From: Rhizobium etli 8C-3
GTDB taxonomy: Bacteria > Pseudomonadota > Alphaproteobacteria > Rhizobiales > Rhizobiaceae
Assembly: GCF_001908375.1 (NCBI RefSeq)
Contig: NZ_CP017241.1
Span: 2,545,001-2,609,000 of the forward strand
Length of the DNA: 64,000 nt
Direction: 5' to 3'
Position numbers and translations under genes: made by a program. The notes below the pieces were generated by a model that saw only the letters and a list, made by a program, of their open reading frames with translations, did no database searches and had not been told where the DNA came from. Positions 1-64,000 of the stretch are shown here, piece by piece. How positions within the stretch are numbered: position 1 is the stretch's first letter; each line of letters opens with the position of its first letter.

Positions 1-145
1 CGCTCTCTTCGCGCGGCGTCAGGCGGCCGATCATGCAAACGACCTTGGTCGAGCCGATGTCGAGGACCGAAACGATATGCGACCGCTTCGACGACAGCGG
101 CTTCAGGCGCGGCAATCCGAAATGAGACGAACCGAACAAGCTCAT
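1..145 (-). CDS. ftsA: Cell division protein FtsA, N-terminal fragment
   Basis: Only the first 48 codons are in the window; the gene continues past the left edge. The visible peptide begins [19 protein letters not shown] and reaches VLDIGSTKVVCMIGRL, the phosphate-1 motif of the actin/Hsp70 fold used by FtsA to bind ATP. FtsA tethers FtsZ polymers to the inner membrane and recruits later divisome proteins. The ATG at 145-143 overlaps the ftsQ stop codon in an ATGA arrangement, so the two are translationally coupled. Position after ftsQ at the end of a dcw cluster supports the call; ftsZ would be expected beyond the edge. Confidence 0.93.
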   Translation of the reverse strand, partial: MSLFGSSHFGLPRLKPLSSKRSHIVSVLDIGSTKVVCMIGRLTPREES

Positions 146-1074
146 ATATTCTGCCCCGCCTTCTTCAAATCCTTGGTCCGCTGATCGAGAACGACCTGCC
201 GGCGCGCCATGGCCTCCGGGGTCAGTTGTATCGCGGTCCTGTCCACCAGCCTCAGATCGACGGCTGCGATGTCGCGCGCCAGAAGATCCTGTTCCTTGTT
301 GAGTTTCGACAGCCTGGCGAGCGCCTGATCGACATCCTCGGACGGCAGCTTCACCACCACGCCATTGTCCATGTGCAGGTCCCAGCGGCGGCCGGAGACC
401 CAGACGTAAGCCTTCACGCGCGTCGTGATGTCCGGCCACTTCGAAAATTCGCCCTCGAGCGATGCCGCAGCACTTTCTGCATCTCGGCCCACAACGAGGG
501 GCAACGTCGAGAACTTGTTGTCGCGGAGCGGCGCAATGACGCTGCCATTCCTTTCGATCAGCGAAAGCTCCTGCCCGTGCTGCCAGATCGCATAGGCCTG
601 GCGCTCCTTGAGCTTGACCTCGATTGTCTTTGGATAAATCTTCCTGACCTCGACGCTTTCGACCCACGGAAGCTTGACGATCTTGCGGCGCGCAGCATCG
701 ACATCGAGGGCCACCAGCGACGTTGTCCCGTCGAGGCCAAGGAGTTCAAAGATTTCGATTTCCGAAGTTTCGGAATTGCCGGAAACCTTCACGTCCTCGA
801 TGGCGAAACCGGCAGCCGTCGTCGCCGCCTGCGCGACCGTTTCCGTATGGCCGCCGAGCGACATGCCGTAGAGGCCGGTCGCCGCAAAGAATGCGAGTGC
901 AGAAATCGTCCCGGTATGGGCAGGAATGTGGATACGGCCAGTTCCGAGACTGACGAGGAAGCGCACTGCGCGGCGCAGCGGACGCGGAAGAATCATCCGC
1001 CCATCGCCCTCGGCAAGAGCAATGCTCGGCTGGCGACTCGGGCGCCCTATCCTTTTGACCGTCAACGAGAACAA
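142..1074 (-). CDS. ftsQ: Cell division protein FtsQ
   Basis: A bitopic divisome protein of 310 residues that links early and late division proteins through the FtsQLB complex. After a basic cytoplasmic N-terminus there is one membrane helix ([21 protein letters not shown] region), then a POTRA domain starting at [11 protein letters not shown] and the FtsQ beta domain. The start is taken as TTG at 1074, because a clean GGAGG lies seven bases upstream; the peptide then begins with fMet and continues [14 protein letters not shown] seven codons further upstream is open but has no such site. The gene overlaps the end of ddlB by 13 bases and the ftsA start by ATGA. Confidence 0.9.
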
Positions 1075-1988
1075 GAGGCGTCCTCCACCATCCAACGCAA
1101 GAATTCACCAAAGGAATAACCGGCATGGCCGGCCATTTCGGGCACAAGGGAGGTTGGCGTCATGCCCGGCTGGGTATTCACTTCCAGCCAGATAACTTCA
1201 CCATCTTCGGAGAACCGGTCGTCGTAACGGAAGTCGGATCGACTGACCCCGCGACAACCAATTGCCTGATGCGCCCTTAAGGCCAGTGTTTGTATTTTTT
1301 GGTAAATATTCGGTGAAATTTTCGCCGGGATGACGTGTTTTGAGCCGCCCGCGGCATACTTGGCATCATAGTCATAGAAGTTGTGACCCTGCGGCACCAC
1401 TTCAGTCACACCCAGAGCCTTCTCGCCCATGACACCGCATGTCAACTCGCGGCCATAGACATACCGCTCGACGATGACCTCTTCGCCATAGCGCCACTCC
1501 GGCGAACTGATGATCTGCGGCGGATGGGCCTGATCCTCCCGGACGATCACGACACCGAAGCTGGAGCCCTCCCGGACAGGCTTCACGACATAGGGCGGCT
1601 TCATCGGATGCTCGACCGGAAAGGCGAAGCGATTGATGACTTCCGATTGCGCGACAGGAACGCCGGCGGCCGCCGCGACCCCCTTGGCCTTGCCCTTGTC
1701 CATTGCAAGTGCAGAGGCAAGAACACCGGAATGCGTGTAGGGGATTTCGAGATATTCGAGGATGCCCTGAATGGTGCCATCCTCGCCGAAGGGGCCATGC
1801 AGCGCATTGAAGGCGACATCGGGACGAAGTGCTGCCAGCTTCGCTGAAATATCGCGATCGACATCGATCCGCGTAACCTGGAAGCCTTCGCCTTCGAGGG
1901 CGTCCGCGCAAGCCGTTCCCGAAGACAGGCTCACTGGCCGCTCCGAGGAGAATCCGCCCATCAGGACAGCGACATGCTTGCGACTCAT
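1062..1988 (-). CDS. ddlB: D-alanine--D-alanine ligase
   Basis: Joins two D-alanines with ATP to make the dipeptide that MurF adds to the peptidoglycan precursor; cytoplasmic. The 308-residue product starts [21 protein letters not shown], the N-terminal Ddl signature, and carries the ATP-grasp glycine-rich loop [10 protein letters not shown] and the C-terminal metal-binding stretch ending [16 protein letters not shown]. The ATG at 1988 follows a GGGGG tract; upstream in-frame codons are not supported. It heads the ddlB-ftsQ-ftsA unit, which is separated from murB by a non-coding island and an opposite-strand transporter, so it probably has its own promoter. Confidence 0.95.
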
Positions 1989-2092
1989 ACGTACCCCCAA
2001 AATAAACCTCAGCCTGATTTTCGAGGCTTGCACCAAGCTTGCCCGCGAATCCGCTTCGCCTCAGACATGGGAGCGATATGACAACATTATGG

Positions 2093-2107
2093 TTAATGAA
2101 GTGTTTA
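2093..2107 (-). promoter_or_regulatory. CtrA-like box upstream of ddlB-ftsQ-ftsA
   Basis: On the operon strand the sequence reads TAAA-CACTTCA-TTAACC, one mismatch from the alphaproteobacterial CtrA consensus TTAA-N7-TTAA(C). It lies about 105 bases upstream of the ddlB start in AT-rich DNA. CtrA control of ftsQA is known in Caulobacter; here it is inferred only from pattern and position. Confidence 0.35.
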
Positions 2108-2260
2108 CTTTTGTTAACCAGGCGCCTTTCGAAAAGGTTTCCACGCTCGAAAAACCCGGCTCAGCCTGCATGTTTCCGACTCCAAATCATGGCCTTGCGG
2201 CAGGATGCTGAAGTTCGCTCACAGCATGAAAAAACCTGCCTAGATGACCATGCGGGGACA

Positions 2261-2284
2261 GACAGCGAAGGCTCCTTCGCTGTC
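2261..2284. repeat. Perfect inverted repeat, possible terminator
   Basis: GACAGCGAAGG is followed by CT and then CCTTCGCTGTC, an 11-base stem with a minimal loop, followed by TTTGTC on the plus strand. It could end a short transcript in the ddlB upstream island. The T tract is weak, so it may simply be a structural palindrome. Confidence 0.4.
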
Positions 2285-2856
2285 TTTGTCGAGCAGTTCC
2301 AGACGCCCGCCAGGCCTAGCTCCGGTGTCAGGCGGCAGCCAGAAGAGCCGAAGTGCTGCCGGACCAAGCCATGAAAAGGAGAGCCTCGGCGTCGAGCGGG
2401 CAGAACTGACGGATGTAATCGTCACCGAGATCGAGATCAGGTGGATCGGCGTCAGCGCCAGGCAATCGCAAGAGGCGCAAAGCCAGTTGCTGACGATCAG
2501 GAAGAACGGCGTGAAAGCGACTTCATGACCAACGCAGATGTCAGTGAATAGCCGCCAGTGCAGTGCTCGCCATAGCCGTTGGGAGCCTGCCGCTCGCAAC
2601 GAGATGGAGGAGCGCGCCGCAATGTCGGGCCTCAACGACCATATGGCGAATGTGGGCGTCCCGCCGAATCCGGTCAGCGACCGCAAGGCCGATGGAAACG
2701 GGATTGTCTCCCGAACCGAAGTCGCCGATTTGTCTCAATCCCGCCAATTTTAAGGTCGCGCGTCCACGCGGTTGAAGACACCATTGAGGTGTCGCTGCAT
2801 CGAGATCTCGTCACTTTCTTGCCCATTCGACGTTTGCGCGGAATTAAAATTGCTTT

Positions 2857-2891
2857 AAGAGCGCTTCTCGACCCTTTCCAAGGGCGCTCTT
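2857..2891 (+). promoter_or_regulatory. Leader hairpin before the MHS transporter gene
   Basis: AAGAGCGC at 2857-2864 pairs with GCGCTCTT at 2884-2891 and is followed by TTG, ending 23 bases before the transporter ATG. It may be a terminator or attenuator in the leader, or the 3' end of an unannotated small RNA. Confidence 0.4.
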
Positions 2892-2914
2892 TGTAAATCC
2901 GAAATGGAATAAAC

Positions 2915-4219
2915 ATGTCTGACGCGATAGCTCCCGTATCGCCGACCTCCGCTTCATCGAACAGTGCGCAAGTCAATTCGCCGGCGCGCGTTCTGATCGC
3001 GAGCCTTGTCGGCACCACGATCGAATTCTTTGATTTTTACGTCTATGCGACGGCAGCCGTCCTGGTCTTCCCGACGCTGTTCTTCCCCAACAACGATCCA
3101 ACCACCGCCCTTCTGGCTTCCTTTGCCACCTTCTCGATCGCCTTCTTCGCCCGTCCGCTCGGCGCCGTCGTCTTCGGTCATTTCGGCGACAGGGTCGGCC
3201 GCAAGACGACGCTGGTCGCCGCCCTGCTGACCATGGGTATTTCCACGGTCGTTATCGGCCTCTTGCCCTCCTACGGATCGATCGGCGTCGCAGCGCCGCT
3301 GCTGCTCGCATTGTGCCGATTCGGCCAGGGCTTCGGCCTCGGCGGCGAATGGGGTGGCGCTGTTCTGCTTGCAACCGAGAATGCGCCGGAAGGCAAGCGC
3401 AGCTGGTACGGCATGTTCCCGCAACTCGGCGCACCCGTCGGCCTTTTCCTCTCCTCCGGCGTCTTCTGGCTGCTGTTGCAGGTCATCTCGCAGGACGCGC
3501 TTTTGAGCTGGGGCTGGCGTGTTCCGTTCATCGCCTCGATCGTCCTGATCGTCATTGGCCTCTGGGTTCGTCTTTCGATCACGGAAACACCGGCCTTCCA
3601 AAAGGCAATCGACAAGCATGAACGCGTTGCCGTGCCGGTTGCGGAACTCTTTCTCAAGCACAAGCGCAGCTTGTTCCTCGGCACCTTCGTTGCACTCGCG
3701 ACCTTTGTGCTCTTCTACATCGGCTCGGCCTATCTGCTGTCCTACAACGTCAAGGTACTGAAAATTCCTTTCCTGGACGCGCTGGAAATCCAGATTGTCG
3801 GCTCGGTCGCCTTCGGCATTCTCATTCCCGTCGCCGGCAGGCTCGCTGAAAGATTCGGACGCCGCGAAGTTCTGATCCTTACCACCGTGCTGATCGGTAT
3901 CTTCTCGTTCTTCCTGCCCGATCTGATGAGCGGCGGCGAAGGCAGCATCGTCGTCTTTGCGATTGTCGCCATGGCACTCATGGGCATGACATACGGCCTT
4001 ATCGGCACGGCCCTGGCGGCCCCCTTCCCGACCGCAGTGCGCTACACCGGCTCGTCGATCACCTTCAATCTTGCCGGCATCTTCGGCGCCTCGCTCGCCC
4101 CCTATATCGCCACGTGGCTGCAGACGAACTACGGGATGCTTTACGTCGGCTACTATCTCGGCCTCGCTGCGGTGATCACGCTGATCTCCATCCTGGCATC
4201 CGGCCGCGACGAAGTCTGA
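2915..4219 (+). CDS. MHS-family (metabolite:H+ symporter) MFS transporter
   Basis: A 434-residue inner-membrane protein of the major facilitator superfamily. The metabolite:H+ symporter subgroup (ProP/KgtP/ShiA type) is indicated by the opening helix SLVGTTIEFFDFYVYATAA, the loop-2/3 motif GHFGDRVGRKTT, and LCRFGQGFGLGGEWGGAVLLATEN in helix 4-5. Hydrophobic segments fit twelve helices, with a long charged loop between the sixth and seventh (around KAIDKHERVAVPVAELFLKH). The substrate cannot be read from sequence; likely an organic acid, betaine or amino acid. The gene is on the opposite strand to the dcw genes and interrupts them between murB and ddlB. It ends before a good terminator. Confidence 0.85.
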   Translation: MSDAIAPVSPTSASSNSAQVNSPARVLIASLVGTTIEFFDFYVYATAAVLVFPTLFFPNNDPTTALLASFATFSIAFFARPLGAVVFGHFGDRVGRKTTLVAALLTMGISTVVIGLLPSYGSIGVAAPLLLALCRFGQGFGLGGEWGGAVLLATENAPEGKRSWYGMFPQLGAPVGLFLSSGVFWLLLQVISQDALLSWGWRVPFIASIVLIVIGLWVRLSITETPAFQKAIDKHERVAVPVAELFLKHKRSLFLGTFVALATFVLFYIGSAYLLSYNVKVLKIPFLDALEIQIVGSVAFGILIPVAGRLAERFGRREVLILTTVLIGIFSFFLPDLMSGGEGSIVVFAIVAMALMGMTYGLIGTALAAPFPTAVRYTGSSITFNLAGIFGASLAPYIATWLQTNYGMLYVGYYLGLAAVITLISILASGRDEV

Positions 4220-4242
4220 TCGAGACTGCCTCAAGATAAATC

Positions 4243-4275
4243 AAAGGCCGCAGCGGTTTTCCCGTCGCGGCCTTT
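4243..4275 (+). terminator. Intrinsic terminator after the MHS transporter
   Basis: AAAGGCCGC pairs with GCGGCCTTT (4243-4251 with 4267-4275). It lies between the convergent ends of the transporter (4219) and murB (4310). Flanking A and T residues would let it work in both directions. Confidence 0.7.
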
Positions 4276-4309
4276 CGGGGCAAGCAACTTGCCGTTCCAG
4301 ATAAAACGG

Positions 4310-5284
4310 CTATTCGCCGGTCACACCCTGGAACGGGCGCACCTCGCGGCCCGGCATGAAGACACCGAGGCGCTTGATTTCCCATTCGAGCTTGACGCCG
4401 GAATTTTCGAAGACTTCACGGCGAACCTGCTCGCCGAGATATTCGAGATCGTAGCCGGTCGCCTGCCCCATGTTGATCATGAAATTGCAATGAAGCGACG
4501 ACATCTGTGCGCCGCCGATGACGAGACCCCGGCAGCCCGCTTCGTCGATCAGCTTCCAGGCCGAATGGCCTTGGGGATTCTTGAAGGTCGAACCACCGGT
4601 CTTCTCGCGGATCGGCTGCACCGTCTCGCGGTGATTGCGCACCGCATCCATGTCGGCACGGATCTTCGCCCGGTCTTCAGGATAGCCCTCGAAAAGCACG
4701 GAGGTGAAGATGAGATCGGGCGAGGCCGTGGAATGACGGTAGGAATATCCCATGTCCGCATTCGAAAGCACGAGCTTGTTGCCCTTGCGGTCGATGGCAT
4801 TGACCTCGACCAAGCGATCGCAGGTCTCGCTGCCATTGGCGCCGGCGTTCATGCGCGCCGCACCGCCGATGCTGCCCGGGATGCCATAGAAGAAATGGAG
4901 GCCGCCGATACCGTTGTCCATCGCCATCGCAGCCACATGCTTGTCCGGGCAGATGGCACCGGCGAGAATCCGATTGTCGCCCGCAAGCTCGACTGCACCG
5001 AAACCCTTGGCAGAAAGGCGCAACACGACGCCCGGAATGCCACCGTCGCGCACCAGAATGTTCGAACCGACTCCCACCACCGTCAGCGGCACCTCTTCCG
5101 GCAGGATTTTCAGGAATGCGATAAGGTCCGCCTCGTCGTGGGGCTGGAACATCAGCTCGGCAAGACCACCAGCATGGAACCAGGTAACACGGTCCATGGG
5201 GGCATCCGGCGTGATACGGCCGCGGATATCCTTCACACCTTCTCCGAGAGACTCGAGAAGCTTTTCCCCATTCACCTGTTTCAT
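4310..5284 (-). CDS. murB: UDP-N-acetylenolpyruvoylglucosamine reductase
   Basis: Reduces UDP-GlcNAc-enolpyruvate to UDP-MurNAc with NADPH and FAD in the cytoplasm, the second committed step of peptidoglycan synthesis. The 324-residue sequence has the FAD-binding segment [21 protein letters not shown], the [18 protein letters not shown] motif of the PP-binding region, and the catalytic-loop stretch [18 protein letters not shown]. The start at 5284 overlaps the murC stop as ATGA. The short form without the extra loop (type II MurB) is expected in this group. Confidence 0.95.
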
Positions 5285-6696
5285 GCAGACTTTCCCGAAA
5301 GACCTTCCAGTTGCTTGGGCAGGGCGACTGCCCAGTAAGTTATATTCCCAGCCCCTAAGAGAACCACAAAATCGCCGGGCTTTGCAATCTCCGCGACCAT
5401 TTCAGGCAAAAGCTCCTGGTTGGCAAGGAACCGCGCGTCGCGATGGCCACCCGCTTTGATGCGGGAAACAAGTGCCTCGGAATCCACGCCTTCGATCGGA
5501 TCTTCGCCCGCGGCATAGACCGGAGCAAGGAAAATGCTGTCGGCATCGTTGAAACAGGAGGCAAACTCTTCGAACAGGCTGGAAAGGCGCGAATACCGAT
5601 GCGGCTGATGAACAGTGATGACGCGGCCCTTGCAGGCTTCGCGCGCGGCCTTCAGCACCGCCTTGATCTCGACCGGATGATGGCCGTAGTCATCAAAGAT
5701 CTGCACGCCGTTCCATTCGCCGGTCAGCGTAAAGCGGCGCTTGACACCGCCGAAAGAGGCGAGGCCCTTTGCGATGTCGGCGCTCGAAATGCCGAGGCGG
5801 TTGGCGACCGCAATTGCTGCTGTCGCATTCGAAATGTTATGTCGCCCGGGCATCGGCATCACGAGATTGTCGAGCCTGATGACCTGTCCGGTGCGGCGGC
5901 GGCGGATTTCGACGTCGAAGATCGACCGGGCACCGTCGATGCGTACATTCATGAAGCGCACGTCGGCCTGCGGATTTTCACCATATGTAATGACCTTGCG
6001 GTCTTCGATGCGGCCGACGAGAGCCTGGACCTCCGGATGATCGAGGCACATGACGCCGAAGCCATAGAACGGCACGTTCTCGACGAACTGCCGGAAGGCG
6101 GCGCGCACGGCGTCGAAATTGCCGTAGTGGTCGAGATGTTCCGGATCGATGTTGGTCACCACCGCGACGTCAGCGGGCAGCTTCAGAAATGTGCCGTCCG
6201 ATTCGTCGGCCTCGACCACCATCCACTCGCCCTCGCCCATGCGTGCATTCGTGCCGTAGGCATTGATGATGCCGCCGTTGATGACGGTCGGATCGAGACC
6301 GCCTGCTTCGAGCAGCGTGGCGACGAGCGATGTCGTCGTCGTCTTTCCATGCGTGCCACCGATGGCGATTGCATTGCGGAAGCGCATCAGTTCGGCGAGC
6401 ATCTCGGCGCGGCGCACGACCGGCAACAGCTTCTCGCGCGCGGCGATAAGCTCCGGATTGTTCTTCTTGATGGCGGTCGAGACGACCACAACTTCACAAT
6501 CACCCAGGTTTTCCGCCTTGTGACCGACGAAGACTTCGATGCCCTTGGCGCGCAGGCGCTGCACGTTAGCGCTGTCGGCCTGGTCCGATCCCTGCACGCG
6601 GTGGCCGAGATTATGCAGCACCTCGGCGATACCGCTCATGCCGATCCCGCCGATGCCGATGAAATGGACGAGGCCGATCGCCTTCGGCATTTTCAT
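5281..6696 (-). CDS. murC: UDP-N-acetylmuramate--L-alanine ligase
   Basis: Adds L-alanine to UDP-MurNAc using ATP. The 471-residue protein begins with the Rossmann-like motif [18 protein letters not shown], then the Mur-ligase P-loop [12 protein letters not shown] and the central stretch [14 protein letters not shown]; the C-terminal domain has [16 protein letters not shown]. The ATG at 6696 has AAGGGG eight bases upstream and overlaps the murG stop (ATGA); a second ATG two codons later is less well placed. The final residues overlap murB in the same way, consistent with one translationally coupled unit. Confidence 0.96.
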
Positions 6697-7817
6697 GACT
6701 GTGTCCCCTTGAATTCTGCAATTGTACGTCCGGCGGCAATAGCCTCAACCATCCCGGCAAGCAAGTTCGCAGCGTCCGGTTTCCCGGCCTGCTTTGCGGC
6801 TGCCGCCATCCTGGCGAGCTTTTCCGGGTCGTTCATCACATGAGAAAGGATCGAAGCGATCTTCTCCGACGAGAGTTCCGATTGAGCGATGACCTTTGCG
6901 CCACCGGTCGCGGCAAGGGCTGCGGCGTTCGCCGCCTGATCGTGATCAAGTGCATGCGGATAGGGCACAAGCACGGCAGGACGGCCAATGACCGAAATTT
7001 CCGAAACCGTCGAGGCGCCCGAGCGGCAGATCACCAGATGCGCATTTGCAAGGCGCTGCGCCATATCGGTGAAGAACGGCGCGATATCCGCCCCGATTTC
7101 AAGCCTGGCCACACAGCCGCTCACCATTTCCATGTCTTCGGGGCGTACCTGCTGGGTGATGCGCAACCGCGCACGCAACTCCTCGTCAAGCAGGCTGATT
7201 GCTGTCGGCAACGCCTTGGAGAAATATTGCGCCCCCTGGCTGCCGCCGAAGACGACGAGATTGAAAGGTTCTCCGGCATGGGAAGGCTTGTACGGCACCT
7301 TCGCCGCTTCGACAATCGCCGGACGCACCGGATTGCCGGTCGTCACGGTCTTCTCGGGATAGGCGCCGCCGTTTTCCGGCAGGAAACCGCCGGCGATCGC
7401 CTGCACGCGTTGCGCCAGCGCCTTGTTGGCGCGGCCCATCACGGCGTTCTGTTCGTGGATCATCGACGGCACGCCGAGGCGCGTGGCGGCAAGCAGCGGC
7501 GGCACGGTCGGATAGCCGCCGAAACCAACGACGACCGCAGGCTTCAGCCGCTGGATCAGTTTCTTGGCGGCACGCATTCCGCTCCACAGCGTCCATAGCG
7601 AACGCGCGACTGCGACCGGGTTCTTCGAGCCGATCGTCGCCGACGGCACCACGTGGATTTCATCCGCGGGGAATTTGCCGGCAAAGCGCTCGGCACGGCT
7701 GTCCGTCACGAGATGCACGGAATAACCGCGCGCCTTCAGCTCGTATGCCAAAGCCTCTGCCGGAAACACGTGGCCGCCGGTGCCCCCGGCGGCGAGCAGG
7801 ATGATACCTTTGCTCAT
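6693..7817 (-). CDS. murG: UDP-GlcNAc--lipid I GlcNAc transferase
   Basis: Peripheral inner-membrane GT-B glycosyltransferase that converts lipid I to lipid II. The 374-residue protein starts [24 protein letters not shown], with the first G-loop; [14 protein letters not shown] and [16 protein letters not shown] mark the linker and second G-loop, and [31 protein letters not shown] the donor-binding region. The ATG at 7817 is chosen because the family motif starts a few residues later; upstream codons run into an intergenic repeat. It follows ftsW by about 190 bases, the widest gap inside this part of the cluster. Confidence 0.96.
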
Positions 7818-7856
7818 CGGTAGGTCCGCCTTCCAACCAGGGAGCCGCCGCACGTT

Positions 7857-7985
7857 TGCCTGCCGGCACCTTCTTTCCGTTCTCTTGGGGAGAAGAATGC
7901 AGGCCGCAGCTTCTCCGCACCCCTCACCGTCGCAGTGGGGACGCCCCCTCTCCCATCAAGTGGGGAGAGAGCCAAGGTGAGGAGG
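7857..7985. repeat. Degenerate rhizobial intergenic palindrome (RIME-like)
   Basis: The ftsW-murG gap contains GGCACCTTCTTTCCGT, CTTGGGGAGAAG, a CTCTCCCATCAAGTGGGGAG palindrome and a closing AAGGTGAGG. These resemble the conserved parts of the short palindromic intergenic elements dispersed in rhizobial genomes. The first block recurs at 45448 and the closing part at 49189-49216. Confidence 0.6.
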
Positions 7986-8008
7986 AATATCGACTGAAAG
8001 GGCATATT

Positions 8009-9163
8009 TTACTCCGCCGGCATTCCGTGCGGCATGCGGAAGAGGCTCCGCTCCTGTGCACGTTTTTCCGGACGATGACGCGTCAGCGCGAGAATGAAAC
8101 CGGCGGTCACGCAGATCGCGACCATGGACGAACCGCCATAGGAAATCAGCGGCAGCGTCATGCCTTTTGCCGGAAGCAGCTCGAGGTTGACGCCGATATT
8201 GATGATCGACTGGATGCCCATCTGGAGCACGAGTCCGGCGACGGCAAACCGGTTGAAGTCGTTCTTCTCCTTATATGCGTGCGATAGCCCCCTCAAAACA
8301 AGGAGGGTGAAGAGCAGAACGAGCGCGATACAGAAGATGATGCCGAATTCCTCGGCGGCGACCGAGAAGATGAAGTCGGTATGCGCGTCCGGGATAATGC
8401 GCTTGACGATGCCCTCGCCTGGTCCTTTCCCAAACCAGTCGCCGCGGATGATGGCCTCGCGCGCAGTGTCGATCTGGAACGTGTCGCCCTCGCCGGTCAT
8501 GAACTTGTCAATTCGTCCCGCCACGTGGGGGAAGACGTAGTAGGCGCTGAGCAGCCCGCCCGCCCCGCCGGCGCCGAGCAGGATGATCCATATCCAGGGC
8601 ATGCCCGCCATGAAGAACATGCCGCCCCACACCGCCGTCGTCAGGATCGTTTGGCCAAGGTCAGGTTGGGCGACGAGCAGCGCCGCGACCATCCCGAAGA
8701 GGATGATCGCAAAGAGGTTGCCCGGGATTTCCGGCTGACGGGCATGCTCGGCAAAGAGCCAAGCACAGACGACGACGAAGGCGGGCTTCATGAATTCCGA
8801 CGGCTGGACCGAGATGCCGGCTAGCGTCACCCAGCGTCGGGAGCCTTTGACCTCAATGCCGAAGAAAAGTGCCATGACCATCATGGCGAGTGAAATGACA
8901 AGCAAAAGGATGGCGGTCCGTCGCACCTGCCGCGGCGTCAGAAACGAAAGCCCGATCATGACGGCGATCGAGGGGATCATGAACGCTGCATGGCGCTTCA
9001 CGAAATGGAACGGCTCGAGCCCGATGCGCTCGGCAACCGCGGGCGAGGCCGCAAAGGAGAGCATGAAGCCGACGCCCATCAGGAAGATGAACATCGCGAG
9101 AAAAAAGCGGTCGATAGTCCAAAACCAATCGGCCAAAGGCCCACGTTCCGCACGGCTCACCAT
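8009..9163 (-). CDS. ftsW: Septal SEDS glycosyltransferase FtsW
   Basis: Polymerises lipid II at the septum together with the class B transpeptidase FtsI. The 384-residue polytopic protein opens MVSRAERGPLADWFWTIDRF, has hydrophobic segments consistent with ten helices, and carries SEDS motifs such as GSRRWVTLAGISVQPSEFMKPAFV and the C-terminal GMTLPLISYGGSSM. The ATG at 9163 follows an AGGAGAT site with good spacing and lies one base from the murD stop. The gene ends TAA. Confidence 0.95.
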   Translation of the reverse strand: MVSRAERGPLADWFWTIDRFFLAMFIFLMGVGFMLSFAASPAVAERIGLEPFHFVKRHAAFMIPSIAVMIGLSFLTPRQVRRTAILLLVISLAMMVMALFFGIEVKGSRRWVTLAGISVQPSEFMKPAFVVVCAWLFAEHARQPEIPGNLFAIILFGMVAALLVAQPDLGQTILTTAVWGGMFFMAGMPWIWIILLGAGGAGGLLSAYYVFPHVAGRIDKFMTGEGDTFQIDTAREAIIRGDWFGKGPGEGIVKRIIPDAHTDFIFSVAAEEFGIIFCIALVLLFTLLVLRGLSHAYKEKNDFNRFAVAGLVLQMGIQSIINIGVNLELLPAKGMTLPLISYGGSSMVAICVTAGFILALTRHRPEKRAQERSLFRMPHGMPAE

Positions 9164-9164
9164 G

Positions 9165-10577
9165 TCATTTATCTCCTGTTGCCGAACCGACCAGCATAGT
9201 CACCCCGTCGAGCGCTGCCACATGGCTGACAAATGCATCGCCCCTGACTTCGAAGTTCTTGTACTGGTCGAAGCTTGCGCAAGCCGGGGATAACATCACC
9301 GCGCACGGACCAGCGTCATCTTTTTCCGCATCGGCTGCGGCATGGGCAACGGCGCCCTCCAGCGTCCCCGAAATCTCGTAGGGCACCGCCTCGCCGAGCG
9401 TCGCGGCGAATTCCGCCGCCGCTTCGCCGATCAGATAGGCCTTGGCGATGCGCGGGAAGAACGGCGCAAGCGTCGTGATGCCTCCCGCCTTCGGCAGGCC
9501 GCCGGCGATCCAGTAGATTCGATCGTAGCTGGAAAGTGCGGGCGCTGCGGCGTCTGCGTTCGTCGCCTTCGAATCGTTGACGAAGACGACGTGGCCGCGT
9601 GTTCCGACCGGCTGCATGCGATGTTTGAGGCCGGGGAAGGAGGCAAGGCCGGTGCGAATGTCTTCGGCCGAAAGGCCGACGGCAAGGCAGGCGGCGACCG
9701 CCGCGGCGGCATTCTGCGCATTGTGGCCGCCGCGCAGCGTCTGGATGCCGTCGAGATCGGCAAGCGGCAGAGCCGCAGCGCAAGAAGCCTGTATAAGCTT
9801 CGTGCCCTCGGCATAAATTCCATCAGCCAGCCGATGGCGGCGCGAAATGCGCACCACCTTCGTTCCTGCCCGCTCGAGGCGATCAGCGATCATCTCGCCA
9901 TAACTGTCATCGACGCCAACGATAGCCGTGCTGCTGCCGGCGACCAGCCGCTCCTTGATGCCGGCATAGTGCTGGATCGTGCCGTGGCGATCGAGATGAT
10001 CCGGCGTCAGGTTGAGCATAATGCCAGCAGAGGGATTAAGCGTCGGCGCGAGGTCAATCTGGTAGGAGGAGCACTCGACGACATAGTAGCGTCCGGTCTT
10101 CGGCGGATCGAGCGTCAGCACGGCCGTTCCGATATTGCCGCCAAGCTGCGTGTCGCGGCCGCTGGATTTCAGGATATGGGCAATCAGCGCGGTCGTCGTC
10201 GACTTGCCGTTCGTGCCTGTGATGGCGATGAAGGGGCAATCGGGGGCATGCGCCCGGCGCTCGCGCACGAAGAGTTCGACATCTCCAACGATATCGACAC
10301 CGGCGGCGCGGGCGAGATCGACCGTCCAATGAGGTTTCGGATGCGTGAGCGGCACGCCCGGCGACAGAACGAAGAGCGACTGAACACTCCAATCGATGCT
10401 TCGCAGGTCCGCGGTATGGATTCCCTCGGCGGCAGCCTTGGTGACGCTGTCGGGATTGTCGTCCCAGGCAGTAACATGGGCGCCGCCCAGAATGAGCGCG
10501 CGGGCCGTTGCAAATCCGGACCCTCCAAGGCCGAATAACGCGACCTTCTTTCCCGCAAGCGTCGTGACAGGGATCAT
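9165..10577 (-). CDS. murD: UDP-MurNAc-L-alanine--D-glutamate ligase
   Basis: Adds D-glutamate to UDP-MurNAc-L-Ala with ATP. The 470-residue sequence has the N-terminal nucleotide-binding fold [19 protein letters not shown], the Mur-ligase P-loop [17 protein letters not shown], and a central domain with [21 protein letters not shown]. The C-terminal domain includes [17 protein letters not shown]. The ATG at 10577 gives the family N-terminus [11 protein letters not shown]; the open frame extends twelve codons upstream into the mraY gap without homology. It lies seven bases after mraY. Confidence 0.95.
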
Positions 10578-10584
10578 GTCCGCC

Positions 10585-11685
10585 TCACCGCAGCTTGAGG
10601 GTGGAAAGGCCAAGCATTGCGAGGCCGACGGCGATGATCCAGAAGCGGATCACCACCTGGCTTTCGGTCCAGCCCTTCTTTTCGAAATGGTGATGGATCG
10701 GCGCCATCAAGAATACGCGGCGCCCGGTCATCTTGAAGAAGCCGACCTGGATGATGACCGAAAGCGTTTCTGCAACAAACAGACCGCCGATGATCGCCAT
10801 GACGATCTCGTGCTTGGTCGCGACCGCAACGGTGCCGATCGTGCCGCCGAGCGCCAGCGAACCCGTATCGCCCATGAAGATTGCGGCGGGCGGCGCGTTG
10901 AACCAGAGGAAGCCGAGGCCCGCACCGATGACTGCGCCGAGAACCACGGCAAGTTCGCCCGTGCCGGGCACGAAGTTGATTTGCAGGTAGTTCGCAAATA
11001 CCGCATTACCGGCAAGATAGGCGATGATACCGAAGGAGGCGGCGGCAATCATCACCGGAACGATCGCAAGACCATCGAGGCCGTCCGTCAAGTTGACGGC
11101 GTTACCTGCCGAAACGATCACGAAACCACCGAAGACCACGAACAAGATGCCTAGATTGATCAGGAAATCCTTGAAGAACGGGAATGCGACCGAGGAGCCA
11201 AAGGTCGAGCCTGCGGTACCGGAGGCAAGTGCAGTGCGCATCATGAAATAGACGGCGATGCCGGCAATCACGAACTCAATGCCGAGACGCGCCTTGCCCG
11301 AGAACCCCTTGTCGCTCTGCTTGGTGACTTTGAGATAGTCGTCGTAGAAGCCGATCGCGCCGAAGCCGAGAGTAACGAGCAATGTCGCGACCACATAGAC
11401 ATTGGAAAGGTCGGCCCACAGAAGCGAGGCGCCGACGATGCCTGCAAGGATCATCAGCCCGCCCATGGTCGGCGTGCCGGCCTTCTTGAAATGCGTCTGC
11501 GGCCCGTCGGCGCGGATCGGCTGGCCCTTTCCCTGGCGGATTCGCAGCGAGTTGATGATCATCGGCCCGAAGAGGAAGACGATCAGTGCGGACGTGAAAA
11601 GAGAGGCGCCTGTACGGAACGTAATGTATCTGAACAGGTTCAGGAATTTCAGTTGGTCCGACAGTTCGACTAGCCAAATCAGCAT
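10585..11685 (-). CDS. mraY: Phospho-MurNAc-pentapeptide transferase
   Basis: Integral membrane enzyme that transfers phospho-MurNAc-pentapeptide to undecaprenyl phosphate, making lipid I. The 366-residue protein shows the [20 protein letters not shown] loop with the catalytic aspartates, [14 protein letters not shown], a further loop with [19 protein letters not shown], and [19 protein letters not shown] near the C-terminus, all diagnostic. Hydrophobic segments fit ten helices. It sits between murF and murD with short gaps. Confidence 0.97.
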
Positions 11686-11707
11686 TCAGGGCCCCTTGTT
11701 TACCCGG

Positions 11708-13137
<1,430 letters not shown>

Positions 13138-13141
<4 letters not shown>

Positions 13142-14598
13142 GATTTCAGCTCCTCCAAAGCTTCGCGCACTTCGGCGTGGTCCGAGAACGGCAGCGTCAT
13201 ACTCCCGATGGTCTGCCCTTCTTCATGCCCCTTGCCTGCAACGATGAGTGTGTCGCCGGATTTCAGCATGCCGACGGCCTCGTGGATCGCCTGCGAACGG
13301 TCGCCGATTTCGGTGGCGCATGGCGCCGCAGCCATGATCTCGGCCCGGATCGAGGCCGGCTCCTCGGAACGGGGGTTGTCGTCCGTGACGATCACCACAT
13401 CGGCCAGCCGACAGGCGATCTCGCCCATGATTGGACGCTTGCCCCGGTCGCGGTCGCCGCCGCAACCGAAGACGAGGATCACGCGCCCGGTCGTAAAGGG
13501 ACGCACGGAATTGAGTACATTTTCCAGCGCATCCGGCTTGTGCGCGTAATCGACATAAGCAAGCGCTCCATCCTTCGTATGGCCGACGAGTTCGAGACGC
13601 CCCGAGGCGCCCTGGAGTTTCTCAAGCGCGGCCATCGCGGTCTTGGCCGGAACACCGGTGGACATGGCAAGCGCCGCGGCGACCAGCCCATTGGCGACCT
13701 GAAAATCGCCGGCGAGCGGAATATCGACTTCGAAAATCTCGTCACCGCAATGAACTTCGGCGATCTGCTTGTGTCGGAAATGCTCGACCCGCTTCAGTGC
13801 AAGATAATCTCCCTTGCGGCCTACGGTCAGGACGTCGTGGCCCGCATCCTTTGCCGCCTTGATCGCCTGCTCGGACCAGGCATCGTCGGCGAAAATGACG
13901 GCTGGTAACCCTTTCGGCAGCAACGTATCGAAAAGCCGCATCTTGGCGGCCATGTAGCTTTCGACCGTCGGATGATAATCCATGTGATCGCGGCCGAGAT
14001 TGGTGAAGGCGGCAGCCGAAAGCTTCACGCCGTCCAGACGGCATTGGTCGAGACCGTGGCTCGATGCCTCCATCGAAGCGTGCGTCACCCCCTCGTCAGC
14101 GAGGTCGGCCAGCAGCTTGTGCAGCGAAACCGGATCTGGCGTCGTCAACGAACCGTACTCGTTGCGCATCGGGGAAACGACCCCGGTCGTGCCGATCATG
14201 GCCGCCGGATGTCCGGCATGGGTCCAGATCTGGCGCGTGAAGGAAGCGACTGAGGTCTTGCCCGCCGTGCCGGTTACGGCGACCATCGTCTGAGGCTGCC
14301 TGCCATAGAAATTCGATGCGGCGACGGAGAGAAAGCGGCGCGGTTCCCTGACCGCAAGGACAGGAATGGAAGCCTCGACGGCTTGAGCCGACACGGCAAG
14401 GATCGCGCCACGTTTGGCGGCGTCGGCGATGTAGACCGCGCCGTCGGCCTTCGAGCCGGCCACCGCAAAGAACGCCATTCCGGCCTCAATCTTGCGGCTA
14501 TCGGCAGAAAGTCCGGAAATCTCCAGCCCGCCCAACGGCCCTTCGAGTTGGTCCTTGATTTCCGGAAGCGCGCTTCCGGCTATGTCCCGCAGTTTCAT
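13138..14598 (-). CDS. murE: UDP-MurNAc-L-Ala-D-Glu--meso-diaminopimelate ligase
   Basis: Adds the third residue of the stem peptide. The 486-residue protein has the P-loop [17 protein letters not shown] and, in the C-terminal domain, [13 protein letters not shown]; the DNPR motif identifies the diaminopimelate-specific form, so the organism has ordinary DAP-type peptidoglycan. The ATG at 14598 gives the N-terminus [13 protein letters not shown]; the reading frame is open further upstream but that part is rich in Arg and Ser and unlike the family. A 63-base gap separates it from ftsI. Confidence 0.95.
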
Positions 14599-14661
14599 CG
14601 AATGTCTTTTCTCTCTCACGCCGCCCACCCCACGCGAATCGGCGCTGATATTCATTCACAC

Positions 14662-16413
14662 TCAATAAGACACCAGCAAGGCCGATCCGTCTTGGCCAAA
14701 CTGCGGTTCTATGCCGAGGATGGGCGCGGCACGCCGGATGATGTTCTTGACCATTGGCGCAGCCGTGTAAGCAGCGATGTTCTGTCCCTTTTCGCCGTTA
14801 TGTGGCTCGTCGCAGAAGGTCAGCACGACGTATTGGGGATTGTCGATCGGGAACGCGGCGATGAAAGCGTTGAAATTCAGATCATTCGCGTAACGGCCGT
14901 TGACGACCTTGTCGGCCGTGCCCGTCTTGCCGCCAACATTGAAGCCAGGCACGTCGGCGTTGCGTCCCGAACCTTTGAGGCCGTTCAGCTTGAACAGGTA
15001 GCGGATTTCGTCGCTGGTGCTCTTCTTGACGACGACCTCGGCCGTCTCGTCGGCCTGGTCACGGGTGCGCGGCAAAAAGGTCGGCTCGATGAGCTTTCCG
15101 CCGTTGACGAGGGCTGCGCCGGCAACGGCCGTCTGCAGCGGTGTCGTCGAGACGCCATGGCCGAAAGAGATTGTGATCGAGTTGATCTTCTTCCAGACTT
15201 TCGGCTGGCTTGGCATCTTCACTTCCGGCAGTTCCGTCCGCATTTTCGTCAGCAGCCCAAAGCGCGTCAGATAGTCCTTCTGCAGGTCCATGCCGACGAT
15301 GTCGATCATCTTCGCCGTACCGATGTTCGACGAATACTCAAAGATTTCAGGCACTGTCAGCCAGCGGCGCTGACCATGGAAATCGTTGATCGTAAAGCCG
15401 CCGATGCGGATCGGGCGGCTTGCATCGAAGCTGTCGTTAATGCTGACCTTGCCGCTGTCGAGCGCCATGGCCGTACTGAAGGTCTTGAAGGTCGAGCCCA
15501 TTTCGAACGTGCCGTTCGACATGCGGTTCAGCCAGCCTTCCTTGGCGCCTTCTTCCGGATTGTTCGGGTCGAAGTCCGGCGCAGAGGCCATGCCGAGCAC
15601 TTCGCCGGTGTGAATATTGAGGACGACCGCGCCCGCGCCCTTGGCTTCGTAGTTGGTGACCGCGTTAATCACGACGTCCCGCACGATGTTCTGGACGCGC
15701 AGATCGATCGAGAGCTTGACCGGCTCGAGCGGCTGATCGCTGGTCATTCCTACCGATGCCAGGTCGGCAAGGCCCTGGTCGTCGATGTATTTTTCCATGC
15801 CCGCGACGCCGCGGTTGTCGATGTTGACGTAACCGAGGATATGCGAGGCCGTCGGACCACCCGGGTAGAAGCGGCGCTTTTCCGGACGGAAACCGATACC
15901 GGGAATGCCGAGCGCCAGAATCTGGCTCTGCTGCTTCGGGGTCAGCTGGCGGCGAAGCCACGCAAAGTGCGAACTCTTGACCGAGAGCTTCTTGTAAGTC
16001 CCCTTCACGTCGAGATCGGGCAGGACTGTGGCAAGCTTCTCGATCGCCTCATCAGCGTCGACGATCTTGTTCGGTTCGGCAAAAAGGGAAACCGTGCGGA
16101 TGTCGGTCGCCAGCACTTCACCATTGCGATCGAGGATGTCGGGCCGCGACGCCATCAGGCGATCGGGCGGCAGGATGCTGGAAACGACTTCCGGATCCTT
16201 CATGCCATACTCGACCAGGCGGCCGCCGATGACGCCGTAAAGCGCGGTGAACCCGAGGATCAGAAGCCCGACGCGGCTTTTGGCTTGACCGGACTTCTTC
16301 TTGCGCGACCCCTCCAGCGGCAAGCTGCCTGACGGGCCACCGAAGCGGTTATAGACGCCAGAGGAGAAATGCGCCTGACTTTTCAGGACCATGATGCGAG
16401 AGAGAAACGACAT
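14662..16413 (-). CDS. ftsI: Septal peptidoglycan transpeptidase FtsI (PBP3)
   Basis: Class B penicillin-binding protein that cross-links septal peptidoglycan and activates FtsW. The 583-residue protein has a cytoplasmic tail, one membrane helix (VGLLILGFTALYGVIGGRLVEYG), a pedestal domain, and a transpeptidase domain with the active-site STFK (in MGSTFKTFSTAM), SSN (EYSSNIGTAK) and KTGT (GGKTGTADK) motifs. It begins two bases after the ftsL stop. An internal ATG at codon 8 is an alternative start. Confidence 0.95.
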   Translation of the reverse strand: MSFLSRIMVLKSQAHFSSGVYNRFGGPSGSLPLEGSRKKKSGQAKSRVGLLILGFTALYGVIGGRLVEYGMKDPEVVSSILPPDRLMASRPDILDRNGEVLATDIRTVSLFAEPNKIVDADEAIEKLATVLPDLDVKGTYKKLSVKSSHFAWLRRQLTPKQQSQILALGIPGIGFRPEKRRFYPGGPTASHILGYVNIDNRGVAGMEKYIDDQGLADLASVGMTSDQPLEPVKLSIDLRVQNIVRDVVINAVTNYEAKGAGAVVLNIHTGEVLGMASAPDFDPNNPEEGAKEGWLNRMSNGTFEMGSTFKTFSTAMALDSGKVSINDSFDASRPIRIGGFTINDFHGQRRWLTVPEIFEYSSNIGTAKMIDIVGMDLQKDYLTRFGLLTKMRTELPEVKMPSQPKVWKKINSITISFGHGVSTTPLQTAVAGAALVNGGKLIEPTFLPRTRDQADETAEVVVKKSTSDEIRYLFKLNGLKGSGRNADVPGFNVGGKTGTADKVVNGRYANDLNFNAFIAAFPIDNPQYVVLTFCDEPHNGEKGQNIAAYTAAPMVKNIIRRAAPILGIEPQFGQDGSALLVSY

Positions 16414-16415
16414 GG

Positions 16416-16856
16416 CTACTCCACCGAACCGGTTGACATCAGATCTTCTTCTTTGGCCCGCGGTGCCGGAGTAGGGACCGGCTGCGCCTTGGCAGCAACA
16501 GCCGTAGCTGCACTTGCACCAGGCTTCTGGCCATTCTTCGCCTCGGTGATTTCCGGAACTGGAACCTGCGATTTCAACATCGGCAATTCGCGCATATGGA
16601 CGAGCGCTGTGGAGTCCGTCGGCTGCAACTTCAGTTCGCCATTATAGGCATTCACCAGACGCTCCAGCCGGTTCGGCTGCGATTGCAGCGCCCAGTCGGC
16701 CTTGAGCAGGTCGATCGTGTCCTTTTCGAGCTTGATCTCGGCTTCGAGGCGACGAACCTCTTCGAGCTTCAGTTCTGCGCGGTGCTTGATCGTATAGGTC
16801 ACGGTGGCCGCTGCCGTCATGACGCCGATGAGCACAAAGTCGAACGTTCTGAGCAT
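16416..16856 (-). CDS. ftsL: Cell division protein FtsL
   Basis: Small bitopic divisome protein of 146 residues. It starts MLRTFDFVLIGVMTAAATVTYTI, a membrane helix directly at the N-terminus, followed by a charged heptad-like coiled coil (LKLEEVRRLEAEIKLEKDTIDLLKADWALQSQ) that would pair with FtsB/DivIC. The C-terminal third is Ala/Pro-rich and looks disordered, longer than in enterobacteria but usual in rhizobia. The ATG at 16856 is used because the membrane helix starts there. Position between rsmH and ftsI is the canonical one. Confidence 0.9.
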   Translation of the reverse strand: MLRTFDFVLIGVMTAAATVTYTIKHRAELKLEEVRRLEAEIKLEKDTIDLLKADWALQSQPNRLERLVNAYNGELKLQPTDSTALVHMRELPMLKSQVPVPEITEAKNGQKPGASAATAVAAKAQPVPTPAPRAKEEDLMSTGSVE

Positions 16857-16857
16857 T

Positions 16858-17883
16858 TCAACCTCCAAGCTTTTCGAGGCTGGCAAGACTGGGCAACCCG
16901 AAGATCGACATATCCGCAGTTTCGGCCGGCGCATCGGTACGCATGCCGGCCCGCAGCTTGGCCGAACGCGCCCGCGGATTGGCCTCGGCTTCAGCCTTGC
17001 CTGCAGTAATCATGGGTTTGCCGACCGGCTCGAACGTCGCCGCGCGCTCATGTGCAATCGGCAGGTGGCGCGAACCCGACGCCTTGCCCGAGCGGTCGGA
17101 GAAGAATTTCTTGACGATGCGGTCTTCCAGCGAATGGAAGGTGACGACCACGAGACGGCCACCGGGCTTTAAGACGCGCTCGGCGGCAAAGAGCGCCTGC
17201 CCGAGCTCGCCAAGCTCATCATTGACAAAGATGCGAAGCGCCTGGAAAACACGGGTCGCAGGATGAATCTTGTCCTTCATCTTGCGCGGCGTCACCACCT
17301 CGATGAGACCCGCGAGATCGCGCGTCGTTTCGAACGGCTTTTCACTCCGGCGCTTCTCGATGGCATGCGCGATACGAGGCGCCTGATCTTCTTCGCCGAG
17401 GAAGTGGAAGATGCGGATGAGCTCGGCGACTTTGGCGCGATTGACGACGTCGGCGGCAGAAACGCCGGAAGCGGACATGCGCATGTCGAGCGGGCCGCTC
17501 TTCTGGAAGGAGAAACCGCGTTCAGCCTCATCGATCTGCATCGAGGAAACACCGATGTCGAGCACAACGCCGTCGAGCCCACTTTCAGGCGCATGATCGG
17601 CCAGGCTGGAAAATTGCGAACGAGCGAGCTTGAGGCGGCCGCCATAGGCTGCGACCATGTCCTGGCCGGCTGCAATTGCCGTCGGATCCCGATCCAGCGC
17701 AATCACATCGGCGCCGGCATCGAGAATGGCCGATGTGTAGCCGCCGGCACCAAACGTTCCATCGAGAATGATTTTGCCGGAAGCCGGCTGAAGCGCCGAA
17801 AGCACGTCCGCAAGAAGAACCGGAATGTGGCGAACCGGTCCGCCACCGGCATCAGTTGAACCTCCGCCAGGATTCGCCGCCAT
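16858..17883 (-). CDS. rsmH: 16S rRNA (cytosine(1402)-N4)-methyltransferase
   Basis: Methylates N4 of C1402 in the ribosomal P site using S-adenosylmethionine. The 341-residue protein has [16 protein letters not shown] near its start, then the SAM-binding [16 protein letters not shown] motif, [20 protein letters not shown], and the C-terminal [16 protein letters not shown], all diagnostic for MraW/RsmH. The frame is open far upstream through mraZ, but the ATG at 17883 is 14 bases after the mraZ stop and fits the family. An extra glycine-rich stretch precedes the conserved start. Confidence 0.95.
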
Positions 17884-17897
17884 TCCGCACCCTCGTT

Positions 17898-18338
17898 CTA
17901 TCCGGAACGCCTGCCCGCCAGCCTGCGCTCCCCTCGTGCCTGTATCTGGGCCGCCTGAAATGCCTGCGGCTGCCACAGCTGAAAATGATCCGCCCGACCC
18001 ACGAAGGCCACCTCGTCCGAGATGCCGGTAAAGTCGCGGATGAAATCCGTGACCATAAGGCGCCCCTCGGCGTCGAGCTTCATGAAGACCCCGCCCCCAT
18101 GGATAAGAAGCGACATCTCGTTCGCATCCGGCGAAAACGGATCCTCCGCAGCGATCTGCCGCTCGAATCTTTCCAGAAGATCCGGGCCGCCGACGCTGAT
18201 CGCCGGAAACACAAAGTCCTGGAAGCAATAGAGCTCCTGGACGTTGCGCTGCGCCAGGACGGAGCGAAAGGCCGCAGGCACGGAAACCCTGCCCTTGGAA
18301 TCGATCCGGTTGGTCGCATTCGAAAGGAAGCGGCTCAT
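17898..18338 (-). CDS. mraZ: Transcriptional regulator MraZ
   Basis: First gene of the cluster; MraZ represses its own dcw promoter by binding tandem TGGG-type repeats. The 146-residue protein has two swapped-hairpin AbrB-like domains: [22 protein letters not shown] near residue 5 and [20 protein letters not shown] near residue 85. The ATG at 18338 is chosen over one four codons upstream because MSRFLSN is the family start. A matching operator array lies about 180-210 bases upstream. Confidence 0.93.
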
Positions 18339-18514
18339 GACACGAAACATCCGTTCCCGAAAGGGCCCGGGCAGAATTCAGATGCCCGCATCCCTCAAAG
18401 TCAGACACAGCTTCGCCAGCCGGATGAACAAGAATCCATCCGGCGCCTCCGGAAAGGAAGACGCCTGGGCTTTGCGATTGACGGGCGATTGATTGCCCTC
18501 GTGCAGTGCATTTA

Positions 18515-18548
18515 TGGGATACCATGGGACCATATGGGCGTCAATGGG
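18515..18548. promoter_or_regulatory. Four TGGG direct repeats, MraZ operator
   Basis: ATGGG occurs with its TGGG at 18515, 18525, 18535 and 18545, an exact 10-bp period, so all four face the same side of the helix. Known MraZ operators are TGGGN units repeated at 10-bp spacing in front of mraZ; E. coli has three. The array lies 177-210 bases upstream of the mraZ ATG. Confidence 0.8.
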
Positions 18549-18584
18549 AAACGCCCGTCTCGCGATGAGCGCAGTATCGAAAAT

Positions 18585-18615
18585 TTATAAGCTGTTAAGT
18601 TTAACAAAGGGTTAG
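18585..18615 (-). promoter_or_regulatory. Candidate dcw promoter with a CtrA-like box
   Basis: On the operon strand the AT-rich stretch reads CTAA-CCCTTTG-TTAAAC (18601-18615), one mismatch from TTAA-N7-TTAA, followed by TTATAAAT as a possible -10 element near 18590. The MraZ repeats lie just downstream, as expected for a repressor blocking this promoter. No start site is known. Confidence 0.35.
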
Positions 18616-18749
18616 GATCGACATCCCGCTCGTCCCAGAAAGCGTCGACGAGAAAACGAACTGCAAAAGACCGCACAGGTGCAATCATGCGCAAGACTTG
18701 CGATCCATCAGAGGATTATCGCCGCCGCCGAAATGACATGTCGCAGAAA

Positions 18750-19157
18750 TTAATCGCCAGTTGGCCTGTAAGCCGGGTTCTGTATGGCTCCGGCCGAAAC
18801 CGGAACGTGGCAGCCATTCCTCTGGGACAGCGTTTGCACGCTGCCTCACGCAACCCACCCGGATGACTGACCCGGAAACCGGCCGGCGGGCTTTCGCCCG
18901 CCACGTCATCCCTATTCGGTCTTGCTCCCGGTGGGGTTTACCGTGCCGTCGCCGTTGCCGGAGACGCGGTGGGCTCTTACCCCACCCTTTCACCCTTACC
19001 TGCGCAAGCGCAGGCGGTTTGCTTTCTGTGGCACTTTCCCTGAGGTCGCCCTCGCCGGACGTTATCCGGCACCGTATTTCCGTGGAGCCCGGACTTTCCT
19101 CACCTTACCGCCTTTCGACATTGGTAAAGCGCGGCTGCCCGGCCAACTGGCAGAGCT
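18750..19157 (-). ncRNA. rnpB: RNase P RNA (class A)
   Basis: Catalytic RNA of ribonuclease P, which removes 5' leaders from tRNA precursors. On the minus strand it contains the conserved core GAGGAAAGTCCGGGCTCC (near 19080-19100), AGGGCGACCTCAGGGAAAG, and near the 3' end ACAGAACCCGGCTTACAGGCC. The ends pair: GCCAGTTGGCC (19151-19141) with GGCCAACTGGC (18766-18756), defining the outer helix and approximate boundaries. Exact ends are uncertain by some ten bases. Confidence 0.95.
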
Positions 19158-19206
19158 CAAATAGACGAGAGCGCGGCCAATTACCACTGGAAATGTACAG
19201 ATGCCA

Positions 19207-20382
19207 TTACCGAAAGAAAGGCTGGAAATCCGTAGCGTAGCCCTGATCCCCGATTTTGCCCTTCAACAACAGCTCGGCCCCAAGTCGGCCGATCTCGTCG
19301 GAACTCTTCGCCGAAGTGCCGGCACAGCCGGTCAGAACGGCAAGCCGTGGAGACGAAGTATAACCGATCATCGGATAACGGCTCTTGGTGTGCGAGACGG
19401 CACAGGCGGCCGTCGAAACGGAAAGCGGCCGCAGATCCGGAACGAGACGGCGGACAATCGCCGTGAGATGATCGCGCGCCGCCGGCCGGCCGTCAGTCCG
19501 GAACCAGGCACGCAAATCCCTTTCGGTCTCAAGTAGATGGTCATCGGGATCGCCGCCGATCTTCAGATATATCTTCCCGTCAGGATACCGGATCGGAGGC
19601 AGCAGATAGATATCGGTCTGCGGCGCCTCGACGATCAGCGACGGCATGGCAGCAAACTCTGCGGCCTGCGCCTCGCTCACCTCGAACAGGGTCACCGTCC
19701 TTCCATGAACCGACATGTCAACCGATTGCGGCAACAGATTCTCGCCAATGGAAAAACCGCCAGCCGCAATCAGTACCTTTTCCGCCGAATAGACCGTGCC
19801 GCGCGAGGTTTCGACTGTAGCAACCCCGCCTGCCTCGCAGATTGCCGTCACATAGTCGCGAACGACTGTTGCTCCCGCCTTTTGCGCAATGATCGACTGC
19901 GCCTTCACCAGTTTGCGCGCACTGATATGGCCGGCGCCCTTTACCTGAAATACGCCCTCGCAGCCGTCCGGCAAGTCAAAGAAAGGAAACGCTGCTTTGA
20001 GGCCCGCCTCGTCGAGCAGCGTCGTTTCGACACCGAGCGATGCAGCTGCTCTTGTCGTGTTGACGATATACGCGCTCTGGGCCGGCGCCACGAAGGCGCA
20101 ACCCGCTTCGGTGTAGAATGTGACGCCGCTGTCTGCTTCGATGTCAGCATATCGGGAGATGGACCGATTGGCGAGAAGCGCCCAGTCGCGATCCGGATCG
20201 ACGGTCCGGGTGATGCGGCCCTCGTCGTAATGGCTGGCGAAAACACCCCGGTGCGCCTTGCGGTTTTCCGGCTCGTCTGGACCGATCACGGCAACGCCGT
20301 CCGTGCGTTTGGCCAAATGCTTCGCCGCCGCCGCGCCCATCATGCCGCGGCCGACGACGATATACTTGAAATCAGCCGCCAT
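19207..20382 (-). CDS. FAD-dependent oxidoreductase of the DAO family
   Basis: A 391-residue flavoenzyme resembling sarcosine oxidase, N-methyltryptophan oxidase and related amine oxidases. The N-terminus has the dinucleotide fold YIVVGRGMMGAAAAKHLA followed by an acidic strand end (VIGPDEPE), and the C-terminus has a second FAD-contact stretch CAVSHTKSRYPMIGYTSSPRLAVLTGCAGTSAKSS. HRGVFASHYDEGRITR matches the substrate-side loop of monomeric sarcosine-oxidase-like proteins. The first motif has Arg where Ala or Gly is usual. A GAGGTGAG site supports the ATG at 20382. The substrate is unknown. Confidence 0.8.
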   Translation of the reverse strand: MAADFKYIVVGRGMMGAAAAKHLAKRTDGVAVIGPDEPENRKAHRGVFASHYDEGRITRTVDPDRDWALLANRSISRYADIEADSGVTFYTEAGCAFVAPAQSAYIVNTTRAAASLGVETTLLDEAGLKAAFPFFDLPDGCEGVFQVKGAGHISARKLVKAQSIIAQKAGATVVRDYVTAICEAGGVATVETSRGTVYSAEKVLIAAGGFSIGENLLPQSVDMSVHGRTVTLFEVSEAQAAEFAAMPSLIVEAPQTDIYLLPPIRYPDGKIYLKIGGDPDDHLLETERDLRAWFRTDGRPAARDHLTAIVRRLVPDLRPLSVSTAACAVSHTKSRYPMIGYTSSPRLAVLTGCAGTSAKSSDEIGRLGAELLLKGKIGDQGYATDFQPFFR

Positions 20383-20435
20383 ATCTCACCTCGCTTCGAG
20401 GTCCAGATAGCACGGCGGCCGACGCAATTCATATC

Positions 20436-20999
20436 TTAAATCGACGTTTGCGCCGCGCCTGACATAAGAGCGAGCACTTTGCCGCAATAGGCCTTTGAGA
20501 TCGGGTTCATCTTCTGTGCGCCGTGGCCGGCATTGTACTTGAGGATGGTATTGCAGGTCTGCCCGCCGCCAAGTTCATGGGCAGCCGCCAAATATTTCAT
20601 CCCATACTTGATGTTCGTTTCCGGATCGAAGAGGCCCTTCTTCGTTCCCGAATAACCCATCATGCGCGCCGTTGCCGGCTTGATCTGCATGAGGCCGATC
20701 TCGCCTGCGCTGCCGCGTGCCTTCGGGTCAAAATTGCTCTCGACACGGACGACGGCGTGGGCAAGCTCGACGGGTACGTCATATTGCTCGGCATATTTGG
20801 CAATCAGAACTGAATATTTATTGGCTGTGAAATCCGGCATTGCATAACCGCTTTGGCGGTCGACGGTCTTGAAGATGACCGTTCGGGTTTCTTTGTTCCC
20901 GTCTTTGTCCTTATTACCTGCGTCGCCAGCAAAAGCGCAGCCGTACCCTGCCAGCAGCAGGCTTGCGCATGCCGCTGCACCAATAATCATATGTCTCAT
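20436..20999 (-). CDS. Secreted SLT-type lytic transglycosylase
   Basis: A 187-residue protein with a signal peptide (MIIGAAACASLLLAGYGCAFA) and a goose-type lysozyme/SLT domain. The catalytic Glu lies in ELAHAVVRVESNFDPKARGSAGEIGLMQIKPATARMMGY, followed by DPETNIKYGMKYLAAAHEL and CNTILKYNAGHG. It cleaves MurNAc-GlcNAc bonds forming anhydromuramic ends in the periplasm. It is the first of several peptidoglycan hydrolases between 20 and 32 kb. Confidence 0.88.
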   Translation of the reverse strand: MRHMIIGAAACASLLLAGYGCAFAGDAGNKDKDGNKETRTVIFKTVDRQSGYAMPDFTANKYSVLIAKYAEQYDVPVELAHAVVRVESNFDPKARGSAGEIGLMQIKPATARMMGYSGTKKGLFDPETNIKYGMKYLAAAHELGGGQTCNTILKYNAGHGAQKMNPISKAYCGKVLALMSGAAQTSI

Positions 21000-21261
21000 G
21001 TAGTCTAGTTACTCCGACCCAAAGAATTACCGGACTGCGCGCCTCGCCGTCTTCCGGTTTCACGTGCCAAGGACTGGCAACGTTCCGCAGCAATTCTTAT
21101 CGTTTCATTTTGACTCCCGCAGCTACACACAAAAACAGCCGCGAGCGCCGTTCAGCGGACGGGGTTAGACCATCGCAATGAGGAGATAATAGGGAAATGA
21201 TGTGGCAGTGCAGCATTCAAGGTCGTTTGCGCAAATACGTTGCTTGAGTGTCACACAGACG

Positions 21262-22023
21262 TCATGAATAACGCGGTAGCGCCGAGAGCAGCCGGTGCAG
21301 TGTATCGATTGTCGAAAAGTCGGCGATGCCGTCGACGCGCTCCTGGCGGAAATGACGCTGGAAGGCCTCCACGTCGCCCGCCGTCCTCTCGGAGAATTCG
21401 CCTGTTATTTCCGTGGCATAACCATAAAGCGAAAGCATCGACTGCAGGGCTTCGACCGGTTGGCCGCAATCGCCCCGCTGGAAGAAGCGCCCGCCGGTTA
21501 TCGGCGCCGGCTCGACCCAGTGTCCTACCCCTGCGTGATGCAGTTCCGCCCACGGAAACTTCTCGCCCGGATCGACCTTGCGAATGGGTGCAACGTCCGA
21601 GTGACCCAGTACCTTTTCACGTGCGATCGACCAACGTTTGCCGCAATCGCGACACAATTCAATCACCGCCGCAATCTGTTCTTTGGGAAAGTCTGGCAGG
21701 CCGCCCGGATGCCCGGCGTTGGCGATTTCGATGCCGATGGATCGGGAATTGATATCGCCCTCGCCGTGCCAGCTGCCCTTGCCTGCATGCCACGCCCGAC
21801 GCGCCTCAGGAACGAGCTGAACGACATCGCCGTTCTCGTGGACGAAATAGTGGCAGGAGACCTCGCTCTCCTTTCGACAAAGCCATTCGAGGGCCGATTC
21901 CGGCGTCGGCATGCCCGTGTAATGAAGGATGATCATGTCCGGCTTGCGCCCGTCTGCGCGCTCGCCGTGGTTCGGCGACGGCAGCACGCAGGCCTTGCGG
22001 TAGTCGGCCTCGAAAGAGGTCAT
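21262..22023 (-). CDS. N-acetylmuramoyl-L-alanine amidase with PG-binding domain
   Basis: A 253-residue zinc amidase of the AmpD/Amidase_2 family. PDMIILHYTGMPTPESALEWLC supplies the first zinc histidine; NSRSIGIEIANAGH and VLGHSDVAPIRKVDPGEKFPW supply the others and the catalytic region. Residues from about 175 onward form a PG_binding_1 domain (GDCGQPVEALQSMLSLYGY). No signal peptide is visible, so it may act in the cytoplasm on recycled muropeptides, like AmpD, although the binding domain is more usual in exported amidases. It overlaps the upstream gene by ATGA. Confidence 0.87.
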   Translation of the reverse strand: MTSFEADYRKACVLPSPNHGERADGRKPDMIILHYTGMPTPESALEWLCRKESEVSCHYFVHENGDVVQLVPEARRAWHAGKGSWHGEGDINSRSIGIEIANAGHPGGLPDFPKEQIAAVIELCRDCGKRWSIAREKVLGHSDVAPIRKVDPGEKFPWAELHHAGVGHWVEPAPITGGRFFQRGDCGQPVEALQSMLSLYGYATEITGEFSERTAGDVEAFQRHFRQERVDGIADFSTIDTLHRLLSALPRYS

Positions 22024-22727
22024 GCTGCGCGGCGTTCCTTCTCGATCGTCGCATAGGCATCGTTGAGGGCAGCCATGCGCTCGTTGGCGATCGCGTGGAA
22101 CTCCCTGGGCACGCCGCGCGAAATCAGCCGATCGGGATGGTTCTCGCTGACAAGGCCATGATAGCGGCGGCGGATCGTCGGGAAATCGTCGGAAGGCGAA
22201 ACACCGAGGACCTTGTAAGGGTCCCGGCCGATCGAAACATGGCGCGCCGCGATCTGCTCGAAACGTTCTTCGCTCATTTCGAAGATCTGGCCGATATGGC
22301 GGAGGAAATTCATCTCCTTCTCATGGACTGCCCCGTCCGCCTTGGCGATGTGGAAGAGGCCGTCGAGTACGTCTTCCAGAACAGCGCAATTGGCGGTGCA
22401 GCTGACGCAGAGTGAAGAAAGCTTCGCAGCATAGGCCTCGTAACCGGCAACATCCTGCCGCGCGAGATTGTAGAGGCGGGCAACGTTTTTGGCCTGGTCC
22501 TGCGGAAAGAAGAAGATGTCGCGGAAAGCCCGGACTTCCTTTTCGCTGACGATCCCGTCGGCCTTCGCCATCTTGGCGGAAAGCGCGATGATGGCGACGG
22601 AGAACGCCACCTTGCGACGGGTCTCGGGATCCCCCTCGAAAACCGTGCGGATCGCCTCGACCATCGCCGAGAGCAGGTTACCCGCAGCGTTGCCAACAGC
22701 ATTCAACAGTTTTTCCCAGAAGGACAT
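22020..22727 (-). CDS. TerB/DnaJ-domain protein (DjlA-like)
   Basis: A 235-residue protein with an N-terminal amphipathic segment, a TerB-like helical bundle (roughly residues 30-145, with AKMAKADGIVSEKEVRAFRDIFF and IAKADGAVHEKEMNFL) and a C-terminal J-domain containing the HPD tripeptide in HGLVSENHPDRLISRG. DjlA-type co-chaperones stimulate DnaK. Unlike E. coli DjlA there is no clear N-terminal membrane helix. The ATG at 22727 is preferred because MSFWEKLLNAVGNAAG fits the family. Its end overlaps the amidase start, so the two are co-translated. Confidence 0.85.
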   Translation of the reverse strand: MSFWEKLLNAVGNAAGNLLSAMVEAIRTVFEGDPETRRKVAFSVAIIALSAKMAKADGIVSEKEVRAFRDIFFFPQDQAKNVARLYNLARQDVAGYEAYAAKLSSLCVSCTANCAVLEDVLDGLFHIAKADGAVHEKEMNFLRHIGQIFEMSEERFEQIAARHVSIGRDPYKVLGVSPSDDFPTIRRRYHGLVSENHPDRLISRGVPREFHAIANERMAALNDAYATIEKERRAA

Positions 22728-23106
22728 CGAAGTTTCTCGCATCGCAATATGAAAATACCTTGATCAAATAATCATAGCCATTGCAAGGCGGCGATTGGTC
22801 GTATGATTGAAAACACTTTTCACAATTCGGTAATTGTCGCGCCGCTTGCAAGGCGAAAGACCGCACGCGAATGGGCGCCTTTGGACAAGCCGTGATTGCC
22901 TCTTCAGATTTTCCACAGCGCGTCTCAAATGGCAAACAGGGGCCTGAAACGATTAGATGCGCCCTTCTTGCCATCTTCCTCGCCTTGCCCGCCCGAGCCG
23001 AGCATTTTTCGTAAATTCTTTGCTTTACAGGCCTCTTTCCCTGCCGCATCCATGCGTTAGGTAAGCTGCATGCGAACACCTGCACGAAAGCACTTAAGGA
23101 GGGAAA
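22728..23106. other. Divergent intergenic region upstream of djlA-like and pfp genes
   Basis: About 380 bases with no gene that I can support. It must hold the promoters of the divergent TerB/DnaJ gene and pfp. AT-rich pockets occur at 22740-22770 and 23008-23030. A strong AAGGAGG site lies just before the pfp ATG. Confidence 0.5.
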
Positions 23107-24318
23107 ATGGCCAAACAAAAAGTAGCAATGCTGACCGCCGGAGGCCTGGCTCCCTGTCTTTCCTCCGCCGTCGGCGGCCTCATCGAGCGCTATAGCGACG
23201 TCGCGCCGGAAGCCGAGCTCATCGCCTACAAATCCGGTTATCAGGGCGTACTTCTTGGCGACAGCATCGCAATCAGCAAGGAAATGCGCGAAAAGGCGCC
23301 GCTTCTCCACCGCTTCGGCGGCTCGCCGATCGGCAACAGCCGCGTCAAGTTGACCAATGCCGCCGATTGCGTCAAGCGCGGCCTCGTCAAGGAGGGCGAG
23401 AACCCGCTGCGCGTCGCAGCCGAACGCCTTGCCGATGACGGCGTCACCATCCTTCACACCATCGGCGGCGACGACACCAACACGACTGCGGCCGATCTCG
23501 CAGCCTATCTCGCGGCCAATAATTACGACCTTACCGTCGTCGGCCTGCCCAAGACGGTCGACAACGACGTCGTGCCGATCCGTCAGTCTCTGGGCGCCTG
23601 GACGGCGGCTGAAGTCGGCGCGCACTTTTTCGACAATGTGAGCAACGAGCAGAGTGCTGCGCCGCGCACGCTCGTCATCCACGAGGTCATGGGCCGCCAC
23701 TGCGGCTGGCTGACGGCGGCGACCGCCCGGGCCTATCTCGACCGTACGAAGAACTACGAATATGTCGACGGGATGATGATGAATGCTGGCCTGAAAAACA
23801 TCAATGCCGTCTACCTGCCGGAAATGGCATTTGATCTGCAGGCCGAGGCCGAACGCCTCAAGGAGATCATGAACAAGACCGGACATGCGACCGTCTTCGT
23901 TTCTGAAGGCGCCTGCCTCGATGCCATAGTCGCGGAGCGGGAAGCTGCCGGCGAGACCATCAAGCGCGATGCCTTTGGCCATGTGAAGATCGACACGATC
24001 AATGTCGGCGGCTGGTTCCAGAAGCAGTTCGCCAACCTCGTCGATGCCGAGCGTTCGCTGGTCCAGAAATCCGGCTATTTCGCCCGCTCCGCGCCTGCCA
24101 ATGCCGACGACCTCCGCCTCATCCACAGCATGGTGGACCTGGCTGTCGAAAGCGCCCTCAACAAGGTCTCCGGCGTCACCGGCCATGACGAAGGACAGGA
24201 TGGCAAATTGCGCACCATCGAGTTCCCGCGCATCAAGGGCGGCAAGGCCTTCGACCTTTCGACCAGATGGTTCGCCGAAGTGATGGATAGGATAGGACAA
24301 AAATACCAGGAAGCATGA
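23107..24318 (+). CDS. pfp: Pyrophosphate-dependent 6-phosphofructokinase
   Basis: Interconverts fructose 6-phosphate and fructose 1,6-bisphosphate using PPi as phosphoryl donor; reversible, cytoplasmic. The 403-residue sequence has GGDDT at 120-124, with the second Asp that marks PPi-type enzymes instead of the Gly of ATP-type enzymes, and PKTVDND at 149-155. MGRHCGWLTAATA is the fructose-phosphate-binding segment. AAGGAGG stands a few bases before the ATG. Many rhizobia lack an ATP-type enzyme and use the Entner-Doudoroff route, so the enzyme may serve gluconeogenic or pentose cycling. Confidence 0.92.
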   Translation: MAKQKVAMLTAGGLAPCLSSAVGGLIERYSDVAPEAELIAYKSGYQGVLLGDSIAISKEMREKAPLLHRFGGSPIGNSRVKLTNAADCVKRGLVKEGENPLRVAAERLADDGVTILHTIGGDDTNTTAADLAAYLAANNYDLTVVGLPKTVDNDVVPIRQSLGAWTAAEVGAHFFDNVSNEQSAAPRTLVIHEVMGRHCGWLTAATARAYLDRTKNYEYVDGMMMNAGLKNINAVYLPEMAFDLQAEAERLKEIMNKTGHATVFVSEGACLDAIVAEREAAGETIKRDAFGHVKIDTINVGGWFQKQFANLVDAERSLVQKSGYFARSAPANADDLRLIHSMVDLAVESALNKVSGVTGHDEGQDGKLRTIEFPRIKGGKAFDLSTRWFAEVMDRIGQKYQEA

Positions 24319-24376
24319 TTGACGCAGGGCTAATATGGTGTCTTTGCTTGTTTCCTAGGGATTAGGAGGAGATTCC

Positions 24377-25012
24377 ATGTCGCTCGAAGCCTGGCTCGCA
24401 TTCGCCGCCGCGTCCGCCATCATGCTTGCCATTCCAGGCCCGACAATCCTGCTCGTCGTGTCCTATGCGCTTGGCCATGGACGACGCACGGCGCTGGCGA
24501 CGGTAAGCGGCGTGGCGCTCGGCGATTTCACGGCGATGACGGCCTCCCTCTTCGGCCTGGGTGCGGTTCTGGCCGCATCGGCAATGCTCTTCACACTGCT
24601 GAAGTGGATCGGCGGCGCCTACCTCATCTGGCTAGGCATCAAGCTTTGGCGTGCGCCGCTCATCACCGAACCGGTCGCCGACAACGACAACCTGCCGGAA
24701 GAGAAGTCGCTGAAGATCTTCCTGCACGCCTATATCGTGACTGCGCTCAATCCGAAGAGCATCGTCTTCTTCGTCGCCTTCGTTCCGCAATTTCTCAACC
24801 CCGAGAAGCCTTTCTTCGAACAGATGGTCATCATGGAGCTGACCTTCCTTGTTCTCGCAACGATCAATGCCGCGACTTACGCACTTCTAGCAAATGCCGC
24901 ACGCGGCCTCATCCGCAAGGCCAGCGTGCAGCGCGCCGTCAACCGCACCGGCGGGACGTTGTTGATCGCTGCGGGCGCCGTGACGGCCGGTTATCGCCGT
25001 ATCGCCGCCTGA
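24377..25012 (+). CDS. LysE/RhtB-family amino-acid exporter
   Basis: A 211-residue inner-membrane protein with five to six helices. IMLAIPGPTILLVVSYALGHGRRTALATVSGVALGDF is the signature start of the family. ALNPKSIVFFVAFVPQFLNP is the conserved second half. Members export amino acids such as lysine, homoserine or threonine; the substrate here is not identifiable. AGGAGGAG precedes the ATG. It follows pfp on the same strand with a 58-base gap. Confidence 0.88.
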   Translation: MSLEAWLAFAAASAIMLAIPGPTILLVVSYALGHGRRTALATVSGVALGDFTAMTASLFGLGAVLAASAMLFTLLKWIGGAYLIWLGIKLWRAPLITEPVADNDNLPEEKSLKIFLHAYIVTALNPKSIVFFVAFVPQFLNPEKPFFEQMVIMELTFLVLATINAATYALLANAARGLIRKASVQRAVNRTGGTLLIAAGAVTAGYRRIAA

Positions 25013-25124
25013 CGATCTTCGCCGGTTGCGGCGCAACAGCGAATAGGCTAATGGCAAATCAGGGTGCAGGGTCTCGATAACTTTAAAATGCTGCCAGGGC
25101 GGCGCGATTCACGAAAGTGACAGA

Positions 25125-26066
25125 ATGGTAGCGAACGGTTCTTCCGGCCTGAAACGCGGCCTTGTCGTGACGACAATGTTGTGCGGTATGGCCGGATGCT
25201 CGACGGTCGAGTATACGTCGCAGGCGGAATTGACCGCTGTGCAGAGCGTCGTGCCAACACCGAAGCCTGGCGAGGATGCGATGAAGATGGCCGCCGTGCC
25301 GGCCGCCGACGGCGCCAGCCATCCCGAAACCGCATTCGCAGCTTCCAATCCGCAGGCGACACCCGCTTTGACGGCCGCAACGGCAATGCCGGCGACGGCA
25401 ACCTCGGCCAATCCTGCCATGCAACAGGCGATGACCGCGGGTGGCACACAAATCCCGCTGACGCCGGAAATGACCGCGATACAGTCGGTCGTGCCGACCC
25501 CGCGTCCAGGCACTCCGGCATCGCCTGCCGCACAGCTTGCCTTCGCAGCGACAGCGCCGCAGGCCGGGGCCCTGGCCGCCATCGCCTCCGTCGGCCCCAC
25601 GCGGCGTTCGATGTTGGATTTCAGCTTCGATGAGTCCGGCCCCATGGACCCGCCAGCCGCCCCGCCGGTGTTCAGCGACAGCGACCTTGATACTGCGCCG
25701 ACCGCAGAAAAGAGCTTTATCGGCAAGCTGATCAGCAAGTATTCGAAGCTTTACGAAGTCCCCGAGACACTGATCCACCGCGTCGTTCATCGCGAAAGCC
25801 GTTACAATCCAAAGGCTTACAATAAGCGTGGGTATTTCGGACTGATGCAGATCAAGTACAATACGGCCAAATCGATGGGCTATGACGGTGCGCCCGCCGG
25901 CCTTCTCGACGCCGAAACCAACATTAAATATGCCGCGAAGTATCTGCGCGGCGCATGGCTCGTTTCCAACAACAAGGAAGAAGATGCCGTAAGGCTTTAT
26001 GCCCGCGGCTATTATTACGATGCCAAGCGCAAAGGCATGACGGACATTGCCCAGGGCAACTACTAA
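25125..26066 (+). CDS. Lipoprotein lytic transglycosylase with internal repeats
   Basis: A 313-residue protein with a lipobox ending LCGMAGC (Cys25), so probably anchored in a membrane facing the periplasm. Residues 26-200 are Ala/Pro/Thr-rich linker. Within it a 14-residue unit, TAVQSVVPTPKPG-like, occurs at 36-49 and again at 116-129. The C-terminal SLT domain has HRVVHRESRYNPKAY with the catalytic Glu, RGYFGLMQIKYNTAKSMGY, and DAETNIKYAAKYLRGAW. It lacks the usual tail after YNAG, carrying YARGYYY instead. It is related to the 20.4-kb transglycosylase in its catalytic part only. Confidence 0.85.
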   Translation: MVANGSSGLKRGLVVTTMLCGMAGCSTVEYTSQAELTAVQSVVPTPKPGEDAMKMAAVPAADGASHPETAFAASNPQATPALTAATAMPATATSANPAMQQAMTAGGTQIPLTPEMTAIQSVVPTPRPGTPASPAAQLAFAATAPQAGALAAIASVGPTRRSMLDFSFDESGPMDPPAAPPVFSDSDLDTAPTAEKSFIGKLISKYSKLYEVPETLIHRVVHRESRYNPKAYNKRGYFGLMQIKYNTAKSMGYDGAPAGLLDAETNIKYAAKYLRGAWLVSNNKEEDAVRLYARGYYYDAKRKGMTDIAQGNY

Positions 26067-26086
26067 GATTTCGCCTTCACAGCCGC

Positions 26087-27469
26087 TCAACCGGCAGGCA
26101 GCGCGGCCAGCAGCTCTTTCAGCATGACCTGCGGCTTGTAGCCGAGGCGGCCCGGCGTCAAGCCCATGCGGACGAAGACCAGATCGGCGGACGGCACGAT
26201 TGCCACACTTTGTCCGTCATGTCCTTCCAGCCAAAAGGTATCTTCCGGCAGCCCCGCTTCAGCGCTGGTATCTCCGCCGGGTGCTGCGAGCCATGCCTGG
26301 CCTTGCGTATATTTACCGCCCGACGATTGCGTCGGCGTTCGCATGGCCGTGACAAACCCCTCCGGCAACAGCCGCCGACCGTTCCAGACGCCGTCCTGAA
26401 GCAGGAATTGTCCGAAACGCGCCCAATCGCGCGCCGTCGCATAGAGATAGGAACTGCCTGCAAAGGTGCCACGGGCATCGACCTCCAGCACTGCGCTCGA
26501 CATGCCGAGCGGTTTGAAAAGTGCCTCCCTCGGATAAGAGAAGGCCCTTTCCTGGTCGCCTAGTCCATTCATCCAGATTCGTGACAACAGCACCGCCGTG
26601 CCGCTCGAATAACGGAAGCGTTCGCCAGGCCTTGCTTCGAACGGCGCATTGGCGGGTAACGAAACCATATCGGGGTCGAGATAGAGCATGCGCGTCACAT
26701 CCGTGACATCGCCGTATTCCTCGTTGAAAGCGAGACCACTTTCCATGCCCATCAGATCCCGCAGCCTGATCTGCGACCGTTCGTCATTCTTCCACTGCGG
26801 CAACAGATGGTTCGTGTTGAAATCTACCTTTCCATCGAGCATGGCGCGTCCGACGAGCGCCGCATTGACCGTCTTGGTCATGGACCAGCCAAGCAGAGGC
26901 GTTCTTGCATCGAAGCCTTCGCCATAGCGCTCCGCCACGATCCGGTCGTTGTGAACGACGACCATCGCCCGCATTTGCGGACCGGCCAGCAGGTCGTTTG
27001 CCAGCAGCGACGCAAGCTCTCCATCGTCAGCTTCAGCGACGCTCTCGCCTTCCGGCCATAGTGCGGCGTTCTGCGGAACCACCCGCGGCGATGTCTCTGA
27101 AGGTACAGCCTCGGCAGCAGCCTTGAAATTGCCGTCAGGCACGCTCGTGCAGCCGAGCGCCCCGCGATAGAGCGCATATCCGGGCGCAAAGAGCCCCAGG
27201 ATGCGCGCCGTTACATGGCCCTGATCGCGATCGACCGAAACTCGCACCAACCGCAGCAGCGGATTGCCCGGCGCCTGTACGTCGCCATAGAGCACCGATT
27301 GCGGGTCGCGTCCTGCCAGGAACACATTCGAGCAGACGATCTTCGCCGCATAACCGTCACCCACGCGCAACAGCTCAGGCGGGTTGACGCCAAGCCAGGT
27401 CCCGCCTGCGGTGACGATGACAACCGATGCAGCGGCCAGTGCCTTCAAGATACGCAGAACAAATCGCAT
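26087..27469 (-). CDS. Serine hydrolase of the class C beta-lactamase family
   Basis: A 460-residue protein with an N-terminal hydrophobic segment (ILKALAAASVVIVTAGGTWLG) that could be a signal anchor. It carries the SxxK nucleophile motif SMTK at 196-199, and YSS at 287-289 in place of YxN. The third motif, normally KTG, reads HDG in WLEGHDGQSVAIVP. Such proteins include esterases, D-aminopeptidases and 6-aminohexanoate-dimer hydrolase (NylB), rather than true resistance enzymes. The ATG at 27469 fits the signal segment; the frame is open for 82 more codons upstream without resemblance to the family. Confidence 0.8.
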   Translation of the reverse strand: MRFVLRILKALAAASVVIVTAGGTWLGVNPPELLRVGDGYAAKIVCSNVFLAGRDPQSVLYGDVQAPGNPLLRLVRVSVDRDQGHVTARILGLFAPGYALYRGALGCTSVPDGNFKAAAEAVPSETSPRVVPQNAALWPEGESVAEADDGELASLLANDLLAGPQMRAMVVVHNDRIVAERYGEGFDARTPLLGWSMTKTVNAALVGRAMLDGKVDFNTNHLLPQWKNDERSQIRLRDLMGMESGLAFNEEYGDVTDVTRMLYLDPDMVSLPANAPFEARPGERFRYSSGTAVLLSRIWMNGLGDQERAFSYPREALFKPLGMSSAVLEVDARGTFAGSSYLYATARDWARFGQFLLQDGVWNGRRLLPEGFVTAMRTPTQSSGGKYTQGQAWLAAPGGDTSAEAGLPEDTFWLEGHDGQSVAIVPSADLVFVRMGLTPGRLGYKPQVMLKELLAALPAG

Positions 27470-27581
27470 GTCATGCCTCCACGAACGGAGAAAGCAGGAA
27501 ATCACTTCCCAAAAAAGAGCACAAGAACGCGAGTATCGTTTCGTGCCGGGCAATTCCGGTGGGAAGCGATACCGACAATCT

Positions 27582-27599
27582 GCGTCATCAAACTGTAGC
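27582..27599 (+). promoter_or_regulatory. Candidate Pho box upstream of btaA
   Basis: GCGTCAT-CAAA-CTGTAGC has the layout of a PhoB box (two seven-base CTGTCAT-like halves, four-base spacer) with nine matches of fourteen, 48 bases before the btaA ATG. Betaine-lipid genes in Sinorhizobium are induced by phosphate starvation through PhoB, which makes the site plausible although weak. Confidence 0.4.
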
Positions 27600-27646
27600 A
27601 GGGACGCGCTACACGCCCTGAACACAAAAAAGGGTGACAGAATCAA

Positions 27647-28891
27647 ATGACGGAATTTGCACCGGATACCGGCTTCCGCAAGAACCGGAAACTCAAGGAC
27701 GCTCTTCTCCGCCACAAGGCATTTTCCAAGGACGGCTTATCGGAACGGCTTTTCGGCCTGCTCTTTTCCGGCCTCGTCTATCCCCAGATCTGGGAGGATC
27801 CGGATCTCGACATGCAAGCGATGGAACTGCAGCCGCATCACCGCATCGTCACGATCGGCTCGGGCGGGTGCAACATGCTCGCCTATCTCTCCAAGGCGCC
27901 GGCCTCCATCGATGTGGTCGACCTCAACCCCCACCATGTCGCGCTGAACCGCCTGAAGCTTGCTGCCTTCAAGCATCTTCCGGGCCATACCGACCTCGTA
28001 CGCTTCCTCGCCATGCCCAACGAGCGCTCGAACAGCCAGGCCTTCGACCACTTCCTGTCATCCAATCTCGATCGGACGACACGCACGTATTGGAACGGCC
28101 GCAAGTTCGGCCGCCGCCGCGTCACCGTCTTCAACCGCAACTTCTACGAGACCGGCCTGCTCGGCCGCTTCATCGGCGCGGCCCATCTGCTTGCCCGCCT
28201 GCACGGTGTCGATCTCAAAGAGATGACAAAGACCCGCTCAATCCGCGAACAGCGCCAGTTCTTCGACGAACAGGTTGCGCCCCTCTTCGAAAAGCCGGTG
28301 GTGCGATGGATTACCGGGCGCAAGAGCTCGCTTTTCGGCCTTGGGATTCCGCCGCAGCAATATGACGAGCTTGCCAGTCTCACCGCCGATCAGTCGATCG
28401 CACCGGTGCTGAAGCATCGCCTCGAAAAGCTCGCCTGCCATTTTCCGATGAGCGAAAACTATTTCGCCTGGCAGGCTTTTGGTCGCCGTTATGCCACCGA
28501 TGACGAAGGCCCGCTGCCGACCTATCTGAAGCGGCAGCACTACGAGGTCATCCGCGCCAATGTCGATCGCGTCAACGTCCATCACGCAAGCTTTACCGAG
28601 CTTCTCACCAAGGAACCCGCCGCCTCTCGCGACCGTTATATCCTGCTCGATGCACAGGACTGGATGACGGACCAGCAGATGAACGAGCTCTGGGCCGAGA
28701 TTACCCGCACCGCCCGCCCCGGCGCCCGCGTCATCTTTCGCACCGCGGCCGAAAAAAGCGTCATCGAGGGCCGTCTTTCCGCGTCGATTCGCGACCGATG
28801 GCAATATTTCGAGGAGAAATCCAAAGATATGACCGCGCTCGACCGTTCTGCCATCTACGGCGGCTTCCACATCTACGGAAAGAACGCGTGA
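27647..28891 (+). CDS. btaA: S-adenosylmethionine:diacylglycerol 3-amino-3-carboxypropyltransferase
   Basis: First enzyme of diacylglyceryl-N,N,N-trimethylhomoserine (DGTS) betaine-lipid synthesis: moves the 3-amino-3-carboxypropyl group of SAM to diacylglycerol. The 414-residue protein belongs to the DUF3419/BtaA family. GLVYPQIWEDPDLDMQAM, the SAM-binding stretch IVTIGSGGCNMLAYLS with VDLNPHHVALNRLKL, and RNFYETGLLGRFIGAAHLLA are recognisable. It directly overlaps a methyltransferase gene, matching the btaA-btaB order of Rhodobacter and Sinorhizobium. The lipid replaces phospholipids under phosphate limitation. Confidence 0.9.
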   Translation: MTEFAPDTGFRKNRKLKDALLRHKAFSKDGLSERLFGLLFSGLVYPQIWEDPDLDMQAMELQPHHRIVTIGSGGCNMLAYLSKAPASIDVVDLNPHHVALNRLKLAAFKHLPGHTDLVRFLAMPNERSNSQAFDHFLSSNLDRTTRTYWNGRKFGRRRVTVFNRNFYETGLLGRFIGAAHLLARLHGVDLKEMTKTRSIREQRQFFDEQVAPLFEKPVVRWITGRKSSLFGLGIPPQQYDELASLTADQSIAPVLKHRLEKLACHFPMSENYFAWQAFGRRYATDDEGPLPTYLKRQHYEVIRANVDRVNVHHASFTELLTKEPAASRDRYILLDAQDWMTDQQMNELWAEITRTARPGARVIFRTAAEKSVIEGRLSASIRDRWQYFEEKSKDMTALDRSAIYGGFHIYGKNA

Positions 28892-29562
28892 CCGAGATCC
28901 GCTCCATCCTGGACGAGAAACATGCCAATCTCATGGACGGCATGTATCGCCACCAGCGCCATATCTATGATCTGACGCGCAAATACTACCTGCTCGGCCG
29001 CGACCGTACGATCCGCAATCTGGACGTTCCGGAAGGCGGTACGCTGCTCGAAGTCGGCTGCGGCACGGGCCGCAATCTGGTGCTCGCACACCGGCTGTTC
29101 CCCGCCGCCAGGCTCTACGGCCTCGACATTTCGCAGGAAATGCTGATTTCAGCGCGCAAAACATTCGCCACGAAGCTTGCGGTTGCCGATTTTCGCGTAG
29201 CCGACGCGACCGCCTTCACTCCGCGGGAATTTGGTGTCGGCGGCTTCGACCGGATCCTCATTTCTTATGCTCTGTCGATGATTCCCGATTGGGAACGCGC
29301 CGTGGCTGCCGCAATCGCCGCATTGAACCCTGGCGGACAACTGCATATCGTCGATTTCGGCCAGCAGGAGGGCCTGCCGGGCTGGTTCAAGGCAGTGCTG
29401 AAGTCATGGCTTGCAAAATTTCACGTGATGCCTCGCGCCGATCTGCGCGAGGTGCTGGAAGCCCAAGCCCATGAAAACAACGCGAGATTGTCGTTCGAGA
29501 CGATCGGCGGCGGCTACGCCTGGCGGGCGGCAATCATCGCCCGACCTTCACAATTGACTTGA
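28888..29562 (+). CDS. btaB: Diacylglycerylhomoserine N-methyltransferase
   Basis: Second betaine-lipid enzyme; methylates the homoserine nitrogen three times with SAM. The 224-residue class I methyltransferase has motif I LLEVGCGTGRN near 53-63, LYGLDISQEMLISARK (acidic motif II) and FDRILISYALSMIPDW (motif IV region). The start is GTG at 28888, overlapping the btaA stop as GTGA and giving the N-terminus TEIRSILDEKHANLMDGMYRHQRHIYD, as in known BtaB. An ATG-initiated reading 30 codons upstream would lie inside btaA and is rejected. Confidence 0.88.
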   Translation: MTEIRSILDEKHANLMDGMYRHQRHIYDLTRKYYLLGRDRTIRNLDVPEGGTLLEVGCGTGRNLVLAHRLFPAARLYGLDISQEMLISARKTFATKLAVADFRVADATAFTPREFGVGGFDRILISYALSMIPDWERAVAAAIAALNPGGQLHIVDFGQQEGLPGWFKAVLKSWLAKFHVMPRADLREVLEAQAHENNARLSFETIGGGYAWRAAIIARPSQLT

Positions 29563-29678
29563 AACTAACCGAATTTTTACGTTGATATGTTCAAAGAGGG
29601 GGATTCCTCTACTGAAACTCGTCTTTCGAAGGTCAAGCTGTGGGGCAAGTCGATCATTCGGTCCACGACGGGACATTT

Positions 29679-30476
29679 ATGCGCCGGATTTTGTTTGTTG
29701 TATTGCCATTGGCCATCATGTTGGCCGGCTGTACTTCATCGGGATACGATTATCTTGAAACCGCATCCATAAAACCGAAGACCCGATTCAAGGATACCGA
29801 CCCCCAGGATTTCGGGGAGAAGCATCCGCATCGGAACGAGGTTCACGGCATCGACATCTCCAAGTGGCAGGGCGACATCGATTGGCAGACGGTGAAGACC
29901 TCCGGCGTCGCCTTTGCCTTCATCAAGGCGACCGAGGGCAAGGACAGGTTCGACCCGCGCTTCAATGAATACTGGCAGCGCGCCCGCGCCGTCGGCATCC
30001 CGCATGCGCCCTATCATTTCTATTATTTCTGCTCGTCGGCCGATGAGCAGGCCGACTGGTTCATCCGCAACGTCCCGCGGGACTCGATGCGCCTGCCCCC
30101 GGTCCTGGACGTCGAATGGAACGGCGAATCGAAGACCTGCCGCTTTCGGCCGGACCCGGCGACCGTCCGCGCTCAGATGCAGCGCTTCATGGACCGCCTC
30201 GAAGCCTATTACGGCAAGCGGCCGATCATCTATACATCGGTCGATTTCCACCGCGACAATCTGCAGGGTTATTTCCAGGACTATCACTTCTGGGTCCGCT
30301 CGGTGGCCAAGCACCCGGAAGTCACCTATGCCGACCGCCGCTGGGCCTTCTGGCAGTACACGTCGACCGGCGTGATCCCCGGCATTAAAGGCCCCGCCGA
30401 CATCAATGTGTTCGCGGGCTCCTCAAAGAACTGGACCAACTGGGTGGCTTCCGTTTCTAAGGACAAGAATTCTTAG
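29679..30476 (+). CDS. GH25 lysozyme-family lipoprotein
   Basis: A 265-residue N,O-diacetylmuramidase-type glycoside hydrolase with a lipobox ending IMLAGC (Cys18). HGIDISKWQGDIDW and PPVLDVEWNGE supply the Asp and Glu of the active site on the typical (beta/alpha) barrel; GKRPIIYTSVDFHRDNL and RRWAFWQYTSTGVIPGI follow in family order. It would cleave the beta-1,4 MurNAc-GlcNAc bond in the periplasm. The ATG at 29679 is chosen because the signal sequence MRRILFVVLPLAIML starts there. Confidence 0.9.
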   Translation: MRRILFVVLPLAIMLAGCTSSGYDYLETASIKPKTRFKDTDPQDFGEKHPHRNEVHGIDISKWQGDIDWQTVKTSGVAFAFIKATEGKDRFDPRFNEYWQRARAVGIPHAPYHFYYFCSSADEQADWFIRNVPRDSMRLPPVLDVEWNGESKTCRFRPDPATVRAQMQRFMDRLEAYYGKRPIIYTSVDFHRDNLQGYFQDYHFWVRSVAKHPEVTYADRRWAFWQYTSTGVIPGIKGPADINVFAGSSKNWTNWVASVSKDKNS

Positions 30477-30556
30477 TAACGTCCGCCGATCTTTCTTGCT
30501 TCCGTCACATTCATCTGTGAAAGCAACGGACATATTTCGGATATAAGGACGATCTC

Positions 30557-31810
30557 ATGCACCGCTCGCTCGCAAGCCGCTCTGCACTTGCTCTCTTGTT
30601 TGCAATCACCGCGGCAACCACGGCGCTGGCTCAGCAGCAGGCAATGGCGCCGGCGGCCTCCCCTCCACCAGCCGCAACGCCTCAGGCTCCTCCCGTGGCT
30701 TGCGCCGGCGACCTTGCCGAATTTCTGGCGGGCGTAAAGGCCGATGCGATCGCCGCCGGCGCTTCGGCCGAAGCTGCCGACAAGGCGCTCGCCGGTGCGC
30801 AGATCGATCCGAAGGTTCTTAGCCGGGACCGCGCGCAGGGCGTTTTCAAGCAGACCTTCCTTGAGTTTTCCCAGCGTACCGTCAGTCAGGCCCGTCTCGA
30901 TATCGGCCGCCAGAAGCTGAAACAGTTCGCAGACGTCTTTGCCAGGGCCGAGCAGGACTATGGCGTCGCCCCGGGCGTCATCACCGCCTTCTGGGCAATG
31001 GAAACGGACTTCGGCGCGGTTCAGGGCGATTTCAATACGCGCAACGCGCTCGTCACGCTGGCGCATGACTGCCGCCGCCCCGAACTCTTCCGCCCGCAAT
31101 TGATCGCGCTCATCGAAATGGTCCAGCACGGCGACCTTGACCCGGCGACCAATACCGGCGCATGGGCGGGCGAAATCGGCCAGGTGCAGATGCTTCCGCG
31201 CGACATCGTCGCATACGGCATGGATGGCGACGGCGATGGCCATGTGCGGCTGAAGGAGAGCGGCGCGGACGCAATCCTGACGGCTGCTAAGTTCATCCAG
31301 CATCTCGGCTTCAAGCGCGGCCAGCCCTGGCTGCAGGAAGTCACCTTGCCAGAAAATCTTCCCTGGGAAAAATCGGGTCTCGGCGGCACCATGACGGCGG
31401 GCGAGTGGTTCGCGCTCGGTGTCCAACCGCGTGACGGCAACACCAGCTTCGGCAATCTGGAGGGTGACCTCGTTCTTCCGCAAGGCCGTCACGGACCGGC
31501 CTTTATCGCCTATCCGAACTTCAAGATCTATCTCGAGTGGAACAAGTCATTCATCTACACGACCTCGGCCGCATATTTCGCCACCCGCTTTGGCGGTGCG
31601 CAGCCTTATCTCAAGGGGACACCGGAACAGGGCCTTGCGAATGACCAGATGAAGCAGTTGCAGACCAAGCTGCAGTCTAAGGGCCACGATGTCGGCCAGA
31701 TAGACGGCATCCTGGGTTCCGGCACGCGTGTCGCGATTCAGAGGGAGCAGCAGCGTCTCGGAATGCCGGCCGATGGCTGGGCGACGCCCGGCCTGCTCGG
31801 CGCGCTCTGA
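30557..31810 (+). CDS. MltB-type lytic murein transglycosylase with PG-binding domain
   Basis: A 417-residue periplasmic enzyme. It has a signal peptide ending at ALA-QQQ, a Pro/Ala-rich linker, then the SLT_2 (MltB) catalytic domain with GVITAFWAMETDFGAVQGDFNTRNALVTLA holding the catalytic Glu, and GAWAGEIGQVQMLPRDIVAYG. The last 65 residues form a PG_binding_1 domain (LQTKLQSKGHDVGQIDGILGSGTRVAIQREQQRLGMPADG). It makes 1,6-anhydro-muropeptides. It lies 80 bases after the GH25 gene on the same strand. Confidence 0.92.
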   Translation: MHRSLASRSALALLFAITAATTALAQQQAMAPAASPPPAATPQAPPVACAGDLAEFLAGVKADAIAAGASAEAADKALAGAQIDPKVLSRDRAQGVFKQTFLEFSQRTVSQARLDIGRQKLKQFADVFARAEQDYGVAPGVITAFWAMETDFGAVQGDFNTRNALVTLAHDCRRPELFRPQLIALIEMVQHGDLDPATNTGAWAGEIGQVQMLPRDIVAYGMDGDGDGHVRLKESGADAILTAAKFIQHLGFKRGQPWLQEVTLPENLPWEKSGLGGTMTAGEWFALGVQPRDGNTSFGNLEGDLVLPQGRHGPAFIAYPNFKIYLEWNKSFIYTTSAAYFATRFGGAQPYLKGTPEQGLANDQMKQLQTKLQSKGHDVGQIDGILGSGTRVAIQREQQRLGMPADGWATPGLLGAL

Positions 31811-31844
31811 CCAGTTGATTTTCGTAAAGACCGCGCAATTCGAT

Positions 31845-31870
31845 CGCGCCCCGGAACATGACGGGGCGCG
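31845..31870 (+). terminator. Hairpin after the MltB-like gene
   Basis: CGCGCCCCG (31845-31853) pairs with CGGGGCGCG (31862-31870), then GTTTCGATTT. The strong GC stem 35 bases after the stop codon fits a terminator with a broken T tract. Confidence 0.55.
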
Positions 31871-31950
31871 GTTTCGATTTCCCGCGTTATATCAAATGGT
31901 TCCGGTCATGCCTTTATGTCGCCGTCACCGTTAACGGGCAATCGCCCAAT

Positions 31951-31965
31951 TTAACGCACGGTTAA
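31951..31965 (+). promoter_or_regulatory. Perfect CtrA-type box TTAA-N7-TTAA
   Basis: TTAA-CGCACGG-TTAA matches the CtrA consensus without mismatch, in AT-rich DNA about 165 bases upstream of a 25-codon reading frame. A further TTAACG occurs at 31931 and again at 32111. Binding is inferred from pattern only. Confidence 0.45.
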
Positions 31966-32129
31966 AATGTGTGAACAAATTTTCGTTCCAATTTAGCACT
32001 TCGTTTCAATCGCTTAGCTGATCAGAACTCGGCTCATCCGCAGTTCGCCGCTGCGCTGCAGCATAGAAACCGCTTTCCACGCGACACAATTCAGACATAT
32101 TATATGCCGGTTAACGCGAGGAGGCAGAC

Positions 32130-32207
32130 ATGGGTATCACACGATCCTTGAATGTCCTGTTGGTCAGTGCAGCGTTCGCGTTCGTCTTGTCCATGCTCTT
32201 TATTTGA
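32130..32207 (+). CDS. 25-residue single-helix membrane peptide
   Basis: ATG at 32130 is preceded by a textbook GAGGAGG with good spacing. The peptide starts MGITRSLNVLLV and ends FVLSMLFI; residues 7-25 are uninterruptedly hydrophobic, preceded by an Arg, so it would insert as one membrane helix. A bidirectional terminator follows 63 bases later, making a compact transcript of its own. Function unknown; such short hydrophobic proteins are usually missed by annotation. The alternative is a leader peptide with no downstream gene, which I consider less likely. Confidence 0.6.
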   Translation: MGITRSLNVLLVSAAFAFVLSMLFI

Positions 32208-32270
32208 GCGGTCGGCGAACCCTATGACTGGAATACCTAGCTCCTGACAAGCTAACAGTTCAGCCAATTA

Positions 32271-32306
32271 AAAAGCGCATGTCACCGCCAGACATGCGCT
32301 TTTTTA
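32271..32306. terminator. Bidirectional terminator between small peptide gene and metF
   Basis: AAAAGCGCATGTC at 32271-32283 pairs with GACATGCGCTTTT at 32291-32303 around a seven-base loop, with T-rich DNA on one side and A-rich on the other. It serves the plus-strand small peptide and the minus-strand metF transcript. Confidence 0.85.
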
Positions 32307-32329
32307 TTGGATGCCGATTGCCGGTGCCC

Positions 32330-33232
32330 TCAGGCAGCCGCGCCCGCTGCCCTCTTTGCGCCCTCTCGCCTGAGGCCGAGATTGGTGAGGACGGCTGAAA
32401 CCAACGGCGAGCGGTTCATCGTATAGAGATGAAACTCGTTTAACCCGCGGCGAACGAGATCCTCGATCTGCTCGACGGCGACATCAACGGCAACCTTGGC
32501 CCGCTCCTCCACCTTGTCGTCGAGACCGGCAAAGCGCTCATCGAGAAAGGCCGGGATCACCGTGCCGCATGCGCTGGCAAATCGTTTCAGCTGCGTCAGG
32601 TTCTGGATCGGCATGATGCCGGGCACGATCGGAATTTTGACGCCAGAGCGCCGCACCTTCTCCAGGTAGCGCTCGAAGTTGTCGTTATCGAAGAAGAATT
32701 GCGTCAATGCGCGGTCCGCGCCGTTGTCGGCCTTTCGCTTCAGCATGTCGATATCGGCCGCCACGTCCAGGCTCTCCGGATGCTTCTCCGGATAGGCGGA
32801 CACCGAAATCTCGAAATCGCCGATTTCGCGAAGGCCGGCCACCAGTTCGGCCGCATTGGCGTAGCCGCCCGGATGAGGCTCGTAAGGCACCCCTGCCCCG
32901 CCCGGCGCATCGCCGCGCAGCGCCACGAAGTGCTTCACGCCGGCCTTGCGGAAATGGTCGATCACCTGGTGCGTCTCTTCCTTCGTGGCGCCCACGCAGG
33001 TGAGATGCGACGCCGTCGCAAGCGGCGTCTCGTTGAGGAACCGCGTCACGGCCGTCAGCGTCGGCGCCTTTGTGGTGCCCCCGGCGCCATAGGTCACCGA
33101 GACGAAATCCGGATCCCAGTCCTGCAGCTCGGCCACCGTCTTCCAGAGCTGGCCTTCCATCTCCTCCGACTTCGGCGGGAAAAATTCGAAGGAAATGCCG
33201 ATATTGCGGCGGTCTCCGGTGTTCAAAGCCAT
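32330..33232 (-). CDS. metF: 5,10-methylenetetrahydrofolate reductase
   Basis: Reduces methylene-THF to 5-methyl-THF with FAD and NAD(P)H, supplying the methyl group for methionine. The 300-residue sequence has ISFEFFPPKSEEMEGQLW at the start (catalytic Glu), FVSVTYGAGGTTKAPTL, LTCVGATKEE, FVALRGDAPGGAG and QFFFDNDNFERYLEKVR. The ATG at 33232 lies one base from the stop of the upstream regulator gene, so the two are co-transcribed. Ends before a bidirectional terminator. Confidence 0.95.
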   Translation of the reverse strand: MALNTGDRRNIGISFEFFPPKSEEMEGQLWKTVAELQDWDPDFVSVTYGAGGTTKAPTLTAVTRFLNETPLATASHLTCVGATKEETHQVIDHFRKAGVKHFVALRGDAPGGAGVPYEPHPGGYANAAELVAGLREIGDFEISVSAYPEKHPESLDVAADIDMLKRKADNGADRALTQFFFDNDNFERYLEKVRRSGVKIPIVPGIMPIQNLTQLKRFASACGTVIPAFLDERFAGLDDKVEERAKVAVDVAVEQIEDLVRRGLNEFHLYTMNRSPLVSAVLTNLGLRREGAKRAAGAAA

Positions 33233-33233
33233 A

Positions 33234-34250
33234 TCATACCTCCCCGGCCAATACTGTTTCGGCGCCTTCGGATGCAATGAGGCGCCTGGGATCGCGCGCA
33301 AGCCAGATCGTGACTGTAAGCCCCTTCTCGCCCGGCTGACCCGGATGTAGATCGACGGCCTGCTCCACGTCGAGCCCCGTCCTGCGCAGCCAGTCGGTCA
33401 TCGACTGATGCGAGAAACCAAGGCGGACGTGCGCGTGCTCGTCGCGAAGATATTCAAGCCCATGCGGCGCAAGATCGATGACCATGAGACGCCCACCAGG
33501 TGCCAGCATCCTCGCCGCCTCGGCAATCGCGATTTCCGGCTGATCGAAGAAGTGCAGCACCTGATGAATGGTGACGAGATCGAAATCCTGCCCCTCGAAC
33601 GGCAGGTTCAGGATGTCGGCATGCCGCACCGATGCCTTGGTGATGCCTGCCCTGTCGAGATTGGCGCGGGCGACACTCAGCATGTCGCGGCTGGCATCGA
33701 CGCCGATCGCCCGGCGATAGAGGCCGCAAAGCAGCTCGAGCATGCGGCCGGTCCCCGTGCCGAGATCAAGCAGCGAATGGACCGGCTGGTCACCGAGGAG
33801 CTTGATGACCGCGGCATCCACCTCTTCGTCGGCGGCATGCAGGCGCCGAAGCTCGTCCCATTCAGCGGCATTGCGACTGAAATAGGCCTGCGCCCGCTCT
33901 GCCCTCTGACGCTTCACGGCTAAAAGCCGCTCGCCATCGCGCAAGAACACCGGATCGTTCTGGGAAGCGTGTGTCAGCAGAAGGCGCACCAGCGCCGCCG
34001 CCTTGCCATCCTGCCTCAGCCGGAAATAGGCCCAGGCGCCTTCCTGATAGCGATCGATGAGGTCGGCCTCACCGAGCAGCTTCAGATGCCGGGAGATGCG
34101 CGGCTGCGACTGTCCGAGGATTTCCGTAAGATCGGTCACCGTCAGGTCGCCGGCGGCAAGAAGCGCCAGAAGCCGCAGACGCGTCGGCTCACCGGCCGCC
34201 TTCAAGACGTCCACCAGCCCATCCAATCCAAGCTTCACAGCTTCAGCCAT
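33234..34250 (-). CDS. ArsR-type regulator fused to a SAM-dependent methyltransferase domain
   Basis: A 338-residue two-domain protein. Residues 1-95 form an ArsR winged helix (GEPTRLRLLALLAAGDLTVTDLTEILGQSQPRISRHLKLL) without the metal-binding Cys pair of ArsR itself. Residues 120-330 form a class I methyltransferase domain with motif I LLDLGTGTGRM (161-171), GVDASRDMLSVARANL and FDLVTIHQVLHFFDQPE. Its coupling to metF suggests that the C-terminal domain senses SAM or SAH and controls methionine-cycle genes. This is inference; I recall similar regulators named SamR/SahR. ATG 34250 is preceded by a 22-base palindrome that is probably its own operator. Confidence 0.85.
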   Translation of the reverse strand: MAEAVKLGLDGLVDVLKAAGEPTRLRLLALLAAGDLTVTDLTEILGQSQPRISRHLKLLGEADLIDRYQEGAWAYFRLRQDGKAAALVRLLLTHASQNDPVFLRDGERLLAVKRQRAERAQAYFSRNAAEWDELRRLHAADEEVDAAVIKLLGDQPVHSLLDLGTGTGRMLELLCGLYRRAIGVDASRDMLSVARANLDRAGITKASVRHADILNLPFEGQDFDLVTIHQVLHFFDQPEIAIAEAARMLAPGGRLMVIDLAPHGLEYLRDEHAHVRLGFSHQSMTDWLRRTGLDVEQAVDLHPGQPGEKGLTVTIWLARDPRRLIASEGAETVLAGEV

Positions 34251-34266
34251 ATTCCGACCCAATCAA

Positions 34267-34288
34267 CATATAAAGATATCTTTATGTG
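34267..34288. promoter_or_regulatory. Palindromic operator upstream of the ArsR-methyltransferase/metF operon
   Basis: ATAAAGATATCTTTAT (34270-34285) is a perfect 16-base palindrome; it extends to CA/TG ends at 34267-34288 with one mismatched pair. It ends 16 bases before the regulator ATG, ideal for autorepression by a dimeric winged-helix protein. Confidence 0.7.
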
Positions 34289-34364
34289 ATTTGAGGAGAC
34301 ATGGCAAGCCGGAATCCTCTCTGTTCACGAAATTCACTGGTCTGAAAGCGACCGACAAAAACAC

Positions 34365-34386
34365 AAAACCCCGGCGATTGCCGGGG
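34365..34386 (-). terminator. Intrinsic terminator after ettA
   Basis: CCCCGGC (34369-34375) pairs with GCCGGGG (34380-34386) around GATT; on the minus strand it is followed by TTTTGTGTTTTTG. It lies 30 bases after the ettA stop codon. Confidence 0.85.
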
Positions 34387-34415
34387 CTTCTGATCTAATG
34401 GCTCGTCGCTGACGT

Positions 34416-36065
34416 TCAGCGCGTCAGGCGCTTGTAGGTCACCCGCTTCGGATTGACCGAATCCGCGCCGAGGCGACGCATCTTGTCCTGCTCGTAGTCT
34501 TCGAAGTTGCCTTCGAACCATTCGACATGGCTGTCGCCCTCGAAGGCGAGGATATGCGTTGCAAGCCGGTCGAGGAACATGCGGTCGTGGCTGATGATAA
34601 CAGCGCAGCCCGCGAAGTTTTCGAGCGCGTCCTCAAGCGCCGCCAGCGTTTCCGTATCGAGATCGTTGGTCGGTTCGTCGAGCAGGATGACGTTGCCGCC
34701 GGCCTTCAGCATCTTGGCAAGATGGACGCGGTTGCGCTGGCCGCCGGAAAGCGTGCCGACCTTCTGCTGCTGGTCGCCGCCCTTGAAGTTGAAGGCGCCG
34801 CAATAGGCGCGCGAATTCACTTCGTGCTTGCCGAGCTTGATGATGTCGTTGCCGCTGGAGATCTCTTCCCAGACGGTCTTGTTGCCGTTGAGCGCATCCC
34901 GGCTCTGGTCGACATAGCCGAGATCGACGGTATCGCCGATGCGGATTTCACCACTGTCCGGCTTTTCCTGGCCCGTGATCATGCGGAAAAGCGTCGTCTT
35001 GCCGGCACCGTTAGGGCCGATGACGCCGACGATGCCGCCGGGGGGCAGCTTGAAGCTCAGGTTCTCGATCAGGACGGTATCGCCGTATCCCTTGGTGAGA
35101 TTCTCCGCCTCGATGACGACCTGACCGAGACGTTCACCGACCGGGATGACGATCTGGGAGTCGCCCGGACGACGGTCGGCGGCTGCCGCCACCAGTTCGT
35201 CATAGGCGCGGATACGCGCCTTCGACTTTGCCTGACGCGCTTTCGGACTTGACGCAATCCATTCCTGCTCACGAGACAGAGCCTTCTGGCGGGAGGCCTC
35301 TTCGCGGCCCTCCTGCTGCATGCGCTTGGCCTTCGCCTGCAGATAAGCCGAATAATTTCCCTCGTAGGGAATGCCGCGGCCGCGGTCGAGCTCGAGGATC
35401 CAGCCGGTGACATTGTCCAGAAAGTAGCGGTCGTGGGTGATCATCAGCACGGAACCTGGATATTCGCGCAAGTGCTTTTCGAGCCAGGCGATCGTCTCGG
35501 CATCGAGATGGTTCGTCGGTTCATCGAGAAGCAGCAGATCCGGCTGGGCAAGCAGCAGGCGGCAGAGCGCCACGCGGCGCTTTTCGCCGCCCGAAAGATT
35601 GTCGACTGAAGCATCGCCCGGGGGGCAGCGCAGCGCGTCCATCGCCATTTCGACCTGGCTTTCCAGGTCCCAGAGGTTCTGGCTGTCGATAATGTCCTGG
35701 AGCTTCGCCCCCTCTTCCGCCGTCTCGTCGGAATAGTTCATCATCAGTTCGTTGTAGCGGTCGAGGATCGCCTTTTTGGAAGCCACACCTTCCATGACGT
35801 TTTCGAGCACCGTCTTCGACGCGTCGAGCTGCGGCTCCTGCGCCAGGTAGCCGAGCGTTGCGCCTTCGGCGAGCCAGGCTTCCCCGGTATATTCCTTGTC
35901 GAGACCGGCCATGATGCGCAGAACGGTGGACTTACCGGCGCCGTTCGGGCCGAGGATACCGATCTTGGCATCGGGGTAGAAGGAAAGGTGGATGTTCTCC
36001 AGCACCTTCTTGTTGCCATAGGCCTTGTTGAGGCCGGCCATATGATAGATGAACTGACGTGCCAT
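34416..36065 (-). CDS. ettA: Energy-dependent translational throttle protein EttA (ABC-F)
   Basis: A 549-residue cytoplasmic ABC-F ATPase that binds the ribosomal E site and gates entry into elongation according to ATP/ADP. It has two ABC domains without membrane helices: Walker [10 protein letters not shown] and GPNGAGKTT, signature motifs [15 protein letters not shown] and [15 protein letters not shown], and Walker B segments [11 protein letters not shown] and [11 protein letters not shown]. The arginine-rich linker with [11 protein letters not shown] lies between them. The N-terminus [25 protein letters not shown] fixes the ATG at 36065. Confidence 0.94.
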
Positions 36066-36250
36066 TATACGCTGCTCCGGGCGGAAACTTTGAAAACCGT
36101 GGCCGCTATGTAGGCGAAAGCCGGCTTTCGGGCAACGCCGAAACCGGTTTTGTGAACGGCAATCGATTTGGCTGCGTTCGAAAAACAAGACAACGCAGGG
36201 ATTTCCTCGTTGCCGTCAGGCTTTCCGCCCAGTCGCATGAAACAGACGGC

Positions 36251-36370
36251 CTATGGCAGACGTGAAGCCGGCCACGACTTCGAACACCAGCTGGTGACGA
36301 ATTCGGCCTCGTATCCGTCCGAGTATCTCTGGTAGGCCTCCCCGACGCTTCCGAAGTCATAAAGCCGCAT
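36251..36370 (-). CDS. Possible 39-residue small protein or frameshifted remnant
   Basis: In the ettA-RNase T2 gap the minus strand encodes MRLYDFGSVGEAYQRYSDGY and then EAEFVTSWCSKSWPASRLP, a plausible compositional mix. In a neighbouring frame just upstream, MDRAQLEQEWEKK reads well and stops being protein-like at this point, so the original product may have joined the two before a frameshift. No family recognised. Confidence 0.3.
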   Translation of the reverse strand: MRLYDFGSVGEAYQRYSDGYEAEFVTSWCSKSWPASRLP

Positions 36371-36423
36371 TTCTTTTCCCACTCTTGTTCGAGCTGCGCT
36401 CGATCCATCCGTGCGATGAACTC

Positions 36424-37158
36424 TCAGAACCCCGCAGCGTCGACAACGCCTTCGTCGCAGCCGAAGGAGGTGCGGCCGGCGTCTTGCATGAGTTTCGCAA
36501 GGCCAGCGCCGGCGCCGACAACCGAGCCCGCGTCCTCCGACAGCCCGATCGTCAGCTCGGCGATGACACGCACGTCGCCTGCGCGCCGGCAGTTCATCTT
36601 CACACGCTCGCCTGCACCTGCACCGAAGCTCTTGTCGAAAGCCGCCTTGATCTGATCGGCATTGACCTTCTTGCCGACATTTGCGGCAAAGAGATCGCGA
36701 ACGGCCGAGCCGTTGAGGTCATCGATCAGGCGGATCGCCACGTTGAAATAATCGTCGGCGCTCATCTTCGTGCAGGTGCCGTGCTTCGTCCATTCATGCC
36801 GCTCAAGGCCCGATTGCGATCCGGGCATGGCCCTCGCAAGGGCTGACGCATTCTCGATCGTCAGCTTGACTTCCGGCAGCCTTTTCCAATCCCCGTCTTT
36901 ATCGACTGCCTGCAGCTCCTTCGGTACACCGCAGTAATTCTGCCGCAGCGGCCAAAGGCCGTGGAGCGAAAAATTCGTCGCGTCGAAACGGTCCTTCGTC
37001 TGGGTCCTGCATTCCGGCTTCCTTTGGTTTACCTGGCAGAATGCCGGCTGCCAACTTGCAGCAAGGATGAAGCGCGTGCCCTCATCCTGAGCAACCGCAA
37101 AGCCGGCCATGACGGTCGACAGAACAAACGCCACCAAACGCACAAACACCCTGCTCAT
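36424..37158 (-). CDS. Secreted ribonuclease T2 family protein
   Basis: A 244-residue protein with a signal peptide (FVRLVAFVLSTVMAGFAVAQ) and both conserved active-site segments of RNase T2: FSLHGLWP at 63-70 and ERHEWTKHGTC at 118-128, each with a catalytic His. Six or more cysteines fit disulfides in the periplasm. The family cleaves single-stranded RNA through 2',3'-cyclic phosphates; E. coli RNase I is the model. The ATG at 37158 is selected for the signal peptide. It stands alone on the minus strand. Confidence 0.92.
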   Translation of the reverse strand: MSRVFVRLVAFVLSTVMAGFAVAQDEGTRFILAASWQPAFCQVNQRKPECRTQTKDRFDATNFSLHGLWPLRQNYCGVPKELQAVDKDGDWKRLPEVKLTIENASALARAMPGSQSGLERHEWTKHGTCTKMSADDYFNVAIRLIDDLNGSAVRDLFAANVGKKVNADQIKAAFDKSFGAGAGERVKMNCRRAGDVRVIAELTIGLSEDAGSVVGAGAGLAKLMQDAGRTSFGCDEGVVDAAGF

Positions 37159-37307
37159 CGCAACTCCCGCAGACAGAACAATTCGCGAACGAATAGACCC
37201 GAAGCCCGAGGTAGTGCAACCCGGACTCGCAGGAAATTCCACAGCAAACATGCGTCAGGATGTTGCATTTGGCCCGCGATCTGCTCTTTTGCAGCGGGAG
37301 GATGGAA

Positions 37308-38276
37308 ATGTTTTCGAAAACACAATGGCTTAAGGCGCCTGAGGCGACGCTCGCCTTTCATCATGAGGCGGCCTGCGGCCGTCCGCGGGGCATCCTGCTG
37401 ATCTCCCACGGACTTGCTGAACATTCCAGGCGCTACGCACGCTTCGCCAAGGCAATGGCCGCACGCGGCTATCATGTCTATGCCCACGACCACCGCGGCC
37501 ACGGCGAAACCGTGGCCAACGGCGCGCCGATCGGCCAATTCGCCCGGCGCAACGGTATGCAGCAGGTCCTTGCCGACACGGTCGCCATGCGCGACTATGC
37601 TGCAAGATTTCATCCGAACCTTCCCGTGATCCTCTTCGGCCACTCCATGGGCGGGCTGATCGCCCTCAATGTTGCGGTGACCTATCCGGAAAAGTTTGAT
37701 GCCGTGGCCGTGTGGAATTCGAATTTCGCTGTCGGTCTGACAGGCAGGGCCGCGCAAGCCATCCTGCTTGCCGAGAAAGCCCTTAAGGGTTCCGACGTTC
37801 CGAGCGCCCTCATGCCGAAGCTCACCTTCGACGTCTGGGGCAAATCCATTCCCGGCCACCGGACTGCATTTGACTGGCTCTCGCGCGATCCGGCCGAAGT
37901 CGACAAATATATCGCCGATCCGCTCTGCGGCTTCGATGCTTCCGTTTCTCTCTGGCTCGATATTATTCAACTCACCTTTCGCGCGCCGCAGAAGCGGCAC
38001 CTCGAGAGGCTGCGAAAGAATCTGCCGATCCATCTCGTCGGCGGCGGAAAGGATCCGGCGACCGATGGCGGAAAAGCCGTGATGTGGCTGTCAAACCATT
38101 TGAAACAGCATGGTTTCTCCCGTATCACCACCGAAATATATCAGGACAAGCGGCACGAGACTCTGAACGAGATCGGCGCCGAAGCGGCGATTTCGGCGTT
38201 TGCCGATTGGTGCGACTGCGCAACCGCAAGCCCCGACGAGCGGACCGGAAATGAACAGTGCGATAACAAAGAATAG
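37308..38276 (+). CDS. Alpha/beta hydrolase, monoacylglycerol-lipase/lysophospholipase type
   Basis: A 322-residue serine hydrolase. ILLISHGLAEHSRRYARFAKAMAARGYHVYAHDHRGHGET is the oxyanion-hole half of the family; GHSMGG at 111-116 holds the nucleophile Ser113; Asp in GGGKDPATDGG and His in DKRHETLNE complete the triad. GGGAGG six bases upstream selects the ATG at 37308 over another two codons earlier. The substrate is probably an acylglycerol or other ester. Its 3' end overlaps the next gene by 26 bases, implying an operon. Confidence 0.85.
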   Translation: MFSKTQWLKAPEATLAFHHEAACGRPRGILLISHGLAEHSRRYARFAKAMAARGYHVYAHDHRGHGETVANGAPIGQFARRNGMQQVLADTVAMRDYAARFHPNLPVILFGHSMGGLIALNVAVTYPEKFDAVAVWNSNFAVGLTGRAAQAILLAEKALKGSDVPSALMPKLTFDVWGKSIPGHRTAFDWLSRDPAEVDKYIADPLCGFDASVSLWLDIIQLTFRAPQKRHLERLRKNLPIHLVGGGKDPATDGGKAVMWLSNHLKQHGFSRITTEIYQDKRHETLNEIGAEAAISAFADWCDCATASPDERTGNEQCDNKE

Positions 38277-39201
38277 CTCCTCCGAAGTCAGTATGGGCCT
38301 CATGCTCATGTTTTTTTCGGTGCTCGTATCGCCGCTGATCGATATTTTTTCCAAGCTTGCCATCACGACGGTTCCGTCTGCGGAGATCACCGCAGCACGC
38401 TTTGCCATACAGGCTCTGTGCATGCTTCCCATTGTCATCTGGCGCAAAAAACTGACGGATTCGTCTTTGAGGCAGAGCCTCTTCCACGCAATTCGCGGCG
38501 CCATCATCACGATATCGATGATCTCGTTCGTCACCACGCTCAAATACATGGCAGTTGCAGATGCGATCGCGATCTTCTTCGTCGAACCCATCATCCTCAC
38601 AGTCCTGAGCAGCCTTTTTCTGGGCGAGACAATCGGCTGGAGGCGCTACACGGCCTGCGGGATCGGCTTCTTCGGCGCGATCCTGGTCATTCAGCCAAGC
38701 TTCCAGGAAGTCGGCTACGTGGCGTTGTTGCCGGTCGTCAGCGCAGTCTGCATCGCCATCTCCGCGATGATGAACAGGGCCCTGGCGCAGCGCGAGGACC
38801 CATGGGTGATGCAGTTTCACATGGGCCTGTGGGGTCTTTTCATCTGTGCTGTCCTGCTTTTCTTGGCCCGTGGAAGCGGCTCGGATGTGTTCGAACCGGT
38901 GGCGCCAACCACGATGGGTCTCGTCTGGCTCCTTGGCGTCGGCGTAACGGCCGCGATTGCCAGCATTCTCGGCGTCTATGCCTATCGCTCCGCACCCGCC
39001 TCGACTTTAGCGCCGCTGCAATATTTTGAGATCGTCTCGGCCACGATCTTCGCATGGCTGGTTTTCGGCGATTTTCCCGACGCCATCAAATGGCTGGGAA
39101 TTCTCATCATCATTGCATCGGGACTTTACATCATCTGGCGCGAGCGCCGCTTTGCATCCAAACCCGTATCCGATACATCTGAGGCAACGCGGGCACCATG
39201 A
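38251..39201 (+). CDS. EamA-family DMT transporter
   Basis: A 316-residue inner-membrane protein with ten predicted helices in two EamA repeats. ARFAIQALCMLPIVIW and KYMAVADAIAIFFVEPIILTVLSSLFLGETIGWRRYTACGIGFFGAILV lie in the first half; LGVYAYRSAPASTLAPLQYFEIVSATIFAWLVFGDFPDAIKWLGILIIIASGLYI ends the second. Family members move amino acids, nucleotide sugars or drugs; substrate unknown. The start at 38251 lies inside the end of the hydrolase gene, and the CoA-transferase gene follows 19 bases later. Confidence 0.85.
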   Translation: MNSAITKNSSSEVSMGLMLMFFSVLVSPLIDIFSKLAITTVPSAEITAARFAIQALCMLPIVIWRKKLTDSSLRQSLFHAIRGAIITISMISFVTTLKYMAVADAIAIFFVEPIILTVLSSLFLGETIGWRRYTACGIGFFGAILVIQPSFQEVGYVALLPVVSAVCIAISAMMNRALAQREDPWVMQFHMGLWGLFICAVLLFLARGSGSDVFEPVAPTTMGLVWLLGVGVTAAIASILGVYAYRSAPASTLAPLQYFEIVSATIFAWLVFGDFPDAIKWLGILIIIASGLYIIWRERRFASKPVSDTSEATRAP

Positions 39202-39220
39202 TCCGTTTCCGGGGAGGAAC

Positions 39221-40435
39221 ATGACGGAAAGTAGCAAGAAACCGCCGCTTGCCGGCTTCAGGGTCATCGAGCTCGCCCGCGTCCTGGCCGGCCCCTGGGC
39301 CGGGCAGATATTGGCCGATCTAGGCGCAGACGTCATCAAGGTCGAAAATCCGGAAGGCGGCGACGATACGCGCCAATGGGGGCCGCCCTTCGTCGAGGGC
39401 GGCGACGGCGAAAACCTTTCAGCCGCCTATTATCACTGCGCCAATCGCAACAAGCGCTCTGTCACGGCCGATTTGAAGACCGAGGAAGGCCAGTCGCTGG
39501 TGCGACGCCTTGCGGCAACGGCCGATGTCCTGATCGAAAATTTCAAGCTCGGTGGCCTCGTCAAGTATGGGCTCGACTACGAGAGCCTGCGCAAGATCAA
39601 TCCCAAGCTCGTCTACTGCTCCATCACCGGCTTCGGCCAGTCTGGCCCCTATGCCAGCCTCGCGGGCTATGACTACATCGTCCAGGGCATGTCCGGCTTC
39701 ATGTCGATCACCGGCGAGCCGGATCGCCAGCCGATGAAAGCAGGTGTGGCCATCGCCGATATCTTCACCGGCATCTATGCTGTCGCGGCAATCGAGGCAG
39801 CCCTCATCCATGCGCTGAAAACCGGCAAAGGCCAGCTTGTCGATATGGCATTGCTCGACGTGCAATCCGCCGTGCTCGCCAATCAAAACATGAACTACCT
39901 GATCTCCGGCCGCGCGCCGGCGCGGCTCGGAAACGCCCATCCGAACATCTCGCCTTACGAGGTCGTGCCGAGCGCGGACGGTTACCTGATCCTCGCCGTC
40001 GGCAATGACAACCAGTTCCGGCGTCTCTGCACGATCCTCAGTCTCGATGGCATCGCCGACGACGAGCGTTTTTCGACCAATAAGGCCCGCGTCGCCAACC
40101 GCGACGAAGTGCGCCGCCTGATCTCGACCGAAACGTTGAAATGGCAGAAGGCCGACTTGCTGAAAGCCTGCGAAAAGGATGCTGTACCCGCCGGCGCAAT
40201 CAACACGATCGAGGAGATGTTCGCCGATCCGCAGATAAAGGCGCGCGGACTGCGCATCGATCTGCCGGATGCGGCAGGAAACATGATTCCGGGCGTGAGG
40301 ACGCCGGTCGTGCTCTCCGAAACGCCCCTGCGTTACCAAAGGCCGGGCCCCCGGCTCGGCGAGCATCAGGAAGAGGTTCTGGCAGAGCTCGAGGCATTGG
40401 AGCGCGCTGAACGGGAGAGGAAATCTGCATCATGA
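39221..40435 (+). CDS. CaiB/BaiF family (class III) CoA-transferase
   Basis: A 404-residue enzyme that moves CoA between carboxylic acids through an aspartyl-anhydride intermediate. LAGFRVIELARVLAGPWAGQILADLGADVIKVENP is the family opening; LVYCSITGFGQSGPYASLAGYDYIVQGMSG and GKGQLVDMALLDVQSAVLANQN follow, the latter carrying the catalytic Asp in VDMALLD. GGGGAGGAAC precedes the ATG at 39221. Its last four bases overlap the ThDP enzyme start, so the two products are made together. The acid substrate is not evident. Confidence 0.88.
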   Translation: MTESSKKPPLAGFRVIELARVLAGPWAGQILADLGADVIKVENPEGGDDTRQWGPPFVEGGDGENLSAAYYHCANRNKRSVTADLKTEEGQSLVRRLAATADVLIENFKLGGLVKYGLDYESLRKINPKLVYCSITGFGQSGPYASLAGYDYIVQGMSGFMSITGEPDRQPMKAGVAIADIFTGIYAVAAIEAALIHALKTGKGQLVDMALLDVQSAVLANQNMNYLISGRAPARLGNAHPNISPYEVVPSADGYLILAVGNDNQFRRLCTILSLDGIADDERFSTNKARVANRDEVRRLISTETLKWQKADLLKACEKDAVPAGAINTIEEMFADPQIKARGLRIDLPDAAGNMIPGVRTPVVLSETPLRYQRPGPRLGEHQEEVLAELEALERAERERKSAS

Positions 40436-42090
40436 AGAAGACCGGCGGCGAGCTGATTGTCGAAGCGCTGAAGGCAAACGGAATAAAGCGGCTTTCCTGC
40501 GTGCCCGGCGAAAGCTTCCTCGCTGTGCTGGACGCGCTTTATGACACGGATATCGAAGTGATCGTCTGCCGCCAGGAAGGCGGTGCCGCGATGATGGCCG
40601 ATTGCTGGGGTCGGCTCACCGGCGAACCCGGCATCTGCATTGTCACCCGCGGGCCTGGCACCACCAACGCCACGGCAGGCCTGCATATCGCCAGGCAGGA
40701 TTCGATCCCGATGATCCTCTTCATCGGCCAGGTCCAGCGTGATGCCCGCGAGCGCGAAGCCTTCCAGGAGGTCGAGTTCCGCCGCGCGCTGACCGAGTAT
40801 GCCAAATGGATCGGTGAAATCGATGATGCGGCACGCATTCCCGAATTCGTGACCCGCGCCTTTGCCGTTGCCACGTCCGGCAGGCCCGGGCCTGTCGTGC
40901 TGTCACTGCCCGAAGACATGTTGCGCGACGAGGTGGAAGCGCCGCGCGCAAAGCCTTATGCCCGCGTTCCCGCTCATCCGGGGCGCCGTCAGGTCGACGA
41001 TTTCTACATGCGGCTCTTGAAGTCCGAACGGCCGATTGTCATTGTTGGCGGCACTCGCTGGGATGCCGATGCCGTTGCCGATTTCCGCATCTTTGCCGAA
41101 CGCTTCAAGCTGCCGGTCGGTTGTTCCTTCCGCCGCCAGATGCTCTTCGATCACCTCAACCCGGGATATGCCGGTGATGTCGGCATCGGCATCAATCCGG
41201 CGTTGGCGAAGGAGATCAAGGAGAGCGATTTGCTGATCCTGCTCGGCGCCCGGATGTCGGAAATGCCGTCGTCAGGCTATACCCTGATCAACGTCCCCTA
41301 CCCGGCGCAATCGCTCGTCCACATCTATCCTGACCCGTCCGAACTTGGCCGCATCTACCGTCCGGACCTGGCGATCTGCGCATCGCCGCAGGACTTCGTC
41401 GCCGCCCTTACCGATCTCGAAGCGCCTGCCGAACCGCGCTGGGCGGAAAGGACGGAGCATATGCACCAGGCCTATCTTGCCTGGTCGAAGCCGCCCCAAT
41501 CAGGCCCCGGCGCCGTTCACATGGGACCGATCATGGAATGGATCGAAGGCAACACGAAGGCCGACACGATCTTCACCAATGGTGCCGGCAATTATGCCAC
41601 CTGGCTGCATCGCTTCCATCGCTTCCGGCAGTTCAATACCCAGGCGGCCCCAACATCCGGCTCGATGGGTTACGGCCTGCCGGCTGCCGTGGCCGCCAAG
41701 CGGCTTTTTCCGGAGCGTGAAGTCATCTGCTTTGCCGGCGACGGCTGTTTCCTGATGCACGGGCAGGAATTCGCCACCGCCGTCCGCTACAACCTCCCGA
41801 TCATCGCCCTTGTCATCAACAACGGCATCTACGGCACGATCCGCATGCATCAGGAACGCGACTATCCCGGCCGTGTCAGCGGAACGGATCTCACCAATCC
41901 GGATTTCGCAGCCCTTGCCCGTGCCTATGGCGGCCATGGTGAAACGGTGGAGAAAACCGGGGACTTCGCGCCTGCCTTTGAGCGCGCGCGCGCAAGCGGC
42001 AAGCCTTCGATCATCGAGGTGAAGCTTGATCCCGAGGCGATCACGCCGACACGCACGCTTACCGAAATCGCGCAAACAAAAAGCCGGTGA
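40432..42090 (+). CDS. Thiamine-diphosphate enzyme, acetolactate synthase-like
   Basis: A 552-residue three-domain ThDP enzyme. The pyrimidine domain has VCRQEGGAAMMADCWGRLTG with the activating Glu49; the centre is a nucleotide-fold domain (ERPIVIVGGTRWDADAV); the pyrophosphate domain has FAGDGCFLMHGQEFATAVRYNLPIIALVINNG, the GDG-NN motif. It is closer to the acetolactate synthase/glyoxylate carboligase group than to oxalyl-CoA decarboxylase. The pairing with a class III CoA-transferase nevertheless recalls the frc-oxc pair. The actual reaction is unknown. Confidence 0.82.
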   Translation: MKKTGGELIVEALKANGIKRLSCVPGESFLAVLDALYDTDIEVIVCRQEGGAAMMADCWGRLTGEPGICIVTRGPGTTNATAGLHIARQDSIPMILFIGQVQRDAREREAFQEVEFRRALTEYAKWIGEIDDAARIPEFVTRAFAVATSGRPGPVVLSLPEDMLRDEVEAPRAKPYARVPAHPGRRQVDDFYMRLLKSERPIVIVGGTRWDADAVADFRIFAERFKLPVGCSFRRQMLFDHLNPGYAGDVGIGINPALAKEIKESDLLILLGARMSEMPSSGYTLINVPYPAQSLVHIYPDPSELGRIYRPDLAICASPQDFVAALTDLEAPAEPRWAERTEHMHQAYLAWSKPPQSGPGAVHMGPIMEWIEGNTKADTIFTNGAGNYATWLHRFHRFRQFNTQAAPTSGSMGYGLPAAVAAKRLFPEREVICFAGDGCFLMHGQEFATAVRYNLPIIALVINNGIYGTIRMHQERDYPGRVSGTDLTNPDFAALARAYGGHGETVEKTGDFAPAFERARASGKPSIIEVKLDPEAITPTRTLTEIAQTKSR

Positions 42091-42111
42091 GCGAACCCAC
42101 CGGCTTTAAAA
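42077..42111. terminator. Bidirectional terminator overlapping the ThDP gene stop
   Basis: AAAGCCGGTG (42080-42089) pairs with CACCGGCTTT (42098-42107). The left arm includes the last codons and stop of the ThDP enzyme. A- and T-rich flanks let it serve convergent ridA as well. Confidence 0.75.
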
Positions 42112-42130
42112 CGGGCAATTGGCGCCGAAC

Positions 42131-42475
42131 TCAATCGATCGCGGCGATGACGATAAACTCGACCTTGTACTTCGGTGCAGCAAGCTTGGCCTCGCTGGTG
42201 GCGCGAGCCGGCGTGTTCTCCGGGTCGACCCAGGCTTCCCAGGCAGCGTTCATCTCCGCAAAGTAGGAAATGTCGGAGAGATAGATCAACGTCTGCAGGA
42301 TCTTCGACTTGCTGGAACCTGCAGCGGCAAGCAGACGATCGACTTCGGCAAGCGCCGACTTGCACTGATCTGTCACGCTTTCGCCTTCGCCGACCTGGCC
42401 GGCGAGATAGACGGTGTTACCGTGGATGACCGCGCCACTCATGCGGGCGCCGACGTCGATACGCTTGATGCTCAT
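42131..42475 (-). CDS. RidA/YjgF-family protein
   Basis: A 114-residue protein of the RidA superfamily, whose archetype hydrolyses reactive 2-aminoacrylate and other enamines/imines. IHGNTVYLAGQVGEGESVTDQCKSALAEVDRLLAAAGSSKSKILQTLIYLSDISYF is typical. The C-terminus has ARATSEAKLAAPKYKVEFIVIA, where archetypal RidA has R-x-x-V-x-V-x-x-L and a catalytic Arg; the Arg of PARAT is present. It probably belongs to a divergent subgroup (Rid5-7 type). It follows a small rhodanese-like gene on the same strand. Confidence 0.85.
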   Translation of the reverse strand: MSIKRIDVGARMSGAVIHGNTVYLAGQVGEGESVTDQCKSALAEVDRLLAAAGSSKSKILQTLIYLSDISYFAEMNAAWEAWVDPENTPARATSEAKLAAPKYKVEFIVIAAID

Positions 42476-42502
42476 GATGTTCTCCTGAGTTTATGAAAGA
42501 AG

Positions 42503-42525
42503 GGCGCGGCCGAAAGCCGCGCCAA
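42503..42525 (-). terminator. GC-rich hairpin between the rhodanese-like and RidA genes
   Basis: GGCGCGGC (42504-42511) pairs with GCCGCGCC (42517-42524) around a five-base loop. On the minus strand it follows the stop of the upstream small gene and is followed by CTTCTTTC, a weak terminator or processing stem. Confidence 0.55.
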
Positions 42526-42529
42526 AAGA

Positions 42530-42868
42530 TCAGCCGCGAATATGATGGGTCTTTTGATAGATTGCGGTGGAGCGTGCGCCGGAACGGCAGTAGCCGAGCA
42601 TCGGGCGCGGAAATTCGTCGAGTGCGTCGACCATGCCTTGCACGGCTTCCTCCGTCACGCCCATCGCGCCAACAGGCACGTGCGCGATGTCGAGGCCGAG
42701 TTCCTTGGCGCGGGCTTCGATCACGGAAAACGGCGTCTGGTCCGGGCTTTCCTGGTCCGGGCGATGGCAGACGATCGACTTGAAGCCCATCGCCTTGATC
42801 TGATCGAGATCTTCCAGCGTTATCTGGCCCGATACCGAATATTCGTCGTCGATCTGGCGGATGTCCAT
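42530..42868 (-). CDS. TIGR01244/DUF442 rhodanese-like small protein
   Basis: A 112-residue cytoplasmic protein with a phosphatase/rhodanese-like fold. The C-terminal loop YCRSGARSTAIY carries the six-residue rhodanese-type loop C-R-S-G-A-R rather than the C-x5-R loop of tyrosine phosphatases. YSVSGQITLEDLDQIKAMGFKSIVCHRPDQE is the conserved N-terminal half. In other bacteria this domain is fused to or neighbours ETHE1-like metallo-hydrolases (Blh), which points to sulfur metabolism; no partner is seen here. AGGAGG precedes the ATG. Confidence 0.8.
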   Translation of the reverse strand: MDIRQIDDEYSVSGQITLEDLDQIKAMGFKSIVCHRPDQESPDQTPFSVIEARAKELGLDIAHVPVGAMGVTEEAVQGMVDALDEFPRPMLGYCRSGARSTAIYQKTHHIRG

Positions 42869-42938
42869 CGCGCGTTCCTCCTGAAAATGATGGCAGAAGC
42901 TCTACGATGCGGGACCGGAAGCGTCAACAACAGTTCGC

Positions 42939-43778
42939 TCAGAGGAAGGCGAAGCGAAGCGCATAGCTACGGGTCTCGCCCGGTTGCAGCATGTTGAACT
43001 CGCCGCCTGCTTGAAGCTCGCTACGCGAGACGCAGCGATGCGAAACCGGTTCGATGCCGAAAACGTCCGCCGGCGTCTTCTGGTTCCGCCAGACCTGCAG
43101 GTACGGCAGCGTATCCGCGCCGAAACGCACGCACAGCGTCTTGCCGCCTGCCGCTTTCATCGGACCGAGCCGGACTTCGGCAAAGCCATCCGTCATGGCC
43201 GGGGCCTCGACGCAAAAGAGGCCGCCGAGCTCTTCGCCGAAGGTCCATGGAAAACCGCCGCCTTCCAGCATCGTCCCCTGAAGCCGCGAACCGGCGTCGA
43301 GCCATTTGCCGCCGGTATTCATGTGATACATGAGGAAGGTGGGCACCGCCTGATCTGTGGTGTTGACGATCCTGTCGTCCAGTAAGACCTCCCCCGTCGC
43401 GCCGTCGATCCGCCAAAGCCGTTCGATGCGCTGCGGCAATCCTTCGACGGTGACGACATCGATGTCGGCGCGGCACTCGGCATTGCCGTTTTCGAATTTC
43501 GTCCAGACAACCTTGGCCGGGTGACCGGAAGCCGAACCGTGCAGCGGGTAGACCTTGCCATCCGTCCGCCCCGGGATCGGTTCGCGATGGCGGATGTGAT
43601 CCGGACCGCAGGTGAAGAGAAAGCCTTCGAGCGAGTGGTCGATACGCGGATCGCCATCGTCAGGGATGGCACGCTTCGGTGCAATATCGATGCCGTCGAC
43701 GAAGCATCCGCCGATATCCATCATCGATGTTTCATCCAGCATCAGGCGCGGCCCCTTGGCGGCGGCAAACTCGATCAT
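42939..43778 (-). CDS. DUF4432/aldose-1-epimerase-like protein
   Basis: A 279-residue beta-rich protein resembling the galactose-mutarotase superfamily, DUF4432 branch. GFLFTCGPDHIRHREPIPGRTDGKVYPLHGSASGHPAKVVW includes the His-rich stretch near the family active site; FLMYHMNTGGKWLDAGSRL and GIEPVSHRCVSRSELQAGGEFNMLQPGETRSYAL match the second half. It may epimerise or bind a sugar. Isolated by 240 bases from the divergent L,D-transpeptidase gene. Function is predicted only at superfamily level. Confidence 0.75.
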   Translation of the reverse strand: MIEFAAAKGPRLMLDETSMMDIGGCFVDGIDIAPKRAIPDDGDPRIDHSLEGFLFTCGPDHIRHREPIPGRTDGKVYPLHGSASGHPAKVVWTKFENGNAECRADIDVVTVEGLPQRIERLWRIDGATGEVLLDDRIVNTTDQAVPTFLMYHMNTGGKWLDAGSRLQGTMLEGGGFPWTFGEELGGLFCVEAPAMTDGFAEVRLGPMKAAGGKTLCVRFGADTLPYLQVWRNQKTPADVFGIEPVSHRCVSRSELQAGGEFNMLQPGETRSYALRFAFL

Positions 43779-44022
43779 TGCAACTCCTCCAATCTTTAAG
43801 CTGCCGTAGGGTTAGGATCCGTCCGCACGTTCGTCAATTGCGGCAAACCGGTTGCGCACAACCGGCGATGCGCCGTGGAACCCGCTTGCCAAACGAAACG
43901 TTTTGCCTCAGGCAGAAAAGCGCGTGATTTTCATCTTTTGTTTAGTACGAATTCATAATTTCCACACTAGCGTCAAAATTCGCAGGTGTGTGTCGGCCAA
44001 ATCACTGTTCGAGGTGTAAGAC

Positions 44023-45402
44023 GTGAATCGCTTTTTGAAATCGGGGATGTCCTTAGCCGCAGTCGTGCTGGCCCTTGCAGCTGCCGCACCGGTTGCCGAT
44101 GCGCAGCAGAATGGCCGCCGCCAGCGCGATGTCGTGATGGTGACTCCCGACGGTGCAATCATCGATTATGTCCCACCTGGCGCCGACGTCTACTATTCGC
44201 GCGATCGCAACGGAAACCGCGTCCTGCTCGATAGCTACGGCAACGTCGTCGCGACGGAAATGCGCAGCAGCGGCTATTATCCGCGCCCGCCGGCCCGCGA
44301 AGCCTACGACAACGACCCCTACTACGCCGACAACGGCTACGGCAACCCGCGCTATGTGGAGCGCGGCGCCGTGACCGGCTCCATCCCGCGCGATGCCGAA
44401 ATCCAGCGTGAACCACTTTACGACCAGCCCTATCCGGACGCCAACGCAGAAAATTACCCGCAAAGCGAGGACTATGCATCGATCGAACCGGAACAGTCGT
44501 TCCCGGGCGACCTGCAAACACAGCCGCCATTAGAGCCGGTCATCACGCTCAAGGGAAAATCGAAGCCCGAGATCGTCGCCATCCAGGTCTTCCTCGACCG
44601 CGCTGGCGTTTCTCCGGGCGTCATCGATGGCCACATGGGCTCTAACGTCACGAAGGCGATCTATGCCTATGAGCAGATGACCGGGGAACGGCTCGACCCC
44701 AACAATACTGATGCGATCCTCGAGCAGCTTCGCCTGTCGGGGGGATTACCCGTCACCAGCTACACGATCACGCCGGCAGATGCCGCCGGACCCTACGTGG
44801 CCGCAATTCCGGAAGACTATTCGCAAAAGGCGCTTCTGCCTTCCATGGCCTATACCTCGACGACCGAAATGCTTGCCGAGCGCTTCCATATGGACGAAGC
44901 CTTCCTCAAGGAAATGAACCCGGGCGCAGACTTCACCGTGCCCGGCACGATCATCAAGGTCGTCAATCCCGGGCAAGCCAAGAGCGGCACCGTCGCAAAG
45001 ATCCTTGCCGACAAGGCCAAGAAGCAGGTCTTCGCCTATGACGCGACTGGCGCTCTCGTCGCCGCCTATCCCGCCTCGATCGGCTCCAGCGATACTCCTT
45101 CGCCCTCCGGCCTCGTCAACGTTGAACGGGTCGCTCTGAACCCCGGCTACACATACAACCCGAAGATCAATTTCCAGCAAGGCGCTAACGACCGCATCCT
45201 GAATATCCCGCCCGGCCCGAACGGACCCGTCGGCACCGTCTGGATCGCTCTTTCGAGGCCGACCTACGGCATTCACGGCACACCGGAACCATCGAAGATC
45301 GGCCGCACCCAGAGCCACGGCTGCATTCGTCTGACGAACTGGGATGCCACGGAGCTCGCCAAGATGGTGAAGCCCGGCGTGACGGTCGAGTTCGTCGATT
45401 GA
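44023..45402 (+). CDS. L,D-transpeptidase (YkuD family) with PG-binding domain
   Basis: A 459-residue exported enzyme. It has a signal peptide (SLAAVVLALAAAAPVADAQ) and an acidic, Tyr/Pro-rich region to about residue 160. A PG_binding_1 domain (EIVAIQVFLDRAGVSPGVIDGHMGSNVTKAIYAYEQMTG) comes next, and the YkuD catalytic domain ends with HGTPEPSKIGRTQSHGCIRL: His418, His432 and nucleophile Cys434. These enzymes form 3-3 cross-links or attach proteins to peptidoglycan; rhizobia grow from the pole with many such cross-links. The start is GTG at 44023 after a GAGGT site. Confidence 0.92.
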   Translation: MNRFLKSGMSLAAVVLALAAAAPVADAQQNGRRQRDVVMVTPDGAIIDYVPPGADVYYSRDRNGNRVLLDSYGNVVATEMRSSGYYPRPPAREAYDNDPYYADNGYGNPRYVERGAVTGSIPRDAEIQREPLYDQPYPDANAENYPQSEDYASIEPEQSFPGDLQTQPPLEPVITLKGKSKPEIVAIQVFLDRAGVSPGVIDGHMGSNVTKAIYAYEQMTGERLDPNNTDAILEQLRLSGGLPVTSYTITPADAAGPYVAAIPEDYSQKALLPSMAYTSTTEMLAERFHMDEAFLKEMNPGADFTVPGTIIKVVNPGQAKSGTVAKILADKAKKQVFAYDATGALVAAYPASIGSSDTPSPSGLVNVERVALNPGYTYNPKINFQQGANDRILNIPPGPNGPVGTVWIALSRPTYGIHGTPEPSKIGRTQSHGCIRLTNWDATELAKMVKPGVTVEFVD

Positions 45403-45447
45403 ATTTTCGTCAGCGGCAGGGCAAGCCTCTGCCCGTTTCTGGCTGGC

Positions 45448-45480
45448 GGCACCTTCTTTCCGTTTCCCCGGAGAAGAGAC
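45448..45480. repeat. Partial copy of the rhizobial intergenic palindrome
   Basis: GGCACCTTCTTTCCGTTT followed by CCCCGGAGAAGAG repeats the block at 7865-7895 almost exactly. It lies between the L,D-transpeptidase and the ParA terminator, consistent with a dispersed non-coding repeat. Confidence 0.55.
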
Positions 45481-45520
45481 AGACCTGCCTCCGCCACGAC
45501 AAAAGCTTGCGCTCAGTTCC

Positions 45521-45550
45521 AACAAAAAAACCGCCGGATCGCTCCGGCGG
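45521..45550 (-). terminator. Intrinsic terminator after the ParA gene
   Basis: CCGCCGG (45531-45537) pairs with CCGGCGG (45544-45550); on the minus strand a run of seven T follows. It lies 23 bases after the ParA stop codon. Confidence 0.9.
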
Positions 45551-45573
45551 CTGGTTCTGAGCATCCCCAGTGT

Positions 45574-46287
45574 TCAAGCCGCCGAACGGATGAGCGGTCC
45601 GGTTATCCGTGCGGAAGCGGGAAGCTTGACCGGTACCTTGCGAATAATCTCTTCGGCAAAACAGAGCGCGTTCTCGCAGGCCTTCTCGAGATTGGAAACC
45701 CGCATCGGGTCCATATCCTGCAGCGTACCGCCGCAATCGAAGATATCGCGGAATGCCGCACGCTCGATGATCGCCGTATCGAGGATCGGAACGTTCCGCT
45801 CGTTGAGCAGCGTCTTGACAAGTTGCAGTGCGCGGGTGGTCACCATTGAACTGACACGGGTAAGCACCACCGAATGCCCGATCCTGATGCCCGCCTTCTC
45901 ATCCAGATACTGCAGCAATTCCAGCACCTGCGCCCCGCCGCGCGCATCCATGGCACAGCCCTGGATCGGGATCAGCACATGGTCGGAAAGGCCGACTGCG
46001 GTGGCCAGCAAGGGATTGCGGGCCCCTGGCAGGTCGATGATAAAGTAGTCCGTGGAATGCTTGTTCTCACTGACGTGTTGCGGAAGCGAGGCGGACGTCA
46101 CGAAATCGATGACCTGAATATTCGGCACATGGCCTGAAATCTCGTGCCAGCGGGAAATCCAGTGCTGAGGATCGGCGTCGAGAATGGTGATGCGGTAGCC
46201 CTTGCGTGCAAGTTCCGTCGCGAGCAGAAGGACGGCCGTGGTCTTGCCTGCTCCGCCCTTGGTGTTTGCAAATGTGATGACTGGCAT
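45574..46287 (-). CDS. Orphan ParA/MinD-family ATPase
   Basis: A 237-residue ATPase with the deviant Walker A KGGAGKTT at 10-17, ILDADPQHWISRWHE as the ParA aspartate motif, and DYFIIDLPGARNPLLATAVGLSDHVLIPIQG as Walker B region. No parB-like gene or parS-type array is nearby and the family match is to small ParA-like proteins that position cargo rather than chromosomes. The ATG at 46287 follows a GAGG site; upstream codons are rich in Lys/Arg and unlike the family. It ends with a strong terminator, so it is monocistronic. Confidence 0.85.
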   Translation of the reverse strand: MPVITFANTKGGAGKTTAVLLLATELARKGYRITILDADPQHWISRWHEISGHVPNIQVIDFVTSASLPQHVSENKHSTDYFIIDLPGARNPLLATAVGLSDHVLIPIQGCAMDARGGAQVLELLQYLDEKAGIRIGHSVVLTRVSSMVTTRALQLVKTLLNERNVPILDTAIIERAAFRDIFDCGGTLQDMDPMRVSNLEKACENALCFAEEIIRKVPVKLPASARITGPLIRSAA

Positions 46288-46514
46288 GTTGAATCCTCGA
46301 AGGAAATGTCGCGAGCCGGATGTCGCTTTCTTGCGCACTTTCGGGTTCATCGTGCGTTAACGTATCCTTTCCGATGATGGTTAACAAAATCCAAACAATC
46401 GCGCCGAAATTGCAGCCTCAATCTTTCACATCCTAAGAAATCGGGATGCCGAAAACGAGAAAGGCCCGGAAAGCTCGGGCTTTCCAGGCCAGTCTTGACG
46501 GTCCGCCTGTGTGA

Positions 46515-47669
46515 TCAGAAGCAGTCCTTGAACAGCGTCCTGGTATTTTCGAGCGTCATTTCGACGGGATTGCCGCCCGCGCTCGGATCTTCGATTGCCA
46601 TCGCAGAGAGCTCGTCGATCCGGTCCGGTGCGATCCCCATGGCCGAAAGGCTTCCCGGAACCCCGAGTTCTGCGCGAAGCTTCAGCACGTATTCATAAAA
46701 ACCGTCGAAGCCGCCGGAAATGCCGAGATAGGCGGCAGCACGTGCGATCTTTTCTTCGATGGCGGCGCGGTTGAAACGCAGCACCGCCGGCATCACGACG
46801 GCATTGGTCATGCCGTGATGGGTGTTGTAGACGGCGCCGATCGGATGCGACAGCGCATGGATGGCGCCAAGGCCCTTCTGGAAGGCGACGGCGCCCATGG
46901 CGGCGGCGGCCATCATGTTGGCGCGGGCTTCGAGGTCGGTTCCTTCCTTATAGGCACGCGGCAGGAATTCCTTGACAAGGCGCATGCCTTCCAGCGCGAT
47001 ACCGGCAGACATCGGATGATAAAATGGCGAGCAATAGGCTTCCAGGCAATGCGCAAATGCATCCATCCCGGTCCCGGCGGTGATGATCTTCGGCATGCCG
47101 ACCGTCAGCTCCGGATCGGCGATGACGACGCCCGGCAGAAATTTCGGATGGAAAATGATCTTCTTCACATGTGTTGTGGAATTGGTGATGACGCTGGCGC
47201 GGCCGACCTCCGAGCCAGTGCCGGCCGTCGTCGGCACCGCAACGATCGGCGCAATGCCCTCGATGCTCGCACGCGTCCACCAGTCCCCAATATCCTCGAA
47301 ATCCCAGACTGGACGCGTCTGGCCGGCCATGAAGGCGACGCACTTGCCGAGATCGAGGCCCGAACCGCCGCCGAAAGCGACGACGCCGTCATGGCCGCCG
47401 TCCTTGAAAGCCCTGACGCCTGCCTCGAGGTTCTTCTCGTTCGGGTTCGGATCGACGTCTGCGAAGATCGCGCGGCCGAGACCTGAATCTTCCAGGATGT
47501 CGAGCGCGTTCTTGGTAATCGCCATCGGGGCCAGGCCGCGATCGGTAATCAGCAGCGGCTTCTTCATGCCGAGGCTCTTGCAGGCGTCGGCCAGCTCCTT
47601 GATGCGGCCGCGGCCGAGCTTGACTGATGTCGGATAGCTCCAGTTGGCGGTAATATTGCTGCTGCTCAT
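46515..47669 (-). CDS. Iron-containing alcohol dehydrogenase
   Basis: A 384-residue group III alcohol dehydrogenase. FGGGSGLDLGKCVA is the NAD-binding motif; AGTGSEVG, GTGMDAFAHCLEAY and GAIHALSHPIGAVYNTHHGMTNAVVMP contain the metal ligands (Asp and three His). The protein is the last gene of a five-gene minus-strand set and overlaps the aldehyde dehydrogenase by ATGA. The context suggests that it oxidises a gamma-glutamylated amino alcohol, but other alcohols are possible. Confidence 0.88.
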   Translation of the reverse strand: MSSSNITANWSYPTSVKLGRGRIKELADACKSLGMKKPLLITDRGLAPMAITKNALDILEDSGLGRAIFADVDPNPNEKNLEAGVRAFKDGGHDGVVAFGGGSGLDLGKCVAFMAGQTRPVWDFEDIGDWWTRASIEGIAPIVAVPTTAGTGSEVGRASVITNSTTHVKKIIFHPKFLPGVVIADPELTVGMPKIITAGTGMDAFAHCLEAYCSPFYHPMSAGIALEGMRLVKEFLPRAYKEGTDLEARANMMAAAAMGAVAFQKGLGAIHALSHPIGAVYNTHHGMTNAVVMPAVLRFNRAAIEEKIARAAAYLGISGGFDGFYEYVLKLRAELGVPGSLSAMGIAPDRIDELSAMAIEDPSAGGNPVEMTLENTRTLFKDCF

Positions 47670-49051
47670 GCTGTGACTTTCTTGAGGTGGAAGGATTTCG
47701 GGCGCGTCAGATTGTAAAAGCCGATGATCGACAGCGAGCCGCCGCGGCCCGTCTCCTTGACGCCGGTCCAGCAGAGCGCCGGGTCGAGATAGTCTGCGCG
47801 GTTCATGAAAACGGTGCCGGTTTCGATCTCGCGGCCGAGCCGCGCTGCCCGCTCGGCATCCTTCGTCCAGAGCGATGCGGTAAGGCCGTACTGGCTGTCG
47901 TTCATCAAAGCCAGTGCTTCCTCGTCGCTCTTTACCTTCATGATGCCGACCGCCGGGCCGAAAGTCTCTTCGCGCATGAACGCCATGGAATGGTCGACGT
48001 CGACGAGGATCTGCGGTGCGAGATAGGCGCCGCCGTCATCGGCCGGGAAGAGCTTCGGATCGACGAGTGCCTTGGCGCCCTTGGAAACCGCGTCGGCGAT
48101 CTGCTCGCGCACCACTTTGGCGAAACGCTTGTTCGCCATTGGACCGAGCGAAGTTTCCGCATCGAGCGGATTGCCGAGCTTGTAATTGGAAACCCATGCG
48201 ACCGACTTTTCGACAAAGCTGCCATAAAGCGATTCATGCACGTAGATGCGCTCGATGCCGCAGCAGCATTGGCCGGAATTGTAGGTCGCGCCATCCATCA
48301 GCGTATCGACGGCCGCATCGAGATCGGCATCTTCCATGACGTAGCCCGGATCCTTGCCGCCGAGTTCGAGCCCGAGGCCCGTAAAGGTCCCGGCTGCGGC
48401 CCGCTCCATGGAACGACCACCCTCGACGGATCCGGTGAAATTGACGAAATTGAAGCTGCCGGCGGCGATCAGCGCCGACGTCGTTTCATGGTCGAGAAAG
48501 ACGTTCTGGAAGACGTCTTCCGGAACACCTGCCTCGACAAAGGCCTGAACCAGCCGCTCGCCGACGAGCAGCGTCTGCGAGGCGTGTTTCAAGATGACGG
48601 TATTGCCCGCCATCAGCGCCGGTGCGATCGTGTTGATCGCCGTCATATAAGGATAGTTCCACGGGGCGATCACGAACACGACGCCATGGGCTTCACGCTC
48701 GATACGGCGCTCGAACTTGTCACTTTGTTCGACAACAAGCGGCGCCAGCGCGTCGGCAGCGATAGAGGCGACATAGTTGGAGCGCTCGTTGAAGCCTCTG
48801 TATTCGCCGCCATACTTGACCGGCCGACCCATCTGCCAGGCGAGTTCCGGCACGACGCGATCGGACATCTCGTTGAGACGCGCAGCACCCTTCAGCACAA
48901 GCTGTACGCGCTCTTCCAGCGGCCGCTTCGCCCAAGCCCTCTGCGCCTTGCGGGCGCGGGCAACAACATCCCTCGCCGCCTCCAGCGAGAGCGCCGGACG
49001 CTCCGCGTATACCGATCCGTCGACCGGCGAAATGCATTGGATCATGGTCAT
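47666..49051 (-). CDS. NAD(P)-dependent aldehyde dehydrogenase
   Basis: A 461-residue aldehyde dehydrogenase. VVFVIAPWNYPYMTAINTIAPALMAGNTVILKHASQT is the cofactor site, LELGGKDPGYVMEDADLD contains the general-base Glu, and YNSGQCCCGIERIYVHE has the nucleophilic Cys in an unusual triple-Cys run. REETFGPAVGIMKV closes the family. It would oxidise the aldehyde produced by the coupled alcohol dehydrogenase. A degenerate repeat separates it from the glutamine-synthetase-like gene upstream. Confidence 0.9.
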   Translation of the reverse strand: MTMIQCISPVDGSVYAERPALSLEAARDVVARARKAQRAWAKRPLEERVQLVLKGAARLNEMSDRVVPELAWQMGRPVKYGGEYRGFNERSNYVASIAADALAPLVVEQSDKFERRIEREAHGVVFVIAPWNYPYMTAINTIAPALMAGNTVILKHASQTLLVGERLVQAFVEAGVPEDVFQNVFLDHETTSALIAAGSFNFVNFTGSVEGGRSMERAAAGTFTGLGLELGGKDPGYVMEDADLDAAVDTLMDGATYNSGQCCCGIERIYVHESLYGSFVEKSVAWVSNYKLGNPLDAETSLGPMANKRFAKVVREQIADAVSKGAKALVDPKLFPADDGGAYLAPQILVDVDHSMAFMREETFGPAVGIMKVKSDEEALALMNDSQYGLTASLWTKDAERAARLGREIETGTVFMNRADYLDPALCWTGVKETGRGGSLSIIGFYNLTRPKSFHLKKVTA

Positions 49052-49096
49052 GGTCTCGTCCTGCCTTTGTATTCTTCAAATCTCTTCGGGCACCAG

Positions 49097-49216
49097 CCCC
49101 TCATCCACCTGCCGACCTTCTTGCGAAAATCGCGGCGAAGAAAGGGATGCCGCACCCCGTCAATCGCAACGCCTGTGGGACAGTCACCTCGCCCCATCAA
49201 GGGTTAGGGTGAGGAC
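49097..49216. repeat. Degenerate rhizobial intergenic palindrome
   Basis: CCCCTCATCC, a CTGCCGACCTTCTTGCG stretch, GCCGCACCCC and finally CGCCCCATCAAGGG with TAGGGTGAGG follow the order of the well-known dispersed rhizobial intergenic element. Central parts have decayed. It lies between the ALDH and ligase genes. Confidence 0.6.
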
Positions 49217-49242
49217 ACAGCAACGACACGCTGCAAAATGCC

Positions 49243-50616
49243 TTACGCCCTTTCAAAGCCTCTCGCCACTTCCCAATCCGTCACGCGGCGGTCGTATTCC
49301 TCCTGCTCCCATTCGGCAGCGCGCGTGTAGTGGTCGATGACGTCATCACCGAAAGCCGTCCGCAGCATCTTTGATTGCGTCATGGCGACCGTCGCGGCAC
49401 GAAGCGTGTGCGGGATCTCGCGGATATCTCGCGCGCCATAGGCATCGCCGACGAATGGCGATTCGAGTTCGAGCCCGTTCTCAATGCCGTCGATGCCAGC
49501 CGCCAGCAGTGCTGCAAAGGCGAGATACGGATTGAGGTCCGAACCACCGACGCGGCATTCGATGCGGATCGCCTTGGTGTCGTCGCCGCAGAGGCGGTAG
49601 CCGGCGGTGCGGTTGTCCTTGCTCCAGATCGCCTTCGTCGGTGCGAAGGTGCCGGCCATGAAGCGCTTGTAGGAATTGATATAAGGTGCCAGGAAATAGG
49701 TGATCTCGCTTGCGTGGGCGAGAAGGCCGGCCACGTAGTTCCGCATCAAAGGCGACATGCCGTATGTACCCTTCTCGTCGAAGAACAGCGGCGTCTTTGC
49801 GTCGGCGCTCCAGAGCGACTGATGGATATGAGAGGAGCTGCCGGCCGACATGTAGCTCCATTTGGCGAGGAAGGTGATTGCCTTGCCCTTCGACCAGGCG
49901 ATTTCCTTGCAGCCGTTCTTGATGATGGCGTGCCGGTCAGCCATCGTCAGCGCGTCGGCGTAGCGCACGTTGATTTCCTCCTGCCCTGCCGAAGCCTCAC
50001 CCTTGGAATTCTCGACCGGAATGCCCGCACCCTGCAAGCCGGTACGGATCGCCCGCATCACATCCTCTTCCTTGGTCGTCTGGAAGATGTGGTAGTCCTC
50101 GTTGTAGGCGCTGGCGAGCTTGAGATTGCGGTAGCCGGCGGCATGCGCAGCCTCATACGTCTGGTCGAAGAGGAAGAATTCGAGCTCGGATGCCATGAAG
50201 GCCTTCATGCCCATGTCTTCCAGGCGCTTGACCTGCTTCTTCAGGATGGCGCGCGGCGAATGCGGCACCTCTTCGTGCGTGTGATGGTCGAGCAGATCGC
50301 AAAGAACCAGCGCCGTTCCCTCGAGCCAGGGAATGCGGCGCAGCGTCGAAAGGTCCGGTTTCATCGTGTAGTCGCCGTAACCCTTCTCCCAGCTCGTCGC
50401 CTTGTAGCCGGAAACGGTTTCCATCTCCATGTCGGTCGCGACCAGATAGTTGCAGCTATGCGTTTCCTTCCAGGCGCTTTCGAGGAAATATTCCGCCTGG
50501 AAGCGCTTGCCCATCAAGCGGCCCTGCATGTCCACCTGGCATGCGAGAATAGTATCGATGCGCCCTTCGGCCACGTCCTTCTTGAGATCATCGAAAGTAT
50601 AGCTGTTGCTCATCAT
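49243..50616 (-). CDS. Glutamine-synthetase-like gamma-glutamyl amine ligase
   Basis: A 457-residue member of the GlnA superfamily in the branch of GlnT/PuuA-like ligases that join glutamate to an amine with ATP. ASELEFFLFDQTYEAA and SAGQEEINVRYADALTMADRHAIIKNGCKEIAW hold the metal-binding Glu and substrate region; KWSYMSAGSSSHIHQSLWS, INSYKRFMAGTFAPTKAIWSKDNRTAGYR and RIECRVGGSDLNPYLAFAALLAAG are diagnostic. The Tyr of the adenylylation loop is not evident. The neighbours (permease, dehydrogenases, amidohydrolase) support amine catabolism rather than ammonia assimilation. Confidence 0.88.
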   Translation of the reverse strand: MMSNSYTFDDLKKDVAEGRIDTILACQVDMQGRLMGKRFQAEYFLESAWKETHSCNYLVATDMEMETVSGYKATSWEKGYGDYTMKPDLSTLRRIPWLEGTALVLCDLLDHHTHEEVPHSPRAILKKQVKRLEDMGMKAFMASELEFFLFDQTYEAAHAAGYRNLKLASAYNEDYHIFQTTKEEDVMRAIRTGLQGAGIPVENSKGEASAGQEEINVRYADALTMADRHAIIKNGCKEIAWSKGKAITFLAKWSYMSAGSSSHIHQSLWSADAKTPLFFDEKGTYGMSPLMRNYVAGLLAHASEITYFLAPYINSYKRFMAGTFAPTKAIWSKDNRTAGYRLCGDDTKAIRIECRVGGSDLNPYLAFAALLAAGIDGIENGLELESPFVGDAYGARDIREIPHTLRAATVAMTQSKMLRTAFGDDVIDHYTRAAEWEQEEYDRRVTDWEVARGFERA

Positions 50617-50712
50617 TTATCCGCCTGAAATCTGGATTGGAAACTCGGGGCAACGAAACAGCATGCAGCGGTCGCCATGACCGGCTAGATGCCTCTTCGC
50701 TGGACCGGTGAT

Positions 50713-50735
50713 GGGGCCGCGTGAATGGCGGCCCC
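50713..50735 (-). other. Intercistronic hairpin between permease and ligase genes
   Basis: GGGGCCGC (50713-50720) pairs with GCGGCCCC (50728-50735) around a seven-base loop. There is no T tract, so it looks more like an RNA-stabilising or processing stem than a terminator, which would uncouple levels of permease and ligase. Confidence 0.5.
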
Positions 50736-50762
50736 GCCATTTGAGAGGGAAGCTCGGTTTTC

Positions 50763-52310
50763 TTACGCTTCGCCGACGGCCTTTTCGGCAGCCGCGATCT
50801 CAGCCTGGCGCTTGGCGACTTCCTCGCCGATCGGCGGGCCCTTGAAGCGGCGCTTTTCGAAGCCGTACCAGACAACGCCGGTTACAATAAGGAAGCCGAC
50901 GGTGATGTAGAGCGCCCAGTCATTCGGCGGCTGGATGCCGAGCACGAAAATAAGCACCATTGCAATGATCGAGAGCACGGCAAAGAGCTTGAACATTGCC
51001 TCGCCAAGATTCCACGGCCCCATCTTGTCCCACTTCGACGTACCCCAGGCGAAGAGGCCGAGCGTGATCGGAATCGCGAAGGAGAAAAAGAGGAAGATGA
51101 CGGTGCACGAAACGACGATGGTATAGACCGGCGTTTCGCCGATCGAAACGAGCGACGAACCCCAGACGAAGAGGACGGCGAGGATAGAACCGGTCCAGAT
51201 TGCAGCAACCGGCGTGCGGTGTTTCGGACTGACCTTCGACAATGCCTTGGATGCCGGCAGACCGCCGTCACGCGAGAAGGCGAAGATCATGCGGGAAACC
51301 GAAGTGACGGTTGCAAGGCCGCACAGCCACTGGCTGACCAGAATGGCAAGATACAGGATATCCTTGACGATCGGATTGACCTGGCTGTCCATCGCCCAGA
51401 AGAACACGTTCCAGCCCTGCTTGGCAGCTTCGTCCATGCTGGGCAGCATCAGCACGAATGCGCAAAGCATGATGTAGCCGAAGAGCGCCGACCAGAGCAC
51501 GGAGGAAATCATGCCGCGCGGCACGGAATGCGCAGCCTTTACGGTCTCTTCCGACGTATGGGCCGACGCGTCATAGCCGGTGATCGTGTAGATCGGCAGC
51601 AGGAGGCCGAGCAGGAACACCCAGGTCGCGGACGTGGCAGGCCAGACATTGCCGCCAGCTTCGCCCGAATAGTTGGCGAAGGTGAAGAGACGGCCGAACT
51701 CGTAGGATGGTGCGGCGATCAGGCAAACTGCGGCGAGCGCGATTGCCGTTGCAAAGATCAGGTAGCCAGAAAAGTCCGTGAGCTTGGCGGTCAGGCCGAT
51801 GCCCATATGGTTCACAAGCGCCTGCGCACCGGTGATGATGACCAGGAAGGCGATGCGAACGAATGTCGTGTCCGCCAGCCCGAGATAGCTCGTGCCGAAG
51901 GAGCCCATGAAGAAGTAGTAGGTACCGACGTTGATGGCACCGAGCACCGTCACGAGACCGAGCAGGTTGAACCAGGCGGTCAGCCAGCCGGTGAAGCGGT
52001 TGCCGAGGATGGAACCCCAGTGGTAGAGACCGCCTGCGGTCGGATAGGCAGAGCTGATCTGCGCCATGGCAACGGCGAAGACGAGCGAAATGAAGCAGCC
52101 GAGTGGCCAACCGATGCCGATCGCAGCACCACCAGCGCCGGCAGTCGCCTGCGCCAGCGAATTGATGCCGCCGGAAAGGATGCAGATGATCGAGAAGGAG
52201 ACGGCAAAGTTCGAGAACGAACTCATTCGCCTTTCCAGTTCCTGGGCATAGCCCATCGAATGCAGGATGCTCATATCCTGCTTCTTATCAAGTTCGGTAT
52301 AGTCCGACAT
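50763..52310 (-). CDS. APC-superfamily amino-acid/amine permease
   Basis: A 515-residue inner-membrane transporter with about twelve helices. ELERRMSSFSNFAVSFSIICILSGGINSLAQ and GGAAIGIGWPLGCFISLVFAVAMAQISSAYPTAGGLYHWGSILG are typical of the ACT branch (amino acid/choline, GABA permeases). GYDASAHTSEETVKAAHSVPRGM is the conserved loop after the sixth helix, and SRDGGLPASKALSKVSPKHRTPVAA the one near the eighth. The ATG at 52310 follows GGGGGAAG. Substrate is probably an amine or amino acid feeding the ligase downstream. Confidence 0.87.
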   Translation of the reverse strand: MSDYTELDKKQDMSILHSMGYAQELERRMSSFSNFAVSFSIICILSGGINSLAQATAGAGGAAIGIGWPLGCFISLVFAVAMAQISSAYPTAGGLYHWGSILGNRFTGWLTAWFNLLGLVTVLGAINVGTYYFFMGSFGTSYLGLADTTFVRIAFLVIITGAQALVNHMGIGLTAKLTDFSGYLIFATAIALAAVCLIAAPSYEFGRLFTFANYSGEAGGNVWPATSATWVFLLGLLLPIYTITGYDASAHTSEETVKAAHSVPRGMISSVLWSALFGYIMLCAFVLMLPSMDEAAKQGWNVFFWAMDSQVNPIVKDILYLAILVSQWLCGLATVTSVSRMIFAFSRDGGLPASKALSKVSPKHRTPVAAIWTGSILAVLFVWGSSLVSIGETPVYTIVVSCTVIFLFFSFAIPITLGLFAWGTSKWDKMGPWNLGEAMFKLFAVLSIIAMVLIFVLGIQPPNDWALYITVGFLIVTGVVWYGFEKRRFKGPPIGEEVAKRQAEIAAAEKAVGEA

Positions 52311-52427
52311 GACTTCCCCCTGTTTGACGATCAGCAGCGGAATTGCCGCAGATCCAGTGCCAAAGTTGCCCGCCGCTTTCGCCATACGGACAGATCGCAG
52401 TTAGACTGCTCCCTGGGGTCTATTGTT

Positions 52428-53201
52428 TTATGGTCGGGCTTCCAGGCTTTGCTGGAGGAGCCCTGTCAGATAGTCGGCCATGACCCCTTGGCCGACATCC
52501 TCGCTGATGAGGTCGTTGCGGACCTCGATCATTACATTGCGGAGCCCGTTCGAGAGGCCGTGCAGGATCAGCGTGTGCGTGACGCCATCCTCAGGGCCAT
52601 AGGGCTCGTTTCGTTCGGTTTTGTAGAGCGGGGCGTCAGCCGCCGCTGCCAGCATTCTGTCTGCCAGGCGGCTGTCGGCATCGTGCAGGATGCCGAGCTC
52701 GACGGCACGCTCCTTGCCATTATAGACCGGCGTGAAACTGTGAACAGTGACGATCACCGCCTCCTGCCCCCGCGCCTGACGGTCCTTTATGAGATCTCTA
52801 ACCGCATCGTGGAAAGGTCGATACAGCGCTTCGGTACGGGCCTGCCGTTCCTTTGCGCTCAGATTCCGATTGCCGGGAATGGCATAGATCTCGCTCGTCT
52901 CGGGCATTGCGCCTGGCGATTCGGGCGGGCGATTGCAGTCGTAGATCAGGCGAGAGAAGCGCTGAAAGACAAGTGTTGCGTCAAGCGCCGTCGAGATGGC
53001 GCGCGCAACTGCCAAAGCGCCCGGATCCCAGGCGATGTGGCTATTGAGCGCTTCCTCGGAAAGACCGAGATCGCCGAGCTGCTCGGGCAGCGCTCGCGAA
53101 GCGTGCTCGCAGATGACCAGCAATGGGCTCTTGCCGCGCGGCCGCTCTATTCCGACGCAGTTTCCATCCGCTTCGCTTAGAATCTTGAACTGAGTGAGCA
53201 C
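52428..53201 (-). CDS. N-formylglutamate amidohydrolase family protein
   Basis: A 257-residue zinc hydrolase of the FGase (HutG-like) family. LLVICEHASRALPEQLGDLGLSEEALNSHIAWDPGALAVARAIS, RLIYDCNRPPESPGAMPE, VIVTVHSFTPVYNGKERAVELGIL and NVMIEVRNDLIS match the four conserved blocks with metal-binding His, Asp and Glu. No other histidine-degradation gene is nearby. In this set it might hydrolyse the gamma-glutamyl or acyl amide formed by the pathway. It reads away from the RpiR gene. Confidence 0.82.
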   Translation of the reverse strand: MLTQFKILSEADGNCVGIERPRGKSPLLVICEHASRALPEQLGDLGLSEEALNSHIAWDPGALAVARAISTALDATLVFQRFSRLIYDCNRPPESPGAMPETSEIYAIPGNRNLSAKERQARTEALYRPFHDAVRDLIKDRQARGQEAVIVTVHSFTPVYNGKERAVELGILHDADSRLADRMLAAAADAPLYKTERNEPYGPEDGVTHTLILHGLSNGLRNVMIEVRNDLISEDVGQGVMADYLTGLLQQSLEARP

Positions 53202-53243
53202 CTAGCCGCGCCTGCCGTTGCCTTAATAATTTCCTTACAAGAA

Positions 53244-53253
53244 AAGAATTCTT
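53244..53253. promoter_or_regulatory. AAGAATTCTT palindrome in the divergent promoter region
   Basis: A perfect ten-base palindrome lying 43 bases upstream of the amidohydrolase start and about 30 bases from a second inverted repeat. It may be an operator for the minus-strand catabolic genes; short enough to be chance. Confidence 0.3.
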
Positions 53254-53281
53254 CAGTCTTCGGGCGGTGTCAAGCGCGATC

Positions 53282-53297
53282 TGAAAATTTCTTTTCA
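53282..53297. promoter_or_regulatory. Inverted repeat TGAAAA-N4-TTTTCA, candidate RpiR operator
   Basis: A perfect six-base inverted repeat with TTTC between the arms, lying between the divergent amidohydrolase and RpiR genes. RpiR-family repressors bind short AT-rich inverted repeats with GAAA/TTTC arms. Just downstream TTGACA at 53307 could be the -35 element of the regulator promoter, so binding would be autoregulatory. Confidence 0.5.
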
Positions 53298-53382
53298 TGA
53301 CAGTGGTTGACATGGATTGTGACAGCGTTGTTAACTTTGAGAGGGAAAGTGGCACAAGACCAATCCCGGGGAGCAAGATCGC

Positions 53383-54255
53383 GTGAGCGCTGCGTCGAAG
53401 ACGGTTTCGGACGTCATCCATTCGCATTTCGAAGCGCTGACGCGCGCCGAGAAGCAATTGGCCGAGAGTCTGCTGGATAATTATCCTGTTTCGGGGCTGG
53501 GCAGCATCACCACGATCGCCGAAAACGCCGGCGTCTCGACGCCCACCGTCGTCCGCATGGTCCAGAAGCTCGGCTTCAAGGGTTATCCGGATTTCCAGGC
53601 GCATCTGCATCAGGAGGTCGAAGCGACGATCTCCAACCCGATCGCCAAACACGATCGTTGGGCTTCCAATGCGCCGGGCACGCATATCCTCAACCGTTTC
53701 GCCGATGCCATCATCGGCAATCTGCGCCAGACGCTGAGCGATCTCGACACCGCGACTTTCAACAGCGCCGCTGCCCTGCTTTCGGATCGCAAGCGCGGCC
53801 TTTATTTCGTCGGCGGTCGCATCACGGGCGCGCTTGCCGAATACTTCTTCACCCACATGCAGGTCATCCGGCCGAATACCGCACTCTTGTCGTCCAATTC
53901 CTCCAGCTGGCCGCAGTATGTTCTCAACATGAATGCCGGCGATTTGCTGATCATCTTCGACATCCGCCGCTATGAGCAGGAGATGGTGAGCCTTGCCCAG
54001 GCCGCCCGTACGCGCGGCGCCGAAATCATCGTCTTCACGGACCAATGGGGATCGCCGGCGGCAAAGCTCGCGAAACACGTCTTTCGCGTCCAGATCGAGG
54101 CGCCGTCGGCTTGGGATTCTTCGGTCGTCACCCTCTTTATCGTCGAAGCGCTCATCGAAGCGGTCCAGAATTCTACCTGGGACGAGACGAAGGAGCGTAT
54201 GAAAACACTGGAGGGCCTGTTCGAACAGACCAGGCTGTTCCGAAAACCCGGCTAG
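53383..54255 (+). CDS. MurR/RpiR-family transcriptional regulator
   Basis: A 290-residue repressor/activator. Residues 1-80 are an RpiR helix-turn-helix domain (ITTIAENAGVSTPTVVRMVQKLGFKGYPDFQAHL); residues 125-265 are a SIS sugar/phosphosugar-binding domain starting at GLYFVGGRITGALAEYFFTHM. The start is GTG at 53383 with GGGGAG upstream. It is divergent from the amine-catabolic genes and followed 188 bases later by an ABC importer, so it may control one or both. The ligand is unknown. Confidence 0.88.
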   Translation: MSAASKTVSDVIHSHFEALTRAEKQLAESLLDNYPVSGLGSITTIAENAGVSTPTVVRMVQKLGFKGYPDFQAHLHQEVEATISNPIAKHDRWASNAPGTHILNRFADAIIGNLRQTLSDLDTATFNSAAALLSDRKRGLYFVGGRITGALAEYFFTHMQVIRPNTALLSSNSSSWPQYVLNMNAGDLLIIFDIRRYEQEMVSLAQAARTRGAEIIVFTDQWGSPAAKLAKHVFRVQIEAPSAWDSSVVTLFIVEALIEAVQNSTWDETKERMKTLEGLFEQTRLFRKPG

Positions 54256-54443
54256 GAGGAGAGGCAGGAACGAACAAAACAATAAGGCTGCGTGAAAGAA
54301 ATAGAACCGAGCGTCGCAGACGAAACAGACTCCGAAAAATACTGGAATCATAAGAAAAACGAACGTCACGCGACCGTCATACAAGCTTCATGCAACGCCA
54401 GTAACAGCATCGCCAGACCACTGAAAACCGAAGGAGAACAACA

Positions 54444-55547
54444 GTGATCTCTAACATTTCTCGACTGCTCTCGCTTTCTACTGCGATCGTCGTAGCTTCG
54501 ACTGCGATTGCCGCAGCAGAACCGAGCGCCGAACTCGTCGCCGCCGCCAAGAAGGAAGGCACGCTCACCACCATCGCTCTCCCGCACAACTGGTGCGGTT
54601 ATGGCGACGTCATTGCCGGCTTCAAGGCCAAGTATGGCATCGAAGTCAACGAACTGAACCCGGACGCAGGTTCGGGCGACGAAATCGAAGCAATCAAGGC
54701 CAACAAGGGCAATACCGGCCCGCAGGCGCCCGACGTCATCGACGTCGGCCTCTCCTTCGGCCCGTCGGCCAAGGCCGAAGGCCTCATCCAGCCCTACAAG
54801 GTCTCCACCTGGGATTCCATTCCGGACTCAGCCAAAGACGCCGACGGCTTCTGGTACGGCGACTACTACGGCGTTCTTTCGTTCGTGGTGAACACCGACA
54901 TCGTCAAGAACGTCCCGAAGGATTGGGCCGACCTGAAGAAGTCCGAATATGCCAACTCCGTTTCGCTCGCTGGCGATCCGCGCGCTTCCAACCAGGCTGT
55001 TCAAGCCGTCTACGCCGCTGGCCTCGCTGCCGGTGAAAAGGATGCCACGAAGGCTGGCGAAGCAGGTCTTGCTTACTTCGCAGAGCTCAACAAGGCCGGC
55101 AACCTCGTTCCGGTCATCGGCAAGTCCGCTTCGCTCGCTCAGGGTTCCACCCCGATCGTCGTCGCCTGGGACTATAACGGCCTCTCCTGGCGTGACAGCC
55201 TCAACGGCAACCCGCCGGTTGAGGTCGTCGTTCCAGCATCGGGCGTCGTTGCCGGTGTCTACGTTCAGGCGATCTCCGCCTTTGCTCCGCATCCGAATGC
55301 TGCCAAGCTCTGGATGGAATACCTCTATTCAGACGAAGGCCAGCTCGGCTGGCTGAAAGGCTATTGCCACCCGATCCGCTTCAACGACCTTGCCGAAAAG
55401 GGCCTGATTCCGAAGGAACTGCTCGACAAGCTGCCGCCGGCTGAAGGCTATGCCAAGGCTGTCTTCCCGACACTCGACGAGCAGGCCGCAGGCAAGACCG
55501 CCATCACCACCAAGTGGGACAGCGTCGTCGGTGCCAACGTTCAGTAA
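54444..55547 (+). CDS. ABC-importer periplasmic substrate-binding protein
   Basis: A 367-residue exported protein with a signal peptide (LLSLSTAIVVASTAIAAA). It has the two-lobed fold of the Fe(III)/polyamine binding-protein group: GTLTTIALPHNWCGYGDVIAGFKAKYGIEVN and DADGFWYGDYYGVLSFVVNTDIVKNVPKDWADL. The C-terminal AISAFAPHPNAAKLWMEYLYSDEGQ is typical. The start is GTG at 54444 behind AAGGAG. The ligand is not identifiable. A strong stem-loop right after the gene should keep its mRNA level above that of the membrane parts. Confidence 0.85.
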   Translation: MISNISRLLSLSTAIVVASTAIAAAEPSAELVAAAKKEGTLTTIALPHNWCGYGDVIAGFKAKYGIEVNELNPDAGSGDEIEAIKANKGNTGPQAPDVIDVGLSFGPSAKAEGLIQPYKVSTWDSIPDSAKDADGFWYGDYYGVLSFVVNTDIVKNVPKDWADLKKSEYANSVSLAGDPRASNQAVQAVYAAGLAAGEKDATKAGEAGLAYFAELNKAGNLVPVIGKSASLAQGSTPIVVAWDYNGLSWRDSLNGNPPVEVVVPASGVVAGVYVQAISAFAPHPNAAKLWMEYLYSDEGQLGWLKGYCHPIRFNDLAEKGLIPKELLDKLPPAEGYAKAVFPTLDEQAAGKTAITTKWDSVVGANVQ

Positions 55548-55558
55548 GGCATGACATC

Positions 55559-55595
55559 ATGCCTCCCCGCCCTGATAGCGGGGAGGCATTTTCTT
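55559..55595 (+). terminator. Intra-operon terminator/stabiliser after the binding-protein gene
   Basis: A 12-base stem, ATGCCTCCCCGC (55559-55570) with GCGGGGAGGCAT (55578-55589), followed by TTTCTTT. It ends 36 bases before the first permease ATG. Partial read-through here is a common way to make excess binding protein. Confidence 0.85.
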
Positions 55596-55624
55596 TCACT
55601 CCGAGGCCCCCGGATGAGCTTTGC

Positions 55625-56518
55625 ATGAGCACCGTTTCAACTCCTTTGGCGAGCACCGCCCCCCTGATCAACAAGGATCGCGTAATCGACTGGCTGGGCA
55701 TCTTGCCCTTCGTCATCTTCGCTCTGCTGTTTCTGATCATCCCCACGCTTTATCTTGTCGTCGGCGCCTTCCTCACGCCCGAAGGCGAATTCACGTTCAA
55801 GAACATCGGCGATCTCTTCACCCCGTCGATCATGAGCGCCTATTGGATCAGCATCCGCGTGTCCGTGGCTTCCGCTCTCGGGGGTGCGCTGATCGGCTTC
55901 TTTCTCGCATGGGCAGTCGTCCTGGGGGGACTGCCCTCCTCTGTCCGCTCGACACTTTTGACTTTCTCCGGCGTCGCATCGAACTTTGCCGGCGTGCCGC
56001 TTGCCTTCTCGTTCCTGGCAACGCTCGGCCGCACCGGCCTCGTCACCATCTTCCTGCGCGACTGGTTCGGCTTCAACCTCTACGGCACCGGCTTCAACCT
56101 GCTGTCCTTCTTCGGCCTCACCATCACCTACATGTATTTCCAGATCCCGCTGATGGTGCTGATCCTAACGCCGGCGCTTGACGGCATGAAGAAGGAATGG
56201 CGCGAGGCCGCTGAAATTCTTGGCGCCACGAACCGCCAGTACTGGACGATGGTGGCCCTGCCGATCCTCTGGCCGAGCCTGCTCGGCACGACGCTGCTGC
56301 TCTTTGCAAACGCCTTCGGCGCCATCGCGACAGCCTATGCACTGACAGGAAGCTCACTGAACATCGTTCCGATCCTGCTTTACGCGCAGATCCGCGGCGA
56401 TGTCCTTCACAACCCGAACCTCGGCTACGCGATCGCGCTCGGCATGATCGTCATCACCGGCGTCTCCAACGTCCTTTACCTGATGCTGCGCATGCGCGCC
56501 GAACGGTGGCAGAAATGA
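55625..56518 (+). CDS. ABC-importer permease subunit 1
   Basis: A 297-residue inner-membrane protein with six helices of the PotB/FbpB type. The cytoplasmic EAA loop is KKEWREAAEILGATNRQYWTMVALPILWPSL, which contacts the ATPase. It starts MSTVSTPLASTAPL; the open frame extends upstream through the hairpin but has no signal. It overlaps the second permease by ATGA. Confidence 0.88.
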   Translation: MSTVSTPLASTAPLINKDRVIDWLGILPFVIFALLFLIIPTLYLVVGAFLTPEGEFTFKNIGDLFTPSIMSAYWISIRVSVASALGGALIGFFLAWAVVLGGLPSSVRSTLLTFSGVASNFAGVPLAFSFLATLGRTGLVTIFLRDWFGFNLYGTGFNLLSFFGLTITYMYFQIPLMVLILTPALDGMKKEWREAAEILGATNRQYWTMVALPILWPSLLGTTLLLFANAFGAIATAYALTGSSLNIVPILLYAQIRGDVLHNPNLGYAIALGMIVITGVSNVLYLMLRMRAERWQK

Positions 56519-57300
56519 AAGCTCAACGTCTCGGCGCCTGGATCGCCATTTTTCTGGGTGCGTCCTATTTCATCATTCCGCTGATCGGCACCATCGAGTT
56601 TTCGCTGCGAATGCGCCGCGGCGTATACAGCTTCGATGCCTATCAGTCGGTCTTTTCGGACATCCAGTTCCGCGAGACCTTCGGCTATTCCATGCTGATG
56701 GCCCTTTTGACCATCGTCTTCGGCATGCTGCTCGTCGTGCCGACGGCTTATTGGGTTCGCCTGCGCCTGCCGCAGATGCGCCCGATCGTGGAATTCGTGA
56801 CGCTGCTGCCGCTGGTCATCCCGGCGATCGTCATCGTCTTCGGCTATCTGCGCATGTATAATTCGTCGTCGGTCCTGCCCCTGACGGGTTACACGACCGG
56901 CACGAACATCCTGCTCGTCTGCTCCTACATCACGCTTTCGCTGCCCTACATGTATCGAGCGGTCGATACGGCCATGCGCGCCATCGACGTGCGCACGCTG
57001 ACAGAGGCGGCCGAAAGCCTCGGCGCCAGCTGGCCGACCATCATGTTCCGCTGCATCTTCCCGAACGTCATGAGCGGCGTGCTGTCGGGCGCCTTCATCA
57101 CGCTTGCGATCGTCATGGGCGAATTCACGATGGCTGCCCTCCTCAACCGGCCGGCCTTCGGGCCTTATCTGCAGCTCGTCGGTGCCAACAAGGCTTACGA
57201 GCCTTCGGCGCTTGCCGTCATTGCCTTCTCGATCACATGGCTCTGCATGGGTCTGCTCAACCTCATCTCCCGTTTCCAAAAATCCGCCCCCGCAAGGTAA
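56515..57300 (+). CDS. ABC-importer permease subunit 2
   Basis: A 261-residue six-helix protein of the PotC/FbpB type. The EAA loop reads RTLTEAAESLGASWPTIMFRCIFPNVMSGVLSG. The ATG at 56515 overlaps the previous stop as ATGA; a GTG three codons earlier is the alternative. It is followed six bases later by the ATPase gene. Confidence 0.88.
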   Translation: MKAQRLGAWIAIFLGASYFIIPLIGTIEFSLRMRRGVYSFDAYQSVFSDIQFRETFGYSMLMALLTIVFGMLLVVPTAYWVRLRLPQMRPIVEFVTLLPLVIPAIVIVFGYLRMYNSSSVLPLTGYTTGTNILLVCSYITLSLPYMYRAVDTAMRAIDVRTLTEAAESLGASWPTIMFRCIFPNVMSGVLSGAFITLAIVMGEFTMAALLNRPAFGPYLQLVGANKAYEPSALAVIAFSITWLCMGLLNLISRFQKSAPAR

Positions 57301-57306
57301 CTGGCC

Positions 57307-58368
57307 ATGTCATTCCTCACGCTGACCAATCTTCAGAAATCCTTCGGCCAGGTTCAGGTCGTCCATAATTTCAACATGAGCATCGAGAAGGGGGAATTCG
57401 TCTCTTTCCTTGGGCCGTCCGGCTGCGGCAAGACTACGGTGCTGCGCATGATCGCCGGCTTCGAAACGCCGACCGGCGGCAGCCTCTTCATCAACGGCAA
57501 GGATCAGCGCCCGCTGAAACCGAACCAGCGCAACATCGGCATGGTCTTCCAGGCTTACGCACTGTTCCCGAACATGAACGTGCACGACAACGTCGCCTTC
57601 GGTCTCAAGGTTGCGGGCATGTCGAAGGCCGACATCGATGCGCGCGTGAAGGAAATGCTGGGCCTCATCCGCCTCGACCATCTCGCTGATCGCTTTCCCT
57701 ACCAGATGTCGGGCGGCCAGCAGCAGCGCGTGGCGCTTGCCCGCGCGCTTGCCGTCAAGCCGCAGGTCCTGCTGCTCGACGAGCCACTCTCCGCGCTTGA
57801 TGCGAAGATCCGCGTGTCGCTTCGCGAAGAGATCCGCCTCATTCAGCAGAAGCTCGGCATCACCACCATCTTCGTGACGCACGACCAGGAAGAGGCGCTC
57901 TCGATTTCCGACCGAATTGTCGTTATGAATGCCGGCAAGGCGGACCAGATCGGTACACCCTTCGAGGTCTACAATACGCCCGCAACCCGCTTCGTCGCGT
58001 CCTTCGTCGGGACGCTGAACATGATCGAGGCGAAGGTCGTCGATCCGGCGGCAAACCGCATCCAGATCGGCGACCAGGCCGTGACGCTCAAGCAGTCGCT
58101 CGCAGCCTACAAGGCAGGCGAGACCGTTTCGCTGGCGCTTCGTCCGGAAGCAGGCTCGCTTTCCGACAGCGTCAGGAGCGATACGGCGCTGACCGGCCAG
58201 GTCATCTCCGCCCACTTCCTGGGCTCCGTCATCCGCACCCGCATGAATGTCGGCGGCAACGTCATTTCCTTCGACATGTTCAACAGCCCGGGCATCACCC
58301 CGCCACAGGCAGGCGAAACCGTCACGCTCCGCTTCATGGCCGCCGACCTGCTCGTCGTGCGCGATTGA
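57307..58368 (+). CDS. ABC-importer ATPase, PotA/FbpC type
   Basis: A 353-residue ATPase. Walker A is GPSGCGKTT at 36-44, the signature MSGGQQQRVALARAL, Walker B LLLDEPLSALD and the switch THDQEEALSISDRI. Residues from about 240 form a TOBE-type regulatory domain (VSLALRPEAGSL). It completes a binding protein-permease-permease-ATPase operon for a polyamine-, iron- or phosphonate-type ligand. Confidence 0.9.
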   Translation: MSFLTLTNLQKSFGQVQVVHNFNMSIEKGEFVSFLGPSGCGKTTVLRMIAGFETPTGGSLFINGKDQRPLKPNQRNIGMVFQAYALFPNMNVHDNVAFGLKVAGMSKADIDARVKEMLGLIRLDHLADRFPYQMSGGQQQRVALARALAVKPQVLLLDEPLSALDAKIRVSLREEIRLIQQKLGITTIFVTHDQEEALSISDRIVVMNAGKADQIGTPFEVYNTPATRFVASFVGTLNMIEAKVVDPAANRIQIGDQAVTLKQSLAAYKAGETVSLALRPEAGSLSDSVRSDTALTGQVISAHFLGSVIRTRMNVGGNVISFDMFNSPGITPPQAGETVTLRFMAADLLVVRD

Positions 58369-58523
58369 TCTTGCACAAATGACTGGACAAGAGCGCCATT
58401 CTCCGTGGCAGTTTTTTCTTTTCCAAACGCGTCAATAATCCGCCATCAGGAAAAAACGCTTGAACTGACGGGCGCCATGCCGCATGGACCGAACGATCCC
58501 TGTTCATCCACAAGCGCAGCCTC

Positions 58524-59867
58524 ATGTCTCCCACCACCACGCCCGCCGCGGCTCCCCGCCGCCTCACCTCCCAGGATTTCCGCACGCTCGGCCTTTCCGC
58601 TCTCGGCGGTGCGCTGGAATTCTACGACTTCATCATCTTCGTGTTCTTCGCCACCGTCATCGGCCATCTGTTCTTCCCGCCGGATATGCCCGGCTGGCTG
58701 GTGACCATCCAGACCTTCGGCATCTTCGCCGCCGGTTATCTCGTTCGTCCGCTTGGCGGCGTCGTGCTTGCACATTTCGGCGACAAGTTCGGCCGCAAGC
58801 GCGTCTTCGCCTTTTCGATCCTGCTGATGGCGCTCTCGACACTCGGCATGGCCGCCATGCCGACCTATGCCTCGATCGGCGTTGCCGCTCCCATCCTGCT
58901 GATCCTAATGCGCATCCTTCAGGGTGCGGCGATCGGCGGCGAGGTGCCGGGCGCCTGGACCTTCGTCGCTGAACACGTCCCTTTCCGCCGCGTCGGCTTT
59001 GCCTGCGGTTTCCTGTGTTCCGGCCTGACACTCGGCATCCTGCTCGGTTCCTTCATCGCGACGATCATCAACTCGGTCTTCACGTCCGAGGAGGTCGCTG
59101 CCTATGCCTGGCGCATTCCCTTCTTCGTCGGTGGCATCTTCGGCCTCGTCGCCGTCTATCTGCGGCGCTGGCTGCAGGAAACACCGATCTTCTCTGAAAT
59201 GAAGCAGAGCCGTTCTCTGGCGCGGGAACTGCCGCTGAAGGCGGTGCTTCGCGATCATCCGCGCGGCGTCATCATTTCGATGCTGCTGACCTGGATCCTG
59301 TCAGCGGGCATCGTCGTCACCACGCTGATGACCGCTACCTTCCTTGAGAAACTTTACGGCCACACCGCCAAGCAGGCGCTTGCCGCGACGAGCTTCAGCA
59401 CGCTGTTCTTGATCTTCGGCACGGCAGCCGCGGGCGCGATCGTCGACCGCGTCGGCTCCGGCAAGTTCTTCACCGCCGCCAGCATCTTCTTTGGCCTCGC
59501 TACCTTCGCGTTCTACAGCTACGCTGCCGTCTCGCTGACAGTGCTCTTCGTGCTTTACGCGATCATGGGCCTTTCCGTCGGCATGGTTGGCGCCGTGCCC
59601 TACGTGATGGTCCGGGCCTTTCCCGCGCGCGTCCGCTTCACGGGGCTTTCCTTCTCGTACAACGTATCCTATGCGATCTTCGGCGGTCTCACCCCGCTGG
59701 CAGTCGCCTCGCTGCTGCCGATCAACCCCATGGCGCATGCCTATTACCTGCTTTTCATCGCTGCACTCGCCTTCATTCTCGGGCTTTACCTGATGGCCAG
59801 GGGCGACAGCGTCGAAGCCGAGGTCGGCATCGAGGAACTCACCGAGCGGCTTGCGGCAAGCTCGTAA
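58524..59867 (+). CDS. MHS-family MFS transporter (second copy in window)
   Basis: A 447-residue twelve-helix symporter. FRTLGLSALGGALEFYDFIIFVFFATVIGHLFFP and LVRPLGGVVLAHFGDKFGRKRVFAFSILLMALSTLGMAAMP place it in the metabolite:H+ symporter group with citrate/alpha-ketoglutarate transporters; RILQGAAIGGEVPGAWTFVAEHVP is the helix 4-5 signature. It is only distantly similar to the transporter at 2.9 kb. It lies 155 bases after the ABC ATPase and just before a NIPSNAP gene. Confidence 0.85.
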   Translation: MSPTTTPAAAPRRLTSQDFRTLGLSALGGALEFYDFIIFVFFATVIGHLFFPPDMPGWLVTIQTFGIFAAGYLVRPLGGVVLAHFGDKFGRKRVFAFSILLMALSTLGMAAMPTYASIGVAAPILLILMRILQGAAIGGEVPGAWTFVAEHVPFRRVGFACGFLCSGLTLGILLGSFIATIINSVFTSEEVAAYAWRIPFFVGGIFGLVAVYLRRWLQETPIFSEMKQSRSLARELPLKAVLRDHPRGVIISMLLTWILSAGIVVTTLMTATFLEKLYGHTAKQALAATSFSTLFLIFGTAAAGAIVDRVGSGKFFTAASIFFGLATFAFYSYAAVSLTVLFVLYAIMGLSVGMVGAVPYVMVRAFPARVRFTGLSFSYNVSYAIFGGLTPLAVASLLPINPMAHAYYLLFIAALAFILGLYLMARGDSVEAEVGIEELTERLAASS

Positions 59868-59930
59868 GCCATATGCCAACGGCCGGACGGCAGTTTGCCC
59901 GGCAACCTAACATCATTCGAGGATCTTTCG

Positions 59931-60236
59931 ATGATTACCTGCCATCTGCGCTACGTCCTCGACCCTTATAAGATCGCGGAATTCGAGGAATATGCTCGGC
60001 TCTGGATTCCGATCGTCAACCGGATGGGCGGCACCCATCACGGCTACTTCCTGCCGTCCGAAGGCGCCAACAACATTGCCGTTGCCCTCTTTTCGTTCCC
60101 GAGCCTTGCCGCCTACGAGGATTATCGTACACGCATGGCGACGGACACCGAGTGCCAGGCGGCCTTCGAGCTCGACCGCCGCAACCGCAGCATCATCAGC
60201 TACGAACGAAGCTTCATGCGGCCCGTCCTCGGATGA
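59931..60236 (+). CDS. NIPSNAP-family small protein
   Basis: A 101-residue dimeric alpha/beta barrel protein. MITCHLRYVLDPYKIAEFEEYARLWIPIVNRMGGTHHGYFLPSEGANN and AVALFSFPSLAAYEDYRTRM are the NIPSNAP pattern. The family's biochemical role in bacteria is poorly defined; it often accompanies catabolic clusters. GAGGATC precedes the ATG at 59931, chosen over a codon 36 bases upstream. Follows the transporter by 63 bases and is probably co-transcribed. Confidence 0.82.
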   Translation: MITCHLRYVLDPYKIAEFEEYARLWIPIVNRMGGTHHGYFLPSEGANNIAVALFSFPSLAAYEDYRTRMATDTECQAAFELDRRNRSIISYERSFMRPVLG

Positions 60237-60290
60237 GCTGAAGATACGTATGAAACAAGCCAGCTCGAGGGCGAAAATCTATCTTGCGAC

Positions 60291-61292
60291 CTAACGGATC
60301 GCTTGGTCCTTGGCATCGAAGCGATGCATATGTGCCTTGTCCGGCGTCGCATAAACAATCTCGTCCGGCTCGTACTTGTGTTCGCCAAACAGGCGCGCCG
60401 TCAGCAGGCCACATTGATCCGACTCCAGATAGACGATCGTATCGGCGCCGAGATGCTCGACATGCACGATTTTGGCCTTCCAGGTCCCCTGCTCGCGTGA
60501 AAGCGTCAGATGCTCGGGACGAACGCCGATCGTCCTTGCCTCCTTGTCGCCGAGCTTCTCTGCCGGGATCAAGTTCATCATCGGCGAGCCGATAAAGCCA
60601 GCGACGAAGACGTTTGCCGGACGATTGTAGAGTTCCATCGGCGAACCGACCTGCTCGATTGCACCGGCGTTCAGCACGACGATCTTGTCGGCCAGCGTCA
60701 TCGCCTCGACCTGGTCGTGGGTGACGTAGATCATCGTCGCCTTCAGGCTGCGATGCAGGCGGGCGATCTCCAGGCGCGTCTGGACGCGCAGTGCCGCATC
60801 GAGGTTGGAAAGCGGCTCGTCGAAGAGGAAAAGTTCCGGTTCGCGCACGATGGCGCGGCCAATCGCGACGCGCTGACGCTGGCCGCCGGAGAGCTCGGCG
60901 GGCCGGCGCGCGAGATAGGGCTCAAGCGACAGCATCGACGATGCCTTGCCGACGCGCGTGTCGATCTCGTCCTTCGGCATTCCGGCCTGCTTCAGGCCGA
61001 GCCCCATGTTGTCCTTCACCGTCAAGTGGGGATAAAGCGCGTAGGATTGGAAGACCATGGCGATACCGCGCTTGGCGGGCGGCTTCAGCGTCTCGTCCTT
61101 TCCGTTGATGAGGACGGCGCCGGACGTCACGTCTTCGAGGCCGGCGATGCTGCGCAGCAGCGTCGATTTTCCGCAACCGGACGGTCCGACGAAAATAACG
61201 AATTCGCCGTCCCTGACCTCAAGGTCGATGCCCTTCAGCACCTCATGCGTGCCATAGGTCTTGCGTATGGATTTGAGTTGAAGCGATCCCAC
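60291..61292 (-). CDS. Sugar ABC-importer ATPase (CUT1, UgpC/MalK-like)
   Basis: A 333-residue ATPase. Walker A is GPSGCGKST at 36-44, the signature [15 protein letters not shown], Walker [19 protein letters not shown], and the switch [18 protein letters not shown]-terminal OB-fold regulatory region starts near LIPAEKLGD. It is the last gene of a minus-strand unit with two permeases and a dehydrogenase, and overlaps the latter's stop by one base. Confidence 0.92.
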
Positions 61293-62368
61293 TAGTCGTT
61301 CCCTTGCAGTTTGACCGGTTTGCCAGTGCGCACGCTCTCATCGGCGGCGAGGCAGATTCGTAGCGATGCAACGGCATCGGCCATGTGGCGATTGAGGTCG
61401 AGATCCTCGCGAATGGCCTTGAGCATGAAGGACTGCTCGCGCTCGCAGAGCTCCTGATGGCCGGGTTCTCCCGCCATCGTCATGTCCTGATCCGGCCTGA
61501 CGAACTTGCCCTCCGGCCCCGTCTCGGCACTGTGCAGCCGGATGACGGAGGTTTTGGTGTGCGTGTCGATGTCGTCGGATTTCGCGTTCGGGTCCATGAC
61601 GATCGAGACCGCCCCGTTCGGCGACATGACATCTTTCACGAAGAAGGCCGTCTCCGAGATCATCGGCCCCCAGCCGGCCTCGTACCATCCAACGGAACCG
61701 TCCTCGAAGATCACCTGCAGGTGGCCGTAATTGTACATGTCCGGCGCGATCTCGCCGGAAAGTCGCAGCCCCATGCCGCGCACCTCGACGGGCTTGGCAT
61801 CGGTGATCTGGCACATGACGTCGACGTAATGCACGCCGCAATCCACGATCGGCGATGTCGTCTGCATCAGTGACTTGTGCGTCTGCCAGGTCGGGCCACT
61901 GGATTGCTGATTGAGGTTCATGCGAAACACATAAGGCGGCCCAAGTTTCCGCGCTTCCTCTATCAGCTTCATCCAGGACGGATGATGGCGAAGGATGTAG
62001 CCGATCACCAGTTTCCGCCCGGCCTTCTTCGCAGCCGCCACGACGCGCTCGGCGTCGGCAACGGTCGTTGCAAGCGGCTTTTCCACGAAGACATCACAAC
62101 CGGCCTCGAATGCGGCGACCGCATAATCGGCATGGCTGTCGGAATAGGTGCAGATGGAGCAGAGATCGGGCTTCAGTTCGGTCAGCGCCGTCTCGAAGTC
62201 GGGATAGATCCTGTAGCCCAGCAGCTCCGGCGCAAGCTCCGGCTTCGAGCGGTTGACGAGACCGACGATCTCGAAGTCCGGGTTGTTGTGATAGGCGAGC
62301 GCATGGCTGCGGCCCATATTGCCGAGCCCCGCGACGAGAACACGGACCGGCTTCTGCGAAATGGTCAT
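61292..62368 (-). CDS. Gfo/Idh/MocA-family sugar oxidoreductase
   Basis: A 358-residue NAD(P)-dependent dehydrogenase. The N-terminal Rossmann motif is [20 protein letters not shown]; the catalytic Lys lies in [21 protein letters not shown], and the His-containing [17 protein letters not shown] follows. It probably oxidises the sugar or inositol-like compound brought in by the linked importer. Overlaps the neighbouring permease by ATGA. Confidence 0.88.
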
Positions 62369-63207
62369 TTCACTGCTCCGGAGGTGATGCCGCGGATCAG
62401 CTGCCGCGAGAAGATGACGTAGAGCACGAGGATCGGCAGGATCGCCAGCGACAGCGCAGCCAGAACGGCGTTCCAGTTGGTGACGAATTGCCCGATGAAT
62501 ATCTGCGAGCCGAGCGTGACGGTCTTGGTGGATTCGGCCGGCGCCAGGATCAGCGGGAACCAGAGATCGTTCCAGATCGGGATCATCGTAAAGACCGCAA
62601 CCGTCGCCATAGCCGGGCGCACAAGCGGCAGCACCAGCCGGAAGAAGATTGCGTATTCGGAAAGCCCGTCAATGCGGCCGGCATTCTTCAGGTCATCGGA
62701 GACCGTGCGCATGAATTCCGACAGGATGAAGATCGCCAGCGGAATGCCCTGCGCCGTGTAGACTAGAACCAGCGCTGTCAACGTATTGACGAGACCCGCT
62801 GCCACCATGCCCTGCAGGATCGCGACCGTGCCGAGGCGGATCGGGATCATGATGCCGATCGCCATGTAGAGGCCCATCAGCGCGTTGCCGCGGAAGCGGT
62901 ATTCGGACAAGGCGAACGCCGCCATCGCGCCGAACAGCAGCACGAAGAAGATCGAGACGACCGTCACGATGAAGCTGTTCTGGAAATAGGTCGCGAAGTC
63001 GCCCTGCCCCAGCACCGTCTGATAGCCGACAAGGCTGAAGGTCGAGGGCGTTGGAAGCTGCATCGGCGAACGGAAGATCGCGTTGCGGTCCTTGAACGAG
63101 TTGATGATCGTGAGAAACACCGGAAAGATGGCGACGAGCGTGTAACCGATCAAAGCCAGGTGAACGAGCCCGGTGCGGATGGGCGATGTGCGTGCTCTGT
63201 TGGACAT
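62365..63207 (-). CDS. Sugar ABC-importer permease (MalG-like)
   Basis: A 280-residue six-helix inner-membrane protein of the CUT1 family. The EAA loop is RTVSDDLKNAGRIDGLSEYAIFFRLVLPLVRPAMATV. Starts MSNRARTSPIRTGLVHLALIGY. Follows the outer permease by 12 bases. Confidence 0.9.
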   Translation of the reverse strand: MSNRARTSPIRTGLVHLALIGYTLVAIFPVFLTIINSFKDRNAIFRSPMQLPTPSTFSLVGYQTVLGQGDFATYFQNSFIVTVVSIFFVLLFGAMAAFALSEYRFRGNALMGLYMAIGIMIPIRLGTVAILQGMVAAGLVNTLTALVLVYTAQGIPLAIFILSEFMRTVSDDLKNAGRIDGLSEYAIFFRLVLPLVRPAMATVAVFTMIPIWNDLWFPLILAPAESTKTVTLGSQIFIGQFVTNWNAVLAALSLAILPILVLYVIFSRQLIRGITSGAVK

Positions 63208-63219
63208 GGACCACGCTCC

Positions 63220-64000
63220 TTAGAACTGATACCGGCGCATGCGCCGCTGGATGGCAAAAAGATAGAAAGAGACGCCAGCGAGGATGATCAGGAACATCGT
63301 CGTCGCGATCGTCGCCCCCATGGAGCGGTCGCCGAGCTGCAGCTGGAAGCCGAAGAAGGTGCGGTAGAGCAGCGTTCCCAGAATGTCGGTGGACATATCG
63401 GGACCGGCAAGCGCGCCCTGCACCGTGTAGATCAAGTCGAAGGCGTTGAAATTGCCGACGAAGGTCAGGATCGAGATGATGCCGATCGCCGGCAGGATCA
63501 GCGGCAGCTTGATCTTCCAGAACTGTGCCCAGCCGGTGATGCCGTCGCATTCTGCCGCCTCGATCACCTCTTCCGGAATGCTGAGCAGCGCCGCGTAGAT
63601 CAGCATCATCGGGATGCCGATATATTGCCAGTTGGAAATCAGCGAGACGGCGACCAGCGCCGGGCCGGACTGGCCGAGCCACGGCGCGAAGAAGGATTTC
63701 ATGCCGACAAGGCTCATGAGCCAGGGTGCAACGCCCCAGATCGGCGAGAGGATGAGCTTCCAGATGAAGCCGACGATCACGAAGGAAAGCAGTGTCGGCA
63801 GGAACATCGCCGTGCGGTAGAAGGCGACGAAACGCAGCCGCGGCGTGGACAGGAGCGCCGCCAGCGCAACGCCGATCGGATTCTGCACACACATATGGAT
63901 GGCGAAAAAGATCAGGTTGTTGACAAGCGCGTTCCAGAAATCTTGCGCCCAGCGTGGATCGCCGAACAGGACCTTGTAGTTCGCAAGGCCAACGAAGGCG
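63220..64000 (-). CDS. Sugar ABC-importer permease (MalF-like), partial
   Basis: The reading frame is open to the right edge, so the N-terminus lies outside; at least 260 residues are present. AFVGLANYKVLFGDPRWAQDFWNAL, near the edge, is the typical periplasmic segment before the second helix of CUT1 permeases. The EAA loop reads EEVIEAAECDGITGWAQFWKIKLPLILPAIG. Its binding-protein gene should lie beyond the edge. Confidence 0.9.
   Translation of the reverse strand, partial: AFVGLANYKVLFGDPRWAQDFWNALVNNLIFFAIHMCVQNPIGVALAALLSTPRLRFVAFYRTAMFLPTLLSFVIVGFIWKLILSPIWGVAPWLMSLVGMKSFFAPWLGQSGPALVAVSLISNWQYIGIPMMLIYAALLSIPEEVIEAAECDGITGWAQFWKIKLPLILPAIGIISILTFVGNFNAFDLIYTVQGALAGPDMSTDILGTLLYRTFFGFQLQLGDRSMGATIATTMFLIILAGVSFYLFAIQRRMRRYQF

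Follow-up and report, generated by a model that had tools for sequence, protein, structure and literature searches.

A predicted gamma-glutamyl ethanolamine utilisation operon with a linked ABC transporter in Rhizobium etli 8C-3

Gene content and organisation of the locus

The 64,000-nucleotide stretch of Rhizobium etli 8C-3 DNA analysed here (the window) carries a cluster of five open reading frames on the minus strand. According to the ORF list and a Pfam scan of the window, these encode, in the order of transcription, an FGase-family hydrolase, an APC permease, a GlnA-like ligase, an aldehyde dehydrogenase and an iron-containing alcohol dehydrogenase. An earlier note, made from the sequence alone, had named the five genes, their common strand and their protein types correctly, but its order (permease, ligase, alcohol dehydrogenase, aldehyde dehydrogenase, hydrolase) has to be replaced by the one given here.

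52428..53201, minus strand: FGase-family hydrolase (Pfam FGase, PF05013, 163.1 bits), proposed gamma-glutamylglycine amidohydrolase (GGAH)
50763..52385, minus strand: APC-family permease (AA_permease_2, 167.6 bits), proposed ethanolamine uptake
49243..50616, minus strand: GlnA-like ligase, relative of Csal_0679, proposed ethanolamine gamma-glutamylase (gamma-glutamylethanolamide synthetase)
47666..49051, minus strand: aldehyde dehydrogenase (Aldedh, 397.7 bits), proposed gamma-glutamyl-aminoacetaldehyde dehydrogenase
46515..47669, minus strand: iron-containing alcohol dehydrogenase (Fe-ADH, 157.7 bits; ADH_Fe_C, 141.7 bits), proposed gamma-glutamylethanolamide dehydrogenase
46463..46490, minus strand: terminator-like hairpin 3' of the last gene (12-pair stem with 8 G-C pairs, T-rich tail)

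Gaps of 42, 146 and 191 bp separate hydrolase from permease, permease from ligase and ligase from aldehyde dehydrogenase, and the alcohol dehydrogenase gene (47669-46515) overlaps the aldehyde dehydrogenase gene by 4 bp. Because 8 terminator-like sites were found compared with 6.5 in shuffles, the hairpin is weak evidence by itself. Beyond the genes covered by the earlier note, a divergent RpiR-family regulator (53383-54255) and a four-gene ABC transporter (54444-58368) follow.

53241..53254, plus strand: proposed RpiR operator box 1, GAAAAGAATTCTTC
53283..53296, minus strand: proposed RpiR operator box 2, 42 bp from box 1, GAAAAGAAATTTTC
53383..54255, plus strand: RpiR-family regulator, divergent from the enzyme operon (HTH_6, 60.6 bits; SIS, 87.3 bits)
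54444..55547, plus strand: ABC substrate-binding protein (SBP_bac_6, 91.3 bits)
55514..56518, plus strand: ABC permease (BPD_transp_1, 27.5 bits, barely above the cut-off of 26.4)
56506..57300, plus strand: ABC permease (BPD_transp_1, 39.8 bits)
57307..58368, plus strand: ABC ATPase (ABC_tran, 129.7 bits)

For comparison, 80 homologous loci were used, the highest-ranking among at least 592 that were kept, all from Rhizobiaceae or 'Rhizobiales' according to their titles. Both dehydrogenase genes lie downstream of the ligase gene in each of these best 80 loci, and the hydrolase, RpiR and ABC solute-binding genes are present in 78, the other two being cut by contig ends. A search for the same gene set in other genomes, as the earlier note had proposed, thus yields the dehydrogenases in 80/80 and the hydrolase in 78/80 loci, and since the set recurs across them, the cluster is no chance grouping. 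Across a wider set of 40 loci, a neighbouring hydrolase was detected for only 27 of the ligases, compared with 34 for the aldehyde dehydrogenase and 38 for the alcohol dehydrogenase.

Properties of the predicted enzymes

The ligase shares 62% identity with Csal_0679 (PDB 5dm3, identified by its title) and is of the Csal_0679/ETAGA type that belongs to the gamma-glutamyl ethanolamine pathway. Csal_0679 is numbered next to the ethanolamine-binding Csal_0678, which is the Chromohalobacter salexigens EtoX homologue. The glutamate corresponding to E327 of GSI is replaced by phenylalanine in 119 of 120 aligned ligase sequences; in the window's ligase, S and F align at GSI D50 and E327, respectively, with the alignment of the D50 loop being uncertain. 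The ethanolamine ligase GlnA4 of Streptomyces coelicolor likewise lacks E327 and carries F331 (PMC6529630). Loss of E327 is nevertheless not specific to ethanolamine, because the polyamine ligase PauA7 is also reported to lack it.

The closest solved chain to the hydrolase is 2odf, 'Hypothetical protein Atu2144' (325.5 bits), which presumably is the gamma-glutamylglycine amidohydrolase of Agrobacterium tumefaciens C58. Judged by its family, the hydrolase is a predicted gamma-glutamylglycine amidohydrolase of the FGase type. A role in histidine degradation was considered and rejected: the protein scores 31.4 against the HutG N-formylglutamate deformylase model (TIGR02017; cut-off 278.75), and three further FGase matches exist in the genome. 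For the aldehyde dehydrogenase, at least 97% of 116 aligned sequences retain C262, C263 and E228, which family comparison marks as the likely catalytic residues. Similarly, D202, H206, H270 and H284 of the alcohol dehydrogenase, which by analogy to the family would bind the metal, are kept in at least 97% of 119 aligned sequences.

Comparison with known pathways

Gamma-glutamyl ethanolamine routes have been described in Chromohalobacter, Agrobacterium C58 and Phaeobacter, and a counterpart exists in Streptomyces. In PMC10132767, ref. 32 (Vetting et al.) is cited for the pathway in C. salexigens and A. tumefaciens C58, and the Phaeobacter MED193 operon is given as RpiR-GGAH-EtoVWX-ETAGA-GAADDH-GETADH, with the hydrolase, EtoX and the three other enzymes increased in phosphorylethanolamine-grown cells. 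Compared with this operon by gene order and gene kinds, the Rhizobium locus shows the same succession of RpiR, hydrolase, transporter, ligase, aldehyde and alcohol dehydrogenase, including the RpiR gene at the hydrolase end. The loci differ in the transporter, which is the TRAP system EtoVWX in Phaeobacter and an APC permease in Rhizobium, where in addition an ABC operon adjoins.

The GlnA4 cluster of S. coelicolor (SCO1610-1615) resembles the Rhizobium locus in its glutamine-synthetase-like ligase with F at the place of E327 and in predicted dehydrogenases and a hydrolase leading to glycine and glutamate (PMC6529630). It differs in its regulator and, per the figure legend, in a short-chain dehydrogenase (orf2) and a glutamine amidotransferase (orf5). 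The discussion of the same paper terms SCO1615 an FGase-family member, and the formylglutamate amidohydrolase family is named there for the last step of the pathway (PMC6529630).

By comparison with these systems, we assign the cluster as a Rhizobium operon for the use of ethanolamine by the gamma-glutamyl route, with predicted enzyme activities, and put the probability of this assignment at roughly 0.9. The APC permease would import ethanolamine, a constituent of cell membranes; the GlnA-like ligase would couple it to glutamate at the expense of ATP, so that it can be processed safely. The iron alcohol dehydrogenase could then oxidise gamma-glutamylethanolamide to the aldehyde and the aldehyde dehydrogenase convert this to gamma-glutamylglycine, from which the FGase-type hydrolase would release glycine and glutamate, the latter being recycled. 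The scheme of the earlier note, in which uptake of an amino alcohol is followed by glutamylation, two oxidations and hydrolysis, coincides with this published pathway, as do the kinds and the order of the genes found here, which include a ligase closely related to Csal_0679. The pathway itself is therefore not new and is already known in other bacteria.

In the Puu pathway, which proceeds via gamma-glutamylputrescine, glutamylation likewise comes first and is followed by oxidation and hydrolysis. It differs in its substrate, in using an amine oxidase where Rhizobium has an alcohol dehydrogenase, and in a PuuD-type hydrolase in place of the FGase-type protein. The earlier note had pointed out both enzyme swaps, rightly so, and had presented them as a departure from the classic route; they are not unusual, as the published ethanolamine pathway is built with both.

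The substrate and the transporter slot

The evidence narrows the substrate down to ethanolamine. With the same chemistry, the main natural substrate might be another amino alcohol, such as 2-amino-1-propanol, 3-amino-1-propanol or serinol, with a different amino acid as end product, a reading that we consider improbable. It draws on the transporter, which in the window is an APC permease and not EtoVWX, and whose four family-model matches at E <= 0.001 do not include the Eat model TIGR00908. A further point counted in its favour is PDB 4xf5, which has the same sequence as 4uab and holds 2-amino-1-propanol. Against it, the enzymes are much alike in loci whose slot carries a close relative of the ethanolamine-binding EtoX or an Eat-like protein. 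Among the best 80 of at least 592 loci, the slot contains an APC-type permease in 73, EtoVWX in five and an Eat-like protein in two; in the wider set of 40, the transporter identified is EtoX in 17 loci, and a known transporter was not found in 11. The pathway is defined by its enzymes and not by its importer. The EtoX of one relative (L065) matches 4uab with 540.3 bits; an EtoX relative folded without an alignment reached a pLDDT of 36.7, and this model was left out of the analysis. Against TIGR00908, the Eat-like proteins of L078 (363.8 bits) and L082 (364.9 bits) fall just short of the cut-off of 381.75, and in L238 the neighbour of EutB shares 89% identity with the L078 protein. In L180, the permease is retained beside ABC genes in a genome that has EutB and in which a ligase match was not found at E <= 1e-120.

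The second argument against another amino alcohol comes from the EutBC ethanolamine ammonia-lyase route, which starts from the same compound with other chemistry and, in Rhizobiaceae, mostly occurs where the ligase does not. Of 151 genomes from this family, 110 have the ligase, 26 have EutB and six have both (Fisher p = 5.4e-9; counted by genus, p = 2.0e-6), values that overstate the evidence because the sampled genomes are related. In a class-wide sample of 337 genomes, the corresponding numbers are 38, 23 and one, which is weak by itself. EutB (PF06751) was not found in the R. etli 8C-3 genome; in a control of this search with 14 genomes, only E. coli gave a match. Ligase and EutB thus largely exclude each other in Rhizobiaceae, which supports ethanolamine as the substrate.

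A reading of the ligase as an ordinary glutamine synthetase, or as a polyamine glutamylase, in a Puu-type route is very improbable: the protein has the glutamine-synthetase fold and its close relative PDB 11zs is titled glutamine synthetase, but it scores 257.1 against GlnA (TIGR00653; curated cut-off 429.15) and 199.9 against gamma-glutamylputrescine synthetase (NF045547; curated cut-off 650), its E327 is replaced, the genome holds five other PF00120-matching loci, and an amine oxidase was not found among the ten proteins scanned.

The RpiR regulator and the linked ABC transporter

Two conserved RpiR-like boxes lie between the enzyme operon and the divergent ABC genes, and RpiR probably controls both operons via these putative boxes in the shared intergenic region. 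What is new here is the uncharacterised ABC transporter linked to the ligase operon; no literature on an ethanolamine ABC transporter in rhizobia was found among the titles and opening lines of abstracts. Its solute-binding protein distantly resembles 2-aminoethylphosphonate-binding proteins, and the best NCBIfam match of its ATPase is PhnT2 (417.9, below the cut-off of 457.7).

Of the 67 genomes that have both, 62 carry the solute-binding gene at most 12 kb away from the ligase gene; counted per genome, the occurrence of one protein correlates only weakly with that of the other (Fisher p = 0.068). Among the 41 Rhizobiaceae genomes that lack the ligase, the ABC protein and EutB tend to occur together: EutB is present in 16/18 genomes with the ABC protein versus 4/23 without it (p = 5.8e-6). 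The association has p = 7.9e-4 in the 32 of these genomes with at least 3.3 Mb and p = 0.039 in the 18 with at least 4.0 Mb, whereas for a control gene (61292-62365) the same three sets gave p = 0.13, 0.21 and 0.53.

The ABC transporter may be a further ethanolamine-related importer, although the class-wide sample does not support this: of the six other genomes in which the ABC protein occurs there, five lack both ligase and EutB, which counts against such a reading. By eye, a shared catabolic gene was not found among the neighbours of ABC genes located away from the ligase; the neighbours that recur there resemble an HlyD/MFS efflux pair and a 6-phosphogluconate dehydrogenase. We tentatively propose, as a possibility with the odds somewhat against it, that the transporter imports ethanolamine or an ethanolamine-bearing compound, is co-induced with the enzyme operon by RpiR at the two boxes, and serves whichever of the two routes, gamma-glutamyl or EutBC, is present in the rhizobium concerned.

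Conclusions

This analysis places the published ethanolamine route in a Rhizobium. Annotation by family name (glutamine synthetase, N-formylglutamate amidohydrolase, amino acid permease) would be misleading here, and the titles of the solved structures 5dm3, 11zs and 2odf are similarly generic. Two straightforward genomic arguments for the substrate are that ligase and EutB largely exclude each other in Rhizobiaceae and that three kinds of transporter occur in one slot. The ABC transporter linked to the operon offers a candidate, open to testing, for an additional ethanolamine-related importer.

Gene organization and pathway identity

The window belongs to a 7.3 Mb genome; compared through the ligase gene, its closest relatives carry the name Rhizobium. 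Five genes are read on the minus strand from 53201 to 46515, encoding an FGase-family hydrolase, an APC permease, a GlnA-like ligase, an aldehyde dehydrogenase and an iron alcohol dehydrogenase, which bears out the earlier note's five-gene set on one strand; a terminator-like hairpin lies 3' of the set. The RpiR regulator is encoded divergently on the opposite strand, with its start 181 bp from the hydrolase gene, and is followed by four ABC transporter genes.

53202-53382, divergent intergenic region: two conserved boxes, GAAAAGAAWTYTTC, 14 bases each and 42 bp apart
54444-58368, plus strand: four-gene ABC transporter that is linked with the ethanolamine genes

PMC10132767 describes an operon of Phaeobacter sp. 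MED193 that encodes RpiR, gamma-glutamylglycine amidohydrolase, the ethanolamine transporter EtoVWX, ethanolamine gamma-glutamylase, aldehyde dehydrogenase and gamma-glutamylethanolamide dehydrogenase. As described there, its gene order is identical to that of the window, except that an APC permease takes the place of the TRAP transporter EtoVWX. The proposed scheme of uptake, glutamylation, two oxidations and hydrolysis is supported, and the substrate is most likely ethanolamine. In Streptomyces coelicolor, GlnA4 is reported to be a gamma-glutamylethanolamide synthetase (PMC6529630); that paper predicts that the route then continues in the same way, with a member of the formylglutamate amidohydrolase family catalyzing the final step. 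The review PMC9397018 takes in both. The pathway itself is already published.

The closest solved relatives of the window ligase are PDB 11zs and 5dm3, both titled glutamine synthetase; for 5dm3 (Csal_0679) the function in the title is probably wrong. In the alignment, 11zs and the window ligase both carry F at the place of E327. The hydrolase matches 2odf ("Hypothetical protein Atu2144") with 325.5 bits and stays below the cut-off of the HutG model (31.4 bits; cut-off 278.75). Atu2144 is likely part of the C58 ethanolamine operon.

Putative RpiR operators

At least one box (up to two mismatches) was present in 89 of 113 divergent intergenic regions, mostly from close relatives, and two were present in 51; ten rounds of simple base shuffling gave 0 to 2 regions with a box. 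The window's own genome contains three sites, two of them in this divergent region. Because the pattern was built from the window's two sites, only their conservation is independent evidence. The box was absent from 8 of the 19 regions listed, all of the wider set (L119, L120, L122, L124, L127, L132, L139 and L147). The boxes are probably operators through which RpiR acts on the two divergent operons.

Transporters and variant loci

Among the 80 named loci, which are the best 80 of at least 592 ligase matches, the transporter slot holds the window-type permease in 73, EtoVWX in five (L059, L065, L072, L080, L081) and an Eat-like protein in two (L078, Agrobacterium sp.; L082, Neorhizobium). The Eat-like proteins score 363.8 and 364.9 bits against the ethanolamine permease model TIGR00908, under its cut-off of 381.75. 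EtoX of L065 matches 4uab, the structure of Csal_0678 with ethanolamine, at 540.3 bits (second-best chain, 77). The 40 wider loci, drawn from the 43 matches that a phylum-wide search gave in other genomes, encode EtoX in 17 cases, the window-type permease in nine, an Eat-like protein in three and none of these in 11; the ligase is accompanied by alcohol dehydrogenase in 38/40, aldehyde dehydrogenase in 34/40, hydrolase in 27/40 and RpiR in 26/40.

Five loci (L143, L144, L148, L149, L150) combine ligase and alcohol dehydrogenase without an aldehyde dehydrogenase in between, and perhaps act on a different substrate. In L149 a glyoxalase-family gene separates the two, and in L143 a gene for a DAO-family FAD oxidoreductase follows them. 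PIN-domain genes lie between ligase and aldehyde dehydrogenase in three loci (L014:10837-11250, L075:10918-11337 and L081:4557-5394, the last with a helix-turn-helix gene).

Mutual exclusion with EutB

Of 151 Rhizobiaceae genomes, 110 encode the ligase, 26 the rival ethanolamine ammonia-lyase EutB and six both (Fisher p = 5.4e-9); by genus (n = 109) the numbers are 79, 23 and seven (p = 2.0e-6), and both values overstate the evidence because the genomes are kin. A class-wide sample (n = 337) gave 38, 23 and one, numbers too sparse to weigh either way. The two routes largely replace each other, which suggests one common substrate, ethanolamine. An Eat-like gene occurs in 7/27 EutB neighbourhoods, three of these at 36-39% identity only; the L238 protein is 89% identical to that of L078, and those of L239, L241 and L244 are 66-68% identical to it.

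Three stretches, whose genomes all encode EutB elsewhere, appear to represent stages of enzyme-gene loss at one place, with the ABC genes staying. In L180, the window-type permease and alcohol dehydrogenase genes still lie between the ABC genes and a ParA-like gene, and no match to ligase, aldehyde dehydrogenase or hydrolase was left beside them. L166 retains the ABC genes and only Eat before the ParA-like gene, and in L181 nothing is left between these two.

The linked ABC transporter

The solute-binding protein is only distantly similar to 2-aminoethylphosphonate-binding proteins (69.3 bits; cut-off 310), and its nearest solved chain is 5t1p (211.1 bits). It is present in 85/151 Rhizobiaceae genomes, and where the ligase is also encoded, the genes lie within 12 kb in 62/67. 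The ABC genes are divergent as in the window in 78/80 named and 3/40 wider loci; in 8/40 wider loci they occupy the enzyme-gene strand, 3' of the alcohol dehydrogenase gene.

Among 41 ligase-less Rhizobiaceae, EutB is present in 16/18 genomes with the ABC protein versus 4/23 without it (p = 5.8e-6; 7.9e-4 in 32 genomes of at least 3.3 Mb and 0.039 in 18 of at least 4.0 Mb), versus p = 0.13, 0.21 and 0.53 for a control gene. Two observations count against this: outside Rhizobiaceae, five of six genomes of the class-wide sample with the ABC protein have neither ligase nor EutB, and the association of the ABC protein with the ligase is weak across all 151 genomes (p = 0.068).

Conclusions

The new aspects are modest: a Rhizobium member of the pathway in which an APC permease fills the transporter slot, the finding that ligase and EutB largely exclude each other within Rhizobiaceae, and an ABC transporter linked with the operon.
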